A stretch of 64,000 bases of DNA, taken from Seramator thermalis (GTDB lineage: Bacteria; Bacteroidota; Bacteroidia; Bacteroidales; Dysgonomonadaceae). A program made the position numbers and the translations under genes. Below, in pieces: positions 1 to 64,000 of the stretch (position 1 is its first letter; each line of letters starts with the position of its first letter). The stretch spans positions 1-64,000 of the forward strand of contig NZ_RXHS01000014.1 of assembly GCF_004138125.1 (NCBI RefSeq), in the 5' to 3' direction. The notes below the pieces were generated by a model. The model was not told the DNA's origin, did not search any database, and worked only from the letters and a program-made list of their open reading frames with translations.

Positions 1-2
1 AA

Positions 3-95
3 CGATTTATTTGCGTGTCCGGCATAAAGCCGAACAGAAGATTAAATGATAAACTTGTTAAAGAACTCGTCGAGTTTGCAGCAATTGCTGCATGA
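3..95 (+). other. possible 3' end of an upstream gene
   Basis: One frame is open from the window edge and ends in TGA after about 30 codons (tail residues KELVEFAAIAA). Other frames stop at 27 and 49, so this may be the end of a gene starting outside the window. There is too little to identify a family, and a chance open frame is possible. Confidence 0.2.
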
Positions 96-385
96 TTCGT
101 ATATTAAATAATTAACGAACTATTGATAGACAAAATATTAATATCAACAATCAATATAATGTGAATTTGAATGAAGGGCTTATGCCAATTCTTATTATTT
201 CTGTTACAAAGTAAATCTGATATTAAACTCAAACAAAGAGAGATAATAAAATTACAATTTATGTGGTTCTGCTCATCTTTAGGAAAGAAAGATAAAAGAT
301 CAATATCGAGTCTCCTGATTTTAATCCATACGTTCAAAAGTGTATTTATGATTTATAGTAAATAAAAAAACTTGCTCATTTATAA
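96..385. other. AT-rich intergenic region before the PUL
   Basis: No convincing gene is seen. The stretch is very AT-rich and probably holds the promoter of the first sulfatase. A short inverted repeat (TTGATA/TATCAA, about 122-146) is the only structure noticed. Open frames on both strands here have no signal peptide, domain or neighbour logic and look like chance. Confidence 0.4.
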
Positions 386-1912
386 ATGAATTTACCGGTA
401 AAAAATATAAAACCTTTTACTGTAGCAACAATTGTTACCATAACTTTTTCTGCGGCCGGAGAACAATCGATTTTTGCTGCCAATCCCAAACAAGGGAAAG
501 AGCAATCCATGAATGTACTGTTTCTTATTTCGGATGACATGCGGGCTGAGATGAATGTATTGGGAAGCCCAATGGCACAAACACCAAATCTCGACAAACT
601 TGCCAAAGATGGCGTTTGCTTTGAACGGGCCTATTGTCAATACCCTCTTTCCTGTCCGTCACGATCTTCCATTCTTACCGGACGTCGGCCAACGACGAGT
701 GGATTATACACGAATAGGGAATGGTTTGGCGCGAGTTATCCCGATTGGATAAGTCTTCCCAACTATTTTCGCCTTCACGGATATGAAACCCTGCGTAGTG
801 GAAAAATATTTCACGAGGGAATAGACGATACGAAAGCATGGACGGAAGGTGGAGAACAGCGGATCTACAACAACCCCGTCAATGCCAATCCTCCCTCCGC
901 TTTAACGCCTGATGAATGGCGCGCCCATTTTCAGAGAAGGAAGCCTAATCCATCAGATGTCATTTCTAATCCTCGTTCAGATCGGTGGGAAGCTGTAGAA
1001 GGTGAAGCAGCACGGCAACTTGGCGATACTCGTGTAGCCGACAAAGCGATTGCATATATTCGACAGAGCAAAAAATCAGGGAAACCCTTTTTCATCACCT
1101 GCGGTTTTTCAAAACCACACTCACCTTTGATTGCGCCAAAAGAATTTTTTGATTTGTACGATGTAAACAACATACCGCTTCCTCCCGATTTTGCTTCGTT
1201 GCCTATGGTTCCCATAGGATTTCCTGCCGGCTCTATTCGGCCCACTAATGCCGATTTGTTTATCAATCGCATTGCATCACCTGAAGAAGCTCGGCAAATG
1301 ATTCGTGCTTATTTGGCTTGTATCAGTTATGTAGACTGGAATGTCGGGCGTGTGATTTCAGAATTGGAAAAACAGGGATTAAAAGAAAACACGATTATCG
1401 TGTTTTGGAGCGATCACGGTTATCAGCTTGGGGAAAAGGGGAAATGGTCAAAAGCCGGTTCGTTGTGGGAACAAGGTACAAATGTTCCTTTCATTATTTT
1501 CGATCCGAGGGCAAAAGGTAATGGGCAAGCTTCGCCTCGCATTGTGGAACTTTTGGATATTTATCCGACGCTTGTCGATTTGTCTGGGCTACCTCAGCCA
1601 GAAGGACTTGAGGGGACAAGCTTAAGACCTCTGTTGGACAATCCTCTATCTGCATGGGATAAACCGGCGTACACTGTATGGAATGAACACGGGAAAGGCA
1701 TCACAGGAGTTGTTGTTCGCACAGAACAATGGCGATATGCTGAATTTTTCGGAGCAGGTGCAGGTGCCTTTCTCACCGATCCTATTCATGATCCTGATGA
1801 ATTCGTCAATCTTGTTTATGATCCCGAATTCAGTGAAGTGGTAAAGCAATTGCATCAACTCGCTTCTGCGTATGTAGCGGGAAAAACCGAATTGCCACCC
1901 ATACAACAATAG
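386..1912 (+). CDS. serine-type sulfatase (iduronate-2-sulfatase-like, S1 family)
   Basis: A 508-residue exported sulfatase that would hydrolyse sulfate esters on glycans in the periplasm. A hydrophobic N-terminus (residues 9-31) looks like a signal peptide. The metal-binding start LISDD lies at 48-51, and the modification site is SCPSR (89-93) followed by SSILTGRR. The catalytic position is therefore serine, needing conversion to formylglycine by an anaerobic sulfatase-maturing enzyme; no such enzyme is in this window. A second metal region reads FWSDHGYQLGEKGKWSK. It precedes a PL11 lyase by about 40 bp, so it is probably co-transcribed with it and acts on the same pectic or pectin-like glycan. 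Family is secure; the exact substrate is not. Confidence 0.9.
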   Translation: MNLPVKNIKPFTVATIVTITFSAAGEQSIFAANPKQGKEQSMNVLFLISDDMRAEMNVLGSPMAQTPNLDKLAKDGVCFERAYCQYPLSCPSRSSILTGRRPTTSGLYTNREWFGASYPDWISLPNYFRLHGYETLRSGKIFHEGIDDTKAWTEGGEQRIYNNPVNANPPSALTPDEWRAHFQRRKPNPSDVISNPRSDRWEAVEGEAARQLGDTRVADKAIAYIRQSKKSGKPFFITCGFSKPHSPLIAPKEFFDLYDVNNIPLPPDFASLPMVPIGFPAGSIRPTNADLFINRIASPEEARQMIRAYLACISYVDWNVGRVISELEKQGLKENTIIVFWSDHGYQLGEKGKWSKAGSLWEQGTNVPFIIFDPRAKGNGQASPRIVELLDIYPTLVDLSGLPQPEGLEGTSLRPLLDNPLSAWDKPAYTVWNEHGKGITGVVVRTEQWRYAEFFGAGAGAFLTDPIHDPDEFVNLVYDPEFSEVVKQLHQLASAYVAGKTELPPIQQ

Positions 1913-1951
1913 AAAACGCAATAATGAAGAACCTTTATAAATCTCCTCCAA

Positions 1952-3802
1952 ATGAAAAAAATTTTTATTCTTTTTTTACTTCCGGCATTTATCTCTATAT
2001 ATGCCCAGGATGCACGCGAATTGTTATACAATTTTGAAATATCGAAACCCGATCATGCTGATAAACCGAAAATTCAAGGTTTTGCAAAAGAACGCATCCA
2101 AGAAAAACTTAACAGGGGTGTGATAGCTATTGCCGACGAAAGCAACAAAAACGTATATATGAGTTGGCGTTTGTTACAAACGGATCCTGCAGATATTGCT
2201 TTTGATGTGTACCGTAGCTCAGGGAATCGCTCTGTAAAACTGAATAGCAAACCCATCTCGACAACCACAGATTTTCTCTACCGAAATGCTACTGTAAAAG
2301 GAGACGAGTCCTATTGGGTTGTTCCCATCCTGAAAGGGAAGAAAGGTGAAGCTTCCGAATGTGTAACCGCCATCAGTCGACCCTCACCCGGGAAACCTCC
2401 TTATGTTTCTATTCCTCTGCAAGAAGGCGTTGTACCCGGTCGGAGGAGGTTGGGTATAGGTGACTTGAATGGTGATGGTCAATTCGACTTTGTTCTGATT
2501 CAACCTAATGTAAGTAAGGATCCCGGTTTTAAGCCGGATTCATCGCAGGTTACCTACAAAATAGAAGCCTATTTGCATGATGGCACCTTCCTTTGGCGTA
2601 ATGATCTTGGGGATGGCATCGAACCCGGCGTGTGGTATTCGCCATTTATCGTTTACGACCTCGACGGCGACGGCAAAGCCGAAGTAGCCGTAAAGACAGC
2701 ACCACGCGGCATAAGAGACGCAGATGGTGCTGTTTACAAAGGAGAAGAGTGGATATCGATATGGGATGGCATGACCGGCAAAGAAATCACCAAAGCTGAT
2801 TGGCCCGAAAGATCTCCAAGATTGGGTGATTATAATCGTCAAAACCGCAATCAGCTCGGAGTGGCCTATCTCGACGGCAAAACACCTTGTCTGATTGTGG
2901 CAAGGGGTACCTACAAAGCCATGTTTGTGGATGCATATCAATTCAAAGAGGGTAAATTAACCAAATTATGGCATTGGGATGGTGATGAAGAAAATCCGGT
3001 GGTAAGGAGTCAGGGTGCTCATACCATGCTGGTTGCCGATGTCGATGAAGACGGTAGAGACGAAATCATTCTTGGCTCGGCTGTCTTGGATGATAACGGT
3101 ACCCTTCTATGGTCGGCAGGACTTGGCCATCCCGACAAGGTTTTTGTTACGGATATTGACCCGTCGCTTCCGGGCATGGAAATTTTTCTTGCCGTTGAAG
3201 CTTTGCACGACAAAGACGGATTAGGTATTTGCCTGCGCGATGCCAAAACAGGTACACTCATTTGGAAAATCGGTCGTCCTACCGTTCATGTGGGGTCAGG
3301 AATGGTGGCAGATGTCGATCCTGCGCTACATGGATTGGAATTTTTTGCTGCAGAAGATCCAAAAGGACATCGGGCGATGGGCATTACAGGCAACAACAAC
3401 CGCTATCTGTTTGATGCCAAAGGAAATTTGTATGGCACCGGAGAAGATGTTCCTCCAACCGGCGATTGGGTATGGTGGGATGCCGACAAATTACGCGAAT
3501 ATATTCGTCCAGAGGGACAAGGTAAGGGTTTTTCTGTGACCACCTATCACTATAAAGGTGAAGACGAAATTGTTCAAAAGGGTTTTGAAGGCAATGTGGT
3601 CTTGGTTGCTGATCTCTATGGTGACTGGAGAGAAGAGATTGTTACCGCTCTTCCGGGAGAATTACGAATTTACAGTACGACTATTCCGGCAAAAGACCGG
3701 AGAGTTACTTTATTACAAGACAATACCTATCGTCAAACTATAACTACCCATACAATGGGATACCAACAACCGGCCGTGCCTTCCTATTATCTTGGGGAGT
3801 AA
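1952..3802 (+). CDS. rhamnogalacturonan lyase, PL11 family
   Basis: A 616-residue lyase that cleaves the rhamnogalacturonan I backbone by beta-elimination at GalA, leaving an unsaturated uronate end. The signal peptide is short (MKKIFILFLLPAFISIYA). After it comes the typical PL11 N-terminal strand region (LNRGVIAIADES, MSWRLLQTD) and then the beta-propeller with repeated calcium-binding loops: DLNGDGQFD, DLDGDGKAE and DVDEDGRDE. The length is normal for the family. It follows the sulfatase and precedes susC, so it may be the enzyme that makes oligosaccharides for import. The unsaturated products are substrates for the GH105 enzymes downstream. Confidence 0.93.
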   Translation: MKKIFILFLLPAFISIYAQDARELLYNFEISKPDHADKPKIQGFAKERIQEKLNRGVIAIADESNKNVYMSWRLLQTDPADIAFDVYRSSGNRSVKLNSKPISTTTDFLYRNATVKGDESYWVVPILKGKKGEASECVTAISRPSPGKPPYVSIPLQEGVVPGRRRLGIGDLNGDGQFDFVLIQPNVSKDPGFKPDSSQVTYKIEAYLHDGTFLWRNDLGDGIEPGVWYSPFIVYDLDGDGKAEVAVKTAPRGIRDADGAVYKGEEWISIWDGMTGKEITKADWPERSPRLGDYNRQNRNQLGVAYLDGKTPCLIVARGTYKAMFVDAYQFKEGKLTKLWHWDGDEENPVVRSQGAHTMLVADVDEDGRDEIILGSAVLDDNGTLLWSAGLGHPDKVFVTDIDPSLPGMEIFLAVEALHDKDGLGICLRDAKTGTLIWKIGRPTVHVGSGMVADVDPALHGLEFFAAEDPKGHRAMGITGNNNRYLFDAKGNLYGTGEDVPPTGDWVWWDADKLREYIRPEGQGKGFSVTTYHYKGEDEIVQKGFEGNVVLVADLYGDWREEIVTALPGELRIYSTTIPAKDRRVTLLQDNTYRQTITTHTMGYQQPAVPSYYLGE

Positions 3803-3944
3803 AAAAATTAAAGCCAAAGAAAATTAGCTCTGTAACTTATTTTGCATCTAAATTCTTGAAAAAATCAAATTGAATATTTTTACTTTATGTTGAACTAAAA
3901 AAAGATAGCTAAAATTAAAATTAATTTTTTAAAATGTCGAAAAA

Positions 3945-6900
3945 ATGAAAAACAGTAGAAAAACAGGAAGACATCCAAGCTCGATAAAGGCTTTTATGTC
4001 GAAAAAAATGATCATTTGTTTTTTGGCAATGATTCCGCTATTTGTTTTTTCTCAAACGAAAACAATTATGGGAAATATTGTCGATTCAAATGGGCAGCCA
4101 ATTATCGGGGCAACAGTGATGGTGAAAGGGACATCTTCGGGGACTGTTTCCGATATGGACGGGAACTTTACATTAAGCGATGTGCCAGAAGATGCCGTTT
4201 TGCAAATCTCTTATATCGGTTATGCTACCCAGGAAATTCCGGTGGCAGGAAAAACGTCATTTGGAGTTGTTTTACAGGAAGAAGCACAAGCATTAGAAGA
4301 ATTGGTGGTTGTAGGTTATGGGGTTCAGAAAAAAAGTGACGTTACGGGAGCAATGGTTCGTGTCGGAGAAAAAGAAATTAAGGCTATGCCTGTTCAAAAT
4401 GCCCTTCAGGCGATGCAGGGCAAAACAGCCGGCGTGGATATTACTTCTAATGAACGACCAGGGGAAATAGGTTCGATAAGAATACGAGGCGAAAGATCAT
4501 TAAATGCATCAAATAGTCCGTTGTACGTTGTTGATGGAGTGCCATTGCAAGGTACCGGCATTGAAAGTTTGAATCCGAATGATATTGAAGCGATTGATGT
4601 ATTAAAAGATGCTTCGGCAACAGCGATATATGGTTCCAGGGCAGCCAATGGTGTTGTTCTTGTTACTACTAAAAGAGGTAAAACCGGTAAGTTTTCATTA
4701 AATTACGATGGTACCCTTTCTATTGAAAATTTACATGATAGAATGGATATGATGAATTCGGAGCAATGGATTGATTATAGTAGAAGAGCAAAAATAAAAT
4801 CGGGTACTTATAATGGATCTTCAACCATTTCATATGAAAATGATAAAGTCGTTTATGGTACAGATCCATATGCATGGGCGCAATTTGAAAAAGGATGGGT
4901 GAATGGAATATGGGATGGCAGTTTGGTCCCAACTTACGATTGGACATCTCACGGTAAACAAACAGCATTAACGAATCAACATACCTTGAGCGCTAGTGGA
5001 GGAACAGATAAAATTCAAGCCTACCTCTCTTTTGGTTATCTCAATCAAGAAGGTACACAGCCGGGTGAAGCTTATCAACGTTATAATGCAAATGCCAGTA
5101 TTGATGTGAAACCTACTGATTGGATTAAGTTAGGTGGAAATATGAATGTCAGTTGGGGCGATCAGGATTATGGCTATAATTTTCGAAAAAGCGCTACCGG
5201 CGCGAGTGATATTTACTCGGCATTGAAAGGAATGTTGCCGTGGACAGTTCCATATACACCCGATGGAGAATATATTAGGAATCCGGGAGCTGATGTTAAT
5301 ATTATCAACCCAATTCGCGAAGCGACATTAACCGTTAATCAACGCCAAAATTTGAGAGCTATAGGAAGTTTTTATTCAGAATTTTATTTTGGAAATATAT
5401 TTAAGCCTTTGGATGGACTGAGATATAGAATTCAATTTGGGCCTGATTTTCGCTTTGGACGAACAGGTATCGCCGATCCAGCTGAATCTATCAATGGGGA
5501 TGGGAATAATGTAGCTCAATATTCAACTGATATTAAAAGATCATGGACGCTTGATAATTTGCTTTATTATGATAAAACTTTTGGGAAACATTCTTTGGGA
5601 TTAACATTGTTGCAAAGTGCTTCCGATTTCCATAACGAAGGTTCAAATATGAAAGCATTTGTGAGTACTGCCAAAGAGCTTTGGTATAATATTTCTTCTA
5701 AGGGTGATATCCAAAGTTATGATACTTATCTTACCGACAATCAGATGTTGTCATATATGATCCGTATGAACTATAGTTTTTCGGATAAGTATTTATTAAC
5801 TGCGTCAGGAAGATGGGATGGAGCATCGCAATTAGCAGAAGGGCATAAATGGGATTTTTTCCCTTCGGTGGCGTTAGGTTGGCGAATGGAACAAGAAGAT
5901 TTTTTAAAAGATATGGATTGGATAAGCCAGATGAAGTTAAGATTGGGTGTTGGTACAACAGGAAACTCTGCAATTTCTGCTTATGCAACTAAGGGAGCCG
6001 TAACTCCTGTGTTTTATCATTTTGGAAGTGAAATATCGACTGGAATAATTGCTTCTGATCCTTCAGCAAAAGACCCTGTAGTAATGGCTAACCCGGATTT
6101 AGGTTGGGAAAAGACAACTCAATATAATTTGGGACTCGATTTTTCATTTATAAAGGGGAGGATTAATGGAACTGTTGATTTGTATAAATCTAATACTTCA
6201 GATCTTTTGATGGCAAAGAGCATTCCTTCATTAACCGGATATACACGAACATGGGCAAATATCGGAAAAACAAAAAATAGAGGTATTGATGTTACTTTAA
6301 ATACAGTTAATATTCAATCCAGAAATTTCTCATGGACAAGCACATTAACTTATTCTGCAGATAGAAGTGAGATCGTAGAGCTTGCGGATGGTAAAACTGA
6401 AGATTTAAGTAATTTATGGTTTATAGGACAACCTATTGGTGTTTATTATGATTATGTATATGATGGTATTTGGAAAACGAGTGAAAAAGATCAGGCTGCT
6501 AAATATGGGCGTGAACCCGGAATGATAAAAGTGAAAGATATAAGTGGCCCTGATGGTGTTCCAGATGGCGTGATTGATGCAAATTATGATAGACAAATAG
6601 TCGGCAAACGACGTCCTGATTGGTCTGGAGGATTTATGAATACACTTAATTATAAGAATTGGGAATTATCTTTCTTCTTATATGGCCGGTTTGGATTTAC
6701 GGTTGAAACCGGAGCAGAAACTTTATCTGGACGTTTTGCAATGCGAAATCTTGATTATTGGATCGAAGGTGTCAATGAAGATGCGGAATATTATGCACCT
6801 GGTGTTGGAGGTGAAAGTGGTGATACCTATAAAAGTTCTATGAATTATCATGATGGATCGTTTATTAAATTAAGAAATGTTTCATTAGGATATAACTTGA

Positions 6901-7061
6901 ATTCTAAACAAGTTAAATCTATCGGACTTAACAGTTTAAAACTCTATGTTCAGTGTATGAATCCAGGGTTGTTGTATTCTAAAATCGATTATATAGATCC
7001 GGATTTAGGAGGATCAACTTATAATAGTAGTTTTGTTTTTGGAGTTAATATCGGATTTTAA
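3945..7061 (+). CDS. SusC-like TonB-dependent outer-membrane transporter
   Basis: A 1038-residue SusC/RagA-family receptor. After a signal peptide (a second possible start is the MSKKMIICF methionine 17 codons in) comes a carboxypeptidase-regulatory-like domain (about 45-125, GNIVDSNGQPIIGATV). The TonB box-like LEELVVVGYG leads into the plug domain (IRIRGERSLNASNSPLYVVDG), followed by a long beta-barrel ending in aromatic F, as expected for outer-membrane insertion. It pairs with the adjacent susD gene, 15 bp away, and would import rhamnogalacturonan oligosaccharides. The 140-bp AT-rich gap upstream probably holds the promoter. Confidence 0.96.
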   Translation: MKNSRKTGRHPSSIKAFMSKKMIICFLAMIPLFVFSQTKTIMGNIVDSNGQPIIGATVMVKGTSSGTVSDMDGNFTLSDVPEDAVLQISYIGYATQEIPVAGKTSFGVVLQEEAQALEELVVVGYGVQKKSDVTGAMVRVGEKEIKAMPVQNALQAMQGKTAGVDITSNERPGEIGSIRIRGERSLNASNSPLYVVDGVPLQGTGIESLNPNDIEAIDVLKDASATAIYGSRAANGVVLVTTKRGKTGKFSLNYDGTLSIENLHDRMDMMNSEQWIDYSRRAKIKSGTYNGSSTISYENDKVVYGTDPYAWAQFEKGWVNGIWDGSLVPTYDWTSHGKQTALTNQHTLSASGGTDKIQAYLSFGYLNQEGTQPGEAYQRYNANASIDVKPTDWIKLGGNMNVSWGDQDYGYNFRKSATGASDIYSALKGMLPWTVPYTPDGEYIRNPGADVNIINPIREATLTVNQRQNLRAIGSFYSEFYFGNIFKPLDGLRYRIQFGPDFRFGRTGIADPAESINGDGNNVAQYSTDIKRSWTLDNLLYYDKTFGKHSLGLTLLQSASDFHNEGSNMKAFVSTAKELWYNISSKGDIQSYDTYLTDNQMLSYMIRMNYSFSDKYLLTASGRWDGASQLAEGHKWDFFPSVALGWRMEQEDFLKDMDWISQMKLRLGVGTTGNSAISAYATKGAVTPVFYHFGSEISTGIIASDPSAKDPVVMANPDLGWEKTTQYNLGLDFSFIKGRINGTVDLYKSNTSDLLMAKSIPSLTGYTRTWANIGKTKNRGIDVTLNTVNIQSRNFSWTSTLTYSADRSEIVELADGKTEDLSNLWFIGQPIGVYYDYVYDGIWKTSEKDQAAKYGREPGMIKVKDISGPDGVPDGVIDANYDRQIVGKRRPDWSGGFMNTLNYKNWELSFFLYGRFGFTVETGAETLSGRFAMRNLDYWIEGVNEDAEYYAPGVGGESGDTYKSSMNYHDGSFIKLRNVSLGYNLNSKQVKSIGLNSLKLYVQCMNPGLLYSKIDYIDPDLGGSTYNSSFVFGVNIGF

Positions 7062-7076
7062 AACTGTAAAATAATT

Positions 7077-9098
7077 ATGAAAAATAAATATCAAATACGT
7101 AATATTACATTTTTAGCCCTTATAATTTTTTCGATCCAATCCTGTAAAGATTTTTTAAATGAGGATTTGATAACTACTCAAAGCACACAGTCTTTTGAGA
7201 CAAAAGAGGGCCTCGATCAATTATCTATCGGCATATACCAAAATTTGGAATTCCATTTTAATTATGAATGGGCATATACCATTTGGGAATACGGTACAGA
7301 TGAAATGGCGGTAGGAAATGACGGTACATTTGAATATTACAACAGCTATACCTCTGCCTTTAATTCGGCAAGTTCAAATGGAATGACTAACTTATGGGAT
7401 AATATGTATTCCGGAATTTCCTCTGCTAATACATTAATAAAGAATGTTCCTCTTTATTATGACAAAACAAGCAGCACGTATAATACCCGTTTGGGAGAAG
7501 GTTATTTTATGCGTGGATTTAATTACTTTCGTCTTGTTCAGCAATTCGGAGGAGTTCCTTTAATCCTGGAACCTGTAGAAGGTGCAAAAACCGATTTTGA
7601 AAGAAATTCTTCAGAGGAAGTATATGAACAAATAATTAATGATTTGACGAATGCTTATAATTTATTACCGAGTCAGGTTACTCAAATTGGCCGCCTCTCA
7701 AAATGGGCTGCAGCTCATTTCTTGGCTAAAGCATATTTATTTAGGGCGAGTGAAATCAACGATTCGTGGAATGGGCAGTATAAAGAATCGGATTTAAATA
7801 ATGTAATCAAATATAGTAAAGAAGTTATTGATGCACATCCACTTTGTTCTGATTTCGTTCAGCTTTGGAACTTTACAAAACCAAATGGCCCTAACGAATC
7901 GGTGTCAGAGGTTATTTTGGCTTCTCAATTTTCGGATGATACCAATTCACAAGGTCGATATGGCAATCAGGTACATCTTTATTATCCTTCCATTTATCAA
8001 AATCTACCTGGCTTGAAACGAGATATTTCAGGTGACCGCGAATTTTCGAGAATGAGAACAACAAATTACTCTTTGGATGTATTTGATAGGGTTAATGATT
8101 CGCGTTTTTGGAAAAGTTTCATAACTACTTATCGTTGCAATAACCCTTCTGGGGCGCCTACCTGGGGGAATTACGCTCCTACGGGAAAACTCCCGACAGA
8201 CAAAAAATTTGTTGGAGGAGATATAGCTGTTAAATACATTGTGAATGATGCGGGAGATGCAAGATACACAGCAACGAATATCAACTATATGGCACCCACA
8301 ATGTTTGTAAGATATTTTGCCAACGAGCCACAATCCTATTTGAATGCTCATGGCAATTATGGTTCTTATTCTACGAAAAGTAGATATGTGGCGCTTAGCA
8401 AATTTAGGGATGGGTCACGAACAAGTGTTGCCTCTCAATTTGGACAGCGTGATGGGATTTTGGCTCGTTCTGCAGAGGATTATCTGATGATTGCAGAGGC
8501 CTATATTAGGCTTGATAAAAGCGATTTGGCATTGCCATTTATTAATGAATTAAGAAAAAGAGCCGGTTTTGATGCAGGAGAGGATAGGAGTAAAAATGTT
8601 GATGGTGGTCAAGCTTATTTGAATAATCCGAACATTACCGTGAAAGGAGATGGCGGAAGTGGATTAAATAATGGATTCGCGGTCTATTCTGATAAAAATA
8701 CTTATTATGAGTCAAATAATTTAGCAAATGTAATCTCTACAAGCACAAAAGATGCAATGCAATTTGCAACTGTAAGCGATATATTAAATTCAAAGAAAGA
8801 ATTCTATGATGTGCTTGGCGCAACAACGGATAAAGAGAAACTGTTGATTTTCATTATGAATGAAAGATCAAGAGAATTGATGGGTGAATTGATACGTTGG
8901 CCTGATTTGGCAAGAACGAAACAATTGGAGAAACGTTTTAAGGCATTTAATGATGGTTCACTTATTACAGGCTCAAGTTTTAATGCTGAAAAGCATTATC
9001 TAAGGCCACTTCCTCAATCATTTTTGGATGCAATTACTAAAAATGGTGTCGCCTTAACTTCAGATGAAAAGCAAGCGATGCAAAATCCTGGTTGGTAA
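7077..9098 (+). CDS. SusD/RagB-family nutrient-binding lipoprotein
   Basis: A 673-residue lipoprotein with lipobox SIQSC near residue 23, followed by the typical N-terminal segment KDFLNEDLITTQ. TPR-like helices (GYFMRGFNYFRLVQQFGG; WAAAHFLAKAYLFRA) and the C-terminal MNERSRELMGELIRWPDLART motif identify the SusD family. It would cap the SusC barrel on the cell surface and bind the oligosaccharide. It lies immediately after susC in one transcript. A typical SGBP gene does not follow; instead there is a 210-bp gap with an inverted repeat. Confidence 0.96.
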   Translation: MKNKYQIRNITFLALIIFSIQSCKDFLNEDLITTQSTQSFETKEGLDQLSIGIYQNLEFHFNYEWAYTIWEYGTDEMAVGNDGTFEYYNSYTSAFNSASSNGMTNLWDNMYSGISSANTLIKNVPLYYDKTSSTYNTRLGEGYFMRGFNYFRLVQQFGGVPLILEPVEGAKTDFERNSSEEVYEQIINDLTNAYNLLPSQVTQIGRLSKWAAAHFLAKAYLFRASEINDSWNGQYKESDLNNVIKYSKEVIDAHPLCSDFVQLWNFTKPNGPNESVSEVILASQFSDDTNSQGRYGNQVHLYYPSIYQNLPGLKRDISGDREFSRMRTTNYSLDVFDRVNDSRFWKSFITTYRCNNPSGAPTWGNYAPTGKLPTDKKFVGGDIAVKYIVNDAGDARYTATNINYMAPTMFVRYFANEPQSYLNAHGNYGSYSTKSRYVALSKFRDGSRTSVASQFGQRDGILARSAEDYLMIAEAYIRLDKSDLALPFINELRKRAGFDAGEDRSKNVDGGQAYLNNPNITVKGDGGSGLNNGFAVYSDKNTYYESNNLANVISTSTKDAMQFATVSDILNSKKEFYDVLGATTDKEKLLIFIMNERSRELMGELIRWPDLARTKQLEKRFKAFNDGSLITGSSFNAEKHYLRPLPQSFLDAITKNGVALTSDEKQAMQNPGW

Positions 9099-9138
9099 AA
9101 TTTGAATTTTATTTATATCTTGATTTTGTCAAATTATG

Positions 9139-9235
9139 TATCCGATGAGTTAATCGAACTTTTTAGGGTTTTCTTGATGTGGATATTTTCTGCAATGTAA
9201 CAATGTGAAAAGGATCGAGAATAACTCATCGGATA
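9139..9235. repeat. 14-bp inverted repeat between susD and the enzyme genes
   Basis: TATCCGATGAGTTA at 9139-9152 is repeated in exact inverse at 9222-9235, about 70 bp apart, in the only long gap inside the main operon. In RNA it could form a hairpin that protects the susCD message or reduces read-through to the enzymes. A mobile-element remnant is an alternative. The repeat is seen; the role is inferred. Confidence 0.55.
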
Positions 9236-9309
9236 TTTTCTGAAGATTATTATACTTGAAATACTTTATGTGTAGATATTTGTGATAAGATATATTCATT
9301 ATTAGATAA

Positions 9310-11976
9310 ATGATGAAAAAATATGCTGATTTATTTGTTTTTGTGCTCTCGTTTTCTCTGCTATTGCTACTTTCAAAACAATTAGTTGCAAATACGTCTT
9401 CTCCTTTCAAAACTATAAAAATTGCCTGCATAGGGAATAGTATCACTGCAGGTGCGGGGGCAAGTGATCCAATCAAGAAAGGATATGTCGGTGTTTTATC
9501 CGCAATGATGGGTGCGGGTTACGATGTCGAAAATTTTGGCGTAAGTGGAGCAACAGCATGTAAAAATACGCATAAGCCTTATGTTGATACTCCGGCATTT
9601 CAGAAAGCCAAAGATTTTCTGCCCGACATTGTTACGATTGCATTAGGAACGAATGATTCTCAACCTAAAGTTTGGAATACAGGAGATTTTTCTAAAAATT
9701 TCGAAAAAGATCTTGCCTCGATTTGTGATGAATTTATTCAATTGCCTTCAAAGCCAACCGTTTATTTGTGCCTGCCAATACCCATCATGCCGAACAATCG
9801 ATGGCCACATCAGCCAGATGTGCTTGTCAATGAAATTATTCCGTTGATAAAAAAAGTTGCTGAAGAAAAAGGCTTAAAAACCATTGATCTGTATTCCCCT
9901 TTGATCGATAACCCCCAATATTATGAGGATATGTTGCATCCAAACGATGTGGGACATCGCGTAATCGCCGAACAAATCTATCGAACATTGAAACCCGGAT
10001 ACGATTTTTCAAAATTAAAAAGAGAAAAATTAAACCGAGGTTTGGTGGCAATTAGAGAAGACGACAAAACAGTGAACATCAGCTGGAGATACTTATCTTC
10101 CGATTTATCGACAACTACCTTTAATATTTACAGAAACGGCAAAAAAATAAATGTAACCCCCATTGCTCAATCTACTTACTTTAAGGATACCAATGCTCCA
10201 AAAGGAGTGTTGACATATGAAGTCCGACCGGTTGAATACGGTATAGAATCAGCAAAAGAAAAATTTTCTTACACATTAAAAGATACAAACTCAATCGGCT
10301 ATTTAAATATCCCCCTCAATATTCCTCCGGAAGGGATAACTCCGAATGGTCAAAGCTATTCCTATCAAGCCAATGATGCAAGCGTTGGGGATGTAGATGG
10401 AGATGGCGAATACGAAATCATCCTCAAATGGGAACCTACCAATGCTCACGACAATGCCCACGATGGATACACGGGAAACGTATATATCGATTGTTACAAA
10501 CTGAACGGCCGGCAACTTTGGCGAATCGATCTCGGGAAAAATATCCGTGCAGGAGCACATTATACGCAATTCATGGTTTTTGATCTGGATGGAGATCTTA
10601 AAGCTGAGGTGGTGATGAAAACGGCTGACGGAACCATTGACGGAGAAGGTAACGTTATCGGGAACGAAAAAGCAGACTACCGCAACAAAAATGGAAGAAT
10701 ACTGGAAGGTCCGGAATTCCTGACCGTCTTTGAAGGGAGTACAGGCAAAGCTTTACAAACCATAGACTATATACCACAAAGAGGCCGATTGGAAGATTGG
10801 GGCGACTCCGAAGGCAACCGATCCGACCGCTTTCTGGCTTGTGTGGCTTACCTCGATGGCGAATACCCGAGTGTGGTAATGTGCCGAGGCTATTACACGC
10901 GTACCGTACTGGCTGCTTTTGACTGGAAAAACAAAAAATTGACCAACCGATGGGTTTTCGATTCGAACACCAAGGGCAACGAAGCTTATGCCGGTCAGGG
11001 GAATCACAATTTACGCGTCGGAGATATCGATGGCGACGGATACGATGAGATTGTGCATGGTGCATGTGCCATTGACCATAACGGACAAGGTTTGTATTCT
11101 ACAGGATTAGGACATGGAGACGCTCTGCATCTGACGGCTTTCGATCCTTCGAGCAAAAAGCTCCAGGTGTGGGATTGTCATGAAAACAGAAAAGACGGAT
11201 CAACATTTCGTGATGCAGAAACCGGTAATATAATCTTTCAGGTACCAAGCAATACCGACGTAGGGCGCTGTATGGCTGCCGATATCGATCATATCCACAA
11301 AGGCGTAGAAATGTGGTCACTTGATTCGCACGGCATAAGGAACATAAAAGGTGAAGTAATCAATCCCTCTCTGAAAGGTGTTTCCATAAATATGGCTTGT
11401 TGGTGGGACGGTGATTTGACGAGAGAGTTGCTCGATGGAACCCGCATAACGAAATATGATTACTTAAACGGAGACTCCGATCTTCTTTTCGACTGTGAAG
11501 CGTGTCTGAAAAACAATGGTACAAAATCTAATCCGTGTTTCTGTGCCGATATATTGGGCGATTGGAGAGAGGAAGTCATCTGGAGAACAAAGGACAATAA
11601 AAATCTTCGCATCTATATTACCCCTTACGAAACTCCCTATAAGTTTTATTCGTTGATGGAAGATCCCATTTATCGAATAAGTGCCGCAACACAGAATGTA
11701 GCTTATAACCAACCGACACAAGCCGGTTATTATTTCGGGAGCGATCTCGGTAAGATTTTTCCACAAAAAGAAATCCGGACAACAGAGGATAAAATTTTGC
11801 TCGATGCCGGAATGGATTACGATTCCTACAAATGGTCGAATGGAGAAACTTCAAGAATGACCATCCTCGATAAAAAATCCGAGACATGCGGGAAACCAAT
11901 CGAAATAGAATTGGAAGTTACCTACAAAGGTGGTAAATTTAATGACCAAATCAACGTTACTTTTTTAAATAAATAA
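9310..11976 (+). CDS. fusion: SGNH esterase + PL11 rhamnogalacturonan lyase
   Basis: An 888-residue exported two-domain enzyme. Residues 35-230 are an SGNH/GDSL hydrolase: IGNSITAG with Ser44, ALGTND with Asn115, and DMLHP with Asp207 and His210. From about 238 (LNRGLVAIREDD) to about 800 it is a PL11 lyase with metal-binding loops DVDGDGEYE, DLDGDLKAE and DIDGDGYDE. The last 80 residues (LLDAGMDYDSYKWSNG) resemble an Ig-like module found in Bacteroidetes secreted proteins. The likely combined role is to remove acetyl groups from RG-I and cleave the exposed backbone. It starts the downstream enzyme operon and is 2 bp from the next gene. Confidence 0.88.
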   Translation: MMKKYADLFVFVLSFSLLLLLSKQLVANTSSPFKTIKIACIGNSITAGAGASDPIKKGYVGVLSAMMGAGYDVENFGVSGATACKNTHKPYVDTPAFQKAKDFLPDIVTIALGTNDSQPKVWNTGDFSKNFEKDLASICDEFIQLPSKPTVYLCLPIPIMPNNRWPHQPDVLVNEIIPLIKKVAEEKGLKTIDLYSPLIDNPQYYEDMLHPNDVGHRVIAEQIYRTLKPGYDFSKLKREKLNRGLVAIREDDKTVNISWRYLSSDLSTTTFNIYRNGKKINVTPIAQSTYFKDTNAPKGVLTYEVRPVEYGIESAKEKFSYTLKDTNSIGYLNIPLNIPPEGITPNGQSYSYQANDASVGDVDGDGEYEIILKWEPTNAHDNAHDGYTGNVYIDCYKLNGRQLWRIDLGKNIRAGAHYTQFMVFDLDGDLKAEVVMKTADGTIDGEGNVIGNEKADYRNKNGRILEGPEFLTVFEGSTGKALQTIDYIPQRGRLEDWGDSEGNRSDRFLACVAYLDGEYPSVVMCRGYYTRTVLAAFDWKNKKLTNRWVFDSNTKGNEAYAGQGNHNLRVGDIDGDGYDEIVHGACAIDHNGQGLYSTGLGHGDALHLTAFDPSSKKLQVWDCHENRKDGSTFRDAETGNIIFQVPSNTDVGRCMAADIDHIHKGVEMWSLDSHGIRNIKGEVINPSLKGVSINMACWWDGDLTRELLDGTRITKYDYLNGDSDLLFDCEACLKNNGTKSNPCFCADILGDWREEVIWRTKDNKNLRIYITPYETPYKFYSLMEDPIYRISAATQNVAYNQPTQAGYYFGSDLGKIFPQKEIRTTEDKILLDAGMDYDSYKWSNGETSRMTILDKKSETCGKPIEIELEVTYKGGKFNDQINVTFLNK

Positions 11977-11978
11977 AC

Positions 11979-14120
11979 ATGAAGAAAAGAGCTCCTATCG
12001 TGTTCTATATTTTAGTATGCACCCTTGCTGTTGTACCTGTTTATGCTCAAAAAAAGCAGACAAAACAAACCGATGCGGATGTACCACTGCATCTCATGCA
12101 ACCCAAATACCCAATCCCGTACGGTATACCCGATCAAAAAGAGATAAAAAACGATTTGGACAAAATTTTAGGTTATTTGGAAACGACTACTCCTGCACAA
12201 ATCGTCGATGCAAAAACTGGAAAAGCGATAATGGATACTTCGGAATTCGATCAAAATACAGCGCTAAAAAAAGGAGATTTCCGAATCACAAGCTACGAAT
12301 GGGGTGTAACCTATGCCGCTATGCTTTCAGCCGCTGAAATAACCAACGATAAGCGCTATGAAAAGTATGTTTACGATCGTTTCAATTTTTTTGCTGACGT
12401 TTTCCCTGTCTTTAAAAAGCTATTTAACGATTACGGACTCATCGATCCACAAATGCGTCAGATGGTAAAGCCCAAAGCCTTGGACGATGCCGGAGCTATG
12501 TGTGCTGCAATGATAAAGGCGCAGCGAATGGATCAAAATTTAAATCTTCGCCCGATTATCGATAATTACATGAATTACATCATGTATAGCGAATATCGTT
12601 TGTTCGATGGCACTTTTGCGCGTAAGCGGCCACAAATGAATACGGTATGGCTCGATGATATGTTTATGTCGATACCTGCGCTTGCACAAATGGGCGCTTT
12701 AACAGGAGACAATACATATTTCAATGAAGCTGCAAAACAGATACAGCTTTTTGCTACCAAAATGTTTGTCAAGGACAAAAATCTATTTCGACATGGATGG
12801 GTTGAATCTGCTCCGGAACATCCTTCATTTTTTTGGGGAAGAGCCAATGGATGGGCATTACTTACCTTGGTAGAAACACTCGATATTTTGCCGGAGAACC
12901 ATCCTCAACGAAATTTTATTCTCAATCTGATGAAAAAGCATATTCAAGGATTGGCAGCTTGTCAATCAGGCGACGGATTTTGGCATCAGTTGCTCGATCG
13001 ATCCAATTCTTATCTTGAAACTTCATCAACAGCTATTTATACCTATTGCATCGCCCATGCAATCAACAAAGGATGGATAGACGCGATTTCTTATGGTCCG
13101 GTTGCTATTTTGGGATGGAATGCAGTTTCGACTAAAATAAACGATAAAGGCCAAGTTGAAGGAACTTGCGTAGGAACCGGCATGGGATTTGATCCCGCTT
13201 TCTATTATTATCGGCCTGTGAGTGAATATGCTGCGCATGGTTATGGGCCGGTAATATGGGCCGGATCGGAAATAATCAAATTAATCAATACGCAATTTCC
13301 TAAAATGAACGATAGTGCGGTACAGTTTTATACTGCAAAACAATTCACTGATTCCCCGATTTTTAGTGTAGGAGATCCATCACGTCCTAATGAAATAATA
13401 GCCGGGAATTCCCGAAAAAATGAAAATCCGGTTGTTTTTCTTATTGGCGATTCGACCATGAAAAACGGTAGAGGAAAAGGCGACAACGGCCAATGGGGTT
13501 GGGGCAGTTTCTTTGAACAGTTTTTTGATACAACTCGCATTTCCGTTGAAAATCATGCACTGGGAGGCAGAAGCAGCCGTACTTTTTACACAGAGGGATT
13601 ATGGGATAAAGTATTGCTCGGCATACAATCTGGCGATTTTGTATTTATCCAGTTTGGACACAACGATGGAGGTTCTCTCAACACAGGAAGAGCAAGAGCA
13701 TCATTAAAAGGTATCGGAGAAGAATCGCAAACCGTTATCATGGAAAAGACAGGCGGACCGGAAGAAGTATATACGTTTGGACATTATCTCCGAATTTACA
13801 TCCGTCAAACAAAAGCTCGTGGAGGAATCCCCATCGTACTTTCTCCTACCCCCAACAACAAATGGGATGGTGGAAAAATGGCACGAAACGAGACTTATCG
13901 TCAATGGGCAAAAGAAGTTGCAGAGCAAGAAGGAGCTTATTTTATCGATATGAACGACCTGATCGCAAAAAAATATGAAGCACTGGGTCCCGAAAAAGCG
14001 AAAGATCTATTTAAAGACAGCGTGCACACTTCGCGTGAAGGAGCCATCTTGAATTGCGAAGCACTCATTGAAGGCATTCGCAATATTCCCGAACTTTCTT
14101 TAAACCAATACATCAAATAA
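11979..14120 (+). CDS. fusion: GH105 unsaturated rhamnogalacturonyl hydrolase + CE12 acetylesterase
   Basis: A 713-residue exported protein with two catalytic modules. The N-terminal part (about 45-430) is a GH105 (alpha/alpha)6 barrel with DDAGAMCAAMI, WLDDMFMSIPALAQMG and WGRANGWALL. It should remove the unsaturated GalA left at the non-reducing end by PL11. The C-terminal part (about 480-710) is an SGNH rhamnogalacturonan acetylesterase: LIGDSTM with Ser492, FIQFGHNDG, and DSVH with the Asp-His pair. Stand-alone versions of both enzymes follow in the operon, so this may be a paired or differently located form. The signal peptide is clear (MKKRAPIVFYILVCTLAVV). Confidence 0.9.
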   Translation: MKKRAPIVFYILVCTLAVVPVYAQKKQTKQTDADVPLHLMQPKYPIPYGIPDQKEIKNDLDKILGYLETTTPAQIVDAKTGKAIMDTSEFDQNTALKKGDFRITSYEWGVTYAAMLSAAEITNDKRYEKYVYDRFNFFADVFPVFKKLFNDYGLIDPQMRQMVKPKALDDAGAMCAAMIKAQRMDQNLNLRPIIDNYMNYIMYSEYRLFDGTFARKRPQMNTVWLDDMFMSIPALAQMGALTGDNTYFNEAAKQIQLFATKMFVKDKNLFRHGWVESAPEHPSFFWGRANGWALLTLVETLDILPENHPQRNFILNLMKKHIQGLAACQSGDGFWHQLLDRSNSYLETSSTAIYTYCIAHAINKGWIDAISYGPVAILGWNAVSTKINDKGQVEGTCVGTGMGFDPAFYYYRPVSEYAAHGYGPVIWAGSEIIKLINTQFPKMNDSAVQFYTAKQFTDSPIFSVGDPSRPNEIIAGNSRKNENPVVFLIGDSTMKNGRGKGDNGQWGWGSFFEQFFDTTRISVENHALGGRSSRTFYTEGLWDKVLLGIQSGDFVFIQFGHNDGGSLNTGRARASLKGIGEESQTVIMEKTGGPEEVYTFGHYLRIYIRQTKARGGIPIVLSPTPNNKWDGGKMARNETYRQWAKEVAEQEGAYFIDMNDLIAKKYEALGPEKAKDLFKDSVHTSREGAILNCEALIEGIRNIPELSLNQYIK

Positions 14121-14154
14121 AAACCTAAAACGAATCATTAAAATAAAACGAATT

Positions 14155-14469
14155 ATGAAACGAGAAGCTTTTAAAATGTATCTGAAACCCGGCTACGAAG
14201 CCGAATACGAAAGAAGACACCGTGAAATCTGGCCGGAAGTAAAACAGTTATTAAAAGAATCCGGGGTATCGGATTATTCCATTTACTGGGATAAAGATAC
14301 CAACATCTTGTTCGCGGTTCAAAAAGTCTCGGGAGAGGCTTCCTCTCAGGATTTGGGAGATAACCCCATCATTCAGAAATGGTGGGCATATATGGCCGAC
14401 ATCATGGAAACCAACCCTGATAATTCGCCCGTTTCTATCCCCTTGAAAGAAGTATTTCATATGGATTGA
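14155..14469 (+). CDS. rhaM: L-rhamnose mutarotase
   Basis: A 104-residue cytoplasmic protein without signal peptide, of the usual RhaM length. It begins MKREAFKMYLKPG and has the family features YERRHREIWPEV (His in the active-site region), YSIYWDKDTNILFA and the C-terminal QKWWAYMADIMETNP. RhaM interconverts alpha- and beta-L-rhamnopyranose and so helps rhamnose enter catabolism. It is the only intracellular sugar-processing gene in the locus, which supports a rhamnose-containing substrate. Confidence 0.93.
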   Translation: MKREAFKMYLKPGYEAEYERRHREIWPEVKQLLKESGVSDYSIYWDKDTNILFAVQKVSGEASSQDLGDNPIIQKWWAYMADIMETNPDNSPVSIPLKEVFHMD

Positions 14470-14497
14470 CACTAATAACAAAGAAAAAAGGAGAAAC

Positions 14498-15781
14498 ATG
14501 AAAGATTCGCATCATCCAAAAATTTATTTTCAACTGCTTTTCATTGTCTTTTTGCTAACAACCATGAAAGCGGGAGCAATCGAATATAAATTCAATTTCG
14601 GTGCTGCCGACAAAAAAGGGTATTGGAACATAAAGCATTCCACCGTTTATGGCCCTACATCTCCTTTTGGATATGATATGAATACTGTTCCTAAAGACAA
14701 TGACCCCTATTTTTTCTCGGTCACATTACCCGAAGGAAACTATAAGATAACGGTAGTTCTCGGAAATAAAAAAGAAACAACCAATACTACCATTCGAGCA
14801 GAATCACGGCGGTTGATGCTTGAAAATGTGAAAACCTCACGGGGAAAATTTGTCACCCGTTCGTTCATCGTAAACATCCGCAACACAAAAATTGGAAATG
14901 ACGATTCCGTGAGAATCAAAAAGCGGGAAATCGGGAAACTAAATTGGGATGACAAACTTACGCTGGAAATCAATGGGGAAAAGCCCGGCTTGGTAGAAAT
15001 GGTCATCGAAGATGTGAATGTTCCCACACTTTTCCTTGCCGGAAATTCGACAGTGGTTGATCAGGATGAAGAGCCATGGTGTGGATGGGGACAGATATTG
15101 CCGCGTTTTTTAAAGCCAAAGATAGCCGTAGCCAATTATGCCGAATCGGGAGAAGCTGCCAACACCTTTATTTCCTCAAAACGATTGGCCAAATTGCTCA
15201 CAAAAATGGGGAAAGGCGATTATCTATTCATCGAATTCGGCCATAACGATCAAAAACAAAAAGGGCAAGATATAGGTCCTTACACGAGTTTCAAGAAAAG
15301 TTTGAAATACTTTATCGATGAATGTCGAAAAAAAGGCGGCATTCCCGTTTTAATAACACCGGTTAATCGACGCAGTTTCGACGAAAACGGCAAAATAATC
15401 AACACCCTGGGAGATTATCCCGATGCCATGCGTCAGTTGGCAAAGGAGGAAAACGTCATGCTGGTGGATCTAAATCGGATAACCAAAACATTGTATGAAG
15501 CATGGGGACCCGAAGAATCAATAAAAGCTTTCGTGCATTATCCTGCAGGAACATTTCCAAATCAAATCCAACCCTTAGCAGACAATACCCATTTCAATAC
15601 ATACGGCGGGTACGAAATCTGCAAATGTGTACTTAAAGGGTTGATCGACAACAATTCACCATTAAAAAAATACATCGTAAAAGAGGTGTGGACATTTGAT
15701 CCGGCTCATCCCGATGATATAAACAACTTTTTTATTCCTCCTTCTCCTTTTTATTCATTAGTAAAACCCGATGGAAATTAA
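14498..15781 (+). CDS. rhamnogalacturonan acetylesterase, CE12 (SGNH) with N-terminal beta-sandwich
   Basis: A 427-residue exported esterase. The signal peptide is followed by a galactose-binding/malectin-like region (about 28-170, YKFNFGAADKKGYW). The SGNH domain has LAGNSTVVD with Ser184, FIEFGHNDQ and DNTHFN with the catalytic His. It should release acetyl groups from GalA in RG-I so that the lyases and GH28 enzymes can act. Its end overlaps the next gene by 11 bp. Confidence 0.9.
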   Translation: MKDSHHPKIYFQLLFIVFLLTTMKAGAIEYKFNFGAADKKGYWNIKHSTVYGPTSPFGYDMNTVPKDNDPYFFSVTLPEGNYKITVVLGNKKETTNTTIRAESRRLMLENVKTSRGKFVTRSFIVNIRNTKIGNDDSVRIKKREIGKLNWDDKLTLEINGEKPGLVEMVIEDVNVPTLFLAGNSTVVDQDEEPWCGWGQILPRFLKPKIAVANYAESGEAANTFISSKRLAKLLTKMGKGDYLFIEFGHNDQKQKGQDIGPYTSFKKSLKYFIDECRKKGGIPVLITPVNRRSFDENGKIINTLGDYPDAMRQLAKEENVMLVDLNRITKTLYEAWGPEESIKAFVHYPAGTFPNQIQPLADNTHFNTYGGYEICKCVLKGLIDNNSPLKKYIVKEVWTFDPAHPDDINNFFIPPSPFYSLVKPDGN

Positions 15782-17036
15782 AAACAATCAAAAGATGAAT
15801 ATGAAAAAAAATTTAATGCTTGCCTGTTTATTTTTTATTTTTTTATCTCCTATTTTCGCACAGCAAATAACTGACGAAGAGGCCATAAGAAAAATAGCCG
15901 AAAACATATTGGCTCAACCCGTTACACAGTTTGTGGGAGTCGATAATGGCGTTATCTACAACAGCACGGAAGAAATTCCCGACGGCGTTGAGGTCAAATT
16001 CAGAAGTCCGCTTGCGGAATGGCACTATTCCAACGGTGTATTGGATATGGCCATGATACGGTTAGGCAAATACCTCAATGAGCAAAAATACATCGATTAT
16101 GCCAAAAACCACGTCGCATTCGGCTTTAAGAATTATGAATATTTCAAAAACACCTTCAAAAACGATCGGAAGCACTGGCACTGGCCTTTCGGACAACTCT
16201 GGAACATGAAAGAGCTGGACGATTGCGGTGCGATGGGGGCCGCCGTAATCGAGGTATATCAATTAGAAAAAAAGAAAGAGTACCAAAATTATATCGATAA
16301 AGCAGCCGACCATATTATGAACAAACAGGATCGGTTGCCTGATGGCACGCTTTGTCGCACATTTCCACGTAAGATGACCGTTTGGGCCGATGATGCGTAT
16401 ATGGGAACCTCCTTTCTAACACGGATGGGGAAATTGACCGACGATATCAACTATTTCGATGAGTCCGCACGCCAATTGTTCAATATCGACAACTATTTGT
16501 GGTGTCCCGAAAAACAACTCTACTATCATTGCTATTATACCGATTTTGAAAGAAACGGCGTTGCATTCTGGGGAAGAGCAAACGGTTGGATTATAGTATC
16601 TCTTGCCGATCTGATCGAAGCCATGCCTGAAAACCATCCTAAACGTAAGGGACTCATCCAACTTCTCGAAAAACAAATTGTCGGTACGTCACGATGGCAA
16701 AACGCAAATGGCATGTGGAATCAGTTGTTGGATAAAAGTGATTCATACGACGAATCATCCATTACCGCCATGTATGTGTACGGCATCGCCAAAGCCATCA
16801 ACAACAACTGGATCGATCCATGCTACGCAAGTATTGCCAAAGCGGCATGGAGAACGTTAAAAAATAATGAAATAACTTCTGACGGTCGCTTTACCAACGT
16901 TTGTGTGGGCACAGGCATCAGCGATGATTTGCCATTTTATTTTAACCGTCCGGTCGGCGATAACGAAAAGCACGGCCTCGGACTAATCATTAATGCCGGA
17001 ATTGAAATGATGAAACTCAACCAAAGCAAAAAATAA
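15771..17036 (+). CDS. GH105 unsaturated rhamnogalacturonyl hydrolase
   Basis: An exported GH105 enzyme of about 420 residues. The first ATG overlaps the preceding gene. Internal starts at 15795 or 15801 give a cleaner signal peptide (MKKNLMLACLFFIFLSPIFA) and may be the real start. Family motifs include WNMKELDDCGAMGAAVIEVY, TVWADDAYMGTSFL, FWGRANGWIIVSL and WNQLLDKSDSYDESS. It removes the 4,5-unsaturated GalA from lyase products. Its stop codon overlaps the next start (TAATG), so the genes are translationally coupled. Confidence 0.92.
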   Translation: MEIKNNQKMNMKKNLMLACLFFIFLSPIFAQQITDEEAIRKIAENILAQPVTQFVGVDNGVIYNSTEEIPDGVEVKFRSPLAEWHYSNGVLDMAMIRLGKYLNEQKYIDYAKNHVAFGFKNYEYFKNTFKNDRKHWHWPFGQLWNMKELDDCGAMGAAVIEVYQLEKKKEYQNYIDKAADHIMNKQDRLPDGTLCRTFPRKMTVWADDAYMGTSFLTRMGKLTDDINYFDESARQLFNIDNYLWCPEKQLYYHCYYTDFERNGVAFWGRANGWIIVSLADLIEAMPENHPKRKGLIQLLEKQIVGTSRWQNANGMWNQLLDKSDSYDESSITAMYVYGIAKAINNNWIDPCYASIAKAAWRTLKNNEITSDGRFTNVCVGTGISDDLPFYFNRPVGDNEKHGLGLIINAGIEMMKLNQSKK

Positions 17037-19171
17037 TGAAAATAAGGACTCCTTTGTTTATCGTTTTTTTGGTATTTACCCGTCTTGTTTTCGGCTTCAA
17101 CATATCCAATCTCGAATGGGCTAAAGATGTGGGAGCACGTACCATACCGCAAGGTGTAGCCGTTTTTAGTACAACGGACTTTGGAGCGGTTCCGGATGGG
17201 ATCACCTTGAACACCAAAGCCATACAAGCTGCCATAGATGCATGTGAAGAAGCAGGTGGCGGAATAGTTACCTTCTCACCGGGCAACTACCATACAGGAG
17301 CCATTTACCTGAAAAATAATGTTCATCTTCATATTCCTCAAGGTGTTACATTACTGGGAAGCCAACAGCTGGAAGACTACCCCGATATTCCGACACGTGT
17401 AGCAGGAATAGAAATGGAATGGCCTTCGGCATTGATAAACGTTATCGGTAAAAAAAATGTCATGATTTCGGGTAAGGGAGAAATTGATGGAAGAGGAAAA
17501 CCGTTTTGGGATTCGTATTGGGAAATGAGAAAAATATATGAAGCAAAAGGATTAAGATGGATTGTAGACTATGACTGTAAACGGCCACGAACAGTTCTCG
17601 TATCTGAATCGGAAGATGTGACCATCAAGGATCTGACATTTAAACGAGCCGGTTTCTGGACAATTCATCTTCTTTATTCCCAATACTGTTCAATAGATGG
17701 TGCTGTTATCCGTAACAATATTGATGGTCACGGTCCAAGCACAGACGGTATCGACATCGATTCTTCATCGCGTATTTTGGTGGAAAATTGCGATATCGAC
17801 TGCAACGATGATAATTTTTGTCTCAAAGCCGGCAGAGATGCCGACGGTCTGCGTATAAACCGCCCAACGGAATACGTTGTGATCCGTAACTGCATCTCAC
17901 GGGCTGGAGGCGGACTCTTAACCTGCGGTAGCGAAACCTCCGGAGGTATCCGATATGTATTGGCCCACAACCTCAAAGCACAAGGGACAACAGTAGGCAT
18001 TCGATTCAAATCGGCGATGACGCGTGGCGGAACTGTTCACCATATCTATCTTAAAAATATTGTGATGCAAGAGGTGGGCACTGCCATCGAAGCTACATTA
18101 AATTGGAATCCTTCCTACAGTTATTCCACATTACCGGAAGAATTCGAAGGGAAAGAACTGCCGATTCACTGGCAAAAAATGCTGCAAAAAGTTGAACCTC
18201 CGGAATTAGGCATCCCTCACTTTAATCATATTTACCTTTCCGATATTAAAGCCCACAACGCAAAACGAGCATTTCATGTTGAAGGAAGTGAGGTTTCGTT
18301 GATTGAGAATTTTAATGTGGAAAACATCGCGATTCATGCACAAACTGCGGGGAAAATTGAGTATGCCGGAAACTGGAACACAAAGAATGTAGCGATAGTG
18401 ACTGCCGATCGTCTTCCCATAACCATTTCCAACTGCGAGAACGTCTCCTTTGCCACAAACGGAAAAACCGAATCGGGTTACATTTATCCACTCAAAAAAC
18501 AGAATCATATTTCCATTCTAGCCGCAGAATTTCCCGATTTTATTTTTCACCTGCCCGAGATGGCCGGAAACCTCAAATTCGGTATCGTAAAAGATGACGA
18601 GAGCAAATGGATAAAAGATGCGGAGCAGATAAAAAGCGATTTGAAGGACCTTGTGCTGACGTATCGCATTGCCGATCCTTTTCTGAACAAAGGCGAAATA
18701 ACATGTAAAGCCATCCCTCTGAAAAACACCAACGGCATTTTGATCGAAGTATCGGCAAATCGCTTACCTGAAAACGTTCACCTTTTTTACACCTTCGGCG
18801 GAGCTTACGGTAAAGTGCTCACACAGGATGAGCCTCATGCTCTGTTGCCAAGGTACTGCAAAGACAATGTATTCAATGTGGAACGGACCTCCTTTACGCT
18901 TTATTACGGTGAAAGCGGAAATTTGAAAGTTCTTCAAGGGATACTGCCTTTAACAGCCGAAATCCGCATATCCGATGCCAATAGACAAACGTCACCATTG
19001 GCATTGCACAATTCGGGGAAAAAAACAGATGCTCCCGTTCTTACAGCAATAATCCCTTTGGAAAACAACAAAAAAGAGTATTTTTGCATTTACCGGCAAA
19101 ATGCAAAGGCAGATTACAATTATTTTATACTGCCTGAACTTTTTGAAAAAGAATCAAAAGGAACACGATGA
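17036..19171 (+). CDS. GH28 family polygalacturonase/rhamnogalacturonan hydrolase with C-terminal extension
   Basis: A 711-residue exported right-handed beta-helix enzyme. The N-terminal pectate-lyase-like stretch reads FGAVPDGITLNTKAIQAAID. Catalytic acidic residues lie in STDGIDIDSS and CNDDNFCLKAGRD, and GSETSGGIRYV continues the active-site face. The GH28 helix occupies about 45-500. The last 200 residues are an extra domain of unknown function, making the protein longer than a typical GH28. It is expected to hydrolyse GalA linkages in RG-I or homogalacturonan pieces. It overlaps the next gene by ATGA. Confidence 0.9.
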   Translation: MKIRTPLFIVFLVFTRLVFGFNISNLEWAKDVGARTIPQGVAVFSTTDFGAVPDGITLNTKAIQAAIDACEEAGGGIVTFSPGNYHTGAIYLKNNVHLHIPQGVTLLGSQQLEDYPDIPTRVAGIEMEWPSALINVIGKKNVMISGKGEIDGRGKPFWDSYWEMRKIYEAKGLRWIVDYDCKRPRTVLVSESEDVTIKDLTFKRAGFWTIHLLYSQYCSIDGAVIRNNIDGHGPSTDGIDIDSSSRILVENCDIDCNDDNFCLKAGRDADGLRINRPTEYVVIRNCISRAGGGLLTCGSETSGGIRYVLAHNLKAQGTTVGIRFKSAMTRGGTVHHIYLKNIVMQEVGTAIEATLNWNPSYSYSTLPEEFEGKELPIHWQKMLQKVEPPELGIPHFNHIYLSDIKAHNAKRAFHVEGSEVSLIENFNVENIAIHAQTAGKIEYAGNWNTKNVAIVTADRLPITISNCENVSFATNGKTESGYIYPLKKQNHISILAAEFPDFIFHLPEMAGNLKFGIVKDDESKWIKDAEQIKSDLKDLVLTYRIADPFLNKGEITCKAIPLKNTNGILIEVSANRLPENVHLFYTFGGAYGKVLTQDEPHALLPRYCKDNVFNVERTSFTLYYGESGNLKVLQGILPLTAEIRISDANRQTSPLALHNSGKKTDAPVLTAIIPLENNKKEYFCIYRQNAKADYNYFILPELFEKESKGTR

Positions 19172-20658
19172 AAACAAGATACTTAACTTCAATCATATTA
19201 TTATTCTTCCTTACTCACGGCTTATCGGCATCGTTTTATAACGTAAAGGATTTTGGAGCCAGGGGCAACGGTAAAACACCGGATTCGCACGCCATAAACG
19301 ACGCCATCGAAAAAGCCGCATCTGCCGGAGGAGGAACCGTTTACTTCCCGGCAGGAACCTACCTGAGCTATTCCATCCGACTGAAAAGTAACATTACCTT
19401 GTTTTTCGACAATGGCGCGGTTCTTTTGGCAGCATACCCCGAAAAAAATAGGGGATATGATGCGCCCGAACCGAATGAATTTTCCGCCTATCAGGACTTT
19501 GGACACAGCCACTGGCAAAACAGCCTCATATGGGGAATCGGACTGGAAAACATTACCATAACCGGAACCGGATTAATCAATGGAGAAGGTTTAAGCCGCG
19601 AAGAAAGTCGCCTTCCCGGTGTGGGAAATAAGGCCATAAGTCTGAAGTTATGTAAAAACGTAACCATCAGCAATATCTCCCTGTTGCGTTGCGGCCATTT
19701 TGCACTGTTGGCTACAGGGGTTGACAATCTGACCATCCACAACGTGAAAGTCGATACCAACCGCGATGGGTTCGATATCGACTGTTGCCGCAATGTCCGC
19801 ATTTCCGATTGTTCCGTAAATTCTCCATGGGACGATGCTATTGTACTTAAAAGCAGTTATGCCCTGGGTTTTTTCAGGGATACTGAAAATGTAACCATTA
19901 CCAATTGTTTTGTGAGTGGATACGACAGGGGTACCATGCTCGACGGTACATTTCTCAGGGAAGAACCCCAAGCCCCCGATCACGATTTCGTGACCGGAAG
20001 AATTAAATTCGGTACAGAATCGAGCGGAGGATTTAAAAACATCACCATCACCAACTGCATTTTCGAAAGATGCAGAGGTTTGGCGCTGGAAACCGTAGAT
20101 GGAGGTAGCCTTGAAGATGTCACTATCTCAAACATCACCATGCGCGATATCGTAAATGCTCCCATTTTTTTGCGTCTGGGTGCTCGTCTTAGAAGTCCCG
20201 AAGGGACGCCGCCCGGAAAAATGTCCCGAATCACCATCAGCAATCTCAATATTTATAATGCCGATTCGCGTTTTTCCTCTATCATCAGCGGCATTCCCGG
20301 CCATTACATCGATGACGTAACGTTGAATAATATCCGCATCGTCTATCAAGGAGGAGGTACAAAAGAGGAGGCAGAAATTATCCCTCCCGAAAACGAAAAC
20401 CAATACCCCGAACCTTCCATGTTTGGCTCCATTCCGGCATCGGGATTCTTCATTCGCCACACACGTAACATTAAGTTGAACAACGTTGCCGTCAAATTCT
20501 TAAATCCGGATTACCGTCCATTGATTTGGGCTTCGGATGTGCAAGGGCTGAAAATTCACGATTTGGATACCGACATGGAAGCAGGTGTAGAAACATTTAA
20601 ACTGACGAATGTCGATCATTTCGAAATGCACCATTGCGAAAAACTTGTTACAAAATAA
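19168..20658 (+). CDS. GH28 family glycoside hydrolase
   Basis: A 496-residue exported beta-helix enzyme: signal peptide, then YNVKDFGARGNGKTPDSHAI. Active-site motifs are NRDGFDIDCC, SPWDDAIVLKSS and GTESSGGFKNI. This is a second GH28, more compact than its neighbour, and likely specific for another linkage of the pectic backbone. Its start overlaps the upstream stop (ATGA). Confidence 0.9.
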   Translation: MKTRYLTSIILLFFLTHGLSASFYNVKDFGARGNGKTPDSHAINDAIEKAASAGGGTVYFPAGTYLSYSIRLKSNITLFFDNGAVLLAAYPEKNRGYDAPEPNEFSAYQDFGHSHWQNSLIWGIGLENITITGTGLINGEGLSREESRLPGVGNKAISLKLCKNVTISNISLLRCGHFALLATGVDNLTIHNVKVDTNRDGFDIDCCRNVRISDCSVNSPWDDAIVLKSSYALGFFRDTENVTITNCFVSGYDRGTMLDGTFLREEPQAPDHDFVTGRIKFGTESSGGFKNITITNCIFERCRGLALETVDGGSLEDVTISNITMRDIVNAPIFLRLGARLRSPEGTPPGKMSRITISNLNIYNADSRFSSIISGIPGHYIDDVTLNNIRIVYQGGGTKEEAEIIPPENENQYPEPSMFGSIPASGFFIRHTRNIKLNNVAVKFLNPDYRPLIWASDVQGLKIHDLDTDMEAGVETFKLTNVDHFEMHHCEKLVTK

Positions 20659-20672
20659 AAACGTCTTTTCTC

Positions 20673-21611
20673 ATGCGGAATCTTTTTATTCTATTGACCT
20701 CACTATTGTGTTCAATCCATTTATGCGCAAAAGACATCTATATGTTTTCCTACTTTATCGGCAACGGCGAAGATGGACTCCATCTGGCCTACAGTTATGA
20801 TGGACTGAAATGGGAAGCCTTGAACAACAATCAGTCAGTTTTGAAGCCTACTGTAGGTAAAGACAAATTAATGCGCGATCCGAGCATTGCACAAGGAAAA
20901 GACGGAATTTTCCATTTAGTATGGACTACGGGCTGGTGGGATAAACATATCGGATATGCTTCGTCGGAAGATCTGGTCAACTGGTCTGAACAAAAATTAA
21001 TTCCTGTGATGTATCACGAACCCGAAACCAAAAATTGCTGGGCTCCGGAAGTTTTCTATGACCGAAAAGACGATCTGTTTTATATTATCTGGGCATCGAC
21101 AGTGCCCGGCAAATTTCCGGAAATTCCCACATCGGAAAGCGAAAAAGGGCTGAACCACCGACTCTATTTCGTCACCACAAAAGATTTTAAGACGTTCAGC
21201 GAAACAAAACTCTTCTTTGATCCGGGGTTTAGTGTCATTGACGGGGCAATAGTAAAGAACGGTAAATCGTATTGGCTGATAGTTAAAAATGAAAATTCAG
21301 CCCCACCTGAAAAAAATCTCCGAATCACCTTTACAAATGATTTAAAAAAGGGTTTCCCCACACAGGTATCGGAAAACATCTCGGGCAAATCGTGGGCAGA
21401 AGGACCATCCCCAATAAAAATCGGAAAATATGTGTACGTCTATTTCGATAAATACAGGGAAGGAAAATATGGTGCTATCCGTTCTATTGACGGAAAGCTT
21501 TGGGAAGATGTTTCCGATTTGGTAAGCTTTCCTCAAGGAACCCGCCACGGCACAGCTTTTAAGATAACCACGAAAGAATTTGAAACAATAAAAACCGCTT
21601 TGGGAAAATGA
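20673..21611 (+). CDS. GH43-like five-bladed beta-propeller glycosidase
   Basis: A 312-residue exported protein. I chose the ATG that opens a signal peptide (MRNLFILLTSLLCSIHLCA) rather than an earlier one overlapping the GH28 gene. Propeller motifs are GLHLAYSYDGLKWEAL, LMRDPSIAQGKDG, GYASSEDLVNWSEQ and NCWAPEVFYD; the last fits the usual catalytic Glu of GH43. Members of this group act on arabinan or galactan side chains of RG-I. The specific activity cannot be read from sequence alone. The stop overlaps the next ATG. Confidence 0.8.
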   Translation: MRNLFILLTSLLCSIHLCAKDIYMFSYFIGNGEDGLHLAYSYDGLKWEALNNNQSVLKPTVGKDKLMRDPSIAQGKDGIFHLVWTTGWWDKHIGYASSEDLVNWSEQKLIPVMYHEPETKNCWAPEVFYDRKDDLFYIIWASTVPGKFPEIPTSESEKGLNHRLYFVTTKDFKTFSETKLFFDPGFSVIDGAIVKNGKSYWLIVKNENSAPPEKNLRITFTNDLKKGFPTQVSENISGKSWAEGPSPIKIGKYVYVYFDKYREGKYGAIRSIDGKLWEDVSDLVSFPQGTRHGTAFKITTKEFETIKTALGK

Positions 21612-23002
21612 TACCCTTTAAAAAACTTGTACCGGGTTTTTTAGGATTATCTTCAGTAATCCTCTCTGCCGGTGCACAATCGCAACAAAAAGACAAACGG
21701 CCGAACATTATTTTCATCCTTGCCGACGATATGGGCTATGGTGATTTAGGATGTTATGGTAATAAAGTGATAAAAACCCCCAATATCGATAAACTGGCTG
21801 ACGAAGGTATCCGCTTTACGCAATGCTATGCCGGTTCAGCTCTCAGTTCCCCTTCACGATGTTCGTTGCTTACAGGAAAACATACCGGCCATACCACCAT
21901 ACGGGATAATTTTTGTCAACAAGGCGGTTTACCGGGATTAAAAAACGGAAATCCTATACGACGTATGCATCTCTTGCCGCAAGACAGCACCATTGGAACT
22001 ATTTTAAGTGCAGCGGGATATAAAACCTGTGTGATCAACAAATGGCATCTCGATGGTTTCAATCCCGGAGCAGGACCGCTCGATCGCGGATTCGACGAGT
22101 TTTACGGATGGCTGGTAAGTTACGAAACCTCTAACACACCCTATTATTATCCCGAATTAAGATTCCAAAACCGGGAATTAACGGTGATTCCCGAAAACGA
22201 AAACAATGCAAGAGGGATTCACAACAGTGATTTATCAATAAGAGAATCCATCGATTTTATCGAAAGGAATAAGCAACATCCTTTCTTCCTTTATCTGGCC
22301 TTCGATGTTCCTCACGAACCTTACATAATCAACAGTACCAAACCCTACGACTCTTTACCGTTGTCGGAAACAGCCAAATTATATGCTGCTCTGATCACCC
22401 ATACCGATAAAGCCATCGGTCAATTGATCGATTATTTGGAAAAGAACAATTTAAGAGACAATACCCTCATTATTTTTACCTCAGATAATGGTGGAGCAAT
22501 TCAAGCACCTCTTGAAGAACTCAATTGCAATGCCGGCCTGAAAGGTCATAAAGCCTTATTGTATGAAGGCGGAATAAAAGTACCATTCATCGTGAATTTT
22601 CCGAAAGAAATCAAAGGAAACCAAGTAAAAGACAATCTGATCTACTTCCCTGACATCATGCCGACACTGGCAGATTATACCCAAGCCAAACTTCCAAAAC
22701 ATACCGACGGTATCAGTATAAAACCTTTATTGGAAGGAAAAGAGCAAATCACGGATAATCGCATTCTTTACTGGGAATTTCCGGGAAAACAGGTGGCTGT
22801 GCGAAAAGGCAAATGGAAAGCGGTATCGGTTAAAAAGAACCACAAATTGGAACTATACGATATAGAAAAAGATCCATACGAAAAAACCAATTTGGCCGAA
22901 AAATACCCGGAAATTATAAAAGAGCTCGAAAGAGAAATCAAGAAAGCTCATACTCCTTCTCCTTATTGGCTTATTGAAGGAGAAGAAAATGAGAGTAACT
23001 AA
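21608..23002 (+). CDS. serine-type arylsulfatase (S1 family)
   Basis: A 464-residue exported sulfatase. The start FILADDMGYGDLGCYGN (36-51) binds metal. The modification site is SSPSR (80-84), followed by CSLLTGKHTGH, so a serine is converted to formylglycine. FTSDNGGAIQAP is the second metal motif. This is the second sulfatase in the locus, again Ser-type, and it lies inside the enzyme operon between GH43-like and GH2. It suggests that the natural glycan carries sulfate. It starts inside the upstream stop codon (ATGA). Confidence 0.92.
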   Translation: MIPFKKLVPGFLGLSSVILSAGAQSQQKDKRPNIIFILADDMGYGDLGCYGNKVIKTPNIDKLADEGIRFTQCYAGSALSSPSRCSLLTGKHTGHTTIRDNFCQQGGLPGLKNGNPIRRMHLLPQDSTIGTILSAAGYKTCVINKWHLDGFNPGAGPLDRGFDEFYGWLVSYETSNTPYYYPELRFQNRELTVIPENENNARGIHNSDLSIRESIDFIERNKQHPFFLYLAFDVPHEPYIINSTKPYDSLPLSETAKLYAALITHTDKAIGQLIDYLEKNNLRDNTLIIFTSDNGGAIQAPLEELNCNAGLKGHKALLYEGGIKVPFIVNFPKEIKGNQVKDNLIYFPDIMPTLADYTQAKLPKHTDGISIKPLLEGKEQITDNRILYWEFPGKQVAVRKGKWKAVSVKKNHKLELYDIEKDPYEKTNLAEKYPEIIKELEREIKKAHTPSPYWLIEGEENESN

Positions 23003-23016
23003 AAAACAGTATAAAA

Positions 23017-25908
23017 ATGAAGAAAAAATACATTAATCTACTTTTCCCTATTCTGATAACGATTCTACATTTGGTTAATTGTTCCATTATCGTTGCCCAA
23101 AATACGACGTTAGACTTGTCAGGGATCTGGCAATTCCAAATCGACAGAAACGACGTTGGCGTAAAAGAACAATGGTTCTCGAAAAAACTCGTCGACAAAA
23201 TAACCCTACCCGGATCGATGAACGAAAACCGCAAAGGCGACGATGTAACCTTACATACGCAATGGACAGCAAGCATTTACGATAGCTCCTTTTTTTACAA
23301 CCCCCGTTTGGAAAAGTATCGCGATCCCGATAACTTAAAACTCCCATTTTGGCTGACACCCGTGAAATATTACGTTGGGGTGGCATGGTATCAAAAAGAG
23401 GTGACTATCCCCGCGAATTGGAAAGGGAAACGCATCGTTCTTTTCCTGGAAAGACCGCATATTGAAACCCGCGTCTGGGCAAACAACAAAGAGATAGGGA
23501 TGCAAAATTCCTTAAGTGTTCCACATGTTTACGATCTCACCTCCTATCTTAAACCCGGGAAGAACACGCTTTCTGTACGTGTCGACAACCGCATAAAAGA
23601 TATCGACGTGGGAAAAGATTCTCATAGCATTACCGATCAAACCCAAGGCAATTGGAACGGTATTGTGGGTAGAATAGAACTGCAGGCCACACCTAAATCG
23701 TACATTGACGATATCCAGGTTTTCCCTGATGTGAAAAACAAGAAAGTCCTGGTCAAACTGCTTTTGCGTGGCAACTCTTCGGGAATTCTCACCCTGGAAG
23801 CAAACAGCTTCAATTCAGACACGCCCCACAGTGTTGTACCCGTAACCCGGAATTATAAGATCAATAAAGACAGTTTACGACTGGATGTCGAATTGCCGAT
23901 GGGAGAAGAAATGCAAACCTGGGATGAATTTCATCCTACACTTTATCAATTGAAAATCACGATGAAATCCGGTAAAAACGAAACAGATGTGAAAGAAACC
24001 TATTTCGGTATGCGGGATTTTACCATCAAAGATACCTATTTCTATGTAAACGATAGAAAAATCGTATTGCGCGGCACGGTGGAAAATTGCGTATTCCCCC
24101 TTACGGGATACCCTGCAATGGATGTAGAATCCTGGGAAAGGATTTTCCGCATTTGCCGCAATTTCGGACTAAATCATATGCGCTTTCATTCCTATTGTCC
24201 GCCAAAGGCAGCTTTTATTGCAGCAGATCTTGTTGGTTTTTATTTACAACCCGAAGGTCCTTCTTGGCCTAATCACGGAACTTCTCTTGGCGACGGAAGG
24301 CCTGTGGATAAATATCTCGAAGAAGAAGCCAAAAGAATTGTAAAAGATTATGGGAATCACCCTTCTTTTTGCATGTTTGCCATCGGCAACGAGCCACGCG
24401 GGCGCTGGGTGCCGTGGGTAAGTCGATTTGTGGACTACTGGAAAGCCGTAGACCCCCGAAGAGTGTACACCGGCGCATCCGTAGGAAACAGTTGGGCATG
24501 GCAACCCAAAAGCCAGTTTCACGTGAAAGCCGGTGCACGAGGTTTGGCTTGGGACCGCCGTCCCGAAACCAACTCCGATTATTTGGCAAACATCGACACC
24601 GTAAAACAGCCTTATGTTGCTCACGAAATGGGGCAATGGTGCGTTTTCCCCGATTTTACCGAAATCAGAAAATATACCGGTGTAATGAAGGCGCGCAACT
24701 TCGAATTGTTTCAGGAAGATTTGTTTGATCGGGGAATGGGCACGTTGGCACCCGATTTTCTTCGTGCATCGGGAAAACTTCAGGCTTTATGTTATAAACA
24801 TGAAATAGAAAAAATGCTGCGAACACCCAAATATGCAGGATTCCAACTGTTGAGTTTGAACGATTATCCCGGCCAGGGGACAGCCCTGGTAGGCTTACTC
24901 AATGCTTTTTGGGAAGAGAAAGGGTACATCACAGCCGAAGAATTTCGCCATTTCTGTGCGCCAACTGTACTTTTATCGCGTATGGACAAATTCGTTTTCA
25001 AAAATAACGAGACTTTCAAAGCCCGTGTGGAAGTCGCCCATTTCGGCGAACATCCCTTAAAAAACATGAAGGCCGTATGGAGAATAAAAGATCCTTACGG
25101 AAAAATCATTTCAAAAGGTTCGCTTTCGGAGAAAGATATTACTATCGGCAACTGTCAATCGTTGGGCGAAGTTTCGTACTCTCTACACGGTCTGACAAAA
25201 GCTCAGAAATTAAATTTCGAAGTCAAATTTCAAGGAACCGACATCACCAACAACTGGGATTTTTGGGTATATCCCGAAACTCTCCCCGAGGTGGACACTT
25301 CATCAATTTACATTTGCACGCAAATCGACAATACCGCACGATCGGTACTCGATAAAGGCGGCTCTGTTCTTTTACAATTAGCAGGGAAAGTAACACAAGG
25401 AAGCGATGTGGTACAATACATGACACCTGTTTTCTGGAATACGTCGTGGTTCAAGATGCGTCCACCTCACACTGTGGGTACACTAATCAATGATTTTCAT
25501 CCTGTCTTTAAAGATTTCCCCACCGATTTCTATACCGGTCTTCAATGGTGGGAACTAATCCATAAAGCGCAAGTGATGGAACTAACCGATTTCCCGAAAT
25601 CGTTCCAACCCATCGTACAACCCATAGACACTTGGTTTATCAACCGAAAATTGGGAATGCTTTTCGAAGCAAAAGCAGGTAACGGAAAAATTATGGTATG
25701 CAGTGCCGATATTGAAAACAATCTCGAAGAAAGACCGGTAGCCCAACAGCTTCGTTATTCCATTTTGAAATACATGAACTCGCACTTGTTTCACCCGGAA
25801 AACGATATTGACCTTTCCCTTATTGAAAATTTGTACACAAAACAAGGAGAAAGATTGGAGGTGAAAACTCTGGATGCTCCCGATGAATTAAAAAAGAATG
25901 TGAAATAA
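23017..25908 (+). CDS. GH2 family glycoside hydrolase (beta-galactosidase/glucuronidase type)
   Basis: A 963-residue exported enzyme. The N-terminal sugar-binding jelly roll (about 25-225, WYQKEVTIPANWKGKRIVL) is followed by an Ig-like domain and a TIM barrel starting at RDFTIKDTYFYVND and RKIVLRGTVENC. The general acid/base is Glu459 in GNEPRGRW. Glu537 in AHEMGQW is the probable nucleophile, although this motif differs from the common SEYG. A long C-terminal region (about 660-960) has no clear match by eye. It would remove a beta-linked galactose or uronate from RG-I side chains. Confidence 0.82.
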   Translation: MKKKYINLLFPILITILHLVNCSIIVAQNTTLDLSGIWQFQIDRNDVGVKEQWFSKKLVDKITLPGSMNENRKGDDVTLHTQWTASIYDSSFFYNPRLEKYRDPDNLKLPFWLTPVKYYVGVAWYQKEVTIPANWKGKRIVLFLERPHIETRVWANNKEIGMQNSLSVPHVYDLTSYLKPGKNTLSVRVDNRIKDIDVGKDSHSITDQTQGNWNGIVGRIELQATPKSYIDDIQVFPDVKNKKVLVKLLLRGNSSGILTLEANSFNSDTPHSVVPVTRNYKINKDSLRLDVELPMGEEMQTWDEFHPTLYQLKITMKSGKNETDVKETYFGMRDFTIKDTYFYVNDRKIVLRGTVENCVFPLTGYPAMDVESWERIFRICRNFGLNHMRFHSYCPPKAAFIAADLVGFYLQPEGPSWPNHGTSLGDGRPVDKYLEEEAKRIVKDYGNHPSFCMFAIGNEPRGRWVPWVSRFVDYWKAVDPRRVYTGASVGNSWAWQPKSQFHVKAGARGLAWDRRPETNSDYLANIDTVKQPYVAHEMGQWCVFPDFTEIRKYTGVMKARNFELFQEDLFDRGMGTLAPDFLRASGKLQALCYKHEIEKMLRTPKYAGFQLLSLNDYPGQGTALVGLLNAFWEEKGYITAEEFRHFCAPTVLLSRMDKFVFKNNETFKARVEVAHFGEHPLKNMKAVWRIKDPYGKIISKGSLSEKDITIGNCQSLGEVSYSLHGLTKAQKLNFEVKFQGTDITNNWDFWVYPETLPEVDTSSIYICTQIDNTARSVLDKGGSVLLQLAGKVTQGSDVVQYMTPVFWNTSWFKMRPPHTVGTLINDFHPVFKDFPTDFYTGLQWWELIHKAQVMELTDFPKSFQPIVQPIDTWFINRKLGMLFEAKAGNGKIMVCSADIENNLEERPVAQQLRYSILKYMNSHLFHPENDIDLSLIENLYTKQGERLEVKTLDAPDELKKNVK

Positions 25909-25923
25909 AAAGATTTTTAAACC

Positions 25924-28710
25924 ATGAACAAAAAAGGAATTGCTTTATTTTTCTTCGTCATGACAACATTGTTGGCTCTCGCGGCTGACGATGATACAAA
26001 ATGGCCGCAACAGACAATAGAATGCAAGCCATGGACACGGTGGTGGTGGTTTGGAAGCGCAGTTGACGAAAAAAATCTCACGTACAACATCGGGAAGCTG
26101 GGAGAAGCCGGCATCGGCGGTGTAGAAATCACGCCGATTTACGGAGTAAAAGGGTATGAAGACAAATACATTCCCTATTTGTCGTCCAAATGGATGAATA
26201 TGCTTTCATACACCCATAATCAAGCTCAAAAATGGGGAATGCAGGTCGATATGAACAACGGCACGGGATGGCCGTTCGGAGGTCCCGACGTTACGCTCGA
26301 CAATGCGGCATGCAAAGCAATTTTTCAGGAATACCACGTTTCGGGGAATAAAGAAATAAACCTGAAAATACGTGTAAATGATCAAAAACAGCAAAGCATT
26401 GCAAGGCTTTCTCGCCTTATGGCTTATTCCGATAAAGGAGAAAAGCTCGATTTAACTATGTTGGTAGACCAAGACGGTATATTGAAATGGAAGGCTCCGA
26501 TGGGAGAATGGCGCCTGCTCGCCTTGTTTGAAGGAAGAACGCTTCAACAGGTAAAACGTGCCGCACTCGGTGGCGAAGGATATGTGATGGACCATCTGGA
26601 TGCCGATGCCGTAAAAAATTATCTCCAAAAATTCGAAAACGCATTTACAGCCAATCAAACTCCTTATCCTCATACGTTTTTTAATGATTCGTACGAAGTT
26701 TATGGGGCAAATTGGAGCCCAACATTGTTGAACGAATTTTACAAACGAAGAGGATACAAGTTGGAGGACCATTTCCCTGAATTACTCGATAAAGGAAAAA
26801 CCGACCATTCGCGACGCGTCATATCTGATTATCGGGAAACATTAGGAGAGATGTTGGAAGAAAATTTCACCCAACAGTGGACAAATTGGGCTCATGCACA
26901 CGGTGCAATTACACGAAATCAAGCGCATGGTTCGCCGGCAAACCTGATTGATCTGTATGCAACCGTAGATATTCCCGAATGCGAGATTTTCGGTATTTCG
27001 GATTTTGATATCCCCGGCTTGCGAAAAGACAGCCTTATTAAAAAAAACGACGGTGATCCGGTAACGCTGAAATTCGCCAGTTCTGCCGCCCATATTGCAG
27101 GGAAAAAATTCACTTCTGCCGAAACATTCACCTGGCTGACCGAGCATTTTCGCACATCGTTATCGCAATGCAAACCCGAAATAGACCAAATGTTTACTTC
27201 CGGCGTGAATCACACCTTCTTTCACGGAACACCGTATTCTCCACAAGAAGCACCATGGCCTGGATGGCGTTTTTATGCCACCATTAATATGTCGCCCACA
27301 AATCCTTTTTGGAACAATGTGCCGGCATTTTTTTCCTATATTACGCGCGTACAGTCTTTTTTGCAGTACGGCAAACCCGATAACGATCTGCTCTTGTATT
27401 TTCCAGTTTACGATATCTGGTATGAACAACAAGACGATTATTACCTGGCTTTTTCGATACACGATATGAAAAAGCGCCTTCCAAAGTTTTATGAAACGGT
27501 GGAAAAAATAAGAGAAAGCGGCAGGGATGTCGATTATATTTCCGACAAGTTTATTCTGTCTTCAAGGGTAGAAAACGGTCTGATTAAAACTGCGGGCGGT
27601 ACAACCTACAAGGCACTGGTGATACCGGCAGCAAAGTTTTTACCTTTAGAAACGCTCGAAAAGTTATACCAATTGGCATCCAAAGGTGCAACCATTATAT
27701 TTATCGACCAATACCCCCATGATGTGCCGGGATTAAAAGATTTGGAGGTACGAAAAAATAGGCTACACAAAGTGATGCAAGAATTTCCTCACGTCGATTT
27801 TGACGAAACCCGAATTGACCAACTGGGGAAGGGTAACATCATCACCGGCAAAAATTACAACGAATTATTCGAAGCAGCCGGCATAGCAGGCGAAAATTTC
27901 ATCACCCAATTCAATGGTCAGTGCATTCGCCGGAAAAACGAAAGCGGTTATCACTATTTTTTTACTATGCTTACCAATAACCCCATTGACGGATGGGTAC
28001 AACTGGGAGTAAAAGCAACATCGGCCCAATTTTTCGATCCTTTGAACGGCACTTCCGGAAAAGCCCGGATAAGAGACAATAACGGCAAAACCGAAGTTTA
28101 TATGCAGTTGCAACCCGGACAATCAATGATATTAAAAACGTTTACAGATAAGGATATAACTATTCCATCATGGAATTATTATCAACCTTCGGACGAAAAA
28201 ATAGAGCTCAAAAACGGATGGAGACTCTCCTTTGTCGAAAGTGAACCTGCCATTGAAGGGTCTTTCGATATTGATACGCTGGGGTCGTGGACAAACCTGA
28301 TGAACGAGAATGCCCGAAAAAACACGGGAACAGCACGATACAGTATAACATTCCATATTGACAACCTCTCGGCTGACGAATATTGGCTCTGTCTAGGTGA
28401 TGTAAGAGAAAGCGCTCGTGTGCTTGTAAACAACATGCAAGTGGATACGCTCGTAGCCGTTCCGTTCAAAACTACTGTTGGAAAATACCTGAAAGAAGGA
28501 GAAAACACCCTTGAAATAGAAGTTACCAATCTGCCCGCCAACCGTATTGCCGATTACGACAGAAGGGGCATTGTATGGCGTATTTTTCACGACATCAATA
28601 TTGTGGACGTTAACTACCAAAAAACGCTTTACGATAAATGGGATGTCGTTCCTTCGGGTTTGCTTGGACCTGTGATAATAGAGGGTGTTCGCATAAAAAA
28701 TAATTTTTAA
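25924..28710 (+). CDS. GH106 alpha-L-rhamnosidase
   Basis: A 928-residue exported enzyme that releases terminal alpha-L-rhamnose. The family is recognised from the opening CKPWTRWWWFGSAVDEKN, the barrel strand GIGGVEITPIYG, WGMQVDMNNGTGWPFGGPDV, and the later VNHTFFHGTPYSPQEAPWPG. The C-terminal galactose-binding-like domain (YWLCLGDVRESARVLVN) is also typical. It would finish RG-I oligosaccharides after GH105 exposes rhamnose. Spacing to both neighbours is short. Confidence 0.9.
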   Translation: MNKKGIALFFFVMTTLLALAADDDTKWPQQTIECKPWTRWWWFGSAVDEKNLTYNIGKLGEAGIGGVEITPIYGVKGYEDKYIPYLSSKWMNMLSYTHNQAQKWGMQVDMNNGTGWPFGGPDVTLDNAACKAIFQEYHVSGNKEINLKIRVNDQKQQSIARLSRLMAYSDKGEKLDLTMLVDQDGILKWKAPMGEWRLLALFEGRTLQQVKRAALGGEGYVMDHLDADAVKNYLQKFENAFTANQTPYPHTFFNDSYEVYGANWSPTLLNEFYKRRGYKLEDHFPELLDKGKTDHSRRVISDYRETLGEMLEENFTQQWTNWAHAHGAITRNQAHGSPANLIDLYATVDIPECEIFGISDFDIPGLRKDSLIKKNDGDPVTLKFASSAAHIAGKKFTSAETFTWLTEHFRTSLSQCKPEIDQMFTSGVNHTFFHGTPYSPQEAPWPGWRFYATINMSPTNPFWNNVPAFFSYITRVQSFLQYGKPDNDLLLYFPVYDIWYEQQDDYYLAFSIHDMKKRLPKFYETVEKIRESGRDVDYISDKFILSSRVENGLIKTAGGTTYKALVIPAAKFLPLETLEKLYQLASKGATIIFIDQYPHDVPGLKDLEVRKNRLHKVMQEFPHVDFDETRIDQLGKGNIITGKNYNELFEAAGIAGENFITQFNGQCIRRKNESGYHYFFTMLTNNPIDGWVQLGVKATSAQFFDPLNGTSGKARIRDNNGKTEVYMQLQPGQSMILKTFTDKDITIPSWNYYQPSDEKIELKNGWRLSFVESEPAIEGSFDIDTLGSWTNLMNENARKNTGTARYSITFHIDNLSADEYWLCLGDVRESARVLVNNMQVDTLVAVPFKTTVGKYLKEGENTLEIEVTNLPANRIADYDRRGIVWRIFHDINIVDVNYQKTLYDKWDVVPSGLLGPVIIEGVRIKNNF

Positions 28711-28779
28711 ATACTACCACCCTTCGCCAATTATTACGGCATATTCACATGATTATAAAATACAAAAACACATAAAAAA

Positions 28780-30879
28780 ATGAGAATCAAGGTATTTATT
28801 CTATTTATTTCTTATTTGATATGCAATCAAAGCTTATCGTTTTCTCAAACGAAAGCATCGTATCCTCAACGCTTTTTCGATCCGGGAAAATTGACAGAAG
28901 TGGGAGTTTATTACTACCCCGAACATTGGGATGAATCGCAATGGGAAAGAGATTTTGCAAACATGAAAGCTCTGGGGTTCGATTTTGTTCACCTGGCCGA
29001 ATTTGCCTGGGCTCATCTCGAACCTGAGGAAGGTATTTACACGTTCGAATGGCTCGACAAAGCCGTTTCGCTAGCCGATACATATGGAATGAAAGTCATC
29101 ATGTGCACATCTACTGCAACCCCTCCTGTCTGGCTGTTGCGCAAGCATCCCGATATTGCCATCATGAAAGAAAACGGCATGAGGCTTGATCACGGTGCAC
29201 GTCAGCATCCTTCTTTTTCAAGCACCTTCTACCGTGAGTATTCTTTAAAAATGATAGAAAAGCTGGCACAACATTACGGACCGGATAAACGCATCATGGG
29301 GTGGCAATTGGACAATGAACCTCGTCCTGCCGCAGATTATAGCGAGGTTGCACAACAACGCTTCCGCGATTGGCTGAAAACCCGCTATAAAACAATAGAC
29401 AAACTAAACAAAGCTTGGGGTACAGCATTCTGGAGCCAGGTATATAACGATTTTTCTCAAATCAATATTCCGCAATTATCCGTCCGATTCATGAATCCTC
29501 ACCAAATACTCGATTATCAGCGGTTCATCACCGACGAAACGGTAAGTTTTCTCGATGATCAGGCGCGCACAATCCGAAAATACGCCTCACCCGATCAATG
29601 GATTACAAGCAATTACATTCCGGAATATGGTGACGGACATTTGCGTGCAAGTAAAGAACAGGATTTCCCGACCTATACCCGTTACCAGGTTTTTGGTGAA
29701 AACCTGGGGATCGGACCACGCGGCTACCGCCTCAGTCACGTTGAACGCATCGCCATGGCTAACGACTTCTTCCGACCGGTTCGAAATCTCTACGGTGTGA
29801 TGGAATTGCAACCCGGTCAGGTAAATTGGGGTCAAATTAATCCTCAGCCACTTCCCGGTGCCGTTCGATTGTGGTTGTGGCATGTATTTGCCGGCGGCAG
29901 CAAATTTACCTGCACTTACCGCTTTAGAGCTCCCATTTATGGTATCGAAATGTACCACTATGGTATAGTGGATACCGACGGTATCACACCAACACGAGGA
30001 GGATTGGAATTCAAAAAATTCATCGAAGAAATCAAACTGTTACGCAAAGCTTATAATCCAAAAGCCAAAAATAATGCCGCATATGAAGCACGACGCACGG
30101 CCATTCTTTACCATCATGAAAATACATGGGACATGCAGCGAAACAAGCAGACAACCCAATGGAACACGATCAACCATGTGTCCAAATACTACGATGCATT
30201 GAAAAGTTTCGGTTGCCCTGTCGATTTTATCGAAGAACAAACCGACTTCAACAATTATAAAATAATCATAGCTCCTGCCTATCAACTGATAGATTCTTCT
30301 CTCGTAAAAAAATGGACAGCATATGTCGAACAAGGCGGGAACCTGATATTATCGTGCAGAACAGGCCATAAAAACCGGAACGGACAGTTATGGGAAGCAC
30401 CTTTTGCCGCACCCATCTATGAATTGATCGGCAGTAAAATCGATTTTTATGACCTTCCCTTACCGGAAACTCCCAATCATGTACTTTTCGGCAATATTGC
30501 CTATCCGTGGACAAGCTGGGGAGAAATTTTATTGCCGGACAACGGAACAGAAATATGGGGAACATACGAAGATGATTTTTATAAAGGAAGTACGGCTATC
30601 ACTTTTCGCCGGTTGGGAAAAGGCACGGTGACCTATGTTAGCGTAGATTCACAAGAAGGGAAAATGGAAAAAGAAGTACTGAAAAAACTCTATTCCCGCC
30701 TTTCCATTCCGGTATTGGACTTACCCGACGGCTTGCATATCGAGTATAGAGACGGTTTCGGCATAGCTGTCAATTATGCGGATAAAACATATACATTACC
30801 TGTTCCCGAGAATGTAAAATACTTGATCGGTGATAAAACAATACCCACCGCAGGCGTATCGGTTTGGGTCGAAAACTAA
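28780..30879 (+). CDS. GH42 beta-galactosidase
   Basis: A 699-residue exported enzyme and the last gene of the locus. GH42 motifs are GVYYYPEHWDESQWERDF, PPVWLLRKHPDI, the acid/base Glu180 in WQLDNEPRP, and the nucleophile Glu342 in GVMELQPGQVNW. Domain order is TIM barrel (about 30-400), trimerisation-like flavodoxin fold (about 420-620) and a C-terminal beta domain. It would remove galactose from RG-I galactan side chains. A strong terminator starts at its stop codon. Confidence 0.92.
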   Translation: MRIKVFILFISYLICNQSLSFSQTKASYPQRFFDPGKLTEVGVYYYPEHWDESQWERDFANMKALGFDFVHLAEFAWAHLEPEEGIYTFEWLDKAVSLADTYGMKVIMCTSTATPPVWLLRKHPDIAIMKENGMRLDHGARQHPSFSSTFYREYSLKMIEKLAQHYGPDKRIMGWQLDNEPRPAADYSEVAQQRFRDWLKTRYKTIDKLNKAWGTAFWSQVYNDFSQINIPQLSVRFMNPHQILDYQRFITDETVSFLDDQARTIRKYASPDQWITSNYIPEYGDGHLRASKEQDFPTYTRYQVFGENLGIGPRGYRLSHVERIAMANDFFRPVRNLYGVMELQPGQVNWGQINPQPLPGAVRLWLWHVFAGGSKFTCTYRFRAPIYGIEMYHYGIVDTDGITPTRGGLEFKKFIEEIKLLRKAYNPKAKNNAAYEARRTAILYHHENTWDMQRNKQTTQWNTINHVSKYYDALKSFGCPVDFIEEQTDFNNYKIIIAPAYQLIDSSLVKKWTAYVEQGGNLILSCRTGHKNRNGQLWEAPFAAPIYELIGSKIDFYDLPLPETPNHVLFGNIAYPWTSWGEILLPDNGTEIWGTYEDDFYKGSTAITFRRLGKGTVTYVSVDSQEGKMEKEVLKKLYSRLSIPVLDLPDGLHIEYRDGFGIAVNYADKTYTLPVPENVKYLIGDKTIPTAGVSVWVEN

Positions 30880-30911
30880 AAGAGAGGCATCTAAGATGTG
30901 CCTCTCTTTTT
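30879..30911. terminator. intrinsic terminator at the end of the PUL
   Basis: AAAGAGAGGCA and TGCCTCTCTTT form an 11-bp stem around a 9-nt loop, with A and T tracts on both sides. It overlaps the GH42 stop codon and lies between converging genes, so it can end both transcripts. Confidence 0.9.
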
Positions 30912-30925
30912 AGTTGCCTCCCCAA

Positions 30926-31930
30926 TTATCCCCCTTGTTTCACCAGATATTCTGCAATTTGCACGGCGTTGAGAGCCGCACCTTTCCTGATCTGATCGGA
31001 AACCGTCCAAAACGTAAGTCCGTTAGGATTGGAAATGTCTTTGCGAATGCGACCTACATATACCGGATCTTTACCGGCAATGTCGAGGGGCATCGGGTAT
31101 TCTTTCTTTTCGGGATTATCCATCAAAACAACACCATCAGCTTTTGCGAATGCTTCGCGCGCTTCTTCTACCGAAACGGGACGCTCGGTTTCGATCCATG
31201 TGGCTTCGGAATGAGCCCGCATAACAGGAACACGTACACAGGTAGCACTTACTTCGACGTCGGAGTGCATAATTTTGCGGGTTTCGTTATACATTTTCAA
31301 CTCTTCCTTGGTATAGCCGTTTTCGGTGAAAACATCCACTTGCGGAATCAGATTGTAAGCAAGTTGATAAAAGAATTTCGAAACTGTCGGCTTTTCGCCA
31401 TTCACGATTTGTTTATATTGCGTTTCGAGTTCTTTCATTGCTTGCGCTCCGGCTCCAGAAGCGGCCTGATAAGTTGCTACGTGCACGCGTTTGATATGAG
31501 TGATGTCTTCGATGGCTTTGAGCGCTACTACCATTTGAATCGTTGTGCAATTTGGATTGGCAATAATTCCGCGAGGACGATTCAATGCATCTTCCGGATT
31601 CACTTCGGGCACAACCAATGGGACATCGTCATACATGCGGAATGCACTCGAATTATCGATCATGATGGTGCCATATTTTGTAATAGTTTCGGCAAATTCG
31701 AGCGATGTGCCGCCACCTACAGAAACAAGTGCAATATCGATGCCTTTGAAATCGGCGTTATGTTTCAGTTCTTTTACCGTTATCGATTTTCCGCGAAAGG
31801 AATATGTCGTTCCTGCACTACGTGACGAACCGAATAAAACGAGTTCGTCAACCGGGAAATTACGTTCTTCGAGTACTCGGAGCAATTCTTGACCTACGGC
31901 TCCACTCGTACCAACAATAGCTACTTTCAT
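30926..31930 (-). CDS. asd: aspartate-semialdehyde dehydrogenase
   Basis: A 334-residue cytoplasmic enzyme making L-aspartate 4-semialdehyde from aspartyl phosphate, for the lysine, diaminopimelate, threonine and methionine routes. Seen are the N-terminal NADP-binding motif [18 protein letters not shown], the catalytic cysteine in [14 protein letters not shown], and the substrate-binding region [16 protein letters not shown]. Length and ends match the family. It is transcribed toward the PUL and shares the terminator between them. Confidence 0.96.
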
Positions 31931-32058
31931 TTCTTTGGAATATTATGCTGTTTAAAATTTATATCGTTTATTGTTTGTTGAGAAACTTCCTGAAAGAGTG
32001 GATATACGACGCAAAAAGTGGAAATCCTTGCCCGTTCCATCTAAAACAATCAGTTTCG

Positions 32059-32066
32059 CAAAGATA
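32059..32066 (-). promoter_or_regulatory. Bacteroidetes -7 box, probable asd promoter
   Basis: The minus strand reads TATCTTTG, a full match to the TAnnTTTG element used by the Bacteroidetes housekeeping sigma factor, about 130 bp upstream of asd. No clear -33 TTTG is seen at the ideal distance. Confidence 0.45.
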
Positions 32067-32100
32067 TGTATTTGATTTGAAAGTGAAGGCGGATTTAAAT

Positions 32101-32412
32101 TTATTTTATGGCAATTTTTTTTACCACTTTTTCCACTTTCACAATGTAATATCCTTTGGAGAGTGAGAGGAAATATTCTCCATAACCGGCTTTGGCGCGT
32201 ATGGTGGACACTTTAGTGCCTACGATACTGTAAATTTCGATGATAGTGTCCTTAGGAAGATTTTCTATAATAAGACGATTTTCGCGTATATAAATCTTGA
32301 GGGATTCTTCGTAAGCTTCATACAAAACCATCTGCGAAGTTTTTGCAAAACTTCGTGATCCAATTCCCGACATAAGGGTAATAATCAATATTGAAAGAAG
32401 AAATCCCCTCAT
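32101..32412 (-). CDS. small secreted protein resembling a type IX C-terminal sorting domain
   Basis: A 103-residue protein with a signal peptide (MRGFLLSILIITLMSGIGS). Its body is almost only the beta-strand pattern of a Por-secretion C-terminal domain: RENRLIIENLPKDTIIEIYS, then GTKVSTIR and YFLSLSKGYYIVKVEK. A lone sorting-type domain without cargo is odd; it may be a small structural protein or the remains of a longer one. An inverted repeat (TTATCGG/CCGATAA, 32443-32465) lies just upstream and could be an operator. Confidence 0.7.
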   Translation of the reverse strand: MRGFLLSILIITLMSGIGSRSFAKTSQMVLYEAYEESLKIYIRENRLIIENLPKDTIIEIYSIVGTKVSTIRAKAGYGEYFLSLSKGYYIVKVEKVVKKIAIK

Positions 32413-32507
32413 TTTTCATCTTTACAGCGTAAAGGTATATATTTATCGGAATTTGTTACCGATAATGTGTAAAAAATACTCATTTAATAAAAAAATCACA
32501 ATACTTG

Positions 32508-33422
32508 CTACAATTGAATGATCAATCCTTCGTTGGCCAGTTCGGTATTCGTGAAAACGGACATTGCTTCGTTGAGCAAAATGTCGTTTTCCTGATAACG
32601 CGACGAAAAATGTCCGACGATTAGTTTTTTTACATGGGCAGCCTTTGCGATTTCTGCCGCTTCACGTGCAGTGGAATGATAAGTTTCATGAGCACGGACA
32701 GTTTCGTTTTCGGCAAAGGTGGCTTCGTGATACAAAACGTCCACACCCTCGATGTAAGGAATCATTTCGGGATTGTAAGCCGTGTCGGAGCAATAGGCAT
32801 ATTTTCGTGGCGGAGCTGCAGGAAAAGTGAGTGTGTGATTGGGAATTAATGTCCCGTCGGCGAGGTAAAAATCTTCACCCTCTTTAATGGCTTTGATCTG
32901 GGTGATGGGAATATGATAAAAATCAATCATTTCGCGTTTGATATGAAGTGGCCGTTCCTTTTCTTCGAAAAGAAATCCGCATGTTGCAATCCGGTGCTTC
33001 AGCGGAAAAGAGGAAATGCGGATGGAATTGTTTTCGAAAATCGTTTCGAATTTATCCGGATGTAGGGCAATGATGTTTATCTTGAACGATAAATGCGGAT
33101 TAAAATAACTCAGAATGGGTTTAAAAAATGTTTCGATTTCTTTTGGTGCATAAATGTTCAGATCGCCGGTTCGCCCCAGTAAATCGAGTGTCGAAATCAA
33201 TCCCGGAAGTCCGAAAACATGATCGCCATGCAAATGCGAAATGAAAATGCTGTGCAACTTACCGATATGTGTTTTGAACTTTCGCATTTGCAATTGTGTG
33301 CCTTCGCCACAATCAATCATAAAGAGTTTTTGATTTAGTCTCACAAGTTGCGACGAAGGGTTGTGCAACGTTGTCGGCAGAGCCGACCCACATCCAAGTA
33401 TGGTTATTTCAAACGGATTCAT
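32508..33422 (-). CDS. rnz: ribonuclease Z (tRNA 3' endonuclease)
   Basis: A 304-residue metallo-beta-lactamase-fold enzyme that trims tRNA 3' trailers. I chose the start MNPFEITILGCGSALPT, whose ATG shares one base with the queE stop (TAATG); a longer version would run into queE. Zinc ligands lie in FISHLHGDHVFGLPGL, YCSDTAYN and YHEATF, and in the late VGHFSSRY. The length fits the short bacterial RNase Z. Confidence 0.95.
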   Translation of the reverse strand: MNPFEITILGCGSALPTTLHNPSSQLVRLNQKLFMIDCGEGTQLQMRKFKTHIGKLHSIFISHLHGDHVFGLPGLISTLDLLGRTGDLNIYAPKEIETFFKPILSYFNPHLSFKINIIALHPDKFETIFENNSIRISSFPLKHRIATCGFLFEEKERPLHIKREMIDFYHIPITQIKAIKEGEDFYLADGTLIPNHTLTFPAAPPRKYAYCSDTAYNPEMIPYIEGVDVLYHEATFAENETVRAHETYHSTAREAAEIAKAAHVKKLIVGHFSSRYQENDILLNEAMSVFTNTELANEGLIIQL

Positions 33423-34003
33423 TAGCGGATACCGATAAGTTTGTGAGTCTGGAGGCTTAATGCCCATTGAGGATTATCCAATATTAATCGGATACAGTAA
33501 TTGACATTTTCCGGTATGATATGATCTCCTTCGAAAATGGGGCTGAGCAAATATTTTTTTGCTTTCGGTAAAATCTGAATATCCGGTAGGACGTCTCCTT
33601 TTTTTATCGGAAATCGAAGTTCGTCCACTTCGGGGATCAGTTTTTTTATCTTTTCGAAATTTTTCTTTGGGCTACACGTGATATAATCGATTCCGGTGGG
33701 CACGCTGTGTGTTCCGTTGGTTTCAATGGCTTGCATATAACCCTTGCTTTTGAAAAAAGCTGTAATCTCATCTGTCAACTGCAACGTTGGCTCTCCTCCG
33801 GTCCATATAATCCACTTGCACGGATGAACCGATATTCGATTAAGTATTTCTTCTACCGAAATGATTTCGCCGAATGCAAAATCTGTGTCGCAAAAATCGC
33901 AAGTGAGATTGCATCCGGACAGCCTGACAAAGATGGATGCTTCGCCCGTGCGTCCACCTTCTCCTTGCAGAGAATAGAATATTTCGTTAACTTTAAGGTT
34001 CAT
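33422..34003 (-). CDS. queE: 7-carboxy-7-deazaguanine synthase
   Basis: A 193-residue radical SAM enzyme of queuosine synthesis that converts carboxytetrahydropterin to CDG. The cluster motif is CNLTCDFC (CX3CX2C) inside FVRLSGCNLTCDFCDTDFAF. WIIWTGGEPTLQ and YITCSPK are family features. It overlaps queD upstream and rnz downstream, forming a tRNA-maturation/modification operon. Confidence 0.95.
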   Translation of the reverse strand: MNLKVNEIFYSLQGEGGRTGEASIFVRLSGCNLTCDFCDTDFAFGEIISVEEILNRISVHPCKWIIWTGGEPTLQLTDEITAFFKSKGYMQAIETNGTHSVPTGIDYITCSPKKNFEKIKKLIPEVDELRFPIKKGDVLPDIQILPKAKKYLLSPIFEGDHIIPENVNYCIRLILDNPQWALSLQTHKLIGIR

Positions 34004-34349
34004 ATATGGCGTTTGTTTTGGGCGTTTCGCTCACCTCTACTGCATAAAGCTCGGGGAATTGCGGTTTAAAAACATCGTAAAGCAGTTTTGCCAGATTTTC
34101 GGCTGACGAATTCAGGGGATTTAAAATATCGTTCAGATTTCTATGATCAAGGTTTTCGTCGATGTATTTTTTTACAGATTTCAGGTCATTGTAATCGCGA
34201 ACGAACCCTGTTTCCGATAATGTTTCGCTTTTCAGGTGGATCGTAACCACATAATTATGTCCGTGCAACCGCGAGCAAGGGTGTGCGTCAGGCAGCCCAT
34301 GCAACGAATGTGCAGCAGAAAACGAGAATTGTTTGCTTATTTTATACAT
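33993..34349 (-). CDS. queD: 6-carboxy-5,6,7,8-tetrahydropterin synthase
   Basis: A 118-residue enzyme that makes carboxytetrahydropterin from dihydroneopterin triphosphate. Zinc-binding histidines and the active cysteine are in FSAAHSLHGLPDAHPCSRLH followed by GHNYVVTI, and DYNDLKSVKKYIDENLDHRNLND is typical. It overlaps queE by 11 bp, the next enzyme in the pathway. Confidence 0.95.
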   Translation of the reverse strand: MYKISKQFSFSAAHSLHGLPDAHPCSRLHGHNYVVTIHLKSETLSETGFVRDYNDLKSVKKYIDENLDHRNLNDILNPLNSSAENLAKLLYDVFKPQFPELYAVEVSETPKTNAIYEP

Positions 34350-34388
34350 GATTTTTTGTTTTTAAACAACCCAAATGCAAAGAAATTT

Positions 34389-35513
34389 TTATCGAGGAAT
34401 ATTCAAATAAGTGTAAACCGGATAATGGTCAGAATATTTGATTTTTCCGACAGTTGTTTGGTACGATTGTATGTTTTGGCTGTGAAAAATATAATCGATT
34501 CGAAACAAAAATAAATCTTCGTGATAGGTGATGCCTGGCCCAAAGCCATTGGAGACGTATGCATCTTTTAAATTCCCTTTCATGTGACTGTAGGCGTATG
34601 AGATGGGCGTATCGTTGAAGTCGCCGCAAATAATGGTTCCGGCTGCTTTTTGCCGATCGATGTATTTCCGCACCTCTTTTACTTGTTCTGCGCGTTTGCG
34701 AAATCCTCTGCCCATCCGTGCTCGAATATTCGTGGCAACGGCATCGAGGTCAGCCGATTCTTTATTTTGCAGAAAATCGCTGTAGAGTTTTTTGTCTTCG
34801 GCCATGATTCTGTTGGATTCCAGGTGTACGTTGGCGACCGTATAGATCGAATCACCAATCAGAATCGAATAAATCGCAGCTCCATTGTATGACGAGTCAA
34901 ATGCAATTTCTTGCGTCTTTTTTATCGGAAATTTCGAGAAGCAGGCAAGTCCATAGATGTGATACATCCCCGAAGATTCCAGTCCCGTTACGGAACGATA
35001 GGGATATGCTTTTAAGATGCGATTTACTTCTTTTTGGGAAATAATCGATTGTCCGGTTTTGCTTACCATGTATTCTTGCAGGCACACGATATCGGCATCG
35101 GTTTTGGCGATGTATTCGAGCAGTGGGTGCTCGCTTTGCCCCTTTCTGTTTTCGTTTCGAAAACCTTCCACGTTATAGGTGAGTATTTTTACGGCTGTTG
35201 CGGGCGCTTTTTTAGGGAATGGATGTAATGGAAAAAAAGTAGTAACAGGCTTGAAACAAATAACTATAGTAATAAGCGATACCAAAGCCAACCGCCATTT
35301 CGAAAAAAGGAGCCAAAAGAAAAAGTAGAGTAGGTTGATATAGAATATGAAGCCGAAAGCCAATCCGATATACGAAAAAAAATTTGTTTTCAACGGAGAT
35401 ACATGCCAGGCAAGTGGCGAACAAAACAGAAGAGCAATTGCTATGATGTTCGTCGCAAAGATGATGTATTTTACCACATCGCGAAAAGCTATTCTCTTAT
35501 TTTTTGCTGGCAT
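34389..35513 (-). CDS. membrane-anchored endonuclease/exonuclease/phosphatase family protein
   Basis: A 374-residue protein with three N-terminal membrane helices (about 15-95) followed by an EEP domain: ILTYNVEGF, the metal-binding Glu in VCLQEYMV, ANVHLES, IICGDFNDTPISYAY and the final SDHYPVYTYL. Substrate is unknown; such domains act on nucleic acids, phosphoinositides or small phosphate esters. Its start overlaps the rhomboid gene upstream. Confidence 0.85.
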   Translation of the reverse strand: MPAKNKRIAFRDVVKYIIFATNIIAIALLFCSPLAWHVSPLKTNFFSYIGLAFGFIFYINLLYFFFWLLFSKWRLALVSLITIVICFKPVTTFFPLHPFPKKAPATAVKILTYNVEGFRNENRKGQSEHPLLEYIAKTDADIVCLQEYMVSKTGQSIISQKEVNRILKAYPYRSVTGLESSGMYHIYGLACFSKFPIKKTQEIAFDSSYNGAAIYSILIGDSIYTVANVHLESNRIMAEDKKLYSDFLQNKESADLDAVATNIRARMGRGFRKRAEQVKEVRKYIDRQKAAGTIICGDFNDTPISYAYSHMKGNLKDAYVSNGFGPGITYHEDLFLFRIDYIFHSQNIQSYQTTVGKIKYSDHYPVYTYLNIPR

Positions 35514-36384
35514 CGAACAACTTCTTTTTTTCGTCGGCCGAAAGGCTGCTGTAGCCTGAATGTTTCAGTTTGTCGAGAATACGGTCTATCTCTTCCTGTT
35601 CCTGATGTTTTCGATAATTATAATCCATGTCCGATTCCGCTCGTCGATGAGATACTTTCAGTTTGGTCCTCTTGGGTTTCTTTTTAAATAGATTGGCTAT
35701 GTGATCCATCATTTTTCCGATGCCCTTTGTAATATCTTTTCCTCTCCGATACCTTACAGCAAACAAATAGCCGGCAATGGCTCCGCCGATATGTGCAAGA
35801 TGTCCACCCGGATTGGATAAATCGTCGAGCGAAATAAAGTCGAGAACAAATACGAAAATGGCGATATATACAATTTTGATTCTTCCCAACAAAAAGAGAT
35901 GTAGTTGCACGTCGGGTCTGTAAAAAGCAGCGGCCATCACGATTGCCATCACTGCTGCCGAAGCTCCTATCATCCAGCTGTTTCCCAAATCCAAATAATA
36001 AGGGATGAGGTTGAAAGCTAAAATGTATAAGAGTGCTCCCGACAAGCCTCCTAATAAATAAACGCTCCCTAAATGCCGGCCGCTGAAGTATTCGAGAAAG
36101 ATCTTACCAAACCAGTAGAGCCACAGCATGTTGAAAAGAATGTGCCAAAATCCTTCGTGAACAAACATGTAAGTGAACGGCGTCCAAAAACGCCGAAGAA
36201 GTATTTCCGGCTGCGACGGCACCGCTATAAACTGCAACAGATTGAAGGTTTCTATTTTGAATAGCGTAAAAAATATTCCTAATATTTTAATTATCAGAAA
36301 TATTCCTACGTTTATAAATATCAACCTAATCAGGATATCTCCGGTTTTGTATTGGTATTTGATGCGATCAATAATATCTGCCAT
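35497..36384 (-). CDS. rhomboid-family intramembrane protease with C-terminal tail
   Basis: A protein of about 295 residues; I prefer the start MADIIDRIKYQY over one 15 codons earlier. It has six or so membrane helices and the rhomboid features WHILFNMLWLYWFG, WMIGASAAVMAI (catalytic Ser, but GASA rather than GASG) and HLAHIGGAIAGYL (catalytic His). The soluble tail (about 215-295), ending DRILDKLKHSGYSSLSADEK, is a known extension of Bacteroidetes rhomboids. It overlaps its paralogue upstream. Confidence 0.88.
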   Translation of the reverse strand: MADIIDRIKYQYKTGDILIRLIFINVGIFLIIKILGIFFTLFKIETFNLLQFIAVPSQPEILLRRFWTPFTYMFVHEGFWHILFNMLWLYWFGKIFLEYFSGRHLGSVYLLGGLSGALLYILAFNLIPYYLDLGNSWMIGASAAVMAIVMAAAFYRPDVQLHLFLLGRIKIVYIAIFVFVLDFISLDDLSNPGGHLAHIGGAIAGYLFAVRYRRGKDITKGIGKMMDHIANLFKKKPKRTKLKVSHRRAESDMDYNYRKHQEQEEIDRILDKLKHSGYSSLSADEKKKLFDASKK

Positions 36385-37129
36385 ATCCCCGATCTTTTTT
36401 CTTCCAATAGAGTATTGCAAAAATACCAAAAATCATCCCTCCCAAATGCGCAAAGTGGGCTACGTTGTCGCCCGAAAAGTTTGAAATCCCGAAAAAGAGT
36501 TCGATAGCGCCATAACCCATTACAAACCATTTTGCCTTGATCGGAAATGGGAAAGGAATGATGAACAACTCTGCGTTGGGGAACAACATGCCGAATGCAA
36601 GCAAAATACCGAATACGGCTCCTGATGCGCCAATTGTAACAGTATTCATCAATAAGTTAAGACTGCCCTGAGCCATATTCGTAAAGTTCATGTTCTCGTG
36701 TAGCAGTTGATACCCATGAGTATAGACCTGCGAAATAGCTTCGTCCGCCATTCCCTGTTTCACCGCCTGCACTCGAAGATAAACTACCAGCATTTGCGTG
36801 ATGGCGGCTCCAAGCCCGGTAATGAAGTAAAAACCCAAAAATCGTTTCGAGCCCCATATTTGTTCCAATGTGCGTCCGAACATAAATACGGCGAACATGT
36901 TCGAAAAAACATGCATAAACGAATTGGGGTCGTGAAGAAACATGTATGTTATAGGTTGCCAGAATCTGAATCCTTCGGATTCGAAATAATAAAGTCCAAA
37001 ATAATCTGAGAGGTCTATTCCTCTACGAATAAGGATTACTTGGGCCAGCCATACCAATACATTGATGATGATAATATTTTTCGTAACCATCGGGATCATA
37101 CCCGCAAAGCTTGATCGTGAATCGTTCAT
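36368..37129 (-). CDS. rhomboid-family intramembrane serine protease
   Basis: A 253-residue multi-pass membrane protease. The catalytic serine lies in TIGASGAVFGILLAFG and the histidine in HFAHLGGMIFG. HVFSNMFAVFMFG is the conserved HxxxN helix. It is adjacent to and overlapping a second rhomboid gene, a tandem pair common in Bacteroidetes. Substrates are unknown. Confidence 0.93.
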   Translation of the reverse strand: MNDSRSSFAGMIPMVTKNIIIINVLVWLAQVILIRRGIDLSDYFGLYYFESEGFRFWQPITYMFLHDPNSFMHVFSNMFAVFMFGRTLEQIWGSKRFLGFYFITGLGAAITQMLVVYLRVQAVKQGMADEAISQVYTHGYQLLHENMNFTNMAQGSLNLLMNTVTIGASGAVFGILLAFGMLFPNAELFIIPFPFPIKAKWFVMGYGAIELFFGISNFSGDNVAHFAHLGGMIFGIFAILYWKKKDRGYGRYY

Positions 37130-37334
37130 TCTTTTTTCTGTTATTCTACGGGCACAAAAATACGCATATTCCCTCGAATTGTGGTTTTTTTGCCCTTTAA
37201 ACGACTTTTATTTAAGAAAAATCAATACTTTTTGTAAAATTTCTTGATAGTTATAGATTTATGATATATATTTGGCGAAAAAATAGGCTATGCCTTCGTT
37301 TTACTATGTTTAATTTTTTTATTTACGTTTTCTT

Positions 37335-37601
37335 ATGAACAAATCAGAATTAATTGATGCTATCGCCCAACAGTCGGGGCTAAGCAAAGTGGACTCGAAA
37401 AAGGCATTGGATGCCACCTTGGATGCCATTTCAAGTGAAGTTAAAAAAGGTGGAAAAGTTGTATTGGTAGGATTCGGAACTTTTTCTGTTTCTGAAAGAA
37501 GTGCAAGAAAAGGTATTAACCCTCGCACGAAAAAAGCCATTAATATCCCGGCTAAAAAAACAGCTAAATTCAAACCGGGATCGACCTTGGCCAGTTTGTA
37601 A
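37335..37601 (+). CDS. HU-family DNA-binding protein
   Basis: An 88-residue nucleoid protein: MNKSELIDAIAQQSGLSKVD at the start, GKVVLVGFGTFSVSERSARKG in the middle and the DNA-binding arm INPRTKKAINIPAKKTAKFK. Length and sequence are those of bacterial HU. It stands alone, followed by a strong terminator, and lies next to the tRNA-Lys used as an integration site. HU often assists tyrosine recombinases, but no link is shown here. Confidence 0.95.
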   Translation: MNKSELIDAIAQQSGLSKVDSKKALDATLDAISSEVKKGGKVVLVGFGTFSVSERSARKGINPRTKKAINIPAKKTAKFKPGSTLASL

Positions 37602-37622
37602 TATCCTCTTGCGACGACAACG

Positions 37623-37660
37623 AAAAAGGGAATGAAATTATCGAATTTCATTCCTTTTTT
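37623..37660 (+). terminator. intrinsic terminator of the HU gene
   Basis: AATGAAATT and AATTTCATT form the core of a 16-bp stem that continues into A and T tracts, with one bulged G. It is 20 bp after the HU stop codon. Confidence 0.9.
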
Positions 37661-37722
37661 ATGGAATTGTTTTTCGATGTGCAAATTCAGTTAGATTTTT
37701 TTCTCCTGCTAAAATAAAATTG

Positions 37723-37730
37723 TAACTTTG
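37723..37730 (+). promoter_or_regulatory. -7 box of the tRNA-Lys promoter
   Basis: TAACTTTG matches TAnnTTTG exactly and is 12 bp upstream of the tRNA. The position 19 bp further upstream reads TTTC, close to the -33 TTTG. Confidence 0.7.
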
Positions 37731-37742
37731 CATCACCAAAAA

Positions 37743-37815
37743 GACTCCGTAGCTCAGTTGGTAGAGCAATTGACTCTTAATCAATGGGTCGAGGGTTCGA
37801 GCCCCTCCGGGGTCA
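37743..37815 (+). tRNA. tRNA-Lys (anticodon CTT)
   Basis: All four arms fold. The acceptor arms are GACTCCG and CGGGGTC (one G-U), the D arm is GCTC/GAGC, the anticodon loop is CTCTTAA with anticodon CTT, and the T arm is GAGGG/CCCTC with loop TTCGAGC. CCA is not encoded. Its 3' part is the left attachment site of the island, which keeps the tRNA intact. Confidence 0.96.
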
Positions 37816-37816
37816 C
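37763..37816 (+). repeat. attL: 54-bp direct repeat in the tRNA 3' part
   Basis: It starts AGAGCAATTGACTC and ends CCTCCGGGGTCAC, covering the end of the D arm through the 3' end of tRNA-Lys plus one base. It is identical to the copy at 50830-50883. Confidence 0.92.
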
Positions 37817-37822
37817 CTGATA

Positions 37823-37859
37823 AAGCGCTTAAATATAGATATTTAGGCGTTTATTTTTT
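37823..37859 (+). terminator. terminator for tRNA-Lys supplied by the island
   Basis: AAGCGCTTAAATAT pairs with ATATTTAGGCGTTT (14 bp, two G-U pairs) around a 2-base turn, followed by a T tract. It lies just inside the island's left end. The tRNA's original terminator was displaced to the right end at 50884. Confidence 0.8.
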
Positions 37860-37950
37860 GTAATAAGATACATAAATTTCAGCCGTTTTTTTCTGTTTTT
37901 CAGTTGGTTTTCGATGAAAAGGTAAACCGAGAGTTAAACCAAAAAACAGC

Positions 37951-39150
37951 ATGAATGCAACAGTTAAAGTACTATGTTACAAGTCTAAAACATTAGCCAG
38001 CGGAGAAAATCCCTTAATGATTAGAGTATCTAAAAACGGAAAAAAAACTTACAAAAGTCTCGGAATTTCAATAAATCCTATTTACTGGGATTTTAAGGAG
38101 AACAAGCCGAAACGCAATTGTCCTGATAGGGAACAGATTGAAAATCTCATCATCGAAAAACTCAAAGTATTCAACCAAACCATTTTAGAATTAAACGCAA
38201 CGCAAAAAGAGTACACCTCTGATTCGCTGATTAACAAAGTCGAAAAACCATTTGAATTAAAAACAGTTGATACCATTTTTAAAGAGCAGATAAACATTCT
38301 GGAAAAAACTCAAAACTTAGGTTCATTGCATCTATACAGATACACTTACAAATCATTGAAGGCATTCAATGGTCATCTCAATTTTTACTTTTCCGATATT
38401 GATGTTATTTGGCTAAAAAAGTTTGAGAATAGTTTAAAGAATAAAAATCTATCCGATAATTCAATTGGAATTATTTACCGAACTTTGCGAACTGTTTATA
38501 ATATAGCCATCGAAGAGAAATGTGTAAATCCGCAATTATATCCTTTCCGCACTTTTAAGGTTTCCAAATTGCATAAGGATACAGCAAAAAGAGCCTTAAC
38601 AAAATCCGACATCAAACGAATTATCAGCTATCAAGCAAGCACCGAAAGAGAACAATTATCCCTCGACATTTTCATATTTTCCTATCTCACAGGCGGAATA
38701 AACTTTGTCGATATTGCTTCACTTACAAAAGACAATATTATTAATAATCAACTTGTTTACACACGTAAAAAGACAGGTAAACTCATAAAACTACCCTTGC
38801 ATCCTACTGCATATAAATTGATAGAGAAATACCATAATCCCGAAACGCCCTATCTTTTTCCCATATTGTCCCCATTTCATAAAACCGAACAGCAAAAAGC
38901 AAACAGAGTACACAAAATAATCGGGAAAACGAATAAGGATTTAAAAAACATAGGAGAATCGTTAAAACTTCCTATTACGCTGACTACCTATGTAGCCCGA
39001 CACTCCTTTGCTACCGTTTTAAAACGCAGTGGAGTTAAAACATCTGTGATTAGTGAATCTTTAGGTCATAGCTCCGAAAGAGTTACTCAATATTATTTGG
39101 ATAGTTTTGAGAATGATAAACTAAGTGAAACTATAAATTATTTATTATAA
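37951..39150 (+). CDS. tyrosine site-specific integrase (Bacteroidetes arm-binding/SAM-like type)
   Basis: A 399-residue recombinase that would integrate and excise the island at tRNA-Lys. It has the N-terminal arm-DNA-binding part (VLCYKSKTLASGENPLMIRV), a SAM-like core-binding domain (about 105-205) and the catalytic domain. Catalytic positions seen are the Lys region TRKKTGKLIKLPL, VARHSFAT, ESLGHSS and the nucleophile Tyr in TQYYLDSF. The place of the first catalytic Arg reads SYLTGGINFVDIASL, with no Arg; several Bacteroidetes integrases such as IntDOT are also atypical there. It is read away from the tRNA. Confidence 0.93.
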   Translation: MNATVKVLCYKSKTLASGENPLMIRVSKNGKKTYKSLGISINPIYWDFKENKPKRNCPDREQIENLIIEKLKVFNQTILELNATQKEYTSDSLINKVEKPFELKTVDTIFKEQINILEKTQNLGSLHLYRYTYKSLKAFNGHLNFYFSDIDVIWLKKFENSLKNKNLSDNSIGIIYRTLRTVYNIAIEEKCVNPQLYPFRTFKVSKLHKDTAKRALTKSDIKRIISYQASTEREQLSLDIFIFSYLTGGINFVDIASLTKDNIINNQLVYTRKKTGKLIKLPLHPTAYKLIEKYHNPETPYLFPILSPFHKTEQQKANRVHKIIGKTNKDLKNIGESLKLPITLTTYVARHSFATVLKRSGVKTSVISESLGHSSERVTQYYLDSFENDKLSETINYLL

Positions 39151-39187
39151 AATTGGTTGTATCTCTCAATAATTTATACTTTTGCAA

Positions 39188-39253
39188 GAATAGGGAGAAT
39201 TTTTGAAAATGGGCATATAAAGACTTTTATTTTTGAAAATTTTCCCCTTATTC
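39188..39253. repeat. dispersed imperfect palindrome, copy A
   Basis: An imperfect inverted repeat with arms GAATAGGGAGAATTTTTGAA and TTGAAAATTTTCCCCTTATT. Two more copies lie at 49069 and 50321 in the same orientation. Here it fills the gap between the integrase and the first helicase-like gene; an upstream in-frame ATG would translate this repeat, which argues against that start. Confidence 0.75.
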
Positions 39254-39276
39254 ATACTAAAAGAGAAAATAGAAAT

Positions 39277-41223
39277 ATGAGTAACATCTTTAATTTAAGT
39301 GAAGCTAAATACATCGCAATCAATGAAAACGAGTATCTGATTGATGTATTTGAAAGAGAGGGTTTTGAATTAGATGCAATACCCGCAAATTGCATTTTTC
39401 ATAAAACTCTCCCGGGTTTAGGAGCTACTTATAGTGAAATTAAAGCAAAAAGAAACTCTGTAATAATTGAGCCGAATGTACCTGTTATCAAGGGTAAAAC
39501 AGATAAAAATGATAAATTATTAGGTGTTTATGAGGGTGTTACGGATAATAAAATTAAAAAATATCTGCTCAATAAAGATGTAAAATATAAAAAAGTACTT
39601 TGTACACCCGAAAGTTACTCAAAGGTTCGTAAAGTAGCCAATAAGAATAATATCAATTTATTTGAGAACTATTTTTGTTTATTTGATGAATGCGAGAAAG
39701 TTATCCAAGACATAGATTATCGGGAACAAATTTCATCGCCGATGGAAGACTTTTTTTTATATAATAGCAAGGCTTTTTTATCAGCAACACCATTACAAGC
39801 AAGACATCCAAAATTTGAGGAGCAAAATTTCTATCTGCTTGAAATACAACCATCCTTTGATTACAAAAAAAAGATAACACTTATCACAACTAATGATTTT
39901 TATAGTTCGGTTGCAGATTTCTTTGAAAAGTTTAAAGGTAGTCCATGTGTTTGTGTATTCTTTAATTCAACATCGGGAATTCATAAATTAATCAAACAAT
40001 TAGAAAGTAACGGAATAGAAGATTACAAAGTGTTCTGTTCTCCAAAGAGCGTTTTTAAATCTAAAGGTAAGCAAGACCCGATGAAAAATATCTATCCCGA
40101 TTTAGATTTACCTTTAGCAAGATACAATTTTTTCACTTCTCGTTTTTTTTCCGCAGTTGATATTTTGTCACCTGCAAAACCCGATATTTTGATATTAACC
40201 GATTTGGATGAAGCTGAACATACAAAAATTGATCCTTTTACTAATAGCATTCAAATATACGGACGATTCCGTAATTCTTATGAAGACGGTAAAAAATTCA
40301 ACTCTCTCACTCACATTTCAACTTATGGAATTAAAGATCCGATTTTAGATGAATCAGAAATACGAGAATATATAGATAAAGCCGAATTAGGATTTGAAGA
40401 TCAGCAATTAAGATTAATGCATACAGATAGCATTATACAAAGGGAGGGAATTGAACAAAAAAAATCGGGACGATATTTGGCTGAAACCGAAGCACAATCA
40501 AAAGCAGTTTATAACAAATTCTTAGATAAAGACGGTAAATTAAACTATTTCAAGATAGATAATTTCTATGATGAAAACCGAGTGAAGGCATACTATGCAG
40601 CACCCAATAATTTACATGAAGCCTATCAAAGGACAAGTCATTTTATTATAAATCATGAAAATGCGTTATTTGTTATTAGTAGTCCAAAAATAACGGATTT
40701 TTCAAAAATCAAAAATACGGTAGAAAGACGAAAGTTTTTAGTTGAGCAATTAGAGTTAATACATACGAGTGATTTGCCTGATAGTCAAAAAGAGTCCGCA
40801 ATAGCTTATTTTTACAGAGAAGAAGATCGAAAGAGGTTGGAAGAGGTTGAGTACAATATTAGTGCTTACCATATACTCGGGAAAAAGCCAATGGAAGATT
40901 GCGAATATCAAAAAGGTGCGATAGACAAACTACTAAAGGAACACGAAGAAAAGCTAAATGAAGAAAAAATGTTCTCAAAAACTGTTTGTGATGAAATTCT
41001 TGCTCGATTTGGTGAAAATCAAGAGCATCATATCGATAAGCTTACGGAAGGGTTCAGAGAAATTTTTACAAAAAATGGCATTACTACCAATATAATGCAT
41101 GGAGATAAAATAAAAATACCTATAATAGAACGGTACTACAAATTAAAGCAGCATAAATCAGGGGGTAATCATACAGGTTTGATACAATTATTTGATTTCC
41201 AACCCGATAAAGAGCACGAGTGA
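39277..41223 (+). CDS. SF2 helicase-like protein with lysine-less Walker A (paralogue 1)
   Basis: A 648-residue cytoplasmic protein; the start is placed after repeat A. It has an SF2 helicase layout: motif I-like FHKTLPGLGAT (41-51), a motif I/Ia spacer NSVIIEPNVPVI, DEC in FCLFDECEKV (136-141), motif III SATPL (169-173) and motif VI QIYGRFR (326-332). In motif I the invariant lysine of GxGKT is Ala, and a lysine sits four residues before the first Gly (Lys43). It shares with the protein at 42540 the pattern P-x-N-C-x-F-x-K-x3-G-x-G-x-T and LLG-x-Y-x-GVTD (82-90). The C-terminal 250 residues are charged, of unknown function. A role in island replication or maintenance is inferred only from position. 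Confidence 0.75.
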   Translation: MSNIFNLSEAKYIAINENEYLIDVFEREGFELDAIPANCIFHKTLPGLGATYSEIKAKRNSVIIEPNVPVIKGKTDKNDKLLGVYEGVTDNKIKKYLLNKDVKYKKVLCTPESYSKVRKVANKNNINLFENYFCLFDECEKVIQDIDYREQISSPMEDFFLYNSKAFLSATPLQARHPKFEEQNFYLLEIQPSFDYKKKITLITTNDFYSSVADFFEKFKGSPCVCVFFNSTSGIHKLIKQLESNGIEDYKVFCSPKSVFKSKGKQDPMKNIYPDLDLPLARYNFFTSRFFSAVDILSPAKPDILILTDLDEAEHTKIDPFTNSIQIYGRFRNSYEDGKKFNSLTHISTYGIKDPILDESEIREYIDKAELGFEDQQLRLMHTDSIIQREGIEQKKSGRYLAETEAQSKAVYNKFLDKDGKLNYFKIDNFYDENRVKAYYAAPNNLHEAYQRTSHFIINHENALFVISSPKITDFSKIKNTVERRKFLVEQLELIHTSDLPDSQKESAIAYFYREEDRKRLEEVEYNISAYHILGKKPMEDCEYQKGAIDKLLKEHEEKLNEEKMFSKTVCDEILARFGENQEHHIDKLTEGFREIFTKNGITTNIMHGDKIKIPIIERYYKLKQHKSGGNHTGLIQLFDFQPDKEHE

Positions 41224-41490
41224 TTAAGAGAACTCCACTCCCACACACAGTTTGTATTAACAAACTGAAAAACAAGGTTTTATGCATTATTTATATTTCC
41301 TTTTATGATACGAGAAAATAGTAACAGGGAGTATATAATTTCGTCAAATTTATGTACAGCGGTAAAAAAATAAAAACAATTCTGTAAACGCTATTGCATC
41401 ACCAATGTGTCAATGATTTTCACGGAAAAATAAAAAACAAAAAGTACAGATATATTTGTAAAACAATGACAGCAATATAACTGATTAATT

Positions 41491-41515
41491 TAATACCTAA
41501 CTCGGGGGAAATGGA
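41491..41515 (+). repeat. degenerate module tag, copy 3
   Basis: TAATACCTAACTCGGGGGA closely matches the tags at 44708 and 46601 (TAATACCGAACTTGGGGGA in the latter). No clear hairpin precedes this copy. Confidence 0.55.
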
Positions 41516-41592
41516 AAATTTGACACTATTCAAAAGATTGTGTAAATGAAAAAGGAAAATGATTCTTATAGTTTTTTCTTTTTCGTCCACGA

Positions 41593-41718
41593 TTAAAACA
41601 AAATCTTAGAATAACCGGTAGCCTTTATTACCTCCCATAGCTCCGCTTTTTCCGATCCGTAAAGCTCTACTGTCCATAGAGCCTTTCTTTTATGTCCTTT
41701 GCCTTTTTCATTCCCCAT
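41593..41718 (-). CDS. possible 41-residue basic protein, RHH/mobilization-like fragment
   Basis: The minus strand encodes MGNEKGKGHKRKALWTVEL and then YGSEKAELWEVIKATGYSK before TAA. A basic start followed by a strand and two short helices resembles the ribbon-helix-helix part of MobC-type accessory proteins, where a longer helical part normally follows. It may be a truncated mobilization gene. Chance cannot be excluded at this length. Confidence 0.35.
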   Translation of the reverse strand: MGNEKGKGHKRKALWTVELYGSEKAELWEVIKATGYSKILF

Positions 41719-41866
41719 ATTTCAGCCTCGCATTATCTCTAATCCCGCGTACCAAATAATTTTGTTGATCAGCAATTTACCTCCATAAGATTTTGTACCT
41801 TTGTAATAATAAATAGATTACCAACACATTAGATGATCCCATTATAAATGTAAAAACGATGACAAA

Positions 41867-42046
41867 ATGGCTGAAAATATACAGAAATCGACTATCGATA
41901 ACCTTCAAAATGTTTCAAAAATCCTGACTAAATTTGTTTCACGAATCAAAAACGCTGATTCAAGCGTAGAAATGAAAAAGCATTCAAATGTTTCTGAAAT
42001 TGCGAAACTTGCACGACCTAAAAATCTCCTTCAAAACCTTTGCTGA
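41867..42046 (+). CDS. possible 59-residue protein of unknown function
   Basis: An open frame beginning MAENIQKSTIDNLQNVSKIL with amphipathic helical character and a normal amino-acid mix, 63 bp after a TACCTTTG promoter-like box. No family is recognised. Another short frame overlaps the start, so expression is uncertain. Confidence 0.35.
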   Translation: MAENIQKSTIDNLQNVSKILTKFVSRIKNADSSVEMKKHSNVSEIAKLARPKNLLQNLC

Positions 42047-42539
42047 CAAAAAGCAGATGTCAATAATTTTAATACTCAAAATTTCAATACATTGACGCCA
42101 TTGAATTATTATCTGAGTTTGAACCAGAATAATTTATTCATGCCACAAATTTTCTATTGTACAAATAACAAATTCAACTTTCGCAAGTAAAATAACTTGG
42201 TGACTTAAAGAAAAAAAGCAGCATATTTTTTTTTGGTAAAATCAATGACAATTACATTCAGAACTGTCTGAAATTAAATCTTGGACAATATGGCATAAGA
42301 ACAGGCATCAACCTGTTTTTATTTTGACCTTTCTGCCGGATTTTCCGATTTTCAAACGCATAATTTGCATATCAAGTTCTCCCGCTAACTTCATTTCATA
42401 GATTTGCGTCGCAACTCCCCAGATAATCAGACGGATTTTTATATTCGGAAACACCGAAAACATAAAGAGAGAAAAAAGAAAAAAAATCCGTTCCTCACAC
42501 GATTCAGATAAATCATTTATAAACCATAAAATTTATTTT

Positions 42540-44384
42540 ATGAGTAAAAAAATTATTGAACCAAAAGACTCAGACGAATACCTGAGCGATTTTATGACCG
42601 AACTCCCGACTAATTGCCTGTTCGATAAAGGCAAAACAGGCTGTGGTGGAACCACCATTGCCATACTAAACGAGATAGACACAATTATTGCTATGCCCTA
42701 TGTCAATACGATAAAAAACAAAACAGAGCAGCACCCCGATTTATTGGGCATATATCAGGGAGTTACAGATCAAGAAATTTTAGATTACATGCAAAACCAC
42801 CCGAAGAAAAAAATCGCAGTAACTTATGACAAATTGGAACACCTGATCTATCTACTTGAACAAAACGGGTACGAACCATACAGCCGGTTTTATTTGTTGG
42901 TCGATGAGTGGCATATTTTATTCAACAGTTATGCCTTTAGGAATGAAGCCGTGAAAAAAGTATTGTTTCATAGTCGCAAATTCGAAAAAGTAACTTATAT
43001 GACTGCTACACCCATCGAAGATGAATTTATTCTGAACGAACTCAAAGATCTGCCTATTGTTGAAGTGTCATGGCCCAATACGGTAAAAGTAAATATCAAA
43101 CCGGTTATTACTGCCAGACCAATAAATGAGGTTTGCAGACTGATAACCGATGCACTTACAGGCAAAATGTTCGGTAACCTGCATTTCTTTGTGAACAGCG
43201 TTGATTTTATTGCCGAAGCAATTTCAAAATCAAATTTAAAACCCGATCAGGTCCGTGTTATCTGTTCCAACAACACTTCACCCGGTAGAGGCCGCAAAAG
43301 CAATCAAAATAAGTTAGGGATCGAATATCAGATTGCTACGACAACAGACCCTGTAAAACAAATCAATTTTTATACTTCCACATGCTTTGAGGGTTGCGAT
43401 ATCTACGATGAAAACGGAAGAACTTACATTGTCAGCGATAAAAACAAATCACATACGCTACTGGATATTTCAACATTAATCATTCAAATATGCGGACGCA
43501 TTCGCGATTCACACTATAAAACAGAAATAACCCATATTTTTTCAGAAACCCGATACAACAATTTTACTTCTTACGAAGAGTTCAAAGCATTCTCACAAAA
43601 AGAAATCGAAACAACAAAAAAGTGGATCGATGAAGTGAATAACATGAGCGAAGAAAGTCGTAAAAAAAACATATCAATTATTGAAAAAGGCAACAAAGCA
43701 GGATTGAACGAACAATATATTTATAAAAAAGAAGATAAACTGTTTTTTGATGAAAACTTGGTTAAGTTAGACATTGTAAACTTCAAAATTACACACAGCC
43801 TTTATGCTTCAAGAATAACACTTAAAAATGAGTATGGCAAATATGGATTTAATGTTTTATCCGAAGATGTTATGGTTTACACAGACAAACTCATGACAAA
43901 CAAGAAAGCAAAAATTTCATTCAAAGACTTATTCGACGAATATGTCAGACTCAAAAAAGATATTCCCATGTTTCATTTTGGAAACATAGATGAACGAATC
44001 TCGCTGATTGAAAAAGAAAAACCTTTGGTAAAAATTGCCTACGACACGTTAGGAGCCGACAAAGTCGAAGGATTAAAATACAATGTTACAAATATAAAAA
44101 GAACGATACTTAAATATCAAGGAAATAAATCAAATGATGCTAAAATTATTGAATGTCTGAATGATATTGGCATTAAGGAAGGCAGCACAATGCGTGTAAG
44201 TGAATGTAAAAAAAAGCTGCAAAAAATATATTCAGACCTTGCCCTTTACGAGGAATACAATAAAATAAAAGCAGCCAAAGCCACAGATCTGTCACAATGG
44301 TTTGAAATAAAACGCCATACAATTAAAGAAAAAGGTAAATCAACTGATTGCATCACTATAATAAAAAGCAAAATGACATATTAA
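42540..44384 (+). CDS. SF2 helicase-like protein with lysine-less Walker A (paralogue 2)
   Basis: A 614-residue cytoplasmic protein. Motif I is FDKGKTGCGGT (28-38): the GxGKT lysine is Gly, and Lys30 aligns with Lys43 of the first paralogue. Motif II is LLVDEWH, motif III YMTATPIED and motif VI QICGRIR. LLGIYQGVTD (about 66-75) repeats the signature of the first protein. The rest of the SF2 core is kept, which argues against simple decay. The C-terminal half has no recognised domain. The two proteins diverge elsewhere, so they look like old paralogues with separate roles rather than a recent duplication. Confidence 0.75.
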   Translation: MSKKIIEPKDSDEYLSDFMTELPTNCLFDKGKTGCGGTTIAILNEIDTIIAMPYVNTIKNKTEQHPDLLGIYQGVTDQEILDYMQNHPKKKIAVTYDKLEHLIYLLEQNGYEPYSRFYLLVDEWHILFNSYAFRNEAVKKVLFHSRKFEKVTYMTATPIEDEFILNELKDLPIVEVSWPNTVKVNIKPVITARPINEVCRLITDALTGKMFGNLHFFVNSVDFIAEAISKSNLKPDQVRVICSNNTSPGRGRKSNQNKLGIEYQIATTTDPVKQINFYTSTCFEGCDIYDENGRTYIVSDKNKSHTLLDISTLIIQICGRIRDSHYKTEITHIFSETRYNNFTSYEEFKAFSQKEIETTKKWIDEVNNMSEESRKKNISIIEKGNKAGLNEQYIYKKEDKLFFDENLVKLDIVNFKITHSLYASRITLKNEYGKYGFNVLSEDVMVYTDKLMTNKKAKISFKDLFDEYVRLKKDIPMFHFGNIDERISLIEKEKPLVKIAYDTLGADKVEGLKYNVTNIKRTILKYQGNKSNDAKIIECLNDIGIKEGSTMRVSECKKKLQKIYSDLALYEEYNKIKAAKATDLSQWFEIKRHTIKEKGKSTDCITIIKSKMTY

Positions 44385-44461
44385 GATAAATTAAGGTAAA
44401 AAAAGAGTAAATCAGGCACAAAAATATTTCCAATTTTGATTTCTATAATAAAAAAATTAAG

Positions 44462-44469
44462 TACATTTG
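44462..44469 (+). promoter_or_regulatory. -7 box before module 1
   Basis: TACATTTG matches TAnnTTTG. A TTTTG lies about 23 bp upstream, slightly further than ideal. Transcription from here would put the following long hairpin in the 5' leader of module 1. Confidence 0.5.
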
Positions 44470-44519
44470 CAAAGAAATATACAAAGCGTTGTATTTCAAA
44501 TACTTTTATCAATTAATAT

Positions 44520-44695
44520 AAAAGCGTTTTAGATATTGCCCAGACTGTCAAAATCTACCAAATTTTACAAAAGTATCGGGGTAATAGCAACAAACGCTCC
44601 ACGTCAATACGGCGTGGGGCTGTTGCTTTATACGATACTTTGGGCTTTGGTAGAGCCTGACAGTCGGTAAAGTCTAACAGTTCCCACGCTTTTTT
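44520..44695 (+). ncRNA. module leader hairpin, copy 1 (long form)
   Basis: A near-continuous hairpin of about 175 nt. The base stem AAAAGCG/CGCTTTT and TTAGAT/GTCTAA is shared with copy 2 at 46540, as is the one-sided loop CAGTTCCCA. Above it lie nested stems: GACTGTCA/TGACAGTC, TCTACCAAA/TTTGGTAGA, AAAGTATCG/CGATACTTT, AGCAACA/TGTTGCT and CTCCACG/CGTGGGG. The 3' arm runs into a T tract, so it can also act as a terminator or attenuator. It may be a leader RNA or a folded-DNA recombination site. No known RNA family is recognised. Confidence 0.6.
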
Positions 44696-44707
44696 ATTTT
44701 TAAATTT

Positions 44708-44734
44708 TAATGCCGAACTTGGGGAACGGGGAGG
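44708..44734 (+). repeat. module tag, copy 1
   Basis: TAATGCCGAACTTGGGGAAC followed by a purine-rich GGGGAGG run, 13 bp after the leader hairpin and just before the first cargo gene. It stands out as G-rich in an AT-rich island. Copy 2 is at 46601 in the same relation to its hairpin. Confidence 0.7.
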
Positions 44735-44748
44735 AGGGAGGTTTTATT

Positions 44749-45228
44749 ATGGGATTTACTAAATTTAATAACAGTATTTTGAAAAGTGTTTGCATTGTGT
44801 TGGTTGTATCAAGCGTAATGTTTGAGTCTTGCAATGAATCCAAGAGCAATTCGAGAAATAGCGAAGAAGCAATTCCCGAGAGACCAATTAAAACAGAAGA
44901 ACAGATAGCCGCAGAAAATTTACAATATGAGAAAGACGAAGCTGAAGTAAAAAGTAAAATAGAAAATAAACTAAGTAAATTAAACTACAAAGCTATTTCG
45001 TCTCCACATATAAGACTTTTCCAAGGTGGTGCAGAAACCAATACACCAGTAAAAAAAGTAACGAACAACTTTGAATATGATGCTGAATCCAATACTATGA
45101 CAAATTCAGAAGAATTAGGAGATAAGGTGTTTTCTATGGAAATTTTGTTTAAAAAATATTCAGAATACGAAATTACGAGTGTGCGTTTAATTGATGAAGC
45201 TAATATGTTATATTGGGATTTAGAATAA
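44749..45228 (+). CDS. putative lipoprotein of unknown function
   Basis: A 159-residue protein. I start it at the ATG that opens MGFTKFNNSILKSVCIVLVV, because an earlier in-frame ATG lies within the repeated tag. A hydrophobic stretch ending MFESC may be a lipoprotein signal, with a Ser/Asn/Glu-rich linker after the Cys. No domain is recognised. It is the first cargo gene of module 1 and is followed 15 bp later by the HEPN-like gene. Confidence 0.6.
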   Translation: MGFTKFNNSILKSVCIVLVVSSVMFESCNESKSNSRNSEEAIPERPIKTEEQIAAENLQYEKDEAEVKSKIENKLSKLNYKAISSPHIRLFQGGAETNTPVKKVTNNFEYDAESNTMTNSEELGDKVFSMEILFKKYSEYEITSVRLIDEANMLYWDLE

Positions 45229-45243
45229 TTTTAAATAGAGACT

Positions 45244-45678
45244 ATGATTACGAAAAACATTATACCATTTAAAGATGACGAAATACTAACTTTTTACAAT
45301 TTGGTTTATTACGTTGAGAAAGAGATTAAGCAGCAAAAACCAAGGGGATTCAATGTTCAAGATAGAAAATTCAAAAAATTCTGCTCTACTCACAACATTG
45401 TTATTACTAAAATGAACTCTGCAACAATCGAACAAGAAAAACAAAACCTAAGTGTCAATCACATTTATTTTACAAACAATAAGAACAACCACATTGCAAG
45501 TATTTTAGTACATCTTAGAAATGCTATTTGCCATATACAGATTGAAGACAAAAATAAATATATCGAATTCTATGACATATACAACAAGAGACTCGGAATG
45601 ATAGCTTCACTTGAAAAAAAGCTATTTACAGACTTTATAAATTCGATGAAAGATACTCGAAAAATAAATTATTTATGA
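45244..45678 (+). CDS. HEPN-domain protein, candidate ribonuclease
   Basis: A 144-residue cytoplasmic, mostly helical protein. HLRNAICHIQIE (about 97-108) contains RNxxxH, the R-x4-H active site of HEPN RNases. The following helix (YIEFYDIYNKRLGMIASLEK) fits small stand-alone HEPN proteins found in toxin and defence contexts. Its TGA overlaps the ATG of the next reading frame (ATGA), suggesting a co-translated pair. Function as toxin, defence effector or regulator is inference. Confidence 0.6.
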   Translation: MITKNIIPFKDDEILTFYNLVYYVEKEIKQQKPRGFNVQDRKFKKFCSTHNIVITKMNSATIEQEKQNLSVNHIYFTNNKNNHIASILVHLRNAICHIQIEDKNKYIEFYDIYNKRLGMIASLEKKLFTDFINSMKDTRKINYL

Positions 45679-46084
45679 CGCAAAAAAATATCGATTCGTT
45701 CTATTATTCATATTCTTGCTAAACATTTCATCCATAAATGCAACTCCAAAAATATATAAATTAAAAGCCACTTATAGCAAGATGACTGAATGTTATCATC
45801 TGAAGAATGGATTTGTGTTCAGATATACTCCAAAAGAGATTCCGTTCAATGAAGATTCTTTTATTTTGGATTTGAACCGAAAAGTCTTCAAGTGGACAGA
45901 CAATAAAGGTTCATCTGAGAACAAAATGTACGAAGTTCAAGACATATCTTCGGGATGTACTTTCATAACAAAACACCATTACGGAAGGTTGATTAAAACA
46001 TCTGATAACATCGCAATTCTTGGAATCATTATTTCTGCAAATGATGATTGGTATTATTTTGAATACAAATGTATAATATATTAA
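45675..46084 (+). pseudogene. secreted protein gene with a -1 frame break in an A tract
   Basis: The ATG overlaps the HEPN stop (ATGA), but its frame stops after 15 codons. Shifting frame inside the run of seven A's (45682-45688) gives MTQKKYRFVLLFIFLLNISS, a full signal peptide, continuing open for about 120 residues to 46084. One extra A would restore it. The run reads A AAA AAT in the starting frame, a possible slippery site, so mutation, phase variation, frameshifting or sequencing error are all open. The mature part (KMTECYHLKNGFVFRY onward) is not recognised. Confidence 0.65.
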
Positions 46085-46095
46085 ATCATGAATTT

Positions 46096-46329
46096 ATGAA
46101 AAAAATATTCAATCACTATGTAGTTTTTCAAAAGCTAAAACCAAAGCTAATATTAGGCGCTTTGGTGCTTATGTTCGTATTAAGCGGCTGTTCTGATTTG
46201 ATTGAAGGCGGGCTATATGTAGGGTATGGCATAACGACCATTCTTTTTACTATTCTCAAATGGCTGCTGATTATTGGAGGAATTGTCTTTGTCATTGCAT
46301 TTATTGTAGGCCTTTTTAATAAAAAATAA
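46096..46329 (+). CDS. small lipoprotein with membrane helices
   Basis: A 77-residue protein, starting at MKKIFNHYVVFQKLKPK. The lipobox LSGC is clear (VLMFVLSGCSD), followed by one or two hydrophobic helices (ITTILFTILKWLLIIGGIVF). It overlaps no other gene and closes module 1. No function is recognised; small exported membrane-active proteins in such places can be immunity or lysis-related, which is only a guess. Confidence 0.6.
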   Translation: MKKIFNHYVVFQKLKPKLILGALVLMFVLSGCSDLIEGGLYVGYGITTILFTILKWLLIIGGIVFVIAFIVGLFNKK

Positions 46330-46462
46330 ATTCGGTTTATTCTTAAAAATTGATGAAAAAAATTGCACGCCCGTTTTCCGTATTATTCATTTTTAGGTAA
46401 AACTATAGATCACTTTCGCACATCAAGAGGACAGGGAGTGCAGAAAATTTCTTATAAAAAAC
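46324..46462 (+). pseudogene. degraded 3' fragment of the DUF4595-like gene
   Basis: About 140 bp align to 48782-48924 inside the intact gene downstream. Shared blocks include TTATTCTTAAAAAT, AAATTGCACGC and CAGAAAATTTCTTAT. Stops and small deletions break the frame. Module 1 therefore once ended with the same gene that ends module 2. Confidence 0.75.
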
Positions 46463-46539
46463 AAAAAGTTCTGTATAATAAAATAATAAAAACATTAGTA
46501 AAACATTGTGCAGCAGTGCAATTTATTAGTTATTAAACG

Positions 46540-46593
46540 AAAAGCGTTTTAGATTTTGACCGCCGGTAAAGTCTAACAGTTCCGACGCTTTTT
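46540..46593 (+). ncRNA. module leader hairpin, copy 2 (short form)
   Basis: The stem AAAAGCG/CGCTTTT plus TTAGATTTTGACC/GGTAAAGTCTAA is closed by a GCC loop, with the one-sided internal loop CAGTTCCGA and a T tract. It matches the base of the long hairpin at 44520, without the apical 110 nt. Confidence 0.65.
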
Positions 46594-46600
46594 TATTGTC

Positions 46601-46628
46601 TAATACCGAACTTGGGGGACGGAGAGGG
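46601..46628 (+). repeat. module tag, copy 2
   Basis: TAATACCGAACTTGGGGGAC then GGAGAGGG, 20 bp before the DUF805 start codon. Same order (hairpin, T tract, tag, gene) as at 44708. Confidence 0.7.
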
Positions 46629-46647
46629 AAAATAAAATTTTATTAAA

Positions 46648-47010
46648 ATGAATTGGTATATTAAAGTTTTACAGAACTACGCAAATTTTAAAGGACGTGC
46701 GCGTAGAAGAGAGTATTGGATGTTTGCATTAATGAATTTTGTTTTTACCCTTTGTGCTATTTTTGTTGATAATGTATCAGGTTTAACATTCGAAGACCTG
46801 AATTATGGAATTTTTTCTGTCCTTTATTCACTATTTGTTTTCATTCCATCATTATCAGTAAGCGTAAGAAGACTACATGATGTTGGCAAAAGTGGCTGGA
46901 TGATTCTTGTCAGCTTAATTCCATTAGTTGGTGCAATATGGTTAATTATATTATTTTGCACCGACAGTGAGCCAAATACAAATATTTATGGATTAAATCC
47001 CAAAGAATAG
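46648..47010 (+). CDS. DUF805 family inner-membrane protein
   Basis: A 120-residue protein with three to four membrane helices. The N-terminal YANFKGRARRREYWMFALMN and the later VSVRRLHDVGKSGW are hallmarks of DUF805 (YhaH-like). Function of the family is unknown. It is the first gene of module 2 and lies 9 bp before the DnaJ-domain gene, so they are probably co-expressed. Confidence 0.88.
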   Translation: MNWYIKVLQNYANFKGRARRREYWMFALMNFVFTLCAIFVDNVSGLTFEDLNYGIFSVLYSLFVFIPSLSVSVRRLHDVGKSGWMILVSLIPLVGAIWLIILFCTDSEPNTNIYGLNPKE

Positions 47011-47019
47011 ATATTAGAT

Positions 47020-48249
47020 ATGTTTAAAAATTACTATCAAATTCTCGACTTATCTCCAGATGCAACTAAAGAAGAAGTAAGAAAAGCATACAAATTGTTT
47101 GCATCAAAATTCCATCCTGACAAAAATGGGAATGATTCTTTTTTCAATGCTCGTTTTTTAGAGGTTCAAGAAGCTTACGAAGTTTTATCTGATGATGACA
47201 AAAGGAAAGAATATGATGAGCAATATTTTCAGGAAAGAGATAATGAGGAAAATAAAAATGATTTTTACAATGAGCCGTCAGTTAAACTTGTTGTAAATAA
47301 AAATGCTGTAAAATTTGGTGAAACAGTTGAATTTGCATGGGAAACTGAAAATATTTCAGAATTGATTATTGTTGGACATGGAGCCTACCCTGCAAATGGT
47401 TCTGCAATATTTACTCCAACGGAAAGTACTAATTACGTTTTTCTTTTTTCAAATCATAAAAATACCATAAAGAAAGAAATTACAATTAATGTTATAAAAA
47501 GCACTACACCGATATATTTACTATTGTTTTTTATACCATTACTAATTTTTATATTATGGATATATAATAATAATAATAATAATAATAGTCATCAGGATTT
47601 TATTGATAAATATATAGCAGATTCAATAGCCGAGATTAATCAATACAGGGAGAACGCTATTCTGGATTCTATAAGGGCTGCTGAATGTCTGGATTCTATA
47701 AGGGCTGCTGAATATTATGCTGATTCCGAAGATAATTCTTCAATTCAGTCAAGTTCAGATATTGCACAAATAATTAATACTTTTATCACGAATAATGATG
47801 ATGGAGCTGTTCCTTGGAGTATTTATAATAGTAACGATAAAATACGACGTTATGACAGTAATTTAATTGACGGAGATATACTTCCATTTAAAATTAGATT
47901 TACTTCTATATTGACGATTGATGGAAAACCCATTTTTAAAAACGAAATTGGAGATGACGGGGAATGGGGTATTAGTTTACATGGAGCAAGAGTAGGAGCT
48001 TTTGTTTTACAAATCGAGACATTCCTTATATACAAAGATCCAAACGAGATTCTTCAATATTTAAATCAAAAGTTGTATTTACAGGAACTCTCTTCCCAAA
48101 ATAATGATAATAATTCGGATTTTTCAGGTATATATAAAGTCAAAGGATCATATTTAAACTGCTGTTATTCAATGGGAGCAACAGGCTGTGGTTCTATTGT
48201 TATTTATGTATCAAAAGATTTAGATGATATAAAAAATTTGCATTTATAA
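47020..48249 (+). CDS. membrane-anchored DnaJ-domain protein
   Basis: A 409-residue protein. Residues 1-72 are a J domain with the HPD motif (ASKFHPDKNG) and YEVLSDDDKRKEYD, which would stimulate an Hsp70. An Ig-like region follows (about 88-160), then one membrane helix (YLLLFFIPLLIFILWIY). Directly after it is a run of eight Asn from an AAT microsatellite (47564-47587) and a tandem copy of LDSIRAAE from a 27-bp direct repeat (47662-47713). The C-terminal part (about 240-409) is not recognised and contains a GDDGEWGISLHG segment. The layout suggests recruitment of Hsp70 to a membrane complex. Confidence 0.8.
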   Translation: MFKNYYQILDLSPDATKEEVRKAYKLFASKFHPDKNGNDSFFNARFLEVQEAYEVLSDDDKRKEYDEQYFQERDNEENKNDFYNEPSVKLVVNKNAVKFGETVEFAWETENISELIIVGHGAYPANGSAIFTPTESTNYVFLFSNHKNTIKKEITINVIKSTTPIYLLLFFIPLLIFILWIYNNNNNNNSHQDFIDKYIADSIAEINQYRENAILDSIRAAECLDSIRAAEYYADSEDNSSIQSSSDIAQIINTFITNNDDGAVPWSIYNSNDKIRRYDSNLIDGDILPFKIRFTSILTIDGKPIFKNEIGDDGEWGISLHGARVGAFVLQIETFLIYKDPNEILQYLNQKLYLQELSSQNNDNNSDFSGIYKVKGSYLNCCYSMGATGCGSIVIYVSKDLDDIKNLHL

Positions 48250-48305
48250 CTCGAACTCAGCTTACTAAACTTTCATAATTAAATGAAATCTCAAAAAGAT
48301 AAATA

Positions 48306-49010
48306 ATGAAATTCAAAAAAATTCTATCGTTCATATTGTTGCTATCACTATGTACAATATTAGCGCAAGCAAGTAATATTTCCTCAAAAAGAGTAACAAC
48401 AATAACCGTCCAAAGTGCAGAATACACATATCATTACACACTAAAATACGATTCTCAAAATAGAATCACAACAGCCATTCCCGATAATTCCGAAATATTT
48501 GGGACAACCCATTTTGAGTACGATACAAATACGTTCCGTATCAGCAAAGGCGACCAGTTTGTTTCTTGTTCATTAAACGAGCAAGGTTACATTAAGGTTG
48601 CAGAGGATGGCGGTTTTCCTGTTACATTTTTCGGTAATATGTTTTATAACGAAAAAGGACAATTATCTTCCATCGAAAACGAGAACGGAAAGATGTTGTT
48701 TACGTGGAAAAATGACGACATGGTGCAAATGAATTATGAAGGCCAACAGATTGATGTTACCTACACAACGCTCGAAAACAAAAATAAATTTGGATTATTC
48801 TTAAAAATCGACGATATAAATTGCACGCTTGTTTATCCATATTACGCACGGTTAGGCAAAGCTACCAAACATCTACCTGCAAGTATTGGACAAGGAGAAC
48901 AGAAAATTTCTTATCAATATAAAACAGACAATGAAGGATTTGTAATAGAAATAGCAATGATCTATCCAAATAACGGCAAAACCGTCTTTTACAGATTTGC
49001 CTATGATTAG
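48306..49010 (+). CDS. secreted protein, DUF4595-like
   Basis: A 234-residue exported protein with signal peptide MKFKKILSFILLLSLCTILA. The body is beta-rich with repeated strand-turn units (YTLKYDSQNRITT, HFEYDTNTFRISK, MFYNEKGQLSSIE), as in Bacteroidetes DUF4595 or YD-like proteins. Function is unknown. It ends module 2; a decayed copy of its 3' part ends module 1. DUF assignment is from memory of the pattern and is uncertain. Confidence 0.65.
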   Translation: MKFKKILSFILLLSLCTILAQASNISSKRVTTITVQSAEYTYHYTLKYDSQNRITTAIPDNSEIFGTTHFEYDTNTFRISKGDQFVSCSLNEQGYIKVAEDGGFPVTFFGNMFYNEKGQLSSIENENGKMLFTWKNDDMVQMNYEGQQIDVTYTTLENKNKFGLFLKIDDINCTLVYPYYARLGKATKHLPASIGQGEQKISYQYKTDNEGFVIEIAMIYPNNGKTVFYRFAYD

Positions 49011-49068
49011 AAGGAGAAGATATTGTGACGAAATTCAAGTTTAGAAGTGTCTTAACTCTCTATTTTCA

Positions 49069-49132
49069 GAGTAGGGAAAATTTTCAAAAATGGTCTATAT
49101 AACGAGGATTTATTTGAATTTTTTCCCCATTC
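49069..49132. repeat. dispersed imperfect palindrome, copy B
   Basis: GAGTAGGGAAAATTTTCAAA and TTTGAATTTTTTCCCCATTC are the arms. The centre (AATGGTCTATATA) is shared with copy C at 50321. It lies just after module 2 and borders the GC-rich block. Confidence 0.75.
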
Positions 49133-49242
49133 ACCGAATAACGAGGTGAAACAGCAATTTAAATGAATTGGTAATAAGGTGTTCGTCAATCGCTTGCTTT
49201 GTTCGCAAAAACATAGCCGCAAGGGTATAACAAGCAGCTTAA

Positions 49243-49285
49243 AAAAATCTCCACACCTCGCTTCGCTTCAGGTAGTATTTTTTTC
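49243..49285 (+). repeat. direct repeat flanking the GC-rich core, copy 1
   Basis: AAAAATCTCCACAC followed, after a short insert CTCGCTTCGC, by TTCAGGTAGTATTTT. The partner at 50149 lacks the insert. Confidence 0.6.
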
Positions 49286-49422
49286 GCTGCCCTTGCCGGC
49301 TAACGCATGCACACTTGCCCATTGCGCTCCGTCTCACTCCGCTTCGCTACGTTTGGTGCTCATGGTCGCGTGCATGCTTGTTTTGCTACACACGCTCGCT
49401 CAATCCTCACCCGTGGCTACTC

Positions 49423-49472
49423 CTGCCCCCTAAAACCCCAAATAGGTCAAATCATTTTCTATCAGGGGGCAG
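49423..49472. repeat. 9-bp inverted repeat inside the GC-rich block
   Basis: CTGCCCCCT at 49423-49431 and AGGGGGCAG at 49464-49472 are exact inverses with a 32-bp AT-rich spacer. It could be an origin-of-transfer-like hairpin or a recombinase site. No relaxase gene is present to support this. Confidence 0.4.
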
Positions 49473-49698
49473 CCGCCACTCATTGTTTCTGCTCGCCTGC
49501 TGGTCGCTCGGGCTAATCGGGCTGTCACAGTTTTTGCCTCTTTTTCGTCGCTTGTGCCCACCCTTTCTATCGTTTGTGCCGTGTGTTCCTCATTCGCTTC
49601 GCCTCATTCTTCGGTTATGCTCATTCGTTTCACACAGCACCCATTTTTTATTCCCGAGCAAGAGCCTTCTTTCGCTCTTTCGTTACGTTCCGTTTCGT

Positions 49699-49902
49699 TC
49701 ATTTTGCCGTTGAGCAATCCTTTGCCATCTTTGTTGCACGTAATTCCATCTCATCGCATTTCCACAATATCATCATCAATTCCTCCTCAAACGGCAATTC
49801 TCTACACTCCACTTCACGTAATCGCTCATTCAGGCACTTGCCTTTCCCTGCACAAGCTCCGTTTGCAAAAAACTGCGCCAGCCCTGCCGCACGCGGCAGC
49901 AT
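49699..49902 (-). CDS. doubtful 67-residue minus-strand ORF
   Basis: The frame contains RLREVECRELPFEEELMMIL and KCDEMELRATKMAKD, the only protein-like stretch in the GC-rich block. It may be a remnant of a small gene from conjugative elements. No start signal or family is clear. Confidence 0.25.
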   Translation of the reverse strand: MLPRAAGLAQFFANGACAGKGKCLNERLREVECRELPFEEELMMILWKCDEMELRATKMAKDCSTAK

Positions 49903-50148
49903 TCCGCTGCCCTCACTTCGTTGCGGGCTTCCTGCTGCCTGCGCCCTCGCTCCACTCGCTTACGGCTCGCGCCTCTCCCTTCGGCTTCGCTAAAAAAAGC
50001 ACTCCACTTCGTTCCGCTGCTTTTTCACTCGCCTTCGGTCGGCTCAAGGCTGCATTACCAATTCTCCTTATAATAGTTATAAATGAAAACACCGCAAAAA
50101 TAATGTGGCTTTTCCTGTTTTGTAAAGGTCAAGCCTTACGGTTTTTGC

Positions 50149-50180
50149 AAAAATCTCCACACTTTCAGGTAGTATTTTCG
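50149..50180 (+). repeat. direct repeat flanking the GC-rich core, copy 2
   Basis: AAAAATCTCCACAC plus TTCAGGTAGTATTTT, matching 49243-49285 apart from an insert there. Confidence 0.6.
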
Positions 50181-50320
50181 CAAAAAACCTTGACAAAACA
50201 ACAAGCCACCATTGTGCTATACGCTAAGTTTTGCATTTATTCCTCACCCCTTCCATTTAAAAGCATAAAATTGAAAAACACCCATGTATCGTCTATCGTT
50301 ATGTAAACCGCTTATTTCAA

Positions 50321-50384
50321 GAATGGGGAAAAAAATTGAAAATGGTCTATATATAGGCATAATATTTTAAAATTCTCCTCTCAC
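50321..50384. repeat. dispersed imperfect palindrome, copy C
   Basis: GAATGGGGAAAAAAATTGAA then AATGGTCTATATA, ending TTTTAAAATTCTCC. Same orientation as copies A and B. Confidence 0.7.
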
Positions 50385-50783
50385 ATATTTTATCCTACTA
50401 ATTTCAACGCGGATCATACCTGTTTAAAAAAATATTTTTATATAGCAGACAATCAACCTATTTCCACTGTTCCTCTCCTATTAAAGAGAAAAAAATCATT
50501 TTTTAGGAGAAATATCACCTGAATAACGAAATAAGTTTTCTGAAAAAATATATTAGTAGTTCACAGTAACTTACTAAAATATAAATTCAATAATCATTTG
50601 CATTTTCAATCTTTTTCTGTAACTTTACGAATAAGAACAAAGAGGAGAGCAACCCTTTAATGTTCCAATTATAAACAACTTAATTATTAACAAAATCTCG
50701 ATTTATCCAACAAAGGTAAACCAATAAGCAAACCGAAAATAACGGTTCAAAAAAACAGTCGAAACAAATATCTATAAAGTGCA
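50385..50783. other. AT-rich right end of the island, no gene seen
   Basis: No open frame of note. It holds a hairpin (CTCCTA/TAGGAG, about 50487-50516), a promoter-like pair at 50597-50627 and a small AACCG/CGGTT hairpin, then the tRNA-like remnant. Confidence 0.5.
50597..50627 (+). promoter_or_regulatory. promoter-like -33/-7 pair reading toward attR
   Basis: TTTG, 19 bp, then TAACTTTA: right spacing for a Bacteroidetes promoter, with one mismatch in the -7 box. It points at the tRNA-like remnant and attR, so a short RNA ending at the 50884 terminator is possible. Confidence 0.4.
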
Positions 50784-50882
50784 GTAGCTCAGTTGGTAGC
50801 ATTAAAAAACGCAGTTTTTTGATGCCTTGAGAGCAATTGACTCTTAATCAATGGGTCGAGGGTTCGAGCCCCTCCGGGGTCA
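50784..50882 (+). pseudogene. broken tRNA-Lys copy with a hairpin insertion
   Basis: GTAGCTCAGTTGGTAG (50784-50799) matches the 5' part of tRNA-Lys. It is split from the intact 3' part (attR) by about 30 bp containing a 12-bp hairpin: GCATTAAAAAAC, loop GCA, GTTTTTTGATGC (50799-50825). The 5' acceptor strand reads AGTGCAG and cannot pair with CGGGGTC, so no functional tRNA is expected. Confidence 0.75.
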
Positions 50883-50883
50883 C
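50830..50883 (+). repeat. attR: 54-bp direct repeat of the tRNA 3' part
   Basis: Identical to 37763-37816, beginning AGAGCAATTGACTC. It is the displaced original 3' end of the host tRNA-Lys gene. Confidence 0.92.
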
Positions 50884-50911
50884 AAGCGTTGCCTTAGGCG
50901 GCGCTTTTTTT
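50884..50911 (+). terminator. original host terminator of tRNA-Lys
   Basis: AAGCGTTGCC pairs with GGCGGCGCTT (10 bp, two G-U) around TTA, followed by seven T's. It starts directly after attR, where the tRNA terminator would lie before integration. Confidence 0.85.
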
Positions 50912-50939
50912 GTATCAAAAGTTTGGAAAACAAAAAAAG

Positions 50940-50974
50940 AAAAAAGACCACCTCGCTCGAGATGGCCTCTTTTG
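50940..50974 (-). terminator. strong minus-strand terminator
   Basis: On the minus strand AAAAGAGGCCATCTCG pairs with CGAGGTGGTC and the following T tract, allowing G-U pairs. It would end a leftward transcript from nhaA or from the promoter-like box at 51033. Confidence 0.75.
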
Positions 50975-51027
50975 TCTTCGGTTAATCGGGTACAGGTATT
51001 AAGGTAAAAAAGATTGTTTTAGGTTAT
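50940..51027 (-). ncRNA. candidate small RNA upstream of the island junction
   Basis: A TATCTTTG -7 box on the minus strand (51033-51040) is followed about 60 bp later by the strong terminator. No reading frame lies between. A short RNA of about 85-90 nt is a reasonable reading; otherwise this is the nhaA 3' untranslated end. Confidence 0.35.
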
Positions 51028-51040
51028 CGCTGCAAAGATA

Positions 51041-51257
51041 AACGGCTCACCGCAAAAAAACAAATAAAAAAACATATTATAAAACATACTTTTAGAATAT
51101 ATTTTGTCTTTTATCTCAATACGTTTTGTCTTGATTGGACTTAATGTTCTGTAATTAAAGAGTTTATAGTCGTTTAGTAAAAGCCGGTACTTTCCGGTTC
51201 CGATGAATTCCCGAATTAAATTTTATCAAAAAAGCATTACAAACTTCGAGAGCTTTC
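51041..51257. other. AT-rich gap between the candidate small RNA and nhaA
   Basis: No gene is supported. Beyond the -7 box described above, only AT-rich sequence and a small GCCGGTACTTTCCGGTT hairpin region near 51183 are seen. Confidence 0.4.
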
Positions 51258-52481
51258 TCAAACCGTTTCTGATCGAGAAATGCTATCGTTCACCAACTGC
51301 TTTTCCCCACCACGAAATGCCATTCTCAACCAAAAATATCCGACTATCATCGACAGAAATGAAGCAATCAGTACCGAAAGTTTCGATGTATCTTGTATTG
51401 CCTTATCGTCAAAGGCTAATGTAGAAACAAAAATGGACATTGTAAATCCTATCCCGGCCAAAATACTCACACCCATGAATTGTAGCCATCTCGATGAGCT
51501 CATGGTGGGTAATATCCGACTTTTTGTCAATCCGAATATAGCGAGAGAAATTCCAAGTGGTTTCCCTACAAATAGACCAAGAAAGACCCCCAGAGATAGG
51601 GTAGAGGTCAAACCGGCTAATGCGGACGTGGTAATAAAGATACTTGTATTGGCTAAAGCAAAAAGAGGCAAAATCACAAAGTTAACCGGCAGATGCAGTT
51701 TCCTTTCGTAAACTCGAATGGTGTCGATGGGCAGTAGCATGGCAATCACAACGCCCGCAAATGTCGAATGTATTCCCGAGCGGTACATACAATACCATGT
51801 GACGATTGAGAGTATTAATATAAGCCTCTTCCCAAGTTTTGATTTGTAGTAGCGTATAAGAAAGAAAATAGCGAGCACGGAAACAATAACTCCCGTCAAC
51901 CAAATAAGATTGAGGTTGGACGCATAAAAAAAAGCTATGATTAAGATTGCACAAAGATCGTCGATAATGGCGAGCGCGGTTAGGAAAATCTTCAGAGAAT
52001 GTGGCACCGATTTACCCAGTAAACTGAGTATTCCTAACGAAAAAGCAATGTCGGTGGCTGTCGGGATTGCCCACCCTGCCTGATACGGAGATTGGGCATT
52101 CACGATTAAAAAAATGAGTGCCGGAAACAAAACACCGCTCATTGCTGCAACAACCGGGAGAAGCATTCGCCTTGGCGAAGATAGTTCGCCTGCTACCACT
52201 TCTCGTTTTATCTCCATTCCTACCTGAAAAAAGAAGATGGCCATCAATGCATCGTTGATGAAATGGAGTAGCGTGTGTGGTAGATGAAGCTCGTGAGCTA
52301 AGGGAATTTCGAATTCCCATAGCGAATTGTAAAATTCCCCCACACCCGATATGTTGGTGAGAATGAGAGATAAAAGCGTGCAAAAAAGTAAGATAATCCC
52401 GACAGAGTAGCTTTCGTGAAAAAATTTTTTAAACGAAAACTTCTTTTTGTTCGTTTGATGATGAATGGTTTGGGTCGTCAT
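51258..52481 (-). CDS. nhaA: Na+/H+ antiporter NhaA
   Basis: A 407-residue inner-membrane protein with about 12 helices that exchanges Na+ for H+ in pH and salt homeostasis. Family motifs are HFINDALMAIFFFQVGMEIK, WAIPTATDIAFSLGIL (ion-site Asp) and the pair in LTALAIIDDLCAILIIAFFY. It is convergent with the island end and 16 bp downstream of pepE on the same strand. Confidence 0.95.
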   Translation of the reverse strand: MTTQTIHHQTNKKKFSFKKFFHESYSVGIILLFCTLLSLILTNISGVGEFYNSLWEFEIPLAHELHLPHTLLHFINDALMAIFFFQVGMEIKREVVAGELSSPRRMLLPVVAAMSGVLFPALIFLIVNAQSPYQAGWAIPTATDIAFSLGILSLLGKSVPHSLKIFLTALAIIDDLCAILIIAFFYASNLNLIWLTGVIVSVLAIFFLIRYYKSKLGKRLILILSIVTWYCMYRSGIHSTFAGVVIAMLLPIDTIRVYERKLHLPVNFVILPLFALANTSIFITTSALAGLTSTLSLGVFLGLFVGKPLGISLAIFGLTKSRILPTMSSSRWLQFMGVSILAGIGFTMSIFVSTLAFDDKAIQDTSKLSVLIASFLSMIVGYFWLRMAFRGGEKQLVNDSISRSETV

Positions 52482-52497
52482 CAGCCTTCTTTTTTTA

Positions 52498-53214
52498 TTA
52501 AGATTCAGCTTTAAGCAAGAAATTGAAATCGTCTTCGCCCGAAAGTTCTATCGGATCTTCTTTATATTTAAATATTCTCGCAGGCCGATTTCCGACAAGC
52601 GACAAATCGTCATCCTCCAGCCAAAGCATCGTACCTTCGCGCAACCCAACGACATAAATATCAGGGTTTACCGTTATAAATTCGTTGATACGCACTTCGC
52701 GAGTTTCTCCGGCGTAATTGGTCGGATGTTCGTCCAGGTAGTGGGGGTTGATCTGAAACGGGACGAGATTGAGCGTTTTAAACTTTTTGGGTTCTACTAT
52801 GGGCATATCATTCGTTGTCCTGAGCGTCGGGCAAGCTACATTCGATCCGGCACTCCAGCCGATGTAGGGAATTCCGTGTCGCACTTTTCGACGAATTACT
52901 TTCATCAACTTTTTGTCCTGAAGTGTTTTCACAAGTTGCCATGTGTTCCCTCCTCCCACCACAATGGCGTCGGCATTTTCTATAGCTTCTGCGGTGTTGT
53001 TGAACTTGTGAATGGATGTTACGTGATGACCGATTTCTTCAAATTTGTCATTTACTTTTTTCTCGTATTCGTCGTATGAAAAGGTGACGGCTGCATAGGG
53101 GATAAAAATGGCATTCTTGGGCTTATCTCCCAGAAAATTTTTGATATGTGGTTTTGCATGTTCCAGATATCCTTCACCCGGATTCGTTGAATTGCTTATC
53201 AGTAAAATTCTCAT
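52498..53214 (-). CDS. pepE: dipeptidase E (peptidase S51)
   Basis: A 238-residue cytoplasmic peptidase cleaving Asp-X dipeptides. I use the start MRILLISNSTNPGEGYLEHA, typical for PepE, rather than one ten codons upstream. The nucleophile Ser lies in YIGWSAGSNVACPT, and VVGGGNTWQLVKTL and INPHYLDEHP are family features. Confidence 0.94.
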   Translation of the reverse strand: MRILLISNSTNPGEGYLEHAKPHIKNFLGDKPKNAIFIPYAAVTFSYDEYEKKVNDKFEEIGHHVTSIHKFNNTAEAIENADAIVVGGGNTWQLVKTLQDKKLMKVIRRKVRHGIPYIGWSAGSNVACPTLRTTNDMPIVEPKKFKTLNLVPFQINPHYLDEHPTNYAGETREVRINEFITVNPDIYVVGLREGTMLWLEDDDLSLVGNRPARIFKYKEDPIELSGEDDFNFLLKAES

Positions 53215-53271
53215 GATCGCTTCATTCTTTTGAAATGAGTGCAAAAATAATCAAATTTCCTCAAAAATACT

Positions 53272-53279
53272 TACTTTTG
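53272..53279 (+). promoter_or_regulatory. -7 box before the AlkD-like gene
   Basis: TACTTTTG matches TAnnTTTG, 40 bp upstream of the start codon. Confidence 0.5.
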
Positions 53280-53318
53280 TCGATTTAATTGCTTTTATGA
53301 CTTCTCAATAAAATCAAT

Positions 53319-53990
53319 ATGATGGAGAAAGAGATTAAGCTGAAAGAGATTCGGGCGAAATTGCGCAAGTCGATGGACGGCGTCGTTTCGACCAGTATGC
53401 GTGAAAAGGGATTGAAATATCGGTTGAACTTTGGGGTGAATTTGCCGACTCTGAGGCAGATAGCAAACAATTACGATTGCGATCCAATATTATCGGAAAT
53501 GCTTTGGAAGGAAGATGTTCGCGAATTGAAGATATTGGCTACATTGCTGTATCCAATCGACGATTTTTCGGAAGAAAATGCCCGGAAATGGTGCCGTGAA
53601 ATTCCTAATCAGGAAATCAGACAACAGGTGTGCATGAATTTATTTCAAAATCTTCCTTACGCTCATGATTTGGTGAATCATTGGGTTTCGTCGGATAACG
53701 AAAGCATACGCACAACAGCCTATTGGCTTTTTGCCCGATTAATGATTATTCATTCGGTGCAAATTCCGGACATTGATTGCACCACCTTGGTTCGAAATGC
53801 TGTCAATGATCTCTCTTCTTCTGATTTTTTTTTGCGTCAAAGTGCTGTAAATGCGCTTAAATATGCCGGAAGGTTGTCGAGTGAACTGTCGAGAGAGATT
53901 CTGGAAAAAGTAAAAATTATGGCCGATTCGGGAATTCCTGCACTGCAAGAGGTGTATAGCTTATTGAAATTTGAGTTCGACAACAACTAA
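53319..53990 (+). CDS. DNA alkylation repair (AlkD-like) HEAT-repeat protein
   Basis: A 223-residue all-helical protein. YRLNFGVNLPTLRQIANNY, LWKEDVRELKILATLL and IRTTAYWLFARLM fit the ALK (HEAT-like) repeats of AlkC/AlkD glycosylases, which remove alkylated bases. The length is near the family norm. Many such Bacteroidetes proteins have no tested activity, so repair is inferred. Confidence 0.8.
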   Translation: MMEKEIKLKEIRAKLRKSMDGVVSTSMREKGLKYRLNFGVNLPTLRQIANNYDCDPILSEMLWKEDVRELKILATLLYPIDDFSEENARKWCREIPNQEIRQQVCMNLFQNLPYAHDLVNHWVSSDNESIRTTAYWLFARLMIIHSVQIPDIDCTTLVRNAVNDLSSSDFFLRQSAVNALKYAGRLSSELSREILEKVKIMADSGIPALQEVYSLLKFEFDNN

Positions 53991-54172
53991 TTTTTAAAAT
54001 TTCGATTGACAAAAAAAATAATCACAAGCAAATTAAGTATCAAAAATCCTCCCATAATTGCGACGTATATTCCTTTCCAGTGAGGTAACGTGAAGTAGAG
54101 GAATAGTGTGGCTATAGCTATTATACCAAGTAGTATCCAAAGAATTAAAAGAATAATTTTTCGTCCTTTCAT
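53987..54172 (-). CDS. small two-helix membrane protein
   Basis: A 61-residue protein starting MKGRKIILLILWILLGIIAI; two hydrophobic helices separated by YFTLPHWKGIYVA and ending VNRNFKN. A longer in-frame version would overlap the hydrolase gene in a different frame, so the short start is preferred. Function unknown. Confidence 0.65.
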   Translation of the reverse strand: MKGRKIILLILWILLGIIAIATLFLYFTLPHWKGIYVAIMGGFLILNLLVIIFFVNRNFKN

Positions 54173-54221
54173 CGTTTTATGCTTGTTTTGATAGGAAAGT
54201 ATTGTTGGTTGAGTAATTTTT

Positions 54222-55640
54222 TTATTTTGTCCTGAGGTCTCTGCTACTGCTCTCGCCTTGTTGTTTTTGCAACCAAGCAAGAATATCTTCCCAAACTTCG
54301 GGTGATATGGTTTGTTCAATTTTTGCATATTCATCCACATATCCCGTTGTGCATTCCTGAAACAGATGATTGAGTTTCGGATACGATTTTGTTTCGAAAC
54401 TTTTGTTGTTGCCATTCGTCAATGCGTTTCGGATAGCGTTTAAGTTTTTTTCGGCAAGTACCTGTGTGTCCATTTCACCATTTATGGCAAAAACAGGGCA
54501 TTTTGTTTTTTCCCAATATTCGGCAGGATCGATAGAAAGGAAACTTCGGTAACCCGGCATTACAAGAGCATTATAGTTGTTGCGGACGAAGACATCTTTT
54601 TTCATTTTCATCTTCACAAGAATTGGGAGCTGTTCCCACAATACCCCGAGTTGATTTCTTAGGGTCGTGCGTTCGTTCTCCGTTCCGTGCCATTCCATTA
54701 TTCCCTGCAAAATTTCACGGTTGAGCTCCAATAATTTGTCGATGGTCTCGGGTTCTATCTTCTGAGCCTGCATGCTCACCCTGTTTTGGTCCTGAACGAT
54801 TTCCAATCCCTTAACGCCGGGTCCTGCCATCGACACAACCGAGCGAATATTCGGATTTTGAGAAGCAAGCATAGCCGCTATCACTCCTCCTTCACTGTGT
54901 CCTATAACGTGGATATTTGCGGGGTCGATATCTTTTCTCGATTTTGCAAAATCGACCACCGCGGCGGCATCATTTGCAAAATCTCTTATCGTTGCTTTGT
55001 TGTACTCGCCGGTGGATTTTCCAACTCCTCGTTTGTCGTATCTAATTACGGCAAAACCGTTTCGGGTGAGAAAATCGGATAATACCAAGAATGGCTTGTG
55101 TCCGAAGATAGTTTCGTCGCGATCGTTCGGACCGCTTCCCGAAATGAGAATGATGGCAGGGTGGTGTCTGTCGCCATAGGGTTTCGATAATGTTCCACTA
55201 AGCGTTATATTGTCTTTTTTCAGAGCTATTATCACCTCCTCGTTCGTGTAAGGATAAGGTTCGACTGGTGTTTGCGGACGATTGAATTGTACTTTTTCAG
55301 CTTTTTTCAAAATCAACGGGAATGAAATTCCGCCCTGATTGAAACTTCCGACAATGGAATCGCCCGCCAAAATGCCTTGATAGTAAATTCCCAATCCCGT
55401 GGCAACGATTTCGAGTTTATTATCTGCAAAGGTAGTTCTCGTTGTGGGTAATCCGAAAGCCCCCTGATCGGGACTATCCATTGTGGATGTGTAACTCGAA
55501 TCTTGTTGCGTGATATTGAACACAACTTGTAGTTTTGTGTTGGATACGTTCAAAACGCCGCTCCAAGAGCCAATAATATTTTGGGCAAATAGTATGTTTG
55601 CGAAAAATATTGCGATTGTCAACGTGAAAAACTTTCTCAT
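54222..55640 (-). CDS. exported alpha/beta hydrolase
   Basis: A 472-residue protein with signal peptide MRKFFTLTIAIFFANILFA and a beta-rich N-terminal domain (20-125, IIGSWSGVLNVSNTKLQVV). The alpha/beta hydrolase domain has the oxyanion region LISGSGPNDRDE, the nucleophile Ser in VIGHSEGGVIAAML and the late His in PKLNHLFQEC. Related proteins are annotated as esterases or S9-like peptidases; the substrate is unknown. Confidence 0.88.
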   Translation of the reverse strand: MRKFFTLTIAIFFANILFAQNIIGSWSGVLNVSNTKLQVVFNITQQDSSYTSTMDSPDQGAFGLPTTRTTFADNKLEIVATGLGIYYQGILAGDSIVGSFNQGGISFPLILKKAEKVQFNRPQTPVEPYPYTNEEVIIALKKDNITLSGTLSKPYGDRHHPAIILISGSGPNDRDETIFGHKPFLVLSDFLTRNGFAVIRYDKRGVGKSTGEYNKATIRDFANDAAAVVDFAKSRKDIDPANIHVIGHSEGGVIAAMLASQNPNIRSVVSMAGPGVKGLEIVQDQNRVSMQAQKIEPETIDKLLELNREILQGIMEWHGTENERTTLRNQLGVLWEQLPILVKMKMKKDVFVRNNYNALVMPGYRSFLSIDPAEYWEKTKCPVFAINGEMDTQVLAEKNLNAIRNALTNGNNKSFETKSYPKLNHLFQECTTGYVDEYAKIEQTISPEVWEDILAWLQKQQGESSSRDLRTK

Positions 55641-56200
55641 AGAATTGCGAATAGATTAATTTTTTTTTCTGTAAGTTTTCTTTCCGGATCATTTGCGACG
55701 CCGCTTAGTTTACTACAAATTCTACATTGCAAAAGTGCGAAAAAACTTTGTATTGAAGTGCATCCGACTTTTGTATTTTTTACCCTTTCCCGATACGTTC
55801 GTTTTTTTTGACTTCTATTCTTGTGCTTTCAGATTCGTGAATTGGCTATCTGTTTGATTTTCAAATGTTTTGAGTTGCATCCATTTTCGGGAATTGTTTT
55901 CAAAACCTTTGCAAGTGTTTTTTGCATGTTTGCGTCGTATTTGCGTCGTATTTGCGTCGTACTTGGTTCGAATCAACTCCGTTCGAAGGAGCATTCGCGA
56001 AACTACGATTCGAAACCGATCGAATGGTCATCGAACTTGTATCGAACACTGAACAAACTTCGTAGTATGGCTTTTTGTTTATTTTCCTTTTGACGATTTA
56101 GTTATGAAGCCTGTTTTTCTCGGATAGTGAAACAGTTTTTTGCCGCACAAAGCGTTTCACTCAGCTCAACACACATATTTTGTGGATAGATTCGCCCCAA
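55641..56200. other. 560-bp intergenic region with short tandem repeats
   Basis: No gene is supported. It contains three tandem copies of TTTGCGTCGTA (about 55929-55961), several TTCGAA/ATCGAA sites after it, and an inverted pair GTGAAAC/GTTTCAC (about 56126-56160). The function of these is unknown. Confidence 0.5.
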
Positions 56201-56653
56201 TTATTCATGATGATAAGGTTCTCCACTCAAAATCGTCATTGCCCGATAAAGTTGTTCGGTGAAGATGAGTCTGACCATTTCATGCGTAAAAGTCATTTTC
56301 GAGAGCGATAGTTTTTCGTCGGCTCGAACATAGACTTCGTCCGAAAATCCGTAAGGACCACCTATCACAAAAACTATACGCTTAGCGATTGTTTGTATTT
56401 TTTTCCCGATAAATTGAGCAAAATCTCGTGAGGTTAATTCCTTGCCTTTCTCATCGAGAAGTATCACGTAATCTCCCGGTTGTATCGATTTCAGTATTTT
56501 GTTTCCCTCCAAAACTTTCTGCTCGTTCTCCGACAAATTTTTCACATTTTTGACGTCTTCGATTATTTCCTTTTCGAAGGGTATATAGTGCACAATCCTT
56601 TTTTCATACTTGTCAAGAAGTTGTGATAAAGTTTTGTCGTCCATTTTCCCCAT
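56201..56653 (-). pseudogene. rlmH: 23S rRNA (pseudouridine1915-N3) methyltransferase, 5' end cut by IS21
   Basis: 150 residues remain, from MGKMDDKTLSQLLDKYEKR to GEPYHHE. VFVIGGPYGFSDEVY and LSLSKMTFTHEMVRLIFTEQ are the SAM-binding knot motifs of RlmH. The family normally begins with a beta strand like MKITLLVIGK; here the matching codons MKICLTV lie on the far side of the IS element (59189-59214). The duplicated target gives an ATG at the junction, so a protein lacking seven residues may still be made. The missing strand is part of the core fold, so activity is doubtful. Confidence 0.88.
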
Positions 56654-56654
56654 T
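56649..56654. repeat. target-site duplication of IS21 (left)
   Basis: CCCATT here and again at 59189-59194, directly flanking the element ends. Confidence 0.85.
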
Positions 56655-56727
56655 TGTTTATTTCACTCTAAAAATGTACCGGTATTTCAATCCAAAAGTA
56701 TACCATTTTAAAATAAATTCCAAGTTA

Positions 56728-56767
56728 GTTTCCTACTTTTTGGAGGTACCTCCAAAAAGTAGGAAAC
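56728..56767. terminator. 40-bp perfect palindrome at the istB end
   Basis: Symmetric around GGAGGTACCTCC; each half is 20 bp with no mismatch. It lies between the istB stop and the IS end, so it probably acts as a bidirectional terminator or insulating hairpin. Confidence 0.7.
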
Positions 56768-56793
56768 GGGCGCTCTTATTTTCACTACTGTTT

Positions 56794-57549
56794 TCATTTT
56801 CCGCCCATCATTTCTCTGGTTTGTTTCATTCTGTACGATTCCCCGTTCATATCTATCAGATAAGCCTTGTGGGTTAATCTGTCAACAAGGGCGGCCGTCA
56901 GTACGGGATCACCGAAGATTTCTTCCCAGCGGTCGAAGCCCAGATTTGTGGTAATGATGGTCGATTTTCTGCCCGTCCTCAAAGAGAGGTGATTAAAGAG
57001 CAGCTCCGCTCCCTGTTTATCGAAGGAAACATAACCGAATTCATCGCAAATGACCAGGTCATATTTTTCAAATTGTGCTTCTACCTGTCTTAAGGTTCGC
57101 CCGGCGTGTGATTCACGCAGTTGGGTCAATAATCGGTGAACGGTGGTGAAGAGTACTTTATATCCCTGTATGCAGGCTTTCAGTCCCAGTCCTATTGCGA
57201 TATGGGTTTTACCCGTACCGGGATTGCCGGCAAGGATTACGTTTTGGGCGGAGGCTATAAAATCCAATCTCTCCAGTATCGGCAGTTTCTCTTGGGCGGC
57301 CGGCGGTAACTGGCTGCGCTCCAGGTCGGAAAGATACATCTTGGAAGGGAATTGGGCATTTCTTATCTGTGCCTTTTTCCGATTTTCCAGCCGTAATTCA
57401 TATTCCCGCTCCATAAGCTTTACCAGATAGTCTTCATAGTTAAGTCTCTCCCTGGCCGCTTCTATGGCCAGTTCTTTGTAGTCTCGCCGGAAAGCAGGCA
57501 AGCGAAGCTCCTTACTGTATGTGGTGATTTGTTGGTTGATGGTGTCCAT
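56794..57549 (-). CDS. istB: IS21 helper ATPase IstB
   Basis: A 251-residue AAA+ ATPase related to DnaC. Walker A is NPGTGKTHIAIGL and Walker B VICDEFGYVSFDKQG. It selects target DNA and activates the IstA transposase. It overlaps the end of istA by 38 bp. Confidence 0.95.
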   Translation of the reverse strand: MDTINQQITTYSKELRLPAFRRDYKELAIEAARERLNYEDYLVKLMEREYELRLENRKKAQIRNAQFPSKMYLSDLERSQLPPAAQEKLPILERLDFIASAQNVILAGNPGTGKTHIAIGLGLKACIQGYKVLFTTVHRLLTQLRESHAGRTLRQVEAQFEKYDLVICDEFGYVSFDKQGAELLFNHLSLRTGRKSTIITTNLGFDRWEEIFGDPVLTAALVDRLTHKAYLIDMNGESYRMKQTREMMGGK

Positions 57550-59101
57550 TGTAATTGGTTTGATGCATTAACCGTGTGATGTCGGCAAGTTGTTCTTTGG
57601 CTTTCATACTGATTTTATCTTCTGATTCCCTGCTCGGGGTTACCGTAGGGGTGTTCCCCACGAGGGCTCGAAGCTTCTCAACACTTACTCCATCGGGTGA
57701 GGTGCCCAGCAATCGCCTGAGGGATTCCTCCAGCTTTTCTTCACTTACCTTCTGTTCTCGACAGTAAGAAAGCAGTTCGATAAATTCGCGGGGTTCATCC
57801 CGGAAGAAGTTCCGATACAACGCTCCAAGATAATGGTTGTCGGCAAGAGCCTGACTCCCGGCCAGTGCTCCCGGCTTTTTCTTAAAGGTTGCCAGGTAAT
57901 GTTCGATATCGATATTCCAGCTATGCTTCTCGTAACTTCTCACATGAGTAGCTACCCGTCGGTTTTCAAAATAGATCTGCAACTCTCGGCTATGCACGCT
58001 GACTTCTACAAATTCTCCCACCAGATGATCCGGCACCGAGTAGCGGTTGGTTCGATAGGAGATGGTAGCATATTTATCTACCCGCGATTGCACCTGTTCA
58101 CTGCAGATCATCCCTGCTGCGGGATGCTTGACCAAGAGGGCTTTTTCTTCCGAAAACAGCTCCTCGGCACTCTTCCCCGTTCCTTGCTGTCGGATACCGT
58201 TCAACCTCTTTAAAGTTGTTTCAAGCCACTGCTGCGCTTCAGGGATATCGGCAAAGGAATCTCTATTGGAAAAGGCTTTGCGTCGGACATATTCTACGCT
58301 GCGCTCTACATGCCCTTTTTCATTCCCTCGATACAGGTTGCAAAACCGATGGCTGAACTGATAATGTCCCCGTAAACGTAGCAATGCTTCGGTGGGCTCT
58401 TTTTCGTGACGTCCCACAAACCGGGCTACCGCTACGCGCATGTTGTCATAAACCATCTCCCGGTAAACGCCTCCGATGGTTTGAAAAAACCGCACATGGG
58501 ATTCCAGGAAAGCAAGTGTATCTTGCCGTTCGTAGATAAAAGCATACCGGTAATTGCTGAAGGCGGGGGTAAAAACGGCAAGTTGTAACGATCTCCGTTT
58601 TCCCGATATCTCGAGTTTGATTTCTCCCCAGTCAAACTCGCATATTTCTCCCGGCCGATATACTTGGCGGATATAGGCTTCCTCCCTGTTTTGACGGTTT
58701 TCCTTTTGACTAATATAATTACACACTGTGGTGTAACCTATTTCATAGCCCTGACCTTGAAGTGCTTCGAGTATGTCTTTCTTTTTGAGCAGCTGCTTTC
58801 CCTGCCCTTGCTGCTTCTTTTGTTCGTTCTTTTCAAGCAACTCCTCTATAGCAGACTCTACCTCACGGGTTAGTTTTATTTTTGTGCGTGGTTGTGCCTT
58901 CTTATAGATTGGTGCTCTCGATAAATTGATTGTCCGACCTGCTGCTTCACTCACGGCCGTTTGCAGTGCCTCTTCATGTTCTCTGAGATACTTTCTTACC
59001 GTCTTGCGACTTATTTGTAGTTCTCGCGATATTTGTCTCTGACTTTTTCCCTCACGATAACTCCTGATGATTATTTCCTGTTTTGTATACATGCTTATCA
59101 T
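57512..59101 (-). CDS. istA: IS21 transposase IstA
   Basis: A 529-residue DDE transposase. The N-terminal helix-turn-helix reads SQRQISRELQISRKTVRKYL. The rve catalytic core has CEFDWGEIKLEI and MVYDNMRVAVARFVGRH, and GNEKGHVERSVEYVRR with the Glu. A second start is three codons downstream (MYTKQEIII). Length is complete. Confidence 0.95.
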   Translation of the reverse strand: MISMYTKQEIIIRSYREGKSQRQISRELQISRKTVRKYLREHEEALQTAVSEAAGRTINLSRAPIYKKAQPRTKIKLTREVESAIEELLEKNEQKKQQGQGKQLLKKKDILEALQGQGYEIGYTTVCNYISQKENRQNREEAYIRQVYRPGEICEFDWGEIKLEISGKRRSLQLAVFTPAFSNYRYAFIYERQDTLAFLESHVRFFQTIGGVYREMVYDNMRVAVARFVGRHEKEPTEALLRLRGHYQFSHRFCNLYRGNEKGHVERSVEYVRRKAFSNRDSFADIPEAQQWLETTLKRLNGIRQQGTGKSAEELFSEEKALLVKHPAAGMICSEQVQSRVDKYATISYRTNRYSVPDHLVGEFVEVSVHSRELQIYFENRRVATHVRSYEKHSWNIDIEHYLATFKKKPGALAGSQALADNHYLGALYRNFFRDEPREFIELLSYCREQKVSEEKLEESLRRLLGTSPDGVSVEKLRALVGNTPTVTPSRESEDKISMKAKEQLADITRLMHQTNYNGHHQPTNHHIQ

Positions 59102-59108
59102 TTTTTAT

Positions 59109-59127
59109 GAACGGATGCTATCCGTTC
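59109..59127. promoter_or_regulatory. hairpin just upstream of istA
   Basis: GAACGGAT and ATCCGTTC are exact inverses around GCT, 8 bp before the istA start codon. It could be an operator or a hairpin limiting translation from read-through transcripts. Confidence 0.5.
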
Positions 59128-59188
59128 TTGTTGCTGACCGGTATACTTTTCCATTGAAATGTGGGGTACTTTTTGAGTAATATATACA

Positions 59189-59214
59189 CCCATTACTGTC
59201 AGACAAATTTTCAT
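59189..59214 (-). pseudogene. orphaned first codons of rlmH
   Basis: Reading toward the IS, ATG at 59214 gives MKICLTV and then enters the duplicated target. Joining it to 56201-56654 without the IS restores a 157-residue RlmH in one frame, the normal length. Confidence 0.85.
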
Positions 59215-59282
59215 TTCGCGTCTTGCTGCTGTTTTCTCATACAAAATTATGCTGAAAAAGACAAATGTAATAGTTTATTTTA

Positions 59283-59290
59283 TAATTTTG
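59283..59290 (+). promoter_or_regulatory. -7 box of the nadC operon
   Basis: TAATTTTG matches TAnnTTTG, about 84 bp before the nadC ATG, in a gap that was the divergent rlmH/nadC promoter region before the IS insertion. Confidence 0.5.
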
Positions 59291-59373
59291 CAAATTATTC
59301 CAATATTAAAAATTTAACAATCTCGTTGTTTTATTGTTTATACTGAAAGGCTTAGGTGGAAATAACATTTGAT

Positions 59374-60219
59374 ATGGAGGTTAACGAACTAACAGACAAA
59401 CTTATAGAATTGGCTTTTGCTGAAGATATTGGTGACGGCGATCATACTACACTATGCAGTATTCCTGATTCGGCTATCGGGAAAGCAAGGTTGCTGATCA
59501 AAGAAGAAGGTGTACTTGCCGGAGTTGAAATAGCCGAAACCGTTTTTCATAAATTTGATCCACAACTGCACTTGGAAATTTTTATTCGAGACGGGGCTGT
59601 CGTACAACCCGGCGATGTGGCTTTTACGGTTGAAGGTAAGACCCGTTCACTGTTGCAAACAGAGCGATTGGTGCTCAACCTCATGCAGCGTATGAGTGGT
59701 ATTGCTACTACTACTCGCAAGTATGTGAATTTGTTGGAAGGCACTAAAACGCAAGTGTTGGATACGCGCAAAACTACTCCCGGAATGAGAATGCTCGAAA
59801 AGCAGGCTGTAAAGATAGGCGGAGGAGAGAATCACCGTATTGGCCTTTTCGATATGATTTTATTGAAAGACAATCATATAGATTTTGCAGGGGGGATTGA
59901 AAATGCTGTATCGCGAGCGCAAGCCTATTTAAAAGAAAAAAACAAAAAACTAAAAATAGAAGTTGAGGTTCGCAATTTAGATGAACTTCGTCGGGTGCTG
60001 GCCGTAGGAGGAGTCGATCGCATTATGCTCGATAATTTTTCGATCGAAAATACGCGTGAAGCAGTGAAGATTGTTGATGGGCGTGTCGAGATCGAATCCT
60101 CGGGAGGTATCACCGAAAAAACCATTCGCAGCTATGCCGAGTGTGGCGTTGATTATATCTCGGTGGGTGCGCTCACTCATTCGGTCAAAAGCCTCGATAT
60201 GAGCCTGAAAGCCTTGTAA
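59374..60219 (+). CDS. nadC: nicotinate-nucleotide pyrophosphorylase (carboxylating)
   Basis: A 281-residue enzyme converting quinolinate and PRPP to nicotinate mononucleotide in NAD synthesis. I start at ATG; an in-frame GTG is six codons upstream. Motifs are AEDIGDGDHTTLCS, the Arg/Lys-rich TRKTTPGMRMLEKQAVKIGG and ESSGGITEKTIRSYAECGVD. It heads a short operon. Confidence 0.95.
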   Translation: MEVNELTDKLIELAFAEDIGDGDHTTLCSIPDSAIGKARLLIKEEGVLAGVEIAETVFHKFDPQLHLEIFIRDGAVVQPGDVAFTVEGKTRSLLQTERLVLNLMQRMSGIATTTRKYVNLLEGTKTQVLDTRKTTPGMRMLEKQAVKIGGGENHRIGLFDMILLKDNHIDFAGGIENAVSRAQAYLKEKNKKLKIEVEVRNLDELRRVLAVGGVDRIMLDNFSIENTREAVKIVDGRVEIESSGGITEKTIRSYAECGVDYISVGALTHSVKSLDMSLKAL

Positions 60220-60224
60220 AAATT

Positions 60225-60659
60225 ATGGAAGAAAGCATACAAAAACAGCTCAATTTAGATAAGCGGTATATGCGCATGGCGCTTATATGGGCCGAAAATT
60301 CTTATTGCAAACGACGCCAGGTAGGAGCTATTCTGGTGAAAGATAAGATGATTATTTCTGATGGATACAATGGGACTCCATCGGGGTTCGAGAATGTGTG
60401 TGAGGACGAAAATAATATGACAAAACCTTACGTGCTTCACGCTGAGGCCAATGCAATAACAAAAGTGGCTCGCTCCAATAATAGTAGCGAAGGTGCTACG
60501 CTGTATGTAACTTCGTCTCCGTGTATCGAATGCGCGAAACTCATCATTCAGGCCGGAATAAAACGTGTTGTTTATGCCGATTCTTATCGTTTGAGCGATG
60601 GACTGGATTTGTTGAAAAGAGCTAATATTGAAACTGTTTCGATCGTGATCGATAAGTAA
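60225..60659 (+). CDS. dCMP/cytidine deaminase family protein
   Basis: A 144-residue zinc deaminase. HAEANAITKVARSNN gives the His-Ala-Glu site and SSPCIECAKLIIQAG the PCxxC zinc ligands. The insert SDGYNGTPSGFENVCEDENN is typical of dCMP deaminases (ComEB type), which supply dUMP. It follows nadC by 5 bp. Confidence 0.92.
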   Translation: MEESIQKQLNLDKRYMRMALIWAENSYCKRRQVGAILVKDKMIISDGYNGTPSGFENVCEDENNMTKPYVLHAEANAITKVARSNNSSEGATLYVTSSPCIECAKLIIQAGIKRVVYADSYRLSDGLDLLKRANIETVSIVIDK

Positions 60660-60673
60660 AAGAATATAAATAC

Positions 60674-62317
60674 ATGGATCCTGAAAAGAAAACAAAAACA
60701 TGGGTGCCTCTGTGGATTGCTTTGAGCATCGCTGCGGGTATATTTATTGGCAATCGTTTTGCAGCTTTCGATAGTGCGAGTAATGTAAAAGGTGTAGGAA
60801 AACTTGAAGCAATTCTCGATTATATACGTCAATCGTATGTCGATACAGTTGACATCAATCAACTTATCGAAGAGGCTCTCCCCAATATCGTTCAAGAACT
60901 CGATCCGCATTCGGCCTATATTTCGGCGGCCGATATGAAAAAAGTAAATGAAGATTTGGAAGGACATTTTTCGGGTATCGGGGTTAGTTTTTATGTTCTC
61001 AAAGATACGATAACGGTTACCAGCCTTGTGGCAGGTGGCCCGTCGGAAGCCGCGGGAATTCTCCCGGGAGATCGTATTGTCAAGGTAAACGATTCGGTGG
61101 TGGCCGGCAAAAAAATCACCAACGATCAAGTCCTTAAAATGTTGCGTGGCAGCAAAGGGTCCAAAGTAACGCTGGGCATTGTTCGTCCTCCCAAGCGTAC
61201 TTATACCGAAGTTACGGTGACGCGTGATGATATTCCCATGAACAGTATTCCGGCTGCTTTTATGTTGACCGACGATATCGGATATATAAAAGTAGGAACA
61301 TTTGCATTTAATACATTCAGTGAGTTTATTTCGGCTATCTCTAAGCTCAAAAGTGAGGGCGCCGCTTCATTTGTTATCGATCTGAGGGGAAATGTGGGTG
61401 GTTCGCTCGAAACGGTGGTGGCGATGGTAAACGAGTTTCTCGATAGAGGCGATTTGATTGTTTATGCTGAAGGACGGAGTTTTCCACGAACCGATCATTA
61501 TGCAAATGGATCGGGGACATGTAAGAACGATCAAATTGTTGTACTTATCGACGAGATGAGTGCATCGGCCAGCGAAATATTTGCAGGGGCCATTCAGGAT
61601 CACGATCGCGGACTTGTTATCGGACGCCGTTCGTTTGGTAAAGGACTTGTTCAAAGCCAACGGGATTTCTATGACGGATCCGCCATTCGTTTGACCGTTG
61701 CCCGTTATTATACTCCCTCGGGACGCTCCATTCAGCGCCGGTACGAGAAAGGTAAATACGATGAGTATGAAATGGATGCTATCAATCGTTATTTGCAAGG
61801 CGATTATGTGAATGTTGATACTGCTTCAAACTCCAATCTGATTCCGTTCAAAACGGAGTCGGGACGGGTTGTTTATGGTGGAGACGGCATTATGCCCGAC
61901 ATTTTTATTCCTCGCGATACCACGGGAATAAATCCATATTTCAACATGCTTGTCAATAACGATTTGGTGCAGGAATATGCTATGTTGTACAGCGACGAAA
62001 ACAGATCTAAACTGAGCGGGTTTGACAGTTGGTTCGAACTTTATCGGTATCTGCAAAAACAGCCGCTGTTAGAAAATCTGGTTAGTTATGCCGATTACAA
62101 AGGCATACGTCGCAGGCCCTATTATATCGAGGAGTCGAGGCAATTGCTCGAATCGCAGTTGTATGCTTATGTCATCAGAAACTTTTGGGGCGAAGAAGGA
62201 TTTTATTCCGTTTTGGTGGAAAAGGATAATGTCGTGAAAAAGGCTATCGAATTGATAACTTCCGGAAAAGCTTTGCCTGATGCTGTAGCTAATGGTCTTT
62301 ACGAACTTTCTCACTAA
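60674..62317 (+). CDS. C-terminal processing protease, S41 family
   Basis: A 547-residue periplasmic protease with an N-terminal membrane anchor (WVPLWIALSIAAGIFIGN). A PDZ domain (about 85-170, LVAGGPSEAAGILPGDRIVK) precedes the S41 core with the nucleophile Ser in EMSASASEIFAGAIQDHDRG and the Lys in SFGKGLVQ. The 180-residue tail is common in Bacteroidetes homologues. It degrades or trims exported proteins. Confidence 0.93.
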   Translation: MDPEKKTKTWVPLWIALSIAAGIFIGNRFAAFDSASNVKGVGKLEAILDYIRQSYVDTVDINQLIEEALPNIVQELDPHSAYISAADMKKVNEDLEGHFSGIGVSFYVLKDTITVTSLVAGGPSEAAGILPGDRIVKVNDSVVAGKKITNDQVLKMLRGSKGSKVTLGIVRPPKRTYTEVTVTRDDIPMNSIPAAFMLTDDIGYIKVGTFAFNTFSEFISAISKLKSEGAASFVIDLRGNVGGSLETVVAMVNEFLDRGDLIVYAEGRSFPRTDHYANGSGTCKNDQIVVLIDEMSASASEIFAGAIQDHDRGLVIGRRSFGKGLVQSQRDFYDGSAIRLTVARYYTPSGRSIQRRYEKGKYDEYEMDAINRYLQGDYVNVDTASNSNLIPFKTESGRVVYGGDGIMPDIFIPRDTTGINPYFNMLVNNDLVQEYAMLYSDENRSKLSGFDSWFELYRYLQKQPLLENLVSYADYKGIRRRPYYIEESRQLLESQLYAYVIRNFWGEEGFYSVLVEKDNVVKKAIELITSGKALPDAVANGLYELSH

Positions 62318-62392
62318 TTTGCAGACAAGTGTGGTTCATGTCATTTTTTTGATTCTGGCTCATCGGTATATTGGGCTAAAAAGCAATGTCGT

Positions 62393-62953
62393 ATGAAAAT
62401 TGGTGGCTCGAAACATGTATTGCGAAAGGAAATTGTGGAAGCGAAAAAACAATTCTCCGCCGAACAATTACGCGATTTTTCCAATGAAGTGATTCAGACA
62501 CTCGAATTGACATCCTTATTTCAACAGGCACAAAACGTTCTTTCATATTACAGTTTGGGCGACGAGGTGGATACGCATAAGCTTATGAGTGATTATGCTC
62601 ATTCCAAACGATTCGTTTTACCTGTGGTGAGAGGCGAAGACCTTTTGCTAAAAGAATTTCGATTGGGGCAAAAAATGAAGAAAGGTGCTTTAGGTATTTC
62701 TGAACCTGAGGGAGGTGATGAATTTGTCGATTTCGACTCAATCGATTTAATTATTGTTCCGGGCGTCGCTTTCGATAGAAAGCTCAATCGACTTGGAAGA
62801 GGAAAGGGGTATTACGATAGACTGTTATCTCAGTTGAAGTCTCCCAAAATCGGTATATGTTTTGATTTTCAGTTGTTGGAGAGTATCCCTGTTGAGGATT
62901 GGGATATCAAAATGGATATGATTGTTGCTCAAAACGAGATTGTTATCGGATAA
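62393..62953 (+). CDS. 5-formyltetrahydrofolate cyclo-ligase
   Basis: A 186-residue enzyme that returns 5-formyl-THF to the folate pool as methenyl-THF using ATP. The N-terminal basic LRKEIVEAKKQFS, IIVPGVAFDRKLNRLGRGKG and YYDRLL are the family signature. Length is normal. It converges with the ABC transporter gene, one base apart. Confidence 0.92.
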   Translation: MKIGGSKHVLRKEIVEAKKQFSAEQLRDFSNEVIQTLELTSLFQQAQNVLSYYSLGDEVDTHKLMSDYAHSKRFVLPVVRGEDLLLKEFRLGQKMKKGALGISEPEGGDEFVDFDSIDLIIVPGVAFDRKLNRLGRGKGYYDRLLSQLKSPKIGICFDFQLLESIPVEDWDIKMDMIVAQNEIVIG

Positions 62954-62954
62954 T

Positions 62955-64000
62955 TTATTTTTTAATATCGAGCTGAATATCACACAATTGGCGATAATAA
63001 CCATTTTTTTTGTATAAATCGTCATGTGTGCCTTCTTCAACAATTTCACCGTTGCTGACTACAAAAATCCTATCTGCGTTTTTTACCGTTGATAAGCGGT
63101 GAGCTATGGTAATGGTCGTACGATTTTTGACAAGTCTGTCGAGTGCTTCCTGAACCAATTTTTCCGATGCTGTGTCTAATGCCGATGTTGCTTCATCCAA
63201 AATTAAGATTTCGGGATCTTTCAATACGGCTCGTGCAATGCTAATGCGTTGTCGCTGTCCGCCCGACAATTTACTACCCCTGTCACCAATATTGGTTTGA
63301 TAACCATGCTCGGTAGCCATAATAAAATCGTGCGCGTTGGCAATCCTGGCGGCTGCTTCAACCTGTGCAAGAGTAGCATTTTGGGTACCGAAAGCGATAT
63401 TGTTGAAAAAAGTGTCGTTAAAGAGTATGGCTTCCTGATTGACATATCCCATATGTGATCGCAGATCGTAAAGCGTGACATCCTCGATATTGATATCGTC
63501 GATAAAAATTCCCCCGCGCTGCACGCTATAGAATCTCAATAGCAAATCGACCAAGGTCGATTTTCCCGATCCCGATTCTCCGACAAGAGCAATTGTCTTT
63601 CCTTTGGGAATGGACAAATCAATATTTTTTAGCACCCAATTATCTTGTTCGTATGCAAACCACACCTGTCGATAACTGATTTCACGTGTGAATCGTATTT
63701 TTTTAGGGGCAGCGTTATTGTTCCTTTCGCTTTCGGCACCCAAAATTTTATCGATACGTTGCATCGACGCCAAACCGCGTTGCACGGCATAGGCTGATTT
63801 CGAAAACTCTTTTGCCGGATTGATGATGCTGTAAAAGATAGTGAGATAATAAATAAAGGTAGGGGCATCGACCAATCCTGAGCCTTTCAAAATGAGCGAA
63901 CCTCCAAACCATAGTACGACAGCAATCGTAAGCGTTCCCAGAAATTCGCTCATCGGATGTGCAAGATATTGACGTCTGGCTATTCTGTTCGACATGCGTC
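62955..64000 (-). CDS. ABC exporter, membrane plus ATPase (MsbA-like), partial
   Basis: The C-terminal 346 residues or more of a fused ABC exporter; the N-terminal membrane domain lies beyond the window edge. Two membrane helices are seen (IAVVLWFGGSLIL, FIYYLTIFYSII). The ATPase has Walker A GESGSGKSTLVDLLLRF, signature KLSGGQRQRISIARA, Walker B ILILDEATSALD and the H-loop ITIAHRLSTVK. This is a lipid A, drug or peptide exporter type; the substrate cannot be told. Confidence 0.92.
   Translation of the reverse strand, partial: RMSNRIARRQYLAHPMSEFLGTLTIAVVLWFGGSLILKGSGLVDAPTFIYYLTIFYSIINPAKEFSKSAYAVQRGLASMQRIDKILGAESERNNNAAPKKIRFTREISYRQVWFAYEQDNWVLKNIDLSIPKGKTIALVGESGSGKSTLVDLLLRFYSVQRGGIFIDDINIEDVTLYDLRSHMGYVNQEAILFNDTFFNNIAFGTQNATLAQVEAAARIANAHDFIMATEHGYQTNIGDRGSKLSGGQRQRISIARAVLKDPEILILDEATSALDTASEKLVQEALDRLVKNRTTITIAHRLSTVKNADRIFVVSNGEIVEEGTHDDLYKKNGYYRQLCDIQLDIKK

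Follow-up and report, generated by a model that had tools for sequence, protein, structure and literature searches.

Few known residues are as conserved as the Walker A lysine. One mobile island carries two helicase-like genes, here called P1 and P2, that both lack it, which raises the question of whether these are ordinary helicases that have decayed or members of a real family with a rebuilt P-loop, and what such proteins would do for the element that carries them. All positions refer to the window, the 64,000-nt stretch of NZ_RXHS01000014.1 that was analysed, read on the forward strand.

Two helicase-like genes on a tRNA-Lys island

The features of the locus are as follows.

37743..37817, + strand: tRNA-Lys(CTT), the integration target, whose 3' part is attL (ARAGORN)
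37763..37816, + strand: attL, one copy of a 54-nt direct repeat whose other copy, attR, has the same sequence (100% identity at a distance of 13,067 nt by repeat search; also by pattern search)
37951..39150, + strand: tyrosine integrase, 399 aa (Pfam Arm-DNA-bind_5, Phage_int_SAM_5, Phage_integrase)
39277..41223, + strand: P1, SF2 helicase-like protein with moved Lys43 and Ala at the canonical position (ORF, homology and profile evidence)
41224..42539, + strand: 1.3-kb AT-rich gap upstream of P2, candidate origin or control region (no ORF >=80 aa; GC 0.31)
42337..42345, + strand: CGGATTTTT-like site with 1 mismatch, -203 from the P2 start (site search)
42432..42440, + strand: CGGATTTTT site, -108 from the P2 start (site search)
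42482..42490, - strand: CGGATTTTT site, inverted, -58 from the P2 start (site search), pairing with the site at 42432 across an A-rich spacer
42540..44384, + strand: P2, SF2 helicase-like protein with moved Lys30 and Gly at the canonical position (ORF, alignment, AlphaFold2 model)
50830..50883, + strand: attR, the second copy of the 54-nt repeat and right end of the 13.07-kb element (repeat and pattern search)

The att sites are thus established, and both genes sit on the ~13-kb (13.07-kb) mobile island that they bound at tRNA-Lys. P1 is 648 aa long from the ATG at 39277, with a longer form from a TTG at 39157 being possible, and P2 is 614 aa. Motif I reads P-A-N-C-I-F-H-K43-T-L-P-G-L-G-A-T in P1 and P-T-N-C-L-F-D-K30-G-K-T-G-C-G-G-T in P2; the Walker A lysine is swapped for Ala and Gly, respectively, and another Lys lies just ahead of the P-loop in both. 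The other SF2 motifs were confirmed as DEC, SATP and QIYGRFR in P1 and as DEW, TATP and QICGRIR in P2, and LLGxYxGVTD was found in both proteins. BLASTP shows the two proteins to be homologues (27% over 335 columns, E 3e-19), and neither has a dedicated family in Pfam, NCBIfam or PHROGs. An earlier note, made from the sequence alone, had claimed that motifs II, III and VI and the LLG-x-Y-x-GVTD string are kept, and that the GxGKT lysine is replaced by Ala or Gly with Lys43 or Lys30 upstream in a shared pattern. The first claim held in the sequence check and the second when both ORFs were re-read.

The moved lysine is a family rule

A profile search on 103 loci found the moved Lys in 101/101 members covering the motif, while the canonical position is occupied by G, A, F or L and never by K (0/101). 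The family pattern is K-x3-G-x-G-[G/A/F/L]-[T/S], with the Lys seven positions before the canonical site. The 101 members represent 45 distinct motif strings, which is the fairer number since some loci are repeats or near-identical plasmids. The moved Lys was also present in all 11 loci found by tblastn, and in all ten members besides the window pair in the Bacteroidota profile search; the profile for the latter was built from moved-Lys members, yet 593 positions were scored. The mixed P1 and P2 alignment could not support a pattern scan because of its diversity.

At E 1e-10, 3/103 loci gave no match (L089, L093, L109), and two matched only outside the full motif (L088 and L114, the latter with Lys at the canonical column). 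Six further matches not covering the motif are extra pieces of member loci and were excluded from the count. L088, L093, L089, L109 and L114 are weak profile matches with a normal GKT; they are other SF2 proteins and were not counted as members. L088 and L093 are two genes ~2.5 kb apart in one Bacteroidota genome.

Ten motif residues (K30, G36, D122, E123, A156, T157, Q316, G319, R320 and R322) are invariant in a 42-sequence alignment, and the motifs shared by P1 and P2 are therefore not due to chance. The invariance of D122, E123, R320 and R322 speaks for a functional ATPase. ATP binding by the moved lysine and ATP hydrolysis are nevertheless inferences without biochemistry.

Two rival explanations can be judged on these data. 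The first, isolated decay of two ordinary SF2 helicases, rests on the bare observation in two genes and nothing more. It is already contradicted by a change common to all 101 members, and also by the strong purifying selection between the loci L050 and L051 (dN 0.07–0.13, dS 1.4–1.5), and is all but excluded. The second holds that the proteins are pseudo-helicases: they would no longer hydrolyse ATP, would initiate or regulate by binding DNA or in the manner of a clamp, and would use the upstream lysine for something else. In its favour, the canonical lysine is found in no member, and loss of the Walker A lysine usually kills hydrolysis. Against it, a dead ATPase would have no need to keep DE, the AT of motif III and the arginine motif QxxGRxR, yet none of them varies across 42 rows. 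The relocated lysine does not vary either, on whichever side of the deepest tree split (P1 is placed on the 14-row side). We consider this explanation unlikely.

Because all 101 members have the moved Lys and none a canonical K, the lysine shift is the rule of a real family and not decay. The earlier note had claimed as much, and the finding that would have refuted it, homologues with a normal GKT lysine, did not appear. A search of the open-access literature, with few subscription papers, turned up neither the family nor any SF2 helicase whose Walker A lysine has moved. The family is undescribed in the literature covered, and its Walker A lysine is relocated in every member examined.

Predicted fold and comparison with known systems

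The AlphaFold2 model of P2 (pLDDT 88.5, pTM 0.80) has two RecA domains (~1–340), a helical part and a C-terminal winged-helix-like part (~530–610). Three criteria for an SF2 helicase were considered. Two RecA-like domains are predicted for P2 (AlphaFold2 model, Foldseek and VIA matches), and the requirement for motif II DExx, motif III S/TAT and motif VI QxxGRxR is met, with key residues invariant in 42/42 rows. The motif I GK[T/S] lysine fails in every motif-covering member. The family is thus predicted to have an SF2 helicase-like fold, and a fold that is not SF2, the other possible refutation in the earlier note, was not seen in the P2 model. That note had also proposed structure prediction as a check on the lysine. 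Lys30 directly follows beta-1 (26–29) in the model, and contact of Lys30 or Lys43 with the phosphates remains an unproven inference.

The strongest fold scores go to DEAD-box RNA helicases, which have a common core with the family (VIA-align against a DEAD-box helicase: Z 21.4, 310 residues, 3.8 A). DEAD-box SF2 helicases such as eIF4A and UAP56 share the two RecA domains and motifs II, III and VI, but the match is limited to core residues of the P2 model, up to ~444–483. Unlike the P1/P2 family, DEAD-box helicases have GKT. The general Pfam DEAD model gave a weak match in 9/42 members (best E 2.2e-5). Neither single proteins nor the profile matched any PDB sequence, and a PHROGs search with all members gave only stray weak matches.

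A part corresponding to the C-terminal tail of P2 is present in 36/42 aligned members, and the six others are short members without it. Its likeness to winged helices is modest, with Z under 6 (RFX Z 5.8; C-terminal region of the NrS-1 primase Z 4.7). Foldseek returned no match to this part at E up to 0.001, and its profile gave only chance-level matches among PDB sequences. One relative is fused to a BT4734-like_N domain.

HSV-1 UL9 ranked third for the P2 model (Foldseek, PDB), and in a viral structure library at least six matches are named as giant-virus origin-binding proteins. The likeness to UL9 (Herpes_ori_bp, PF02399) and its giant-virus relatives lies in the SF2 core and in a DNA-binding C-terminal domain, which in P2 is winged-helix-like, the binding being inferred. 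The differences are several. UL9 keeps a normal motif I lysine, K87, which contacts the phosphates (PMC12543377), and the hosts of the P1/P2 family are bacteria and their phages. PF02399 did not match P1 or P2 at E up to 1 and is absent among the 24 families reported for the 42 members at E up to 0.1. The UL9 origin-recognition motif RVKNL is absent from P1, P2 and all 42/42 aligned rows.

Other systems resemble the family in single respects. Large terminases with "novel and deviant" Walker A motifs have reportedly been described (Mitchell and Rao, 2004, cited in PMC5727402), and a precedent exists in the gpA terminase of phage lambda, where the P-loop lysine has shifted in the direction of the loop start. 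Terminases differ in being packaging ATPases of another branch, the lysine spacing in the deviant ones is unlike that of the P1/P2 family, and no Pfam match to terminase ATPase or nuclease domains was found in P1, P2 or the 42 members. The plasmid Rep families Rep_3, Rep_1 and RepPriCT_1 share a position near ParA on small plasmids, but P1 and P2 match none of them in Pfam and have a predicted helicase-like fold. As the thaumarchaeal cryptic integrated element NitDev-E3 lists an SF2 helicase among its replication genes (PMC6563490), the general idea of an SF2 replication helicase is not new; motif I is not discussed in the relevant sections of that paper.

Mobile elements and a possible role in initiation

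The earlier note had called for a survey of the genomic context of homologues, and this placed the family on Bacteroidota islands, phages, phage-plasmids and, near ParA, on Acinetobacter plasmids. True members occur in 11/395 Bacteroidota genomes (13 with matches minus G224 and G297), several of the relatives having an integrase gene on the same locus. Surveys around two centre genomes, covering the class of an Acinetobacter (369 genomes) and the phylum of a Lachnospiraceae MAG (348 genomes, with only a fragment in the centre genome), found no member outside the centre genome itself, and an IMG/VR scan with the P1 profile gave no relative. In three relatives both conserved tryptophans are encoded by UGA, which was unexpected.

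The family gene is present in 16 Acinetobacter plasmid records, none of them named A. baumannii, and at least one of these plasmids also has resistance genes. MOB-suite found no replicon in 11 of the 12 plasmids opened and a known replicon in one. No Rep family was found in the 20 ORFs scanned, which cover only part of the plasmids' ORFs. On at least eight of the opened plasmids, the family gene is followed downstream by a gene for a ParA-like or AAA ATPase. Comparison of a 35-kb mobilizable plasmid with two phage-plasmids showed that the only common non-transposon genes are the family gene, ParA and a small partner (ORFs >=60 aa). The link to plasmids without a recognised Rep is established, and on some of the plasmids, as far as their ORFs were scanned, the family gene is the only candidate Rep seen, initiation itself being inferred. 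In A. baumannii, 142/621 plasmids lack an identifiable Rep (PMC9927589).

Inverted CGGATTTTT sites are conserved upstream of P2 and seven close relatives (8/8 loci), without data on binding or origin activity, and are absent at L049–L051, L075 and L078. Their layout resembles in outline that of the herpesvirus OriS, where inverted recognition sites surround an AT-rich spacer (PMC12543377). The sites could possibly be a promoter operator instead. No clear direct-repeat family was found by an iteron search in the regions examined upstream of P2 and its relatives, and weak AAAAGTGTA repeats were seen upstream in two Acinetobacter plasmids only. The non-coding upstream region is conserved between Acinetobacter plasmids. 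As a lead only, 8/9 aligned Acinetobacter loci have a 40-nt conserved element ~0.55–0.72 kb upstream with the palindrome AAGCTC-CTTA-GAGCTT, which is imperfect in L099; L101 does not align.

The reading that we favour, with moderate confidence, is that P1 and P2 are ATP-driven SF2 origin-binding initiators that operate like UL9 without being members of its family; both the ATPase chemistry and initiation are inferred. They would be DNA motors of mobile elements, with a phosphate-gripping lysine that has left its place in G-x-G-K-T and now directly follows beta-1. The winged-helix-like C-terminus, perhaps together with the helicase core, would recognise sites in the AT-rich upstream region. The integrase would first excise the island, and the motor would then open the upstream DNA for the host replisome. 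Binding of P2 to the CGGATTTTT sites and a start of replication by this route are inferred only. The replication-initiator or origin-binding role that the earlier note had thought possible has gained independent support from the plasmids, the phage-plasmids and the UL9/giant-virus fold likeness.

A possible alternative is that the proteins are motors that remodel DNA when replication is restarted, in recombination or early in phage infection, the moved Lys being active in ATP hydrolysis, and that another, unrecognised factor or the host initiates. In support, the gene occurs in ~90-kb phages such as Phab24 and D'Alembert, in the latter beside HNH and RNA ligase genes, and these phages may use it for another purpose. 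The C-terminal part is missing in 6/42 aligned members, and the island has two of these proteins although a single initiator would suffice. According to PMC5571222, pNDM-GJ01 of Acinetobacter carries parA, a DEAD/DEAH helicase gene whose family membership is not established and, beside that helicase gene, repB. Against it stand the plasmids on which the family gene is the only candidate Rep seen, the conserved upstream region of the Acinetobacter plasmids and the fold match to origin-binding proteins. Another alternative, that these are defence or counter-defence helicases carried as cargo, is supported by their location on mobile islands, as with many defence genes. It appears very unlikely, given no PADLOC match at E up to 1, the integrase on the same locus in several Bacteroidota relatives and the ParA-like/AAA ATPase gene downstream on Acinetobacter plasmids.

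The initiator reading can be extended to a bolder one, for which the balance of evidence falls slightly short. Here a single family with a rebuilt Walker A would span Bacteroidota islands, gut and Acinetobacter-group phages and Acinetobacter phage-plasmids, would be a bacterial counterpart of UL9 and would explain a share of the Rep-less plasmids. One of its branches would write the initiator alone with UGA for tryptophan, and full-length production would therefore depend on UGA decoding.

With the Walker A lysine moved and its other catalytic motifs kept, a whole helicase-like family would provide a natural experiment on the requirements of a P-loop. For a group of Acinetobacter plasmids and phage-plasmids whose initiator is missing, proteins of the P1/P2 type are the best candidates, and they could serve Bacteroidota islands and phages as a replication module. 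If this is true, the family may start the DNA copying of plasmids, phages and islands whose starter protein is unidentified.

The element and its paired genes

The window carries an integrative element of 13.07 kb. Exact 54-nt repeats at 37763–37816 and 50830–50883 lie 13,067 nt apart. The element has the following order:

tRNA-Lys(CTT) gene, at the left end; its 3' part is the left repeat copy
Tyrosine integrase gene, next after the left end
39277–41223, P1 (648 aa), behind the integrase gene
AT-rich gap of 1.3 kb, between P1 and P2
42540–44384, P2 (614 aa), followed by small cargo genes

Leader-like non-coding pieces at 44512–44734 and 46532–46627, 82–84% identical copies, precede the cargo genes at 44710 and 46648. 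A partial remnant copy of the DUF4595 gene (46322–46468 and 48780–48927) precedes a DUF805 gene.

Searches of Pfam, NCBIfam and PADLOC at E up to 1 gave no match to P1 or P2, and PHROGs gave weak matches (best E 0.09). The two proteins are homologous (27% identity, E 3e-19) and share the motif P-x-N-C-x-F-x-K-x3-G-x-G-[A/G]-T. The earlier note was right that both have an altered Walker A motif and an upstream lysine (Lys43 in P1, Lys30 in P2), which lies seven residues before the canonical GKT position.

A family with a moved lysine

Relatives were collected by tblastn against phage and plasmid records, by pattern scans of IMG/VR (30 loci) and GTDB genomes (33 loci), and by searching 395 Bacteroidota genomes with a profile. 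The scan patterns partly included the lysine, so the pattern-scan loci alone are a biased sample. The moved lysine was present in all 11 loci read from tblastn matches. True members were found in 11 of the 395 genomes, and all 10 members other than the window pair have it, although the profile was made from lysine-bearing members, which makes this less stringent than a blind test. Counting by profile across 103 loci gave 101 motif-covering members (98 loci, 45 distinct motif strings, with repeats and near-identical plasmids included). At the moved position all 101 have Lys; at the canonical one the residues are Gly (73), Ala (24), Phe (3) and Leu (1). The suggestion that this is a real family held; none of the libraries searched lists it under a name. 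Eight more matches lay outside motif coverage, and two of these (L088 and L114) were rejected as ordinary SF2 proteins with GKT. L088 and L093, nearby SF2 genes of the Bacteroidota genome G224 with normal GKT, match the family profile and might serve as outgroups for how the lysine moved.

D122, E123, A156, T157, Q316, G319, R320 and R322 (P2 numbering) are invariant in a 42-row alignment of the family, and the general Pfam DEAD model matches 9 of the 42 members weakly (best E 2.2e-5). The AlphaFold2 model of P2 from this alignment (mean pLDDT 88.5, pTM 0.80) has a DEAD-box helicase as its top VIA-align match (Z 21.4, 310 residues, 3.8 Å). β-1 spans residues 26–29, directly followed by Lys30, and helix 1 starts at 37; the model therefore predicts Lys30 at the start of the P-loop, its distance to a nucleotide not having been measured. 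The C-terminal 175 residues, modelled separately (pLDDT 88.3, pTM 0.65), resemble winged helices at ∼530–610 (RFX, Z 5.8; C-terminal region of NrS-1 primase, Z 4.7). All structural matches of this part were below Z 6, none reached a Foldseek E of 0.001, and the part is absent from 6 of the 42 members.

A tree of 46 selected proteins (first ∼460 residues, midpoint root only) splits deeply, with support 100/100, into a P1 side (14 rows) and a P2 side (32 rows). One gene of each clade occurs in three elements: the window, L046 (Bacteroidia PG1894_169) and L075 (Dysgonomonas alginatilytica). L046 also has the window order of integrase, P1-like and P2-like genes. Two Bacteroides finegoldii records named plasmids (L008, NZ_OY725907.1; L009, NZ_OY725919.1) have ribonuclease Y, rsmI and other housekeeping genes near a P1-like gene, and resemble chromosome pieces.

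In-frame UGA codons

Three P2-like genes lack TGG and carry in-frame TGA codons at two positions, W178 and W587 of P2:

L049, 924–2678
L050, 407–2146
L051, 8001–9737

The W178 column is Trp or TGA in 20/20 genes compared, and the W587 column in 11 of the 13 genes that reach it. L050 and L051 are 82% identical, and the 415 codons past the first TGA give dN 0.13 against dS 1.49, so this part is still selected as protein. UGA thus appears to be read as Trp in these genes. A scan of 11 loci detected no Trp-tRNA(UCA). Among IMG/VR relatives, L014, L023 and L043 have TGA at W178, and L044 has a TGA at W362. TGA outside the Trp columns complicate this reading: both TGA of L075, and the further TGA of L014 and L043, fall at positions without Trp in the relatives, and gene decay is thus not excluded for L075.

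In L049–L051, L075 and L044 the adjacent long ORFs mostly have TGG, and of the ORFs that TGA readthrough opens up the family gene is the longest. Several neighbouring ORFs of L043 and L023 likewise open on readthrough, as is the case in known recoded phages. Separately, the in-frame stops of the family gene in L048, L055, L058–L063, L067 and L071 are TAG only, as expected for TAG-recoded phage DNA within bacterial assemblies.

Upstream DNA, plasmids and the probable link to replication

Copies of CGGATTTTT lie upstream of P2 and seven close relatives, in both orientations, at some of −200, −145, −110 and −58. With CGG fixed and one mismatch allowed, all eight loci have 3 to 5 copies within 320 nt upstream, and the entire 64-kb window has 31. 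The word was chosen by visual inspection of seven aligned loci; the eighth, L048, was outside that alignment and has five copies with matching spacing. The sites are missing upstream in L049–L051, L075 and L078. In outline the arrangement resembles the herpesvirus origin OriS, with its inverted boxes and AT-rich spacer (PMC12543377). An operator of the P2 promoter would explain the sites equally well.

No ORF of 80 aa occurs over 0.7–2.3 kb upstream of the gene in eight Acinetobacter-group loci (phages L004–L006; plasmids and genomes L007, L010, L065, L068 and L070); this stretch is shorter in many gut relatives. Of 9 aligned Acinetobacter loci, 8 (L007, L010, L065, L099, L100, L104, L105 and L106) share a conserved 40-nt non-coding element with the palindrome AAGCTC-CTTA-GAGCTT (imperfect in L099), located ∼0.55–0.72 kb upstream of the gene. 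It is kept although the L007 and L010 proteins are just 51% identical.

The family gene is on 16 Acinetobacter plasmid records. Twelve were opened, and the MOB-suite typing in PLSDB lists a replicon for one of them (the 148-kb pYH12207-2). A 35-kb mobilizable plasmid and two phage-plasmids (38 and 45 kb), compared by ORFs of ≥60 aa, have in common, transposon genes aside, only the family gene, a ParA-like ATPase and a small partner. For the 45-kb and the 35-kb plasmid, 10 ORFs each were compared with Pfam, and none matched a Rep family. In A. baumannii plasmid typing, Rep was not identifiable in 142 of 621 (PMC9927589). Against the link, pNDM-GJ01 is said to carry repB together with parA and a DEAD/DEAH helicase gene (PMC5571222); family membership of this helicase is not established. 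One 991-aa ORF (L013, MT836525.1, 4182–7157) fuses a moved-lysine SF2 protein to a BT4734-like_N domain (E 2.1e-12). This domain is known from replication-type genes of Bacteroidota mobile elements.

The family is not a member of UL9, the HSV-1 origin-binding protein, because tests for the Pfam match, for the canonical lysine and for the RVKNL motif all came out negative; the likeness, which is inferred, is in outline of operation. In the proposed mechanism, the moved lysine would reach the β/γ phosphates from the end of β-1, the conserved DE and arginines would hydrolyse ATP, the winged helix would read sites near the gene, and the motor would open the origin. Sequence, predicted fold and context are shown; lysine–phosphate contact, hydrolysis, site reading and origin opening are assumed. 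The replication-initiator role raised as possible in the earlier note, still unproven, is the best supported reading, and we lean modestly towards it.
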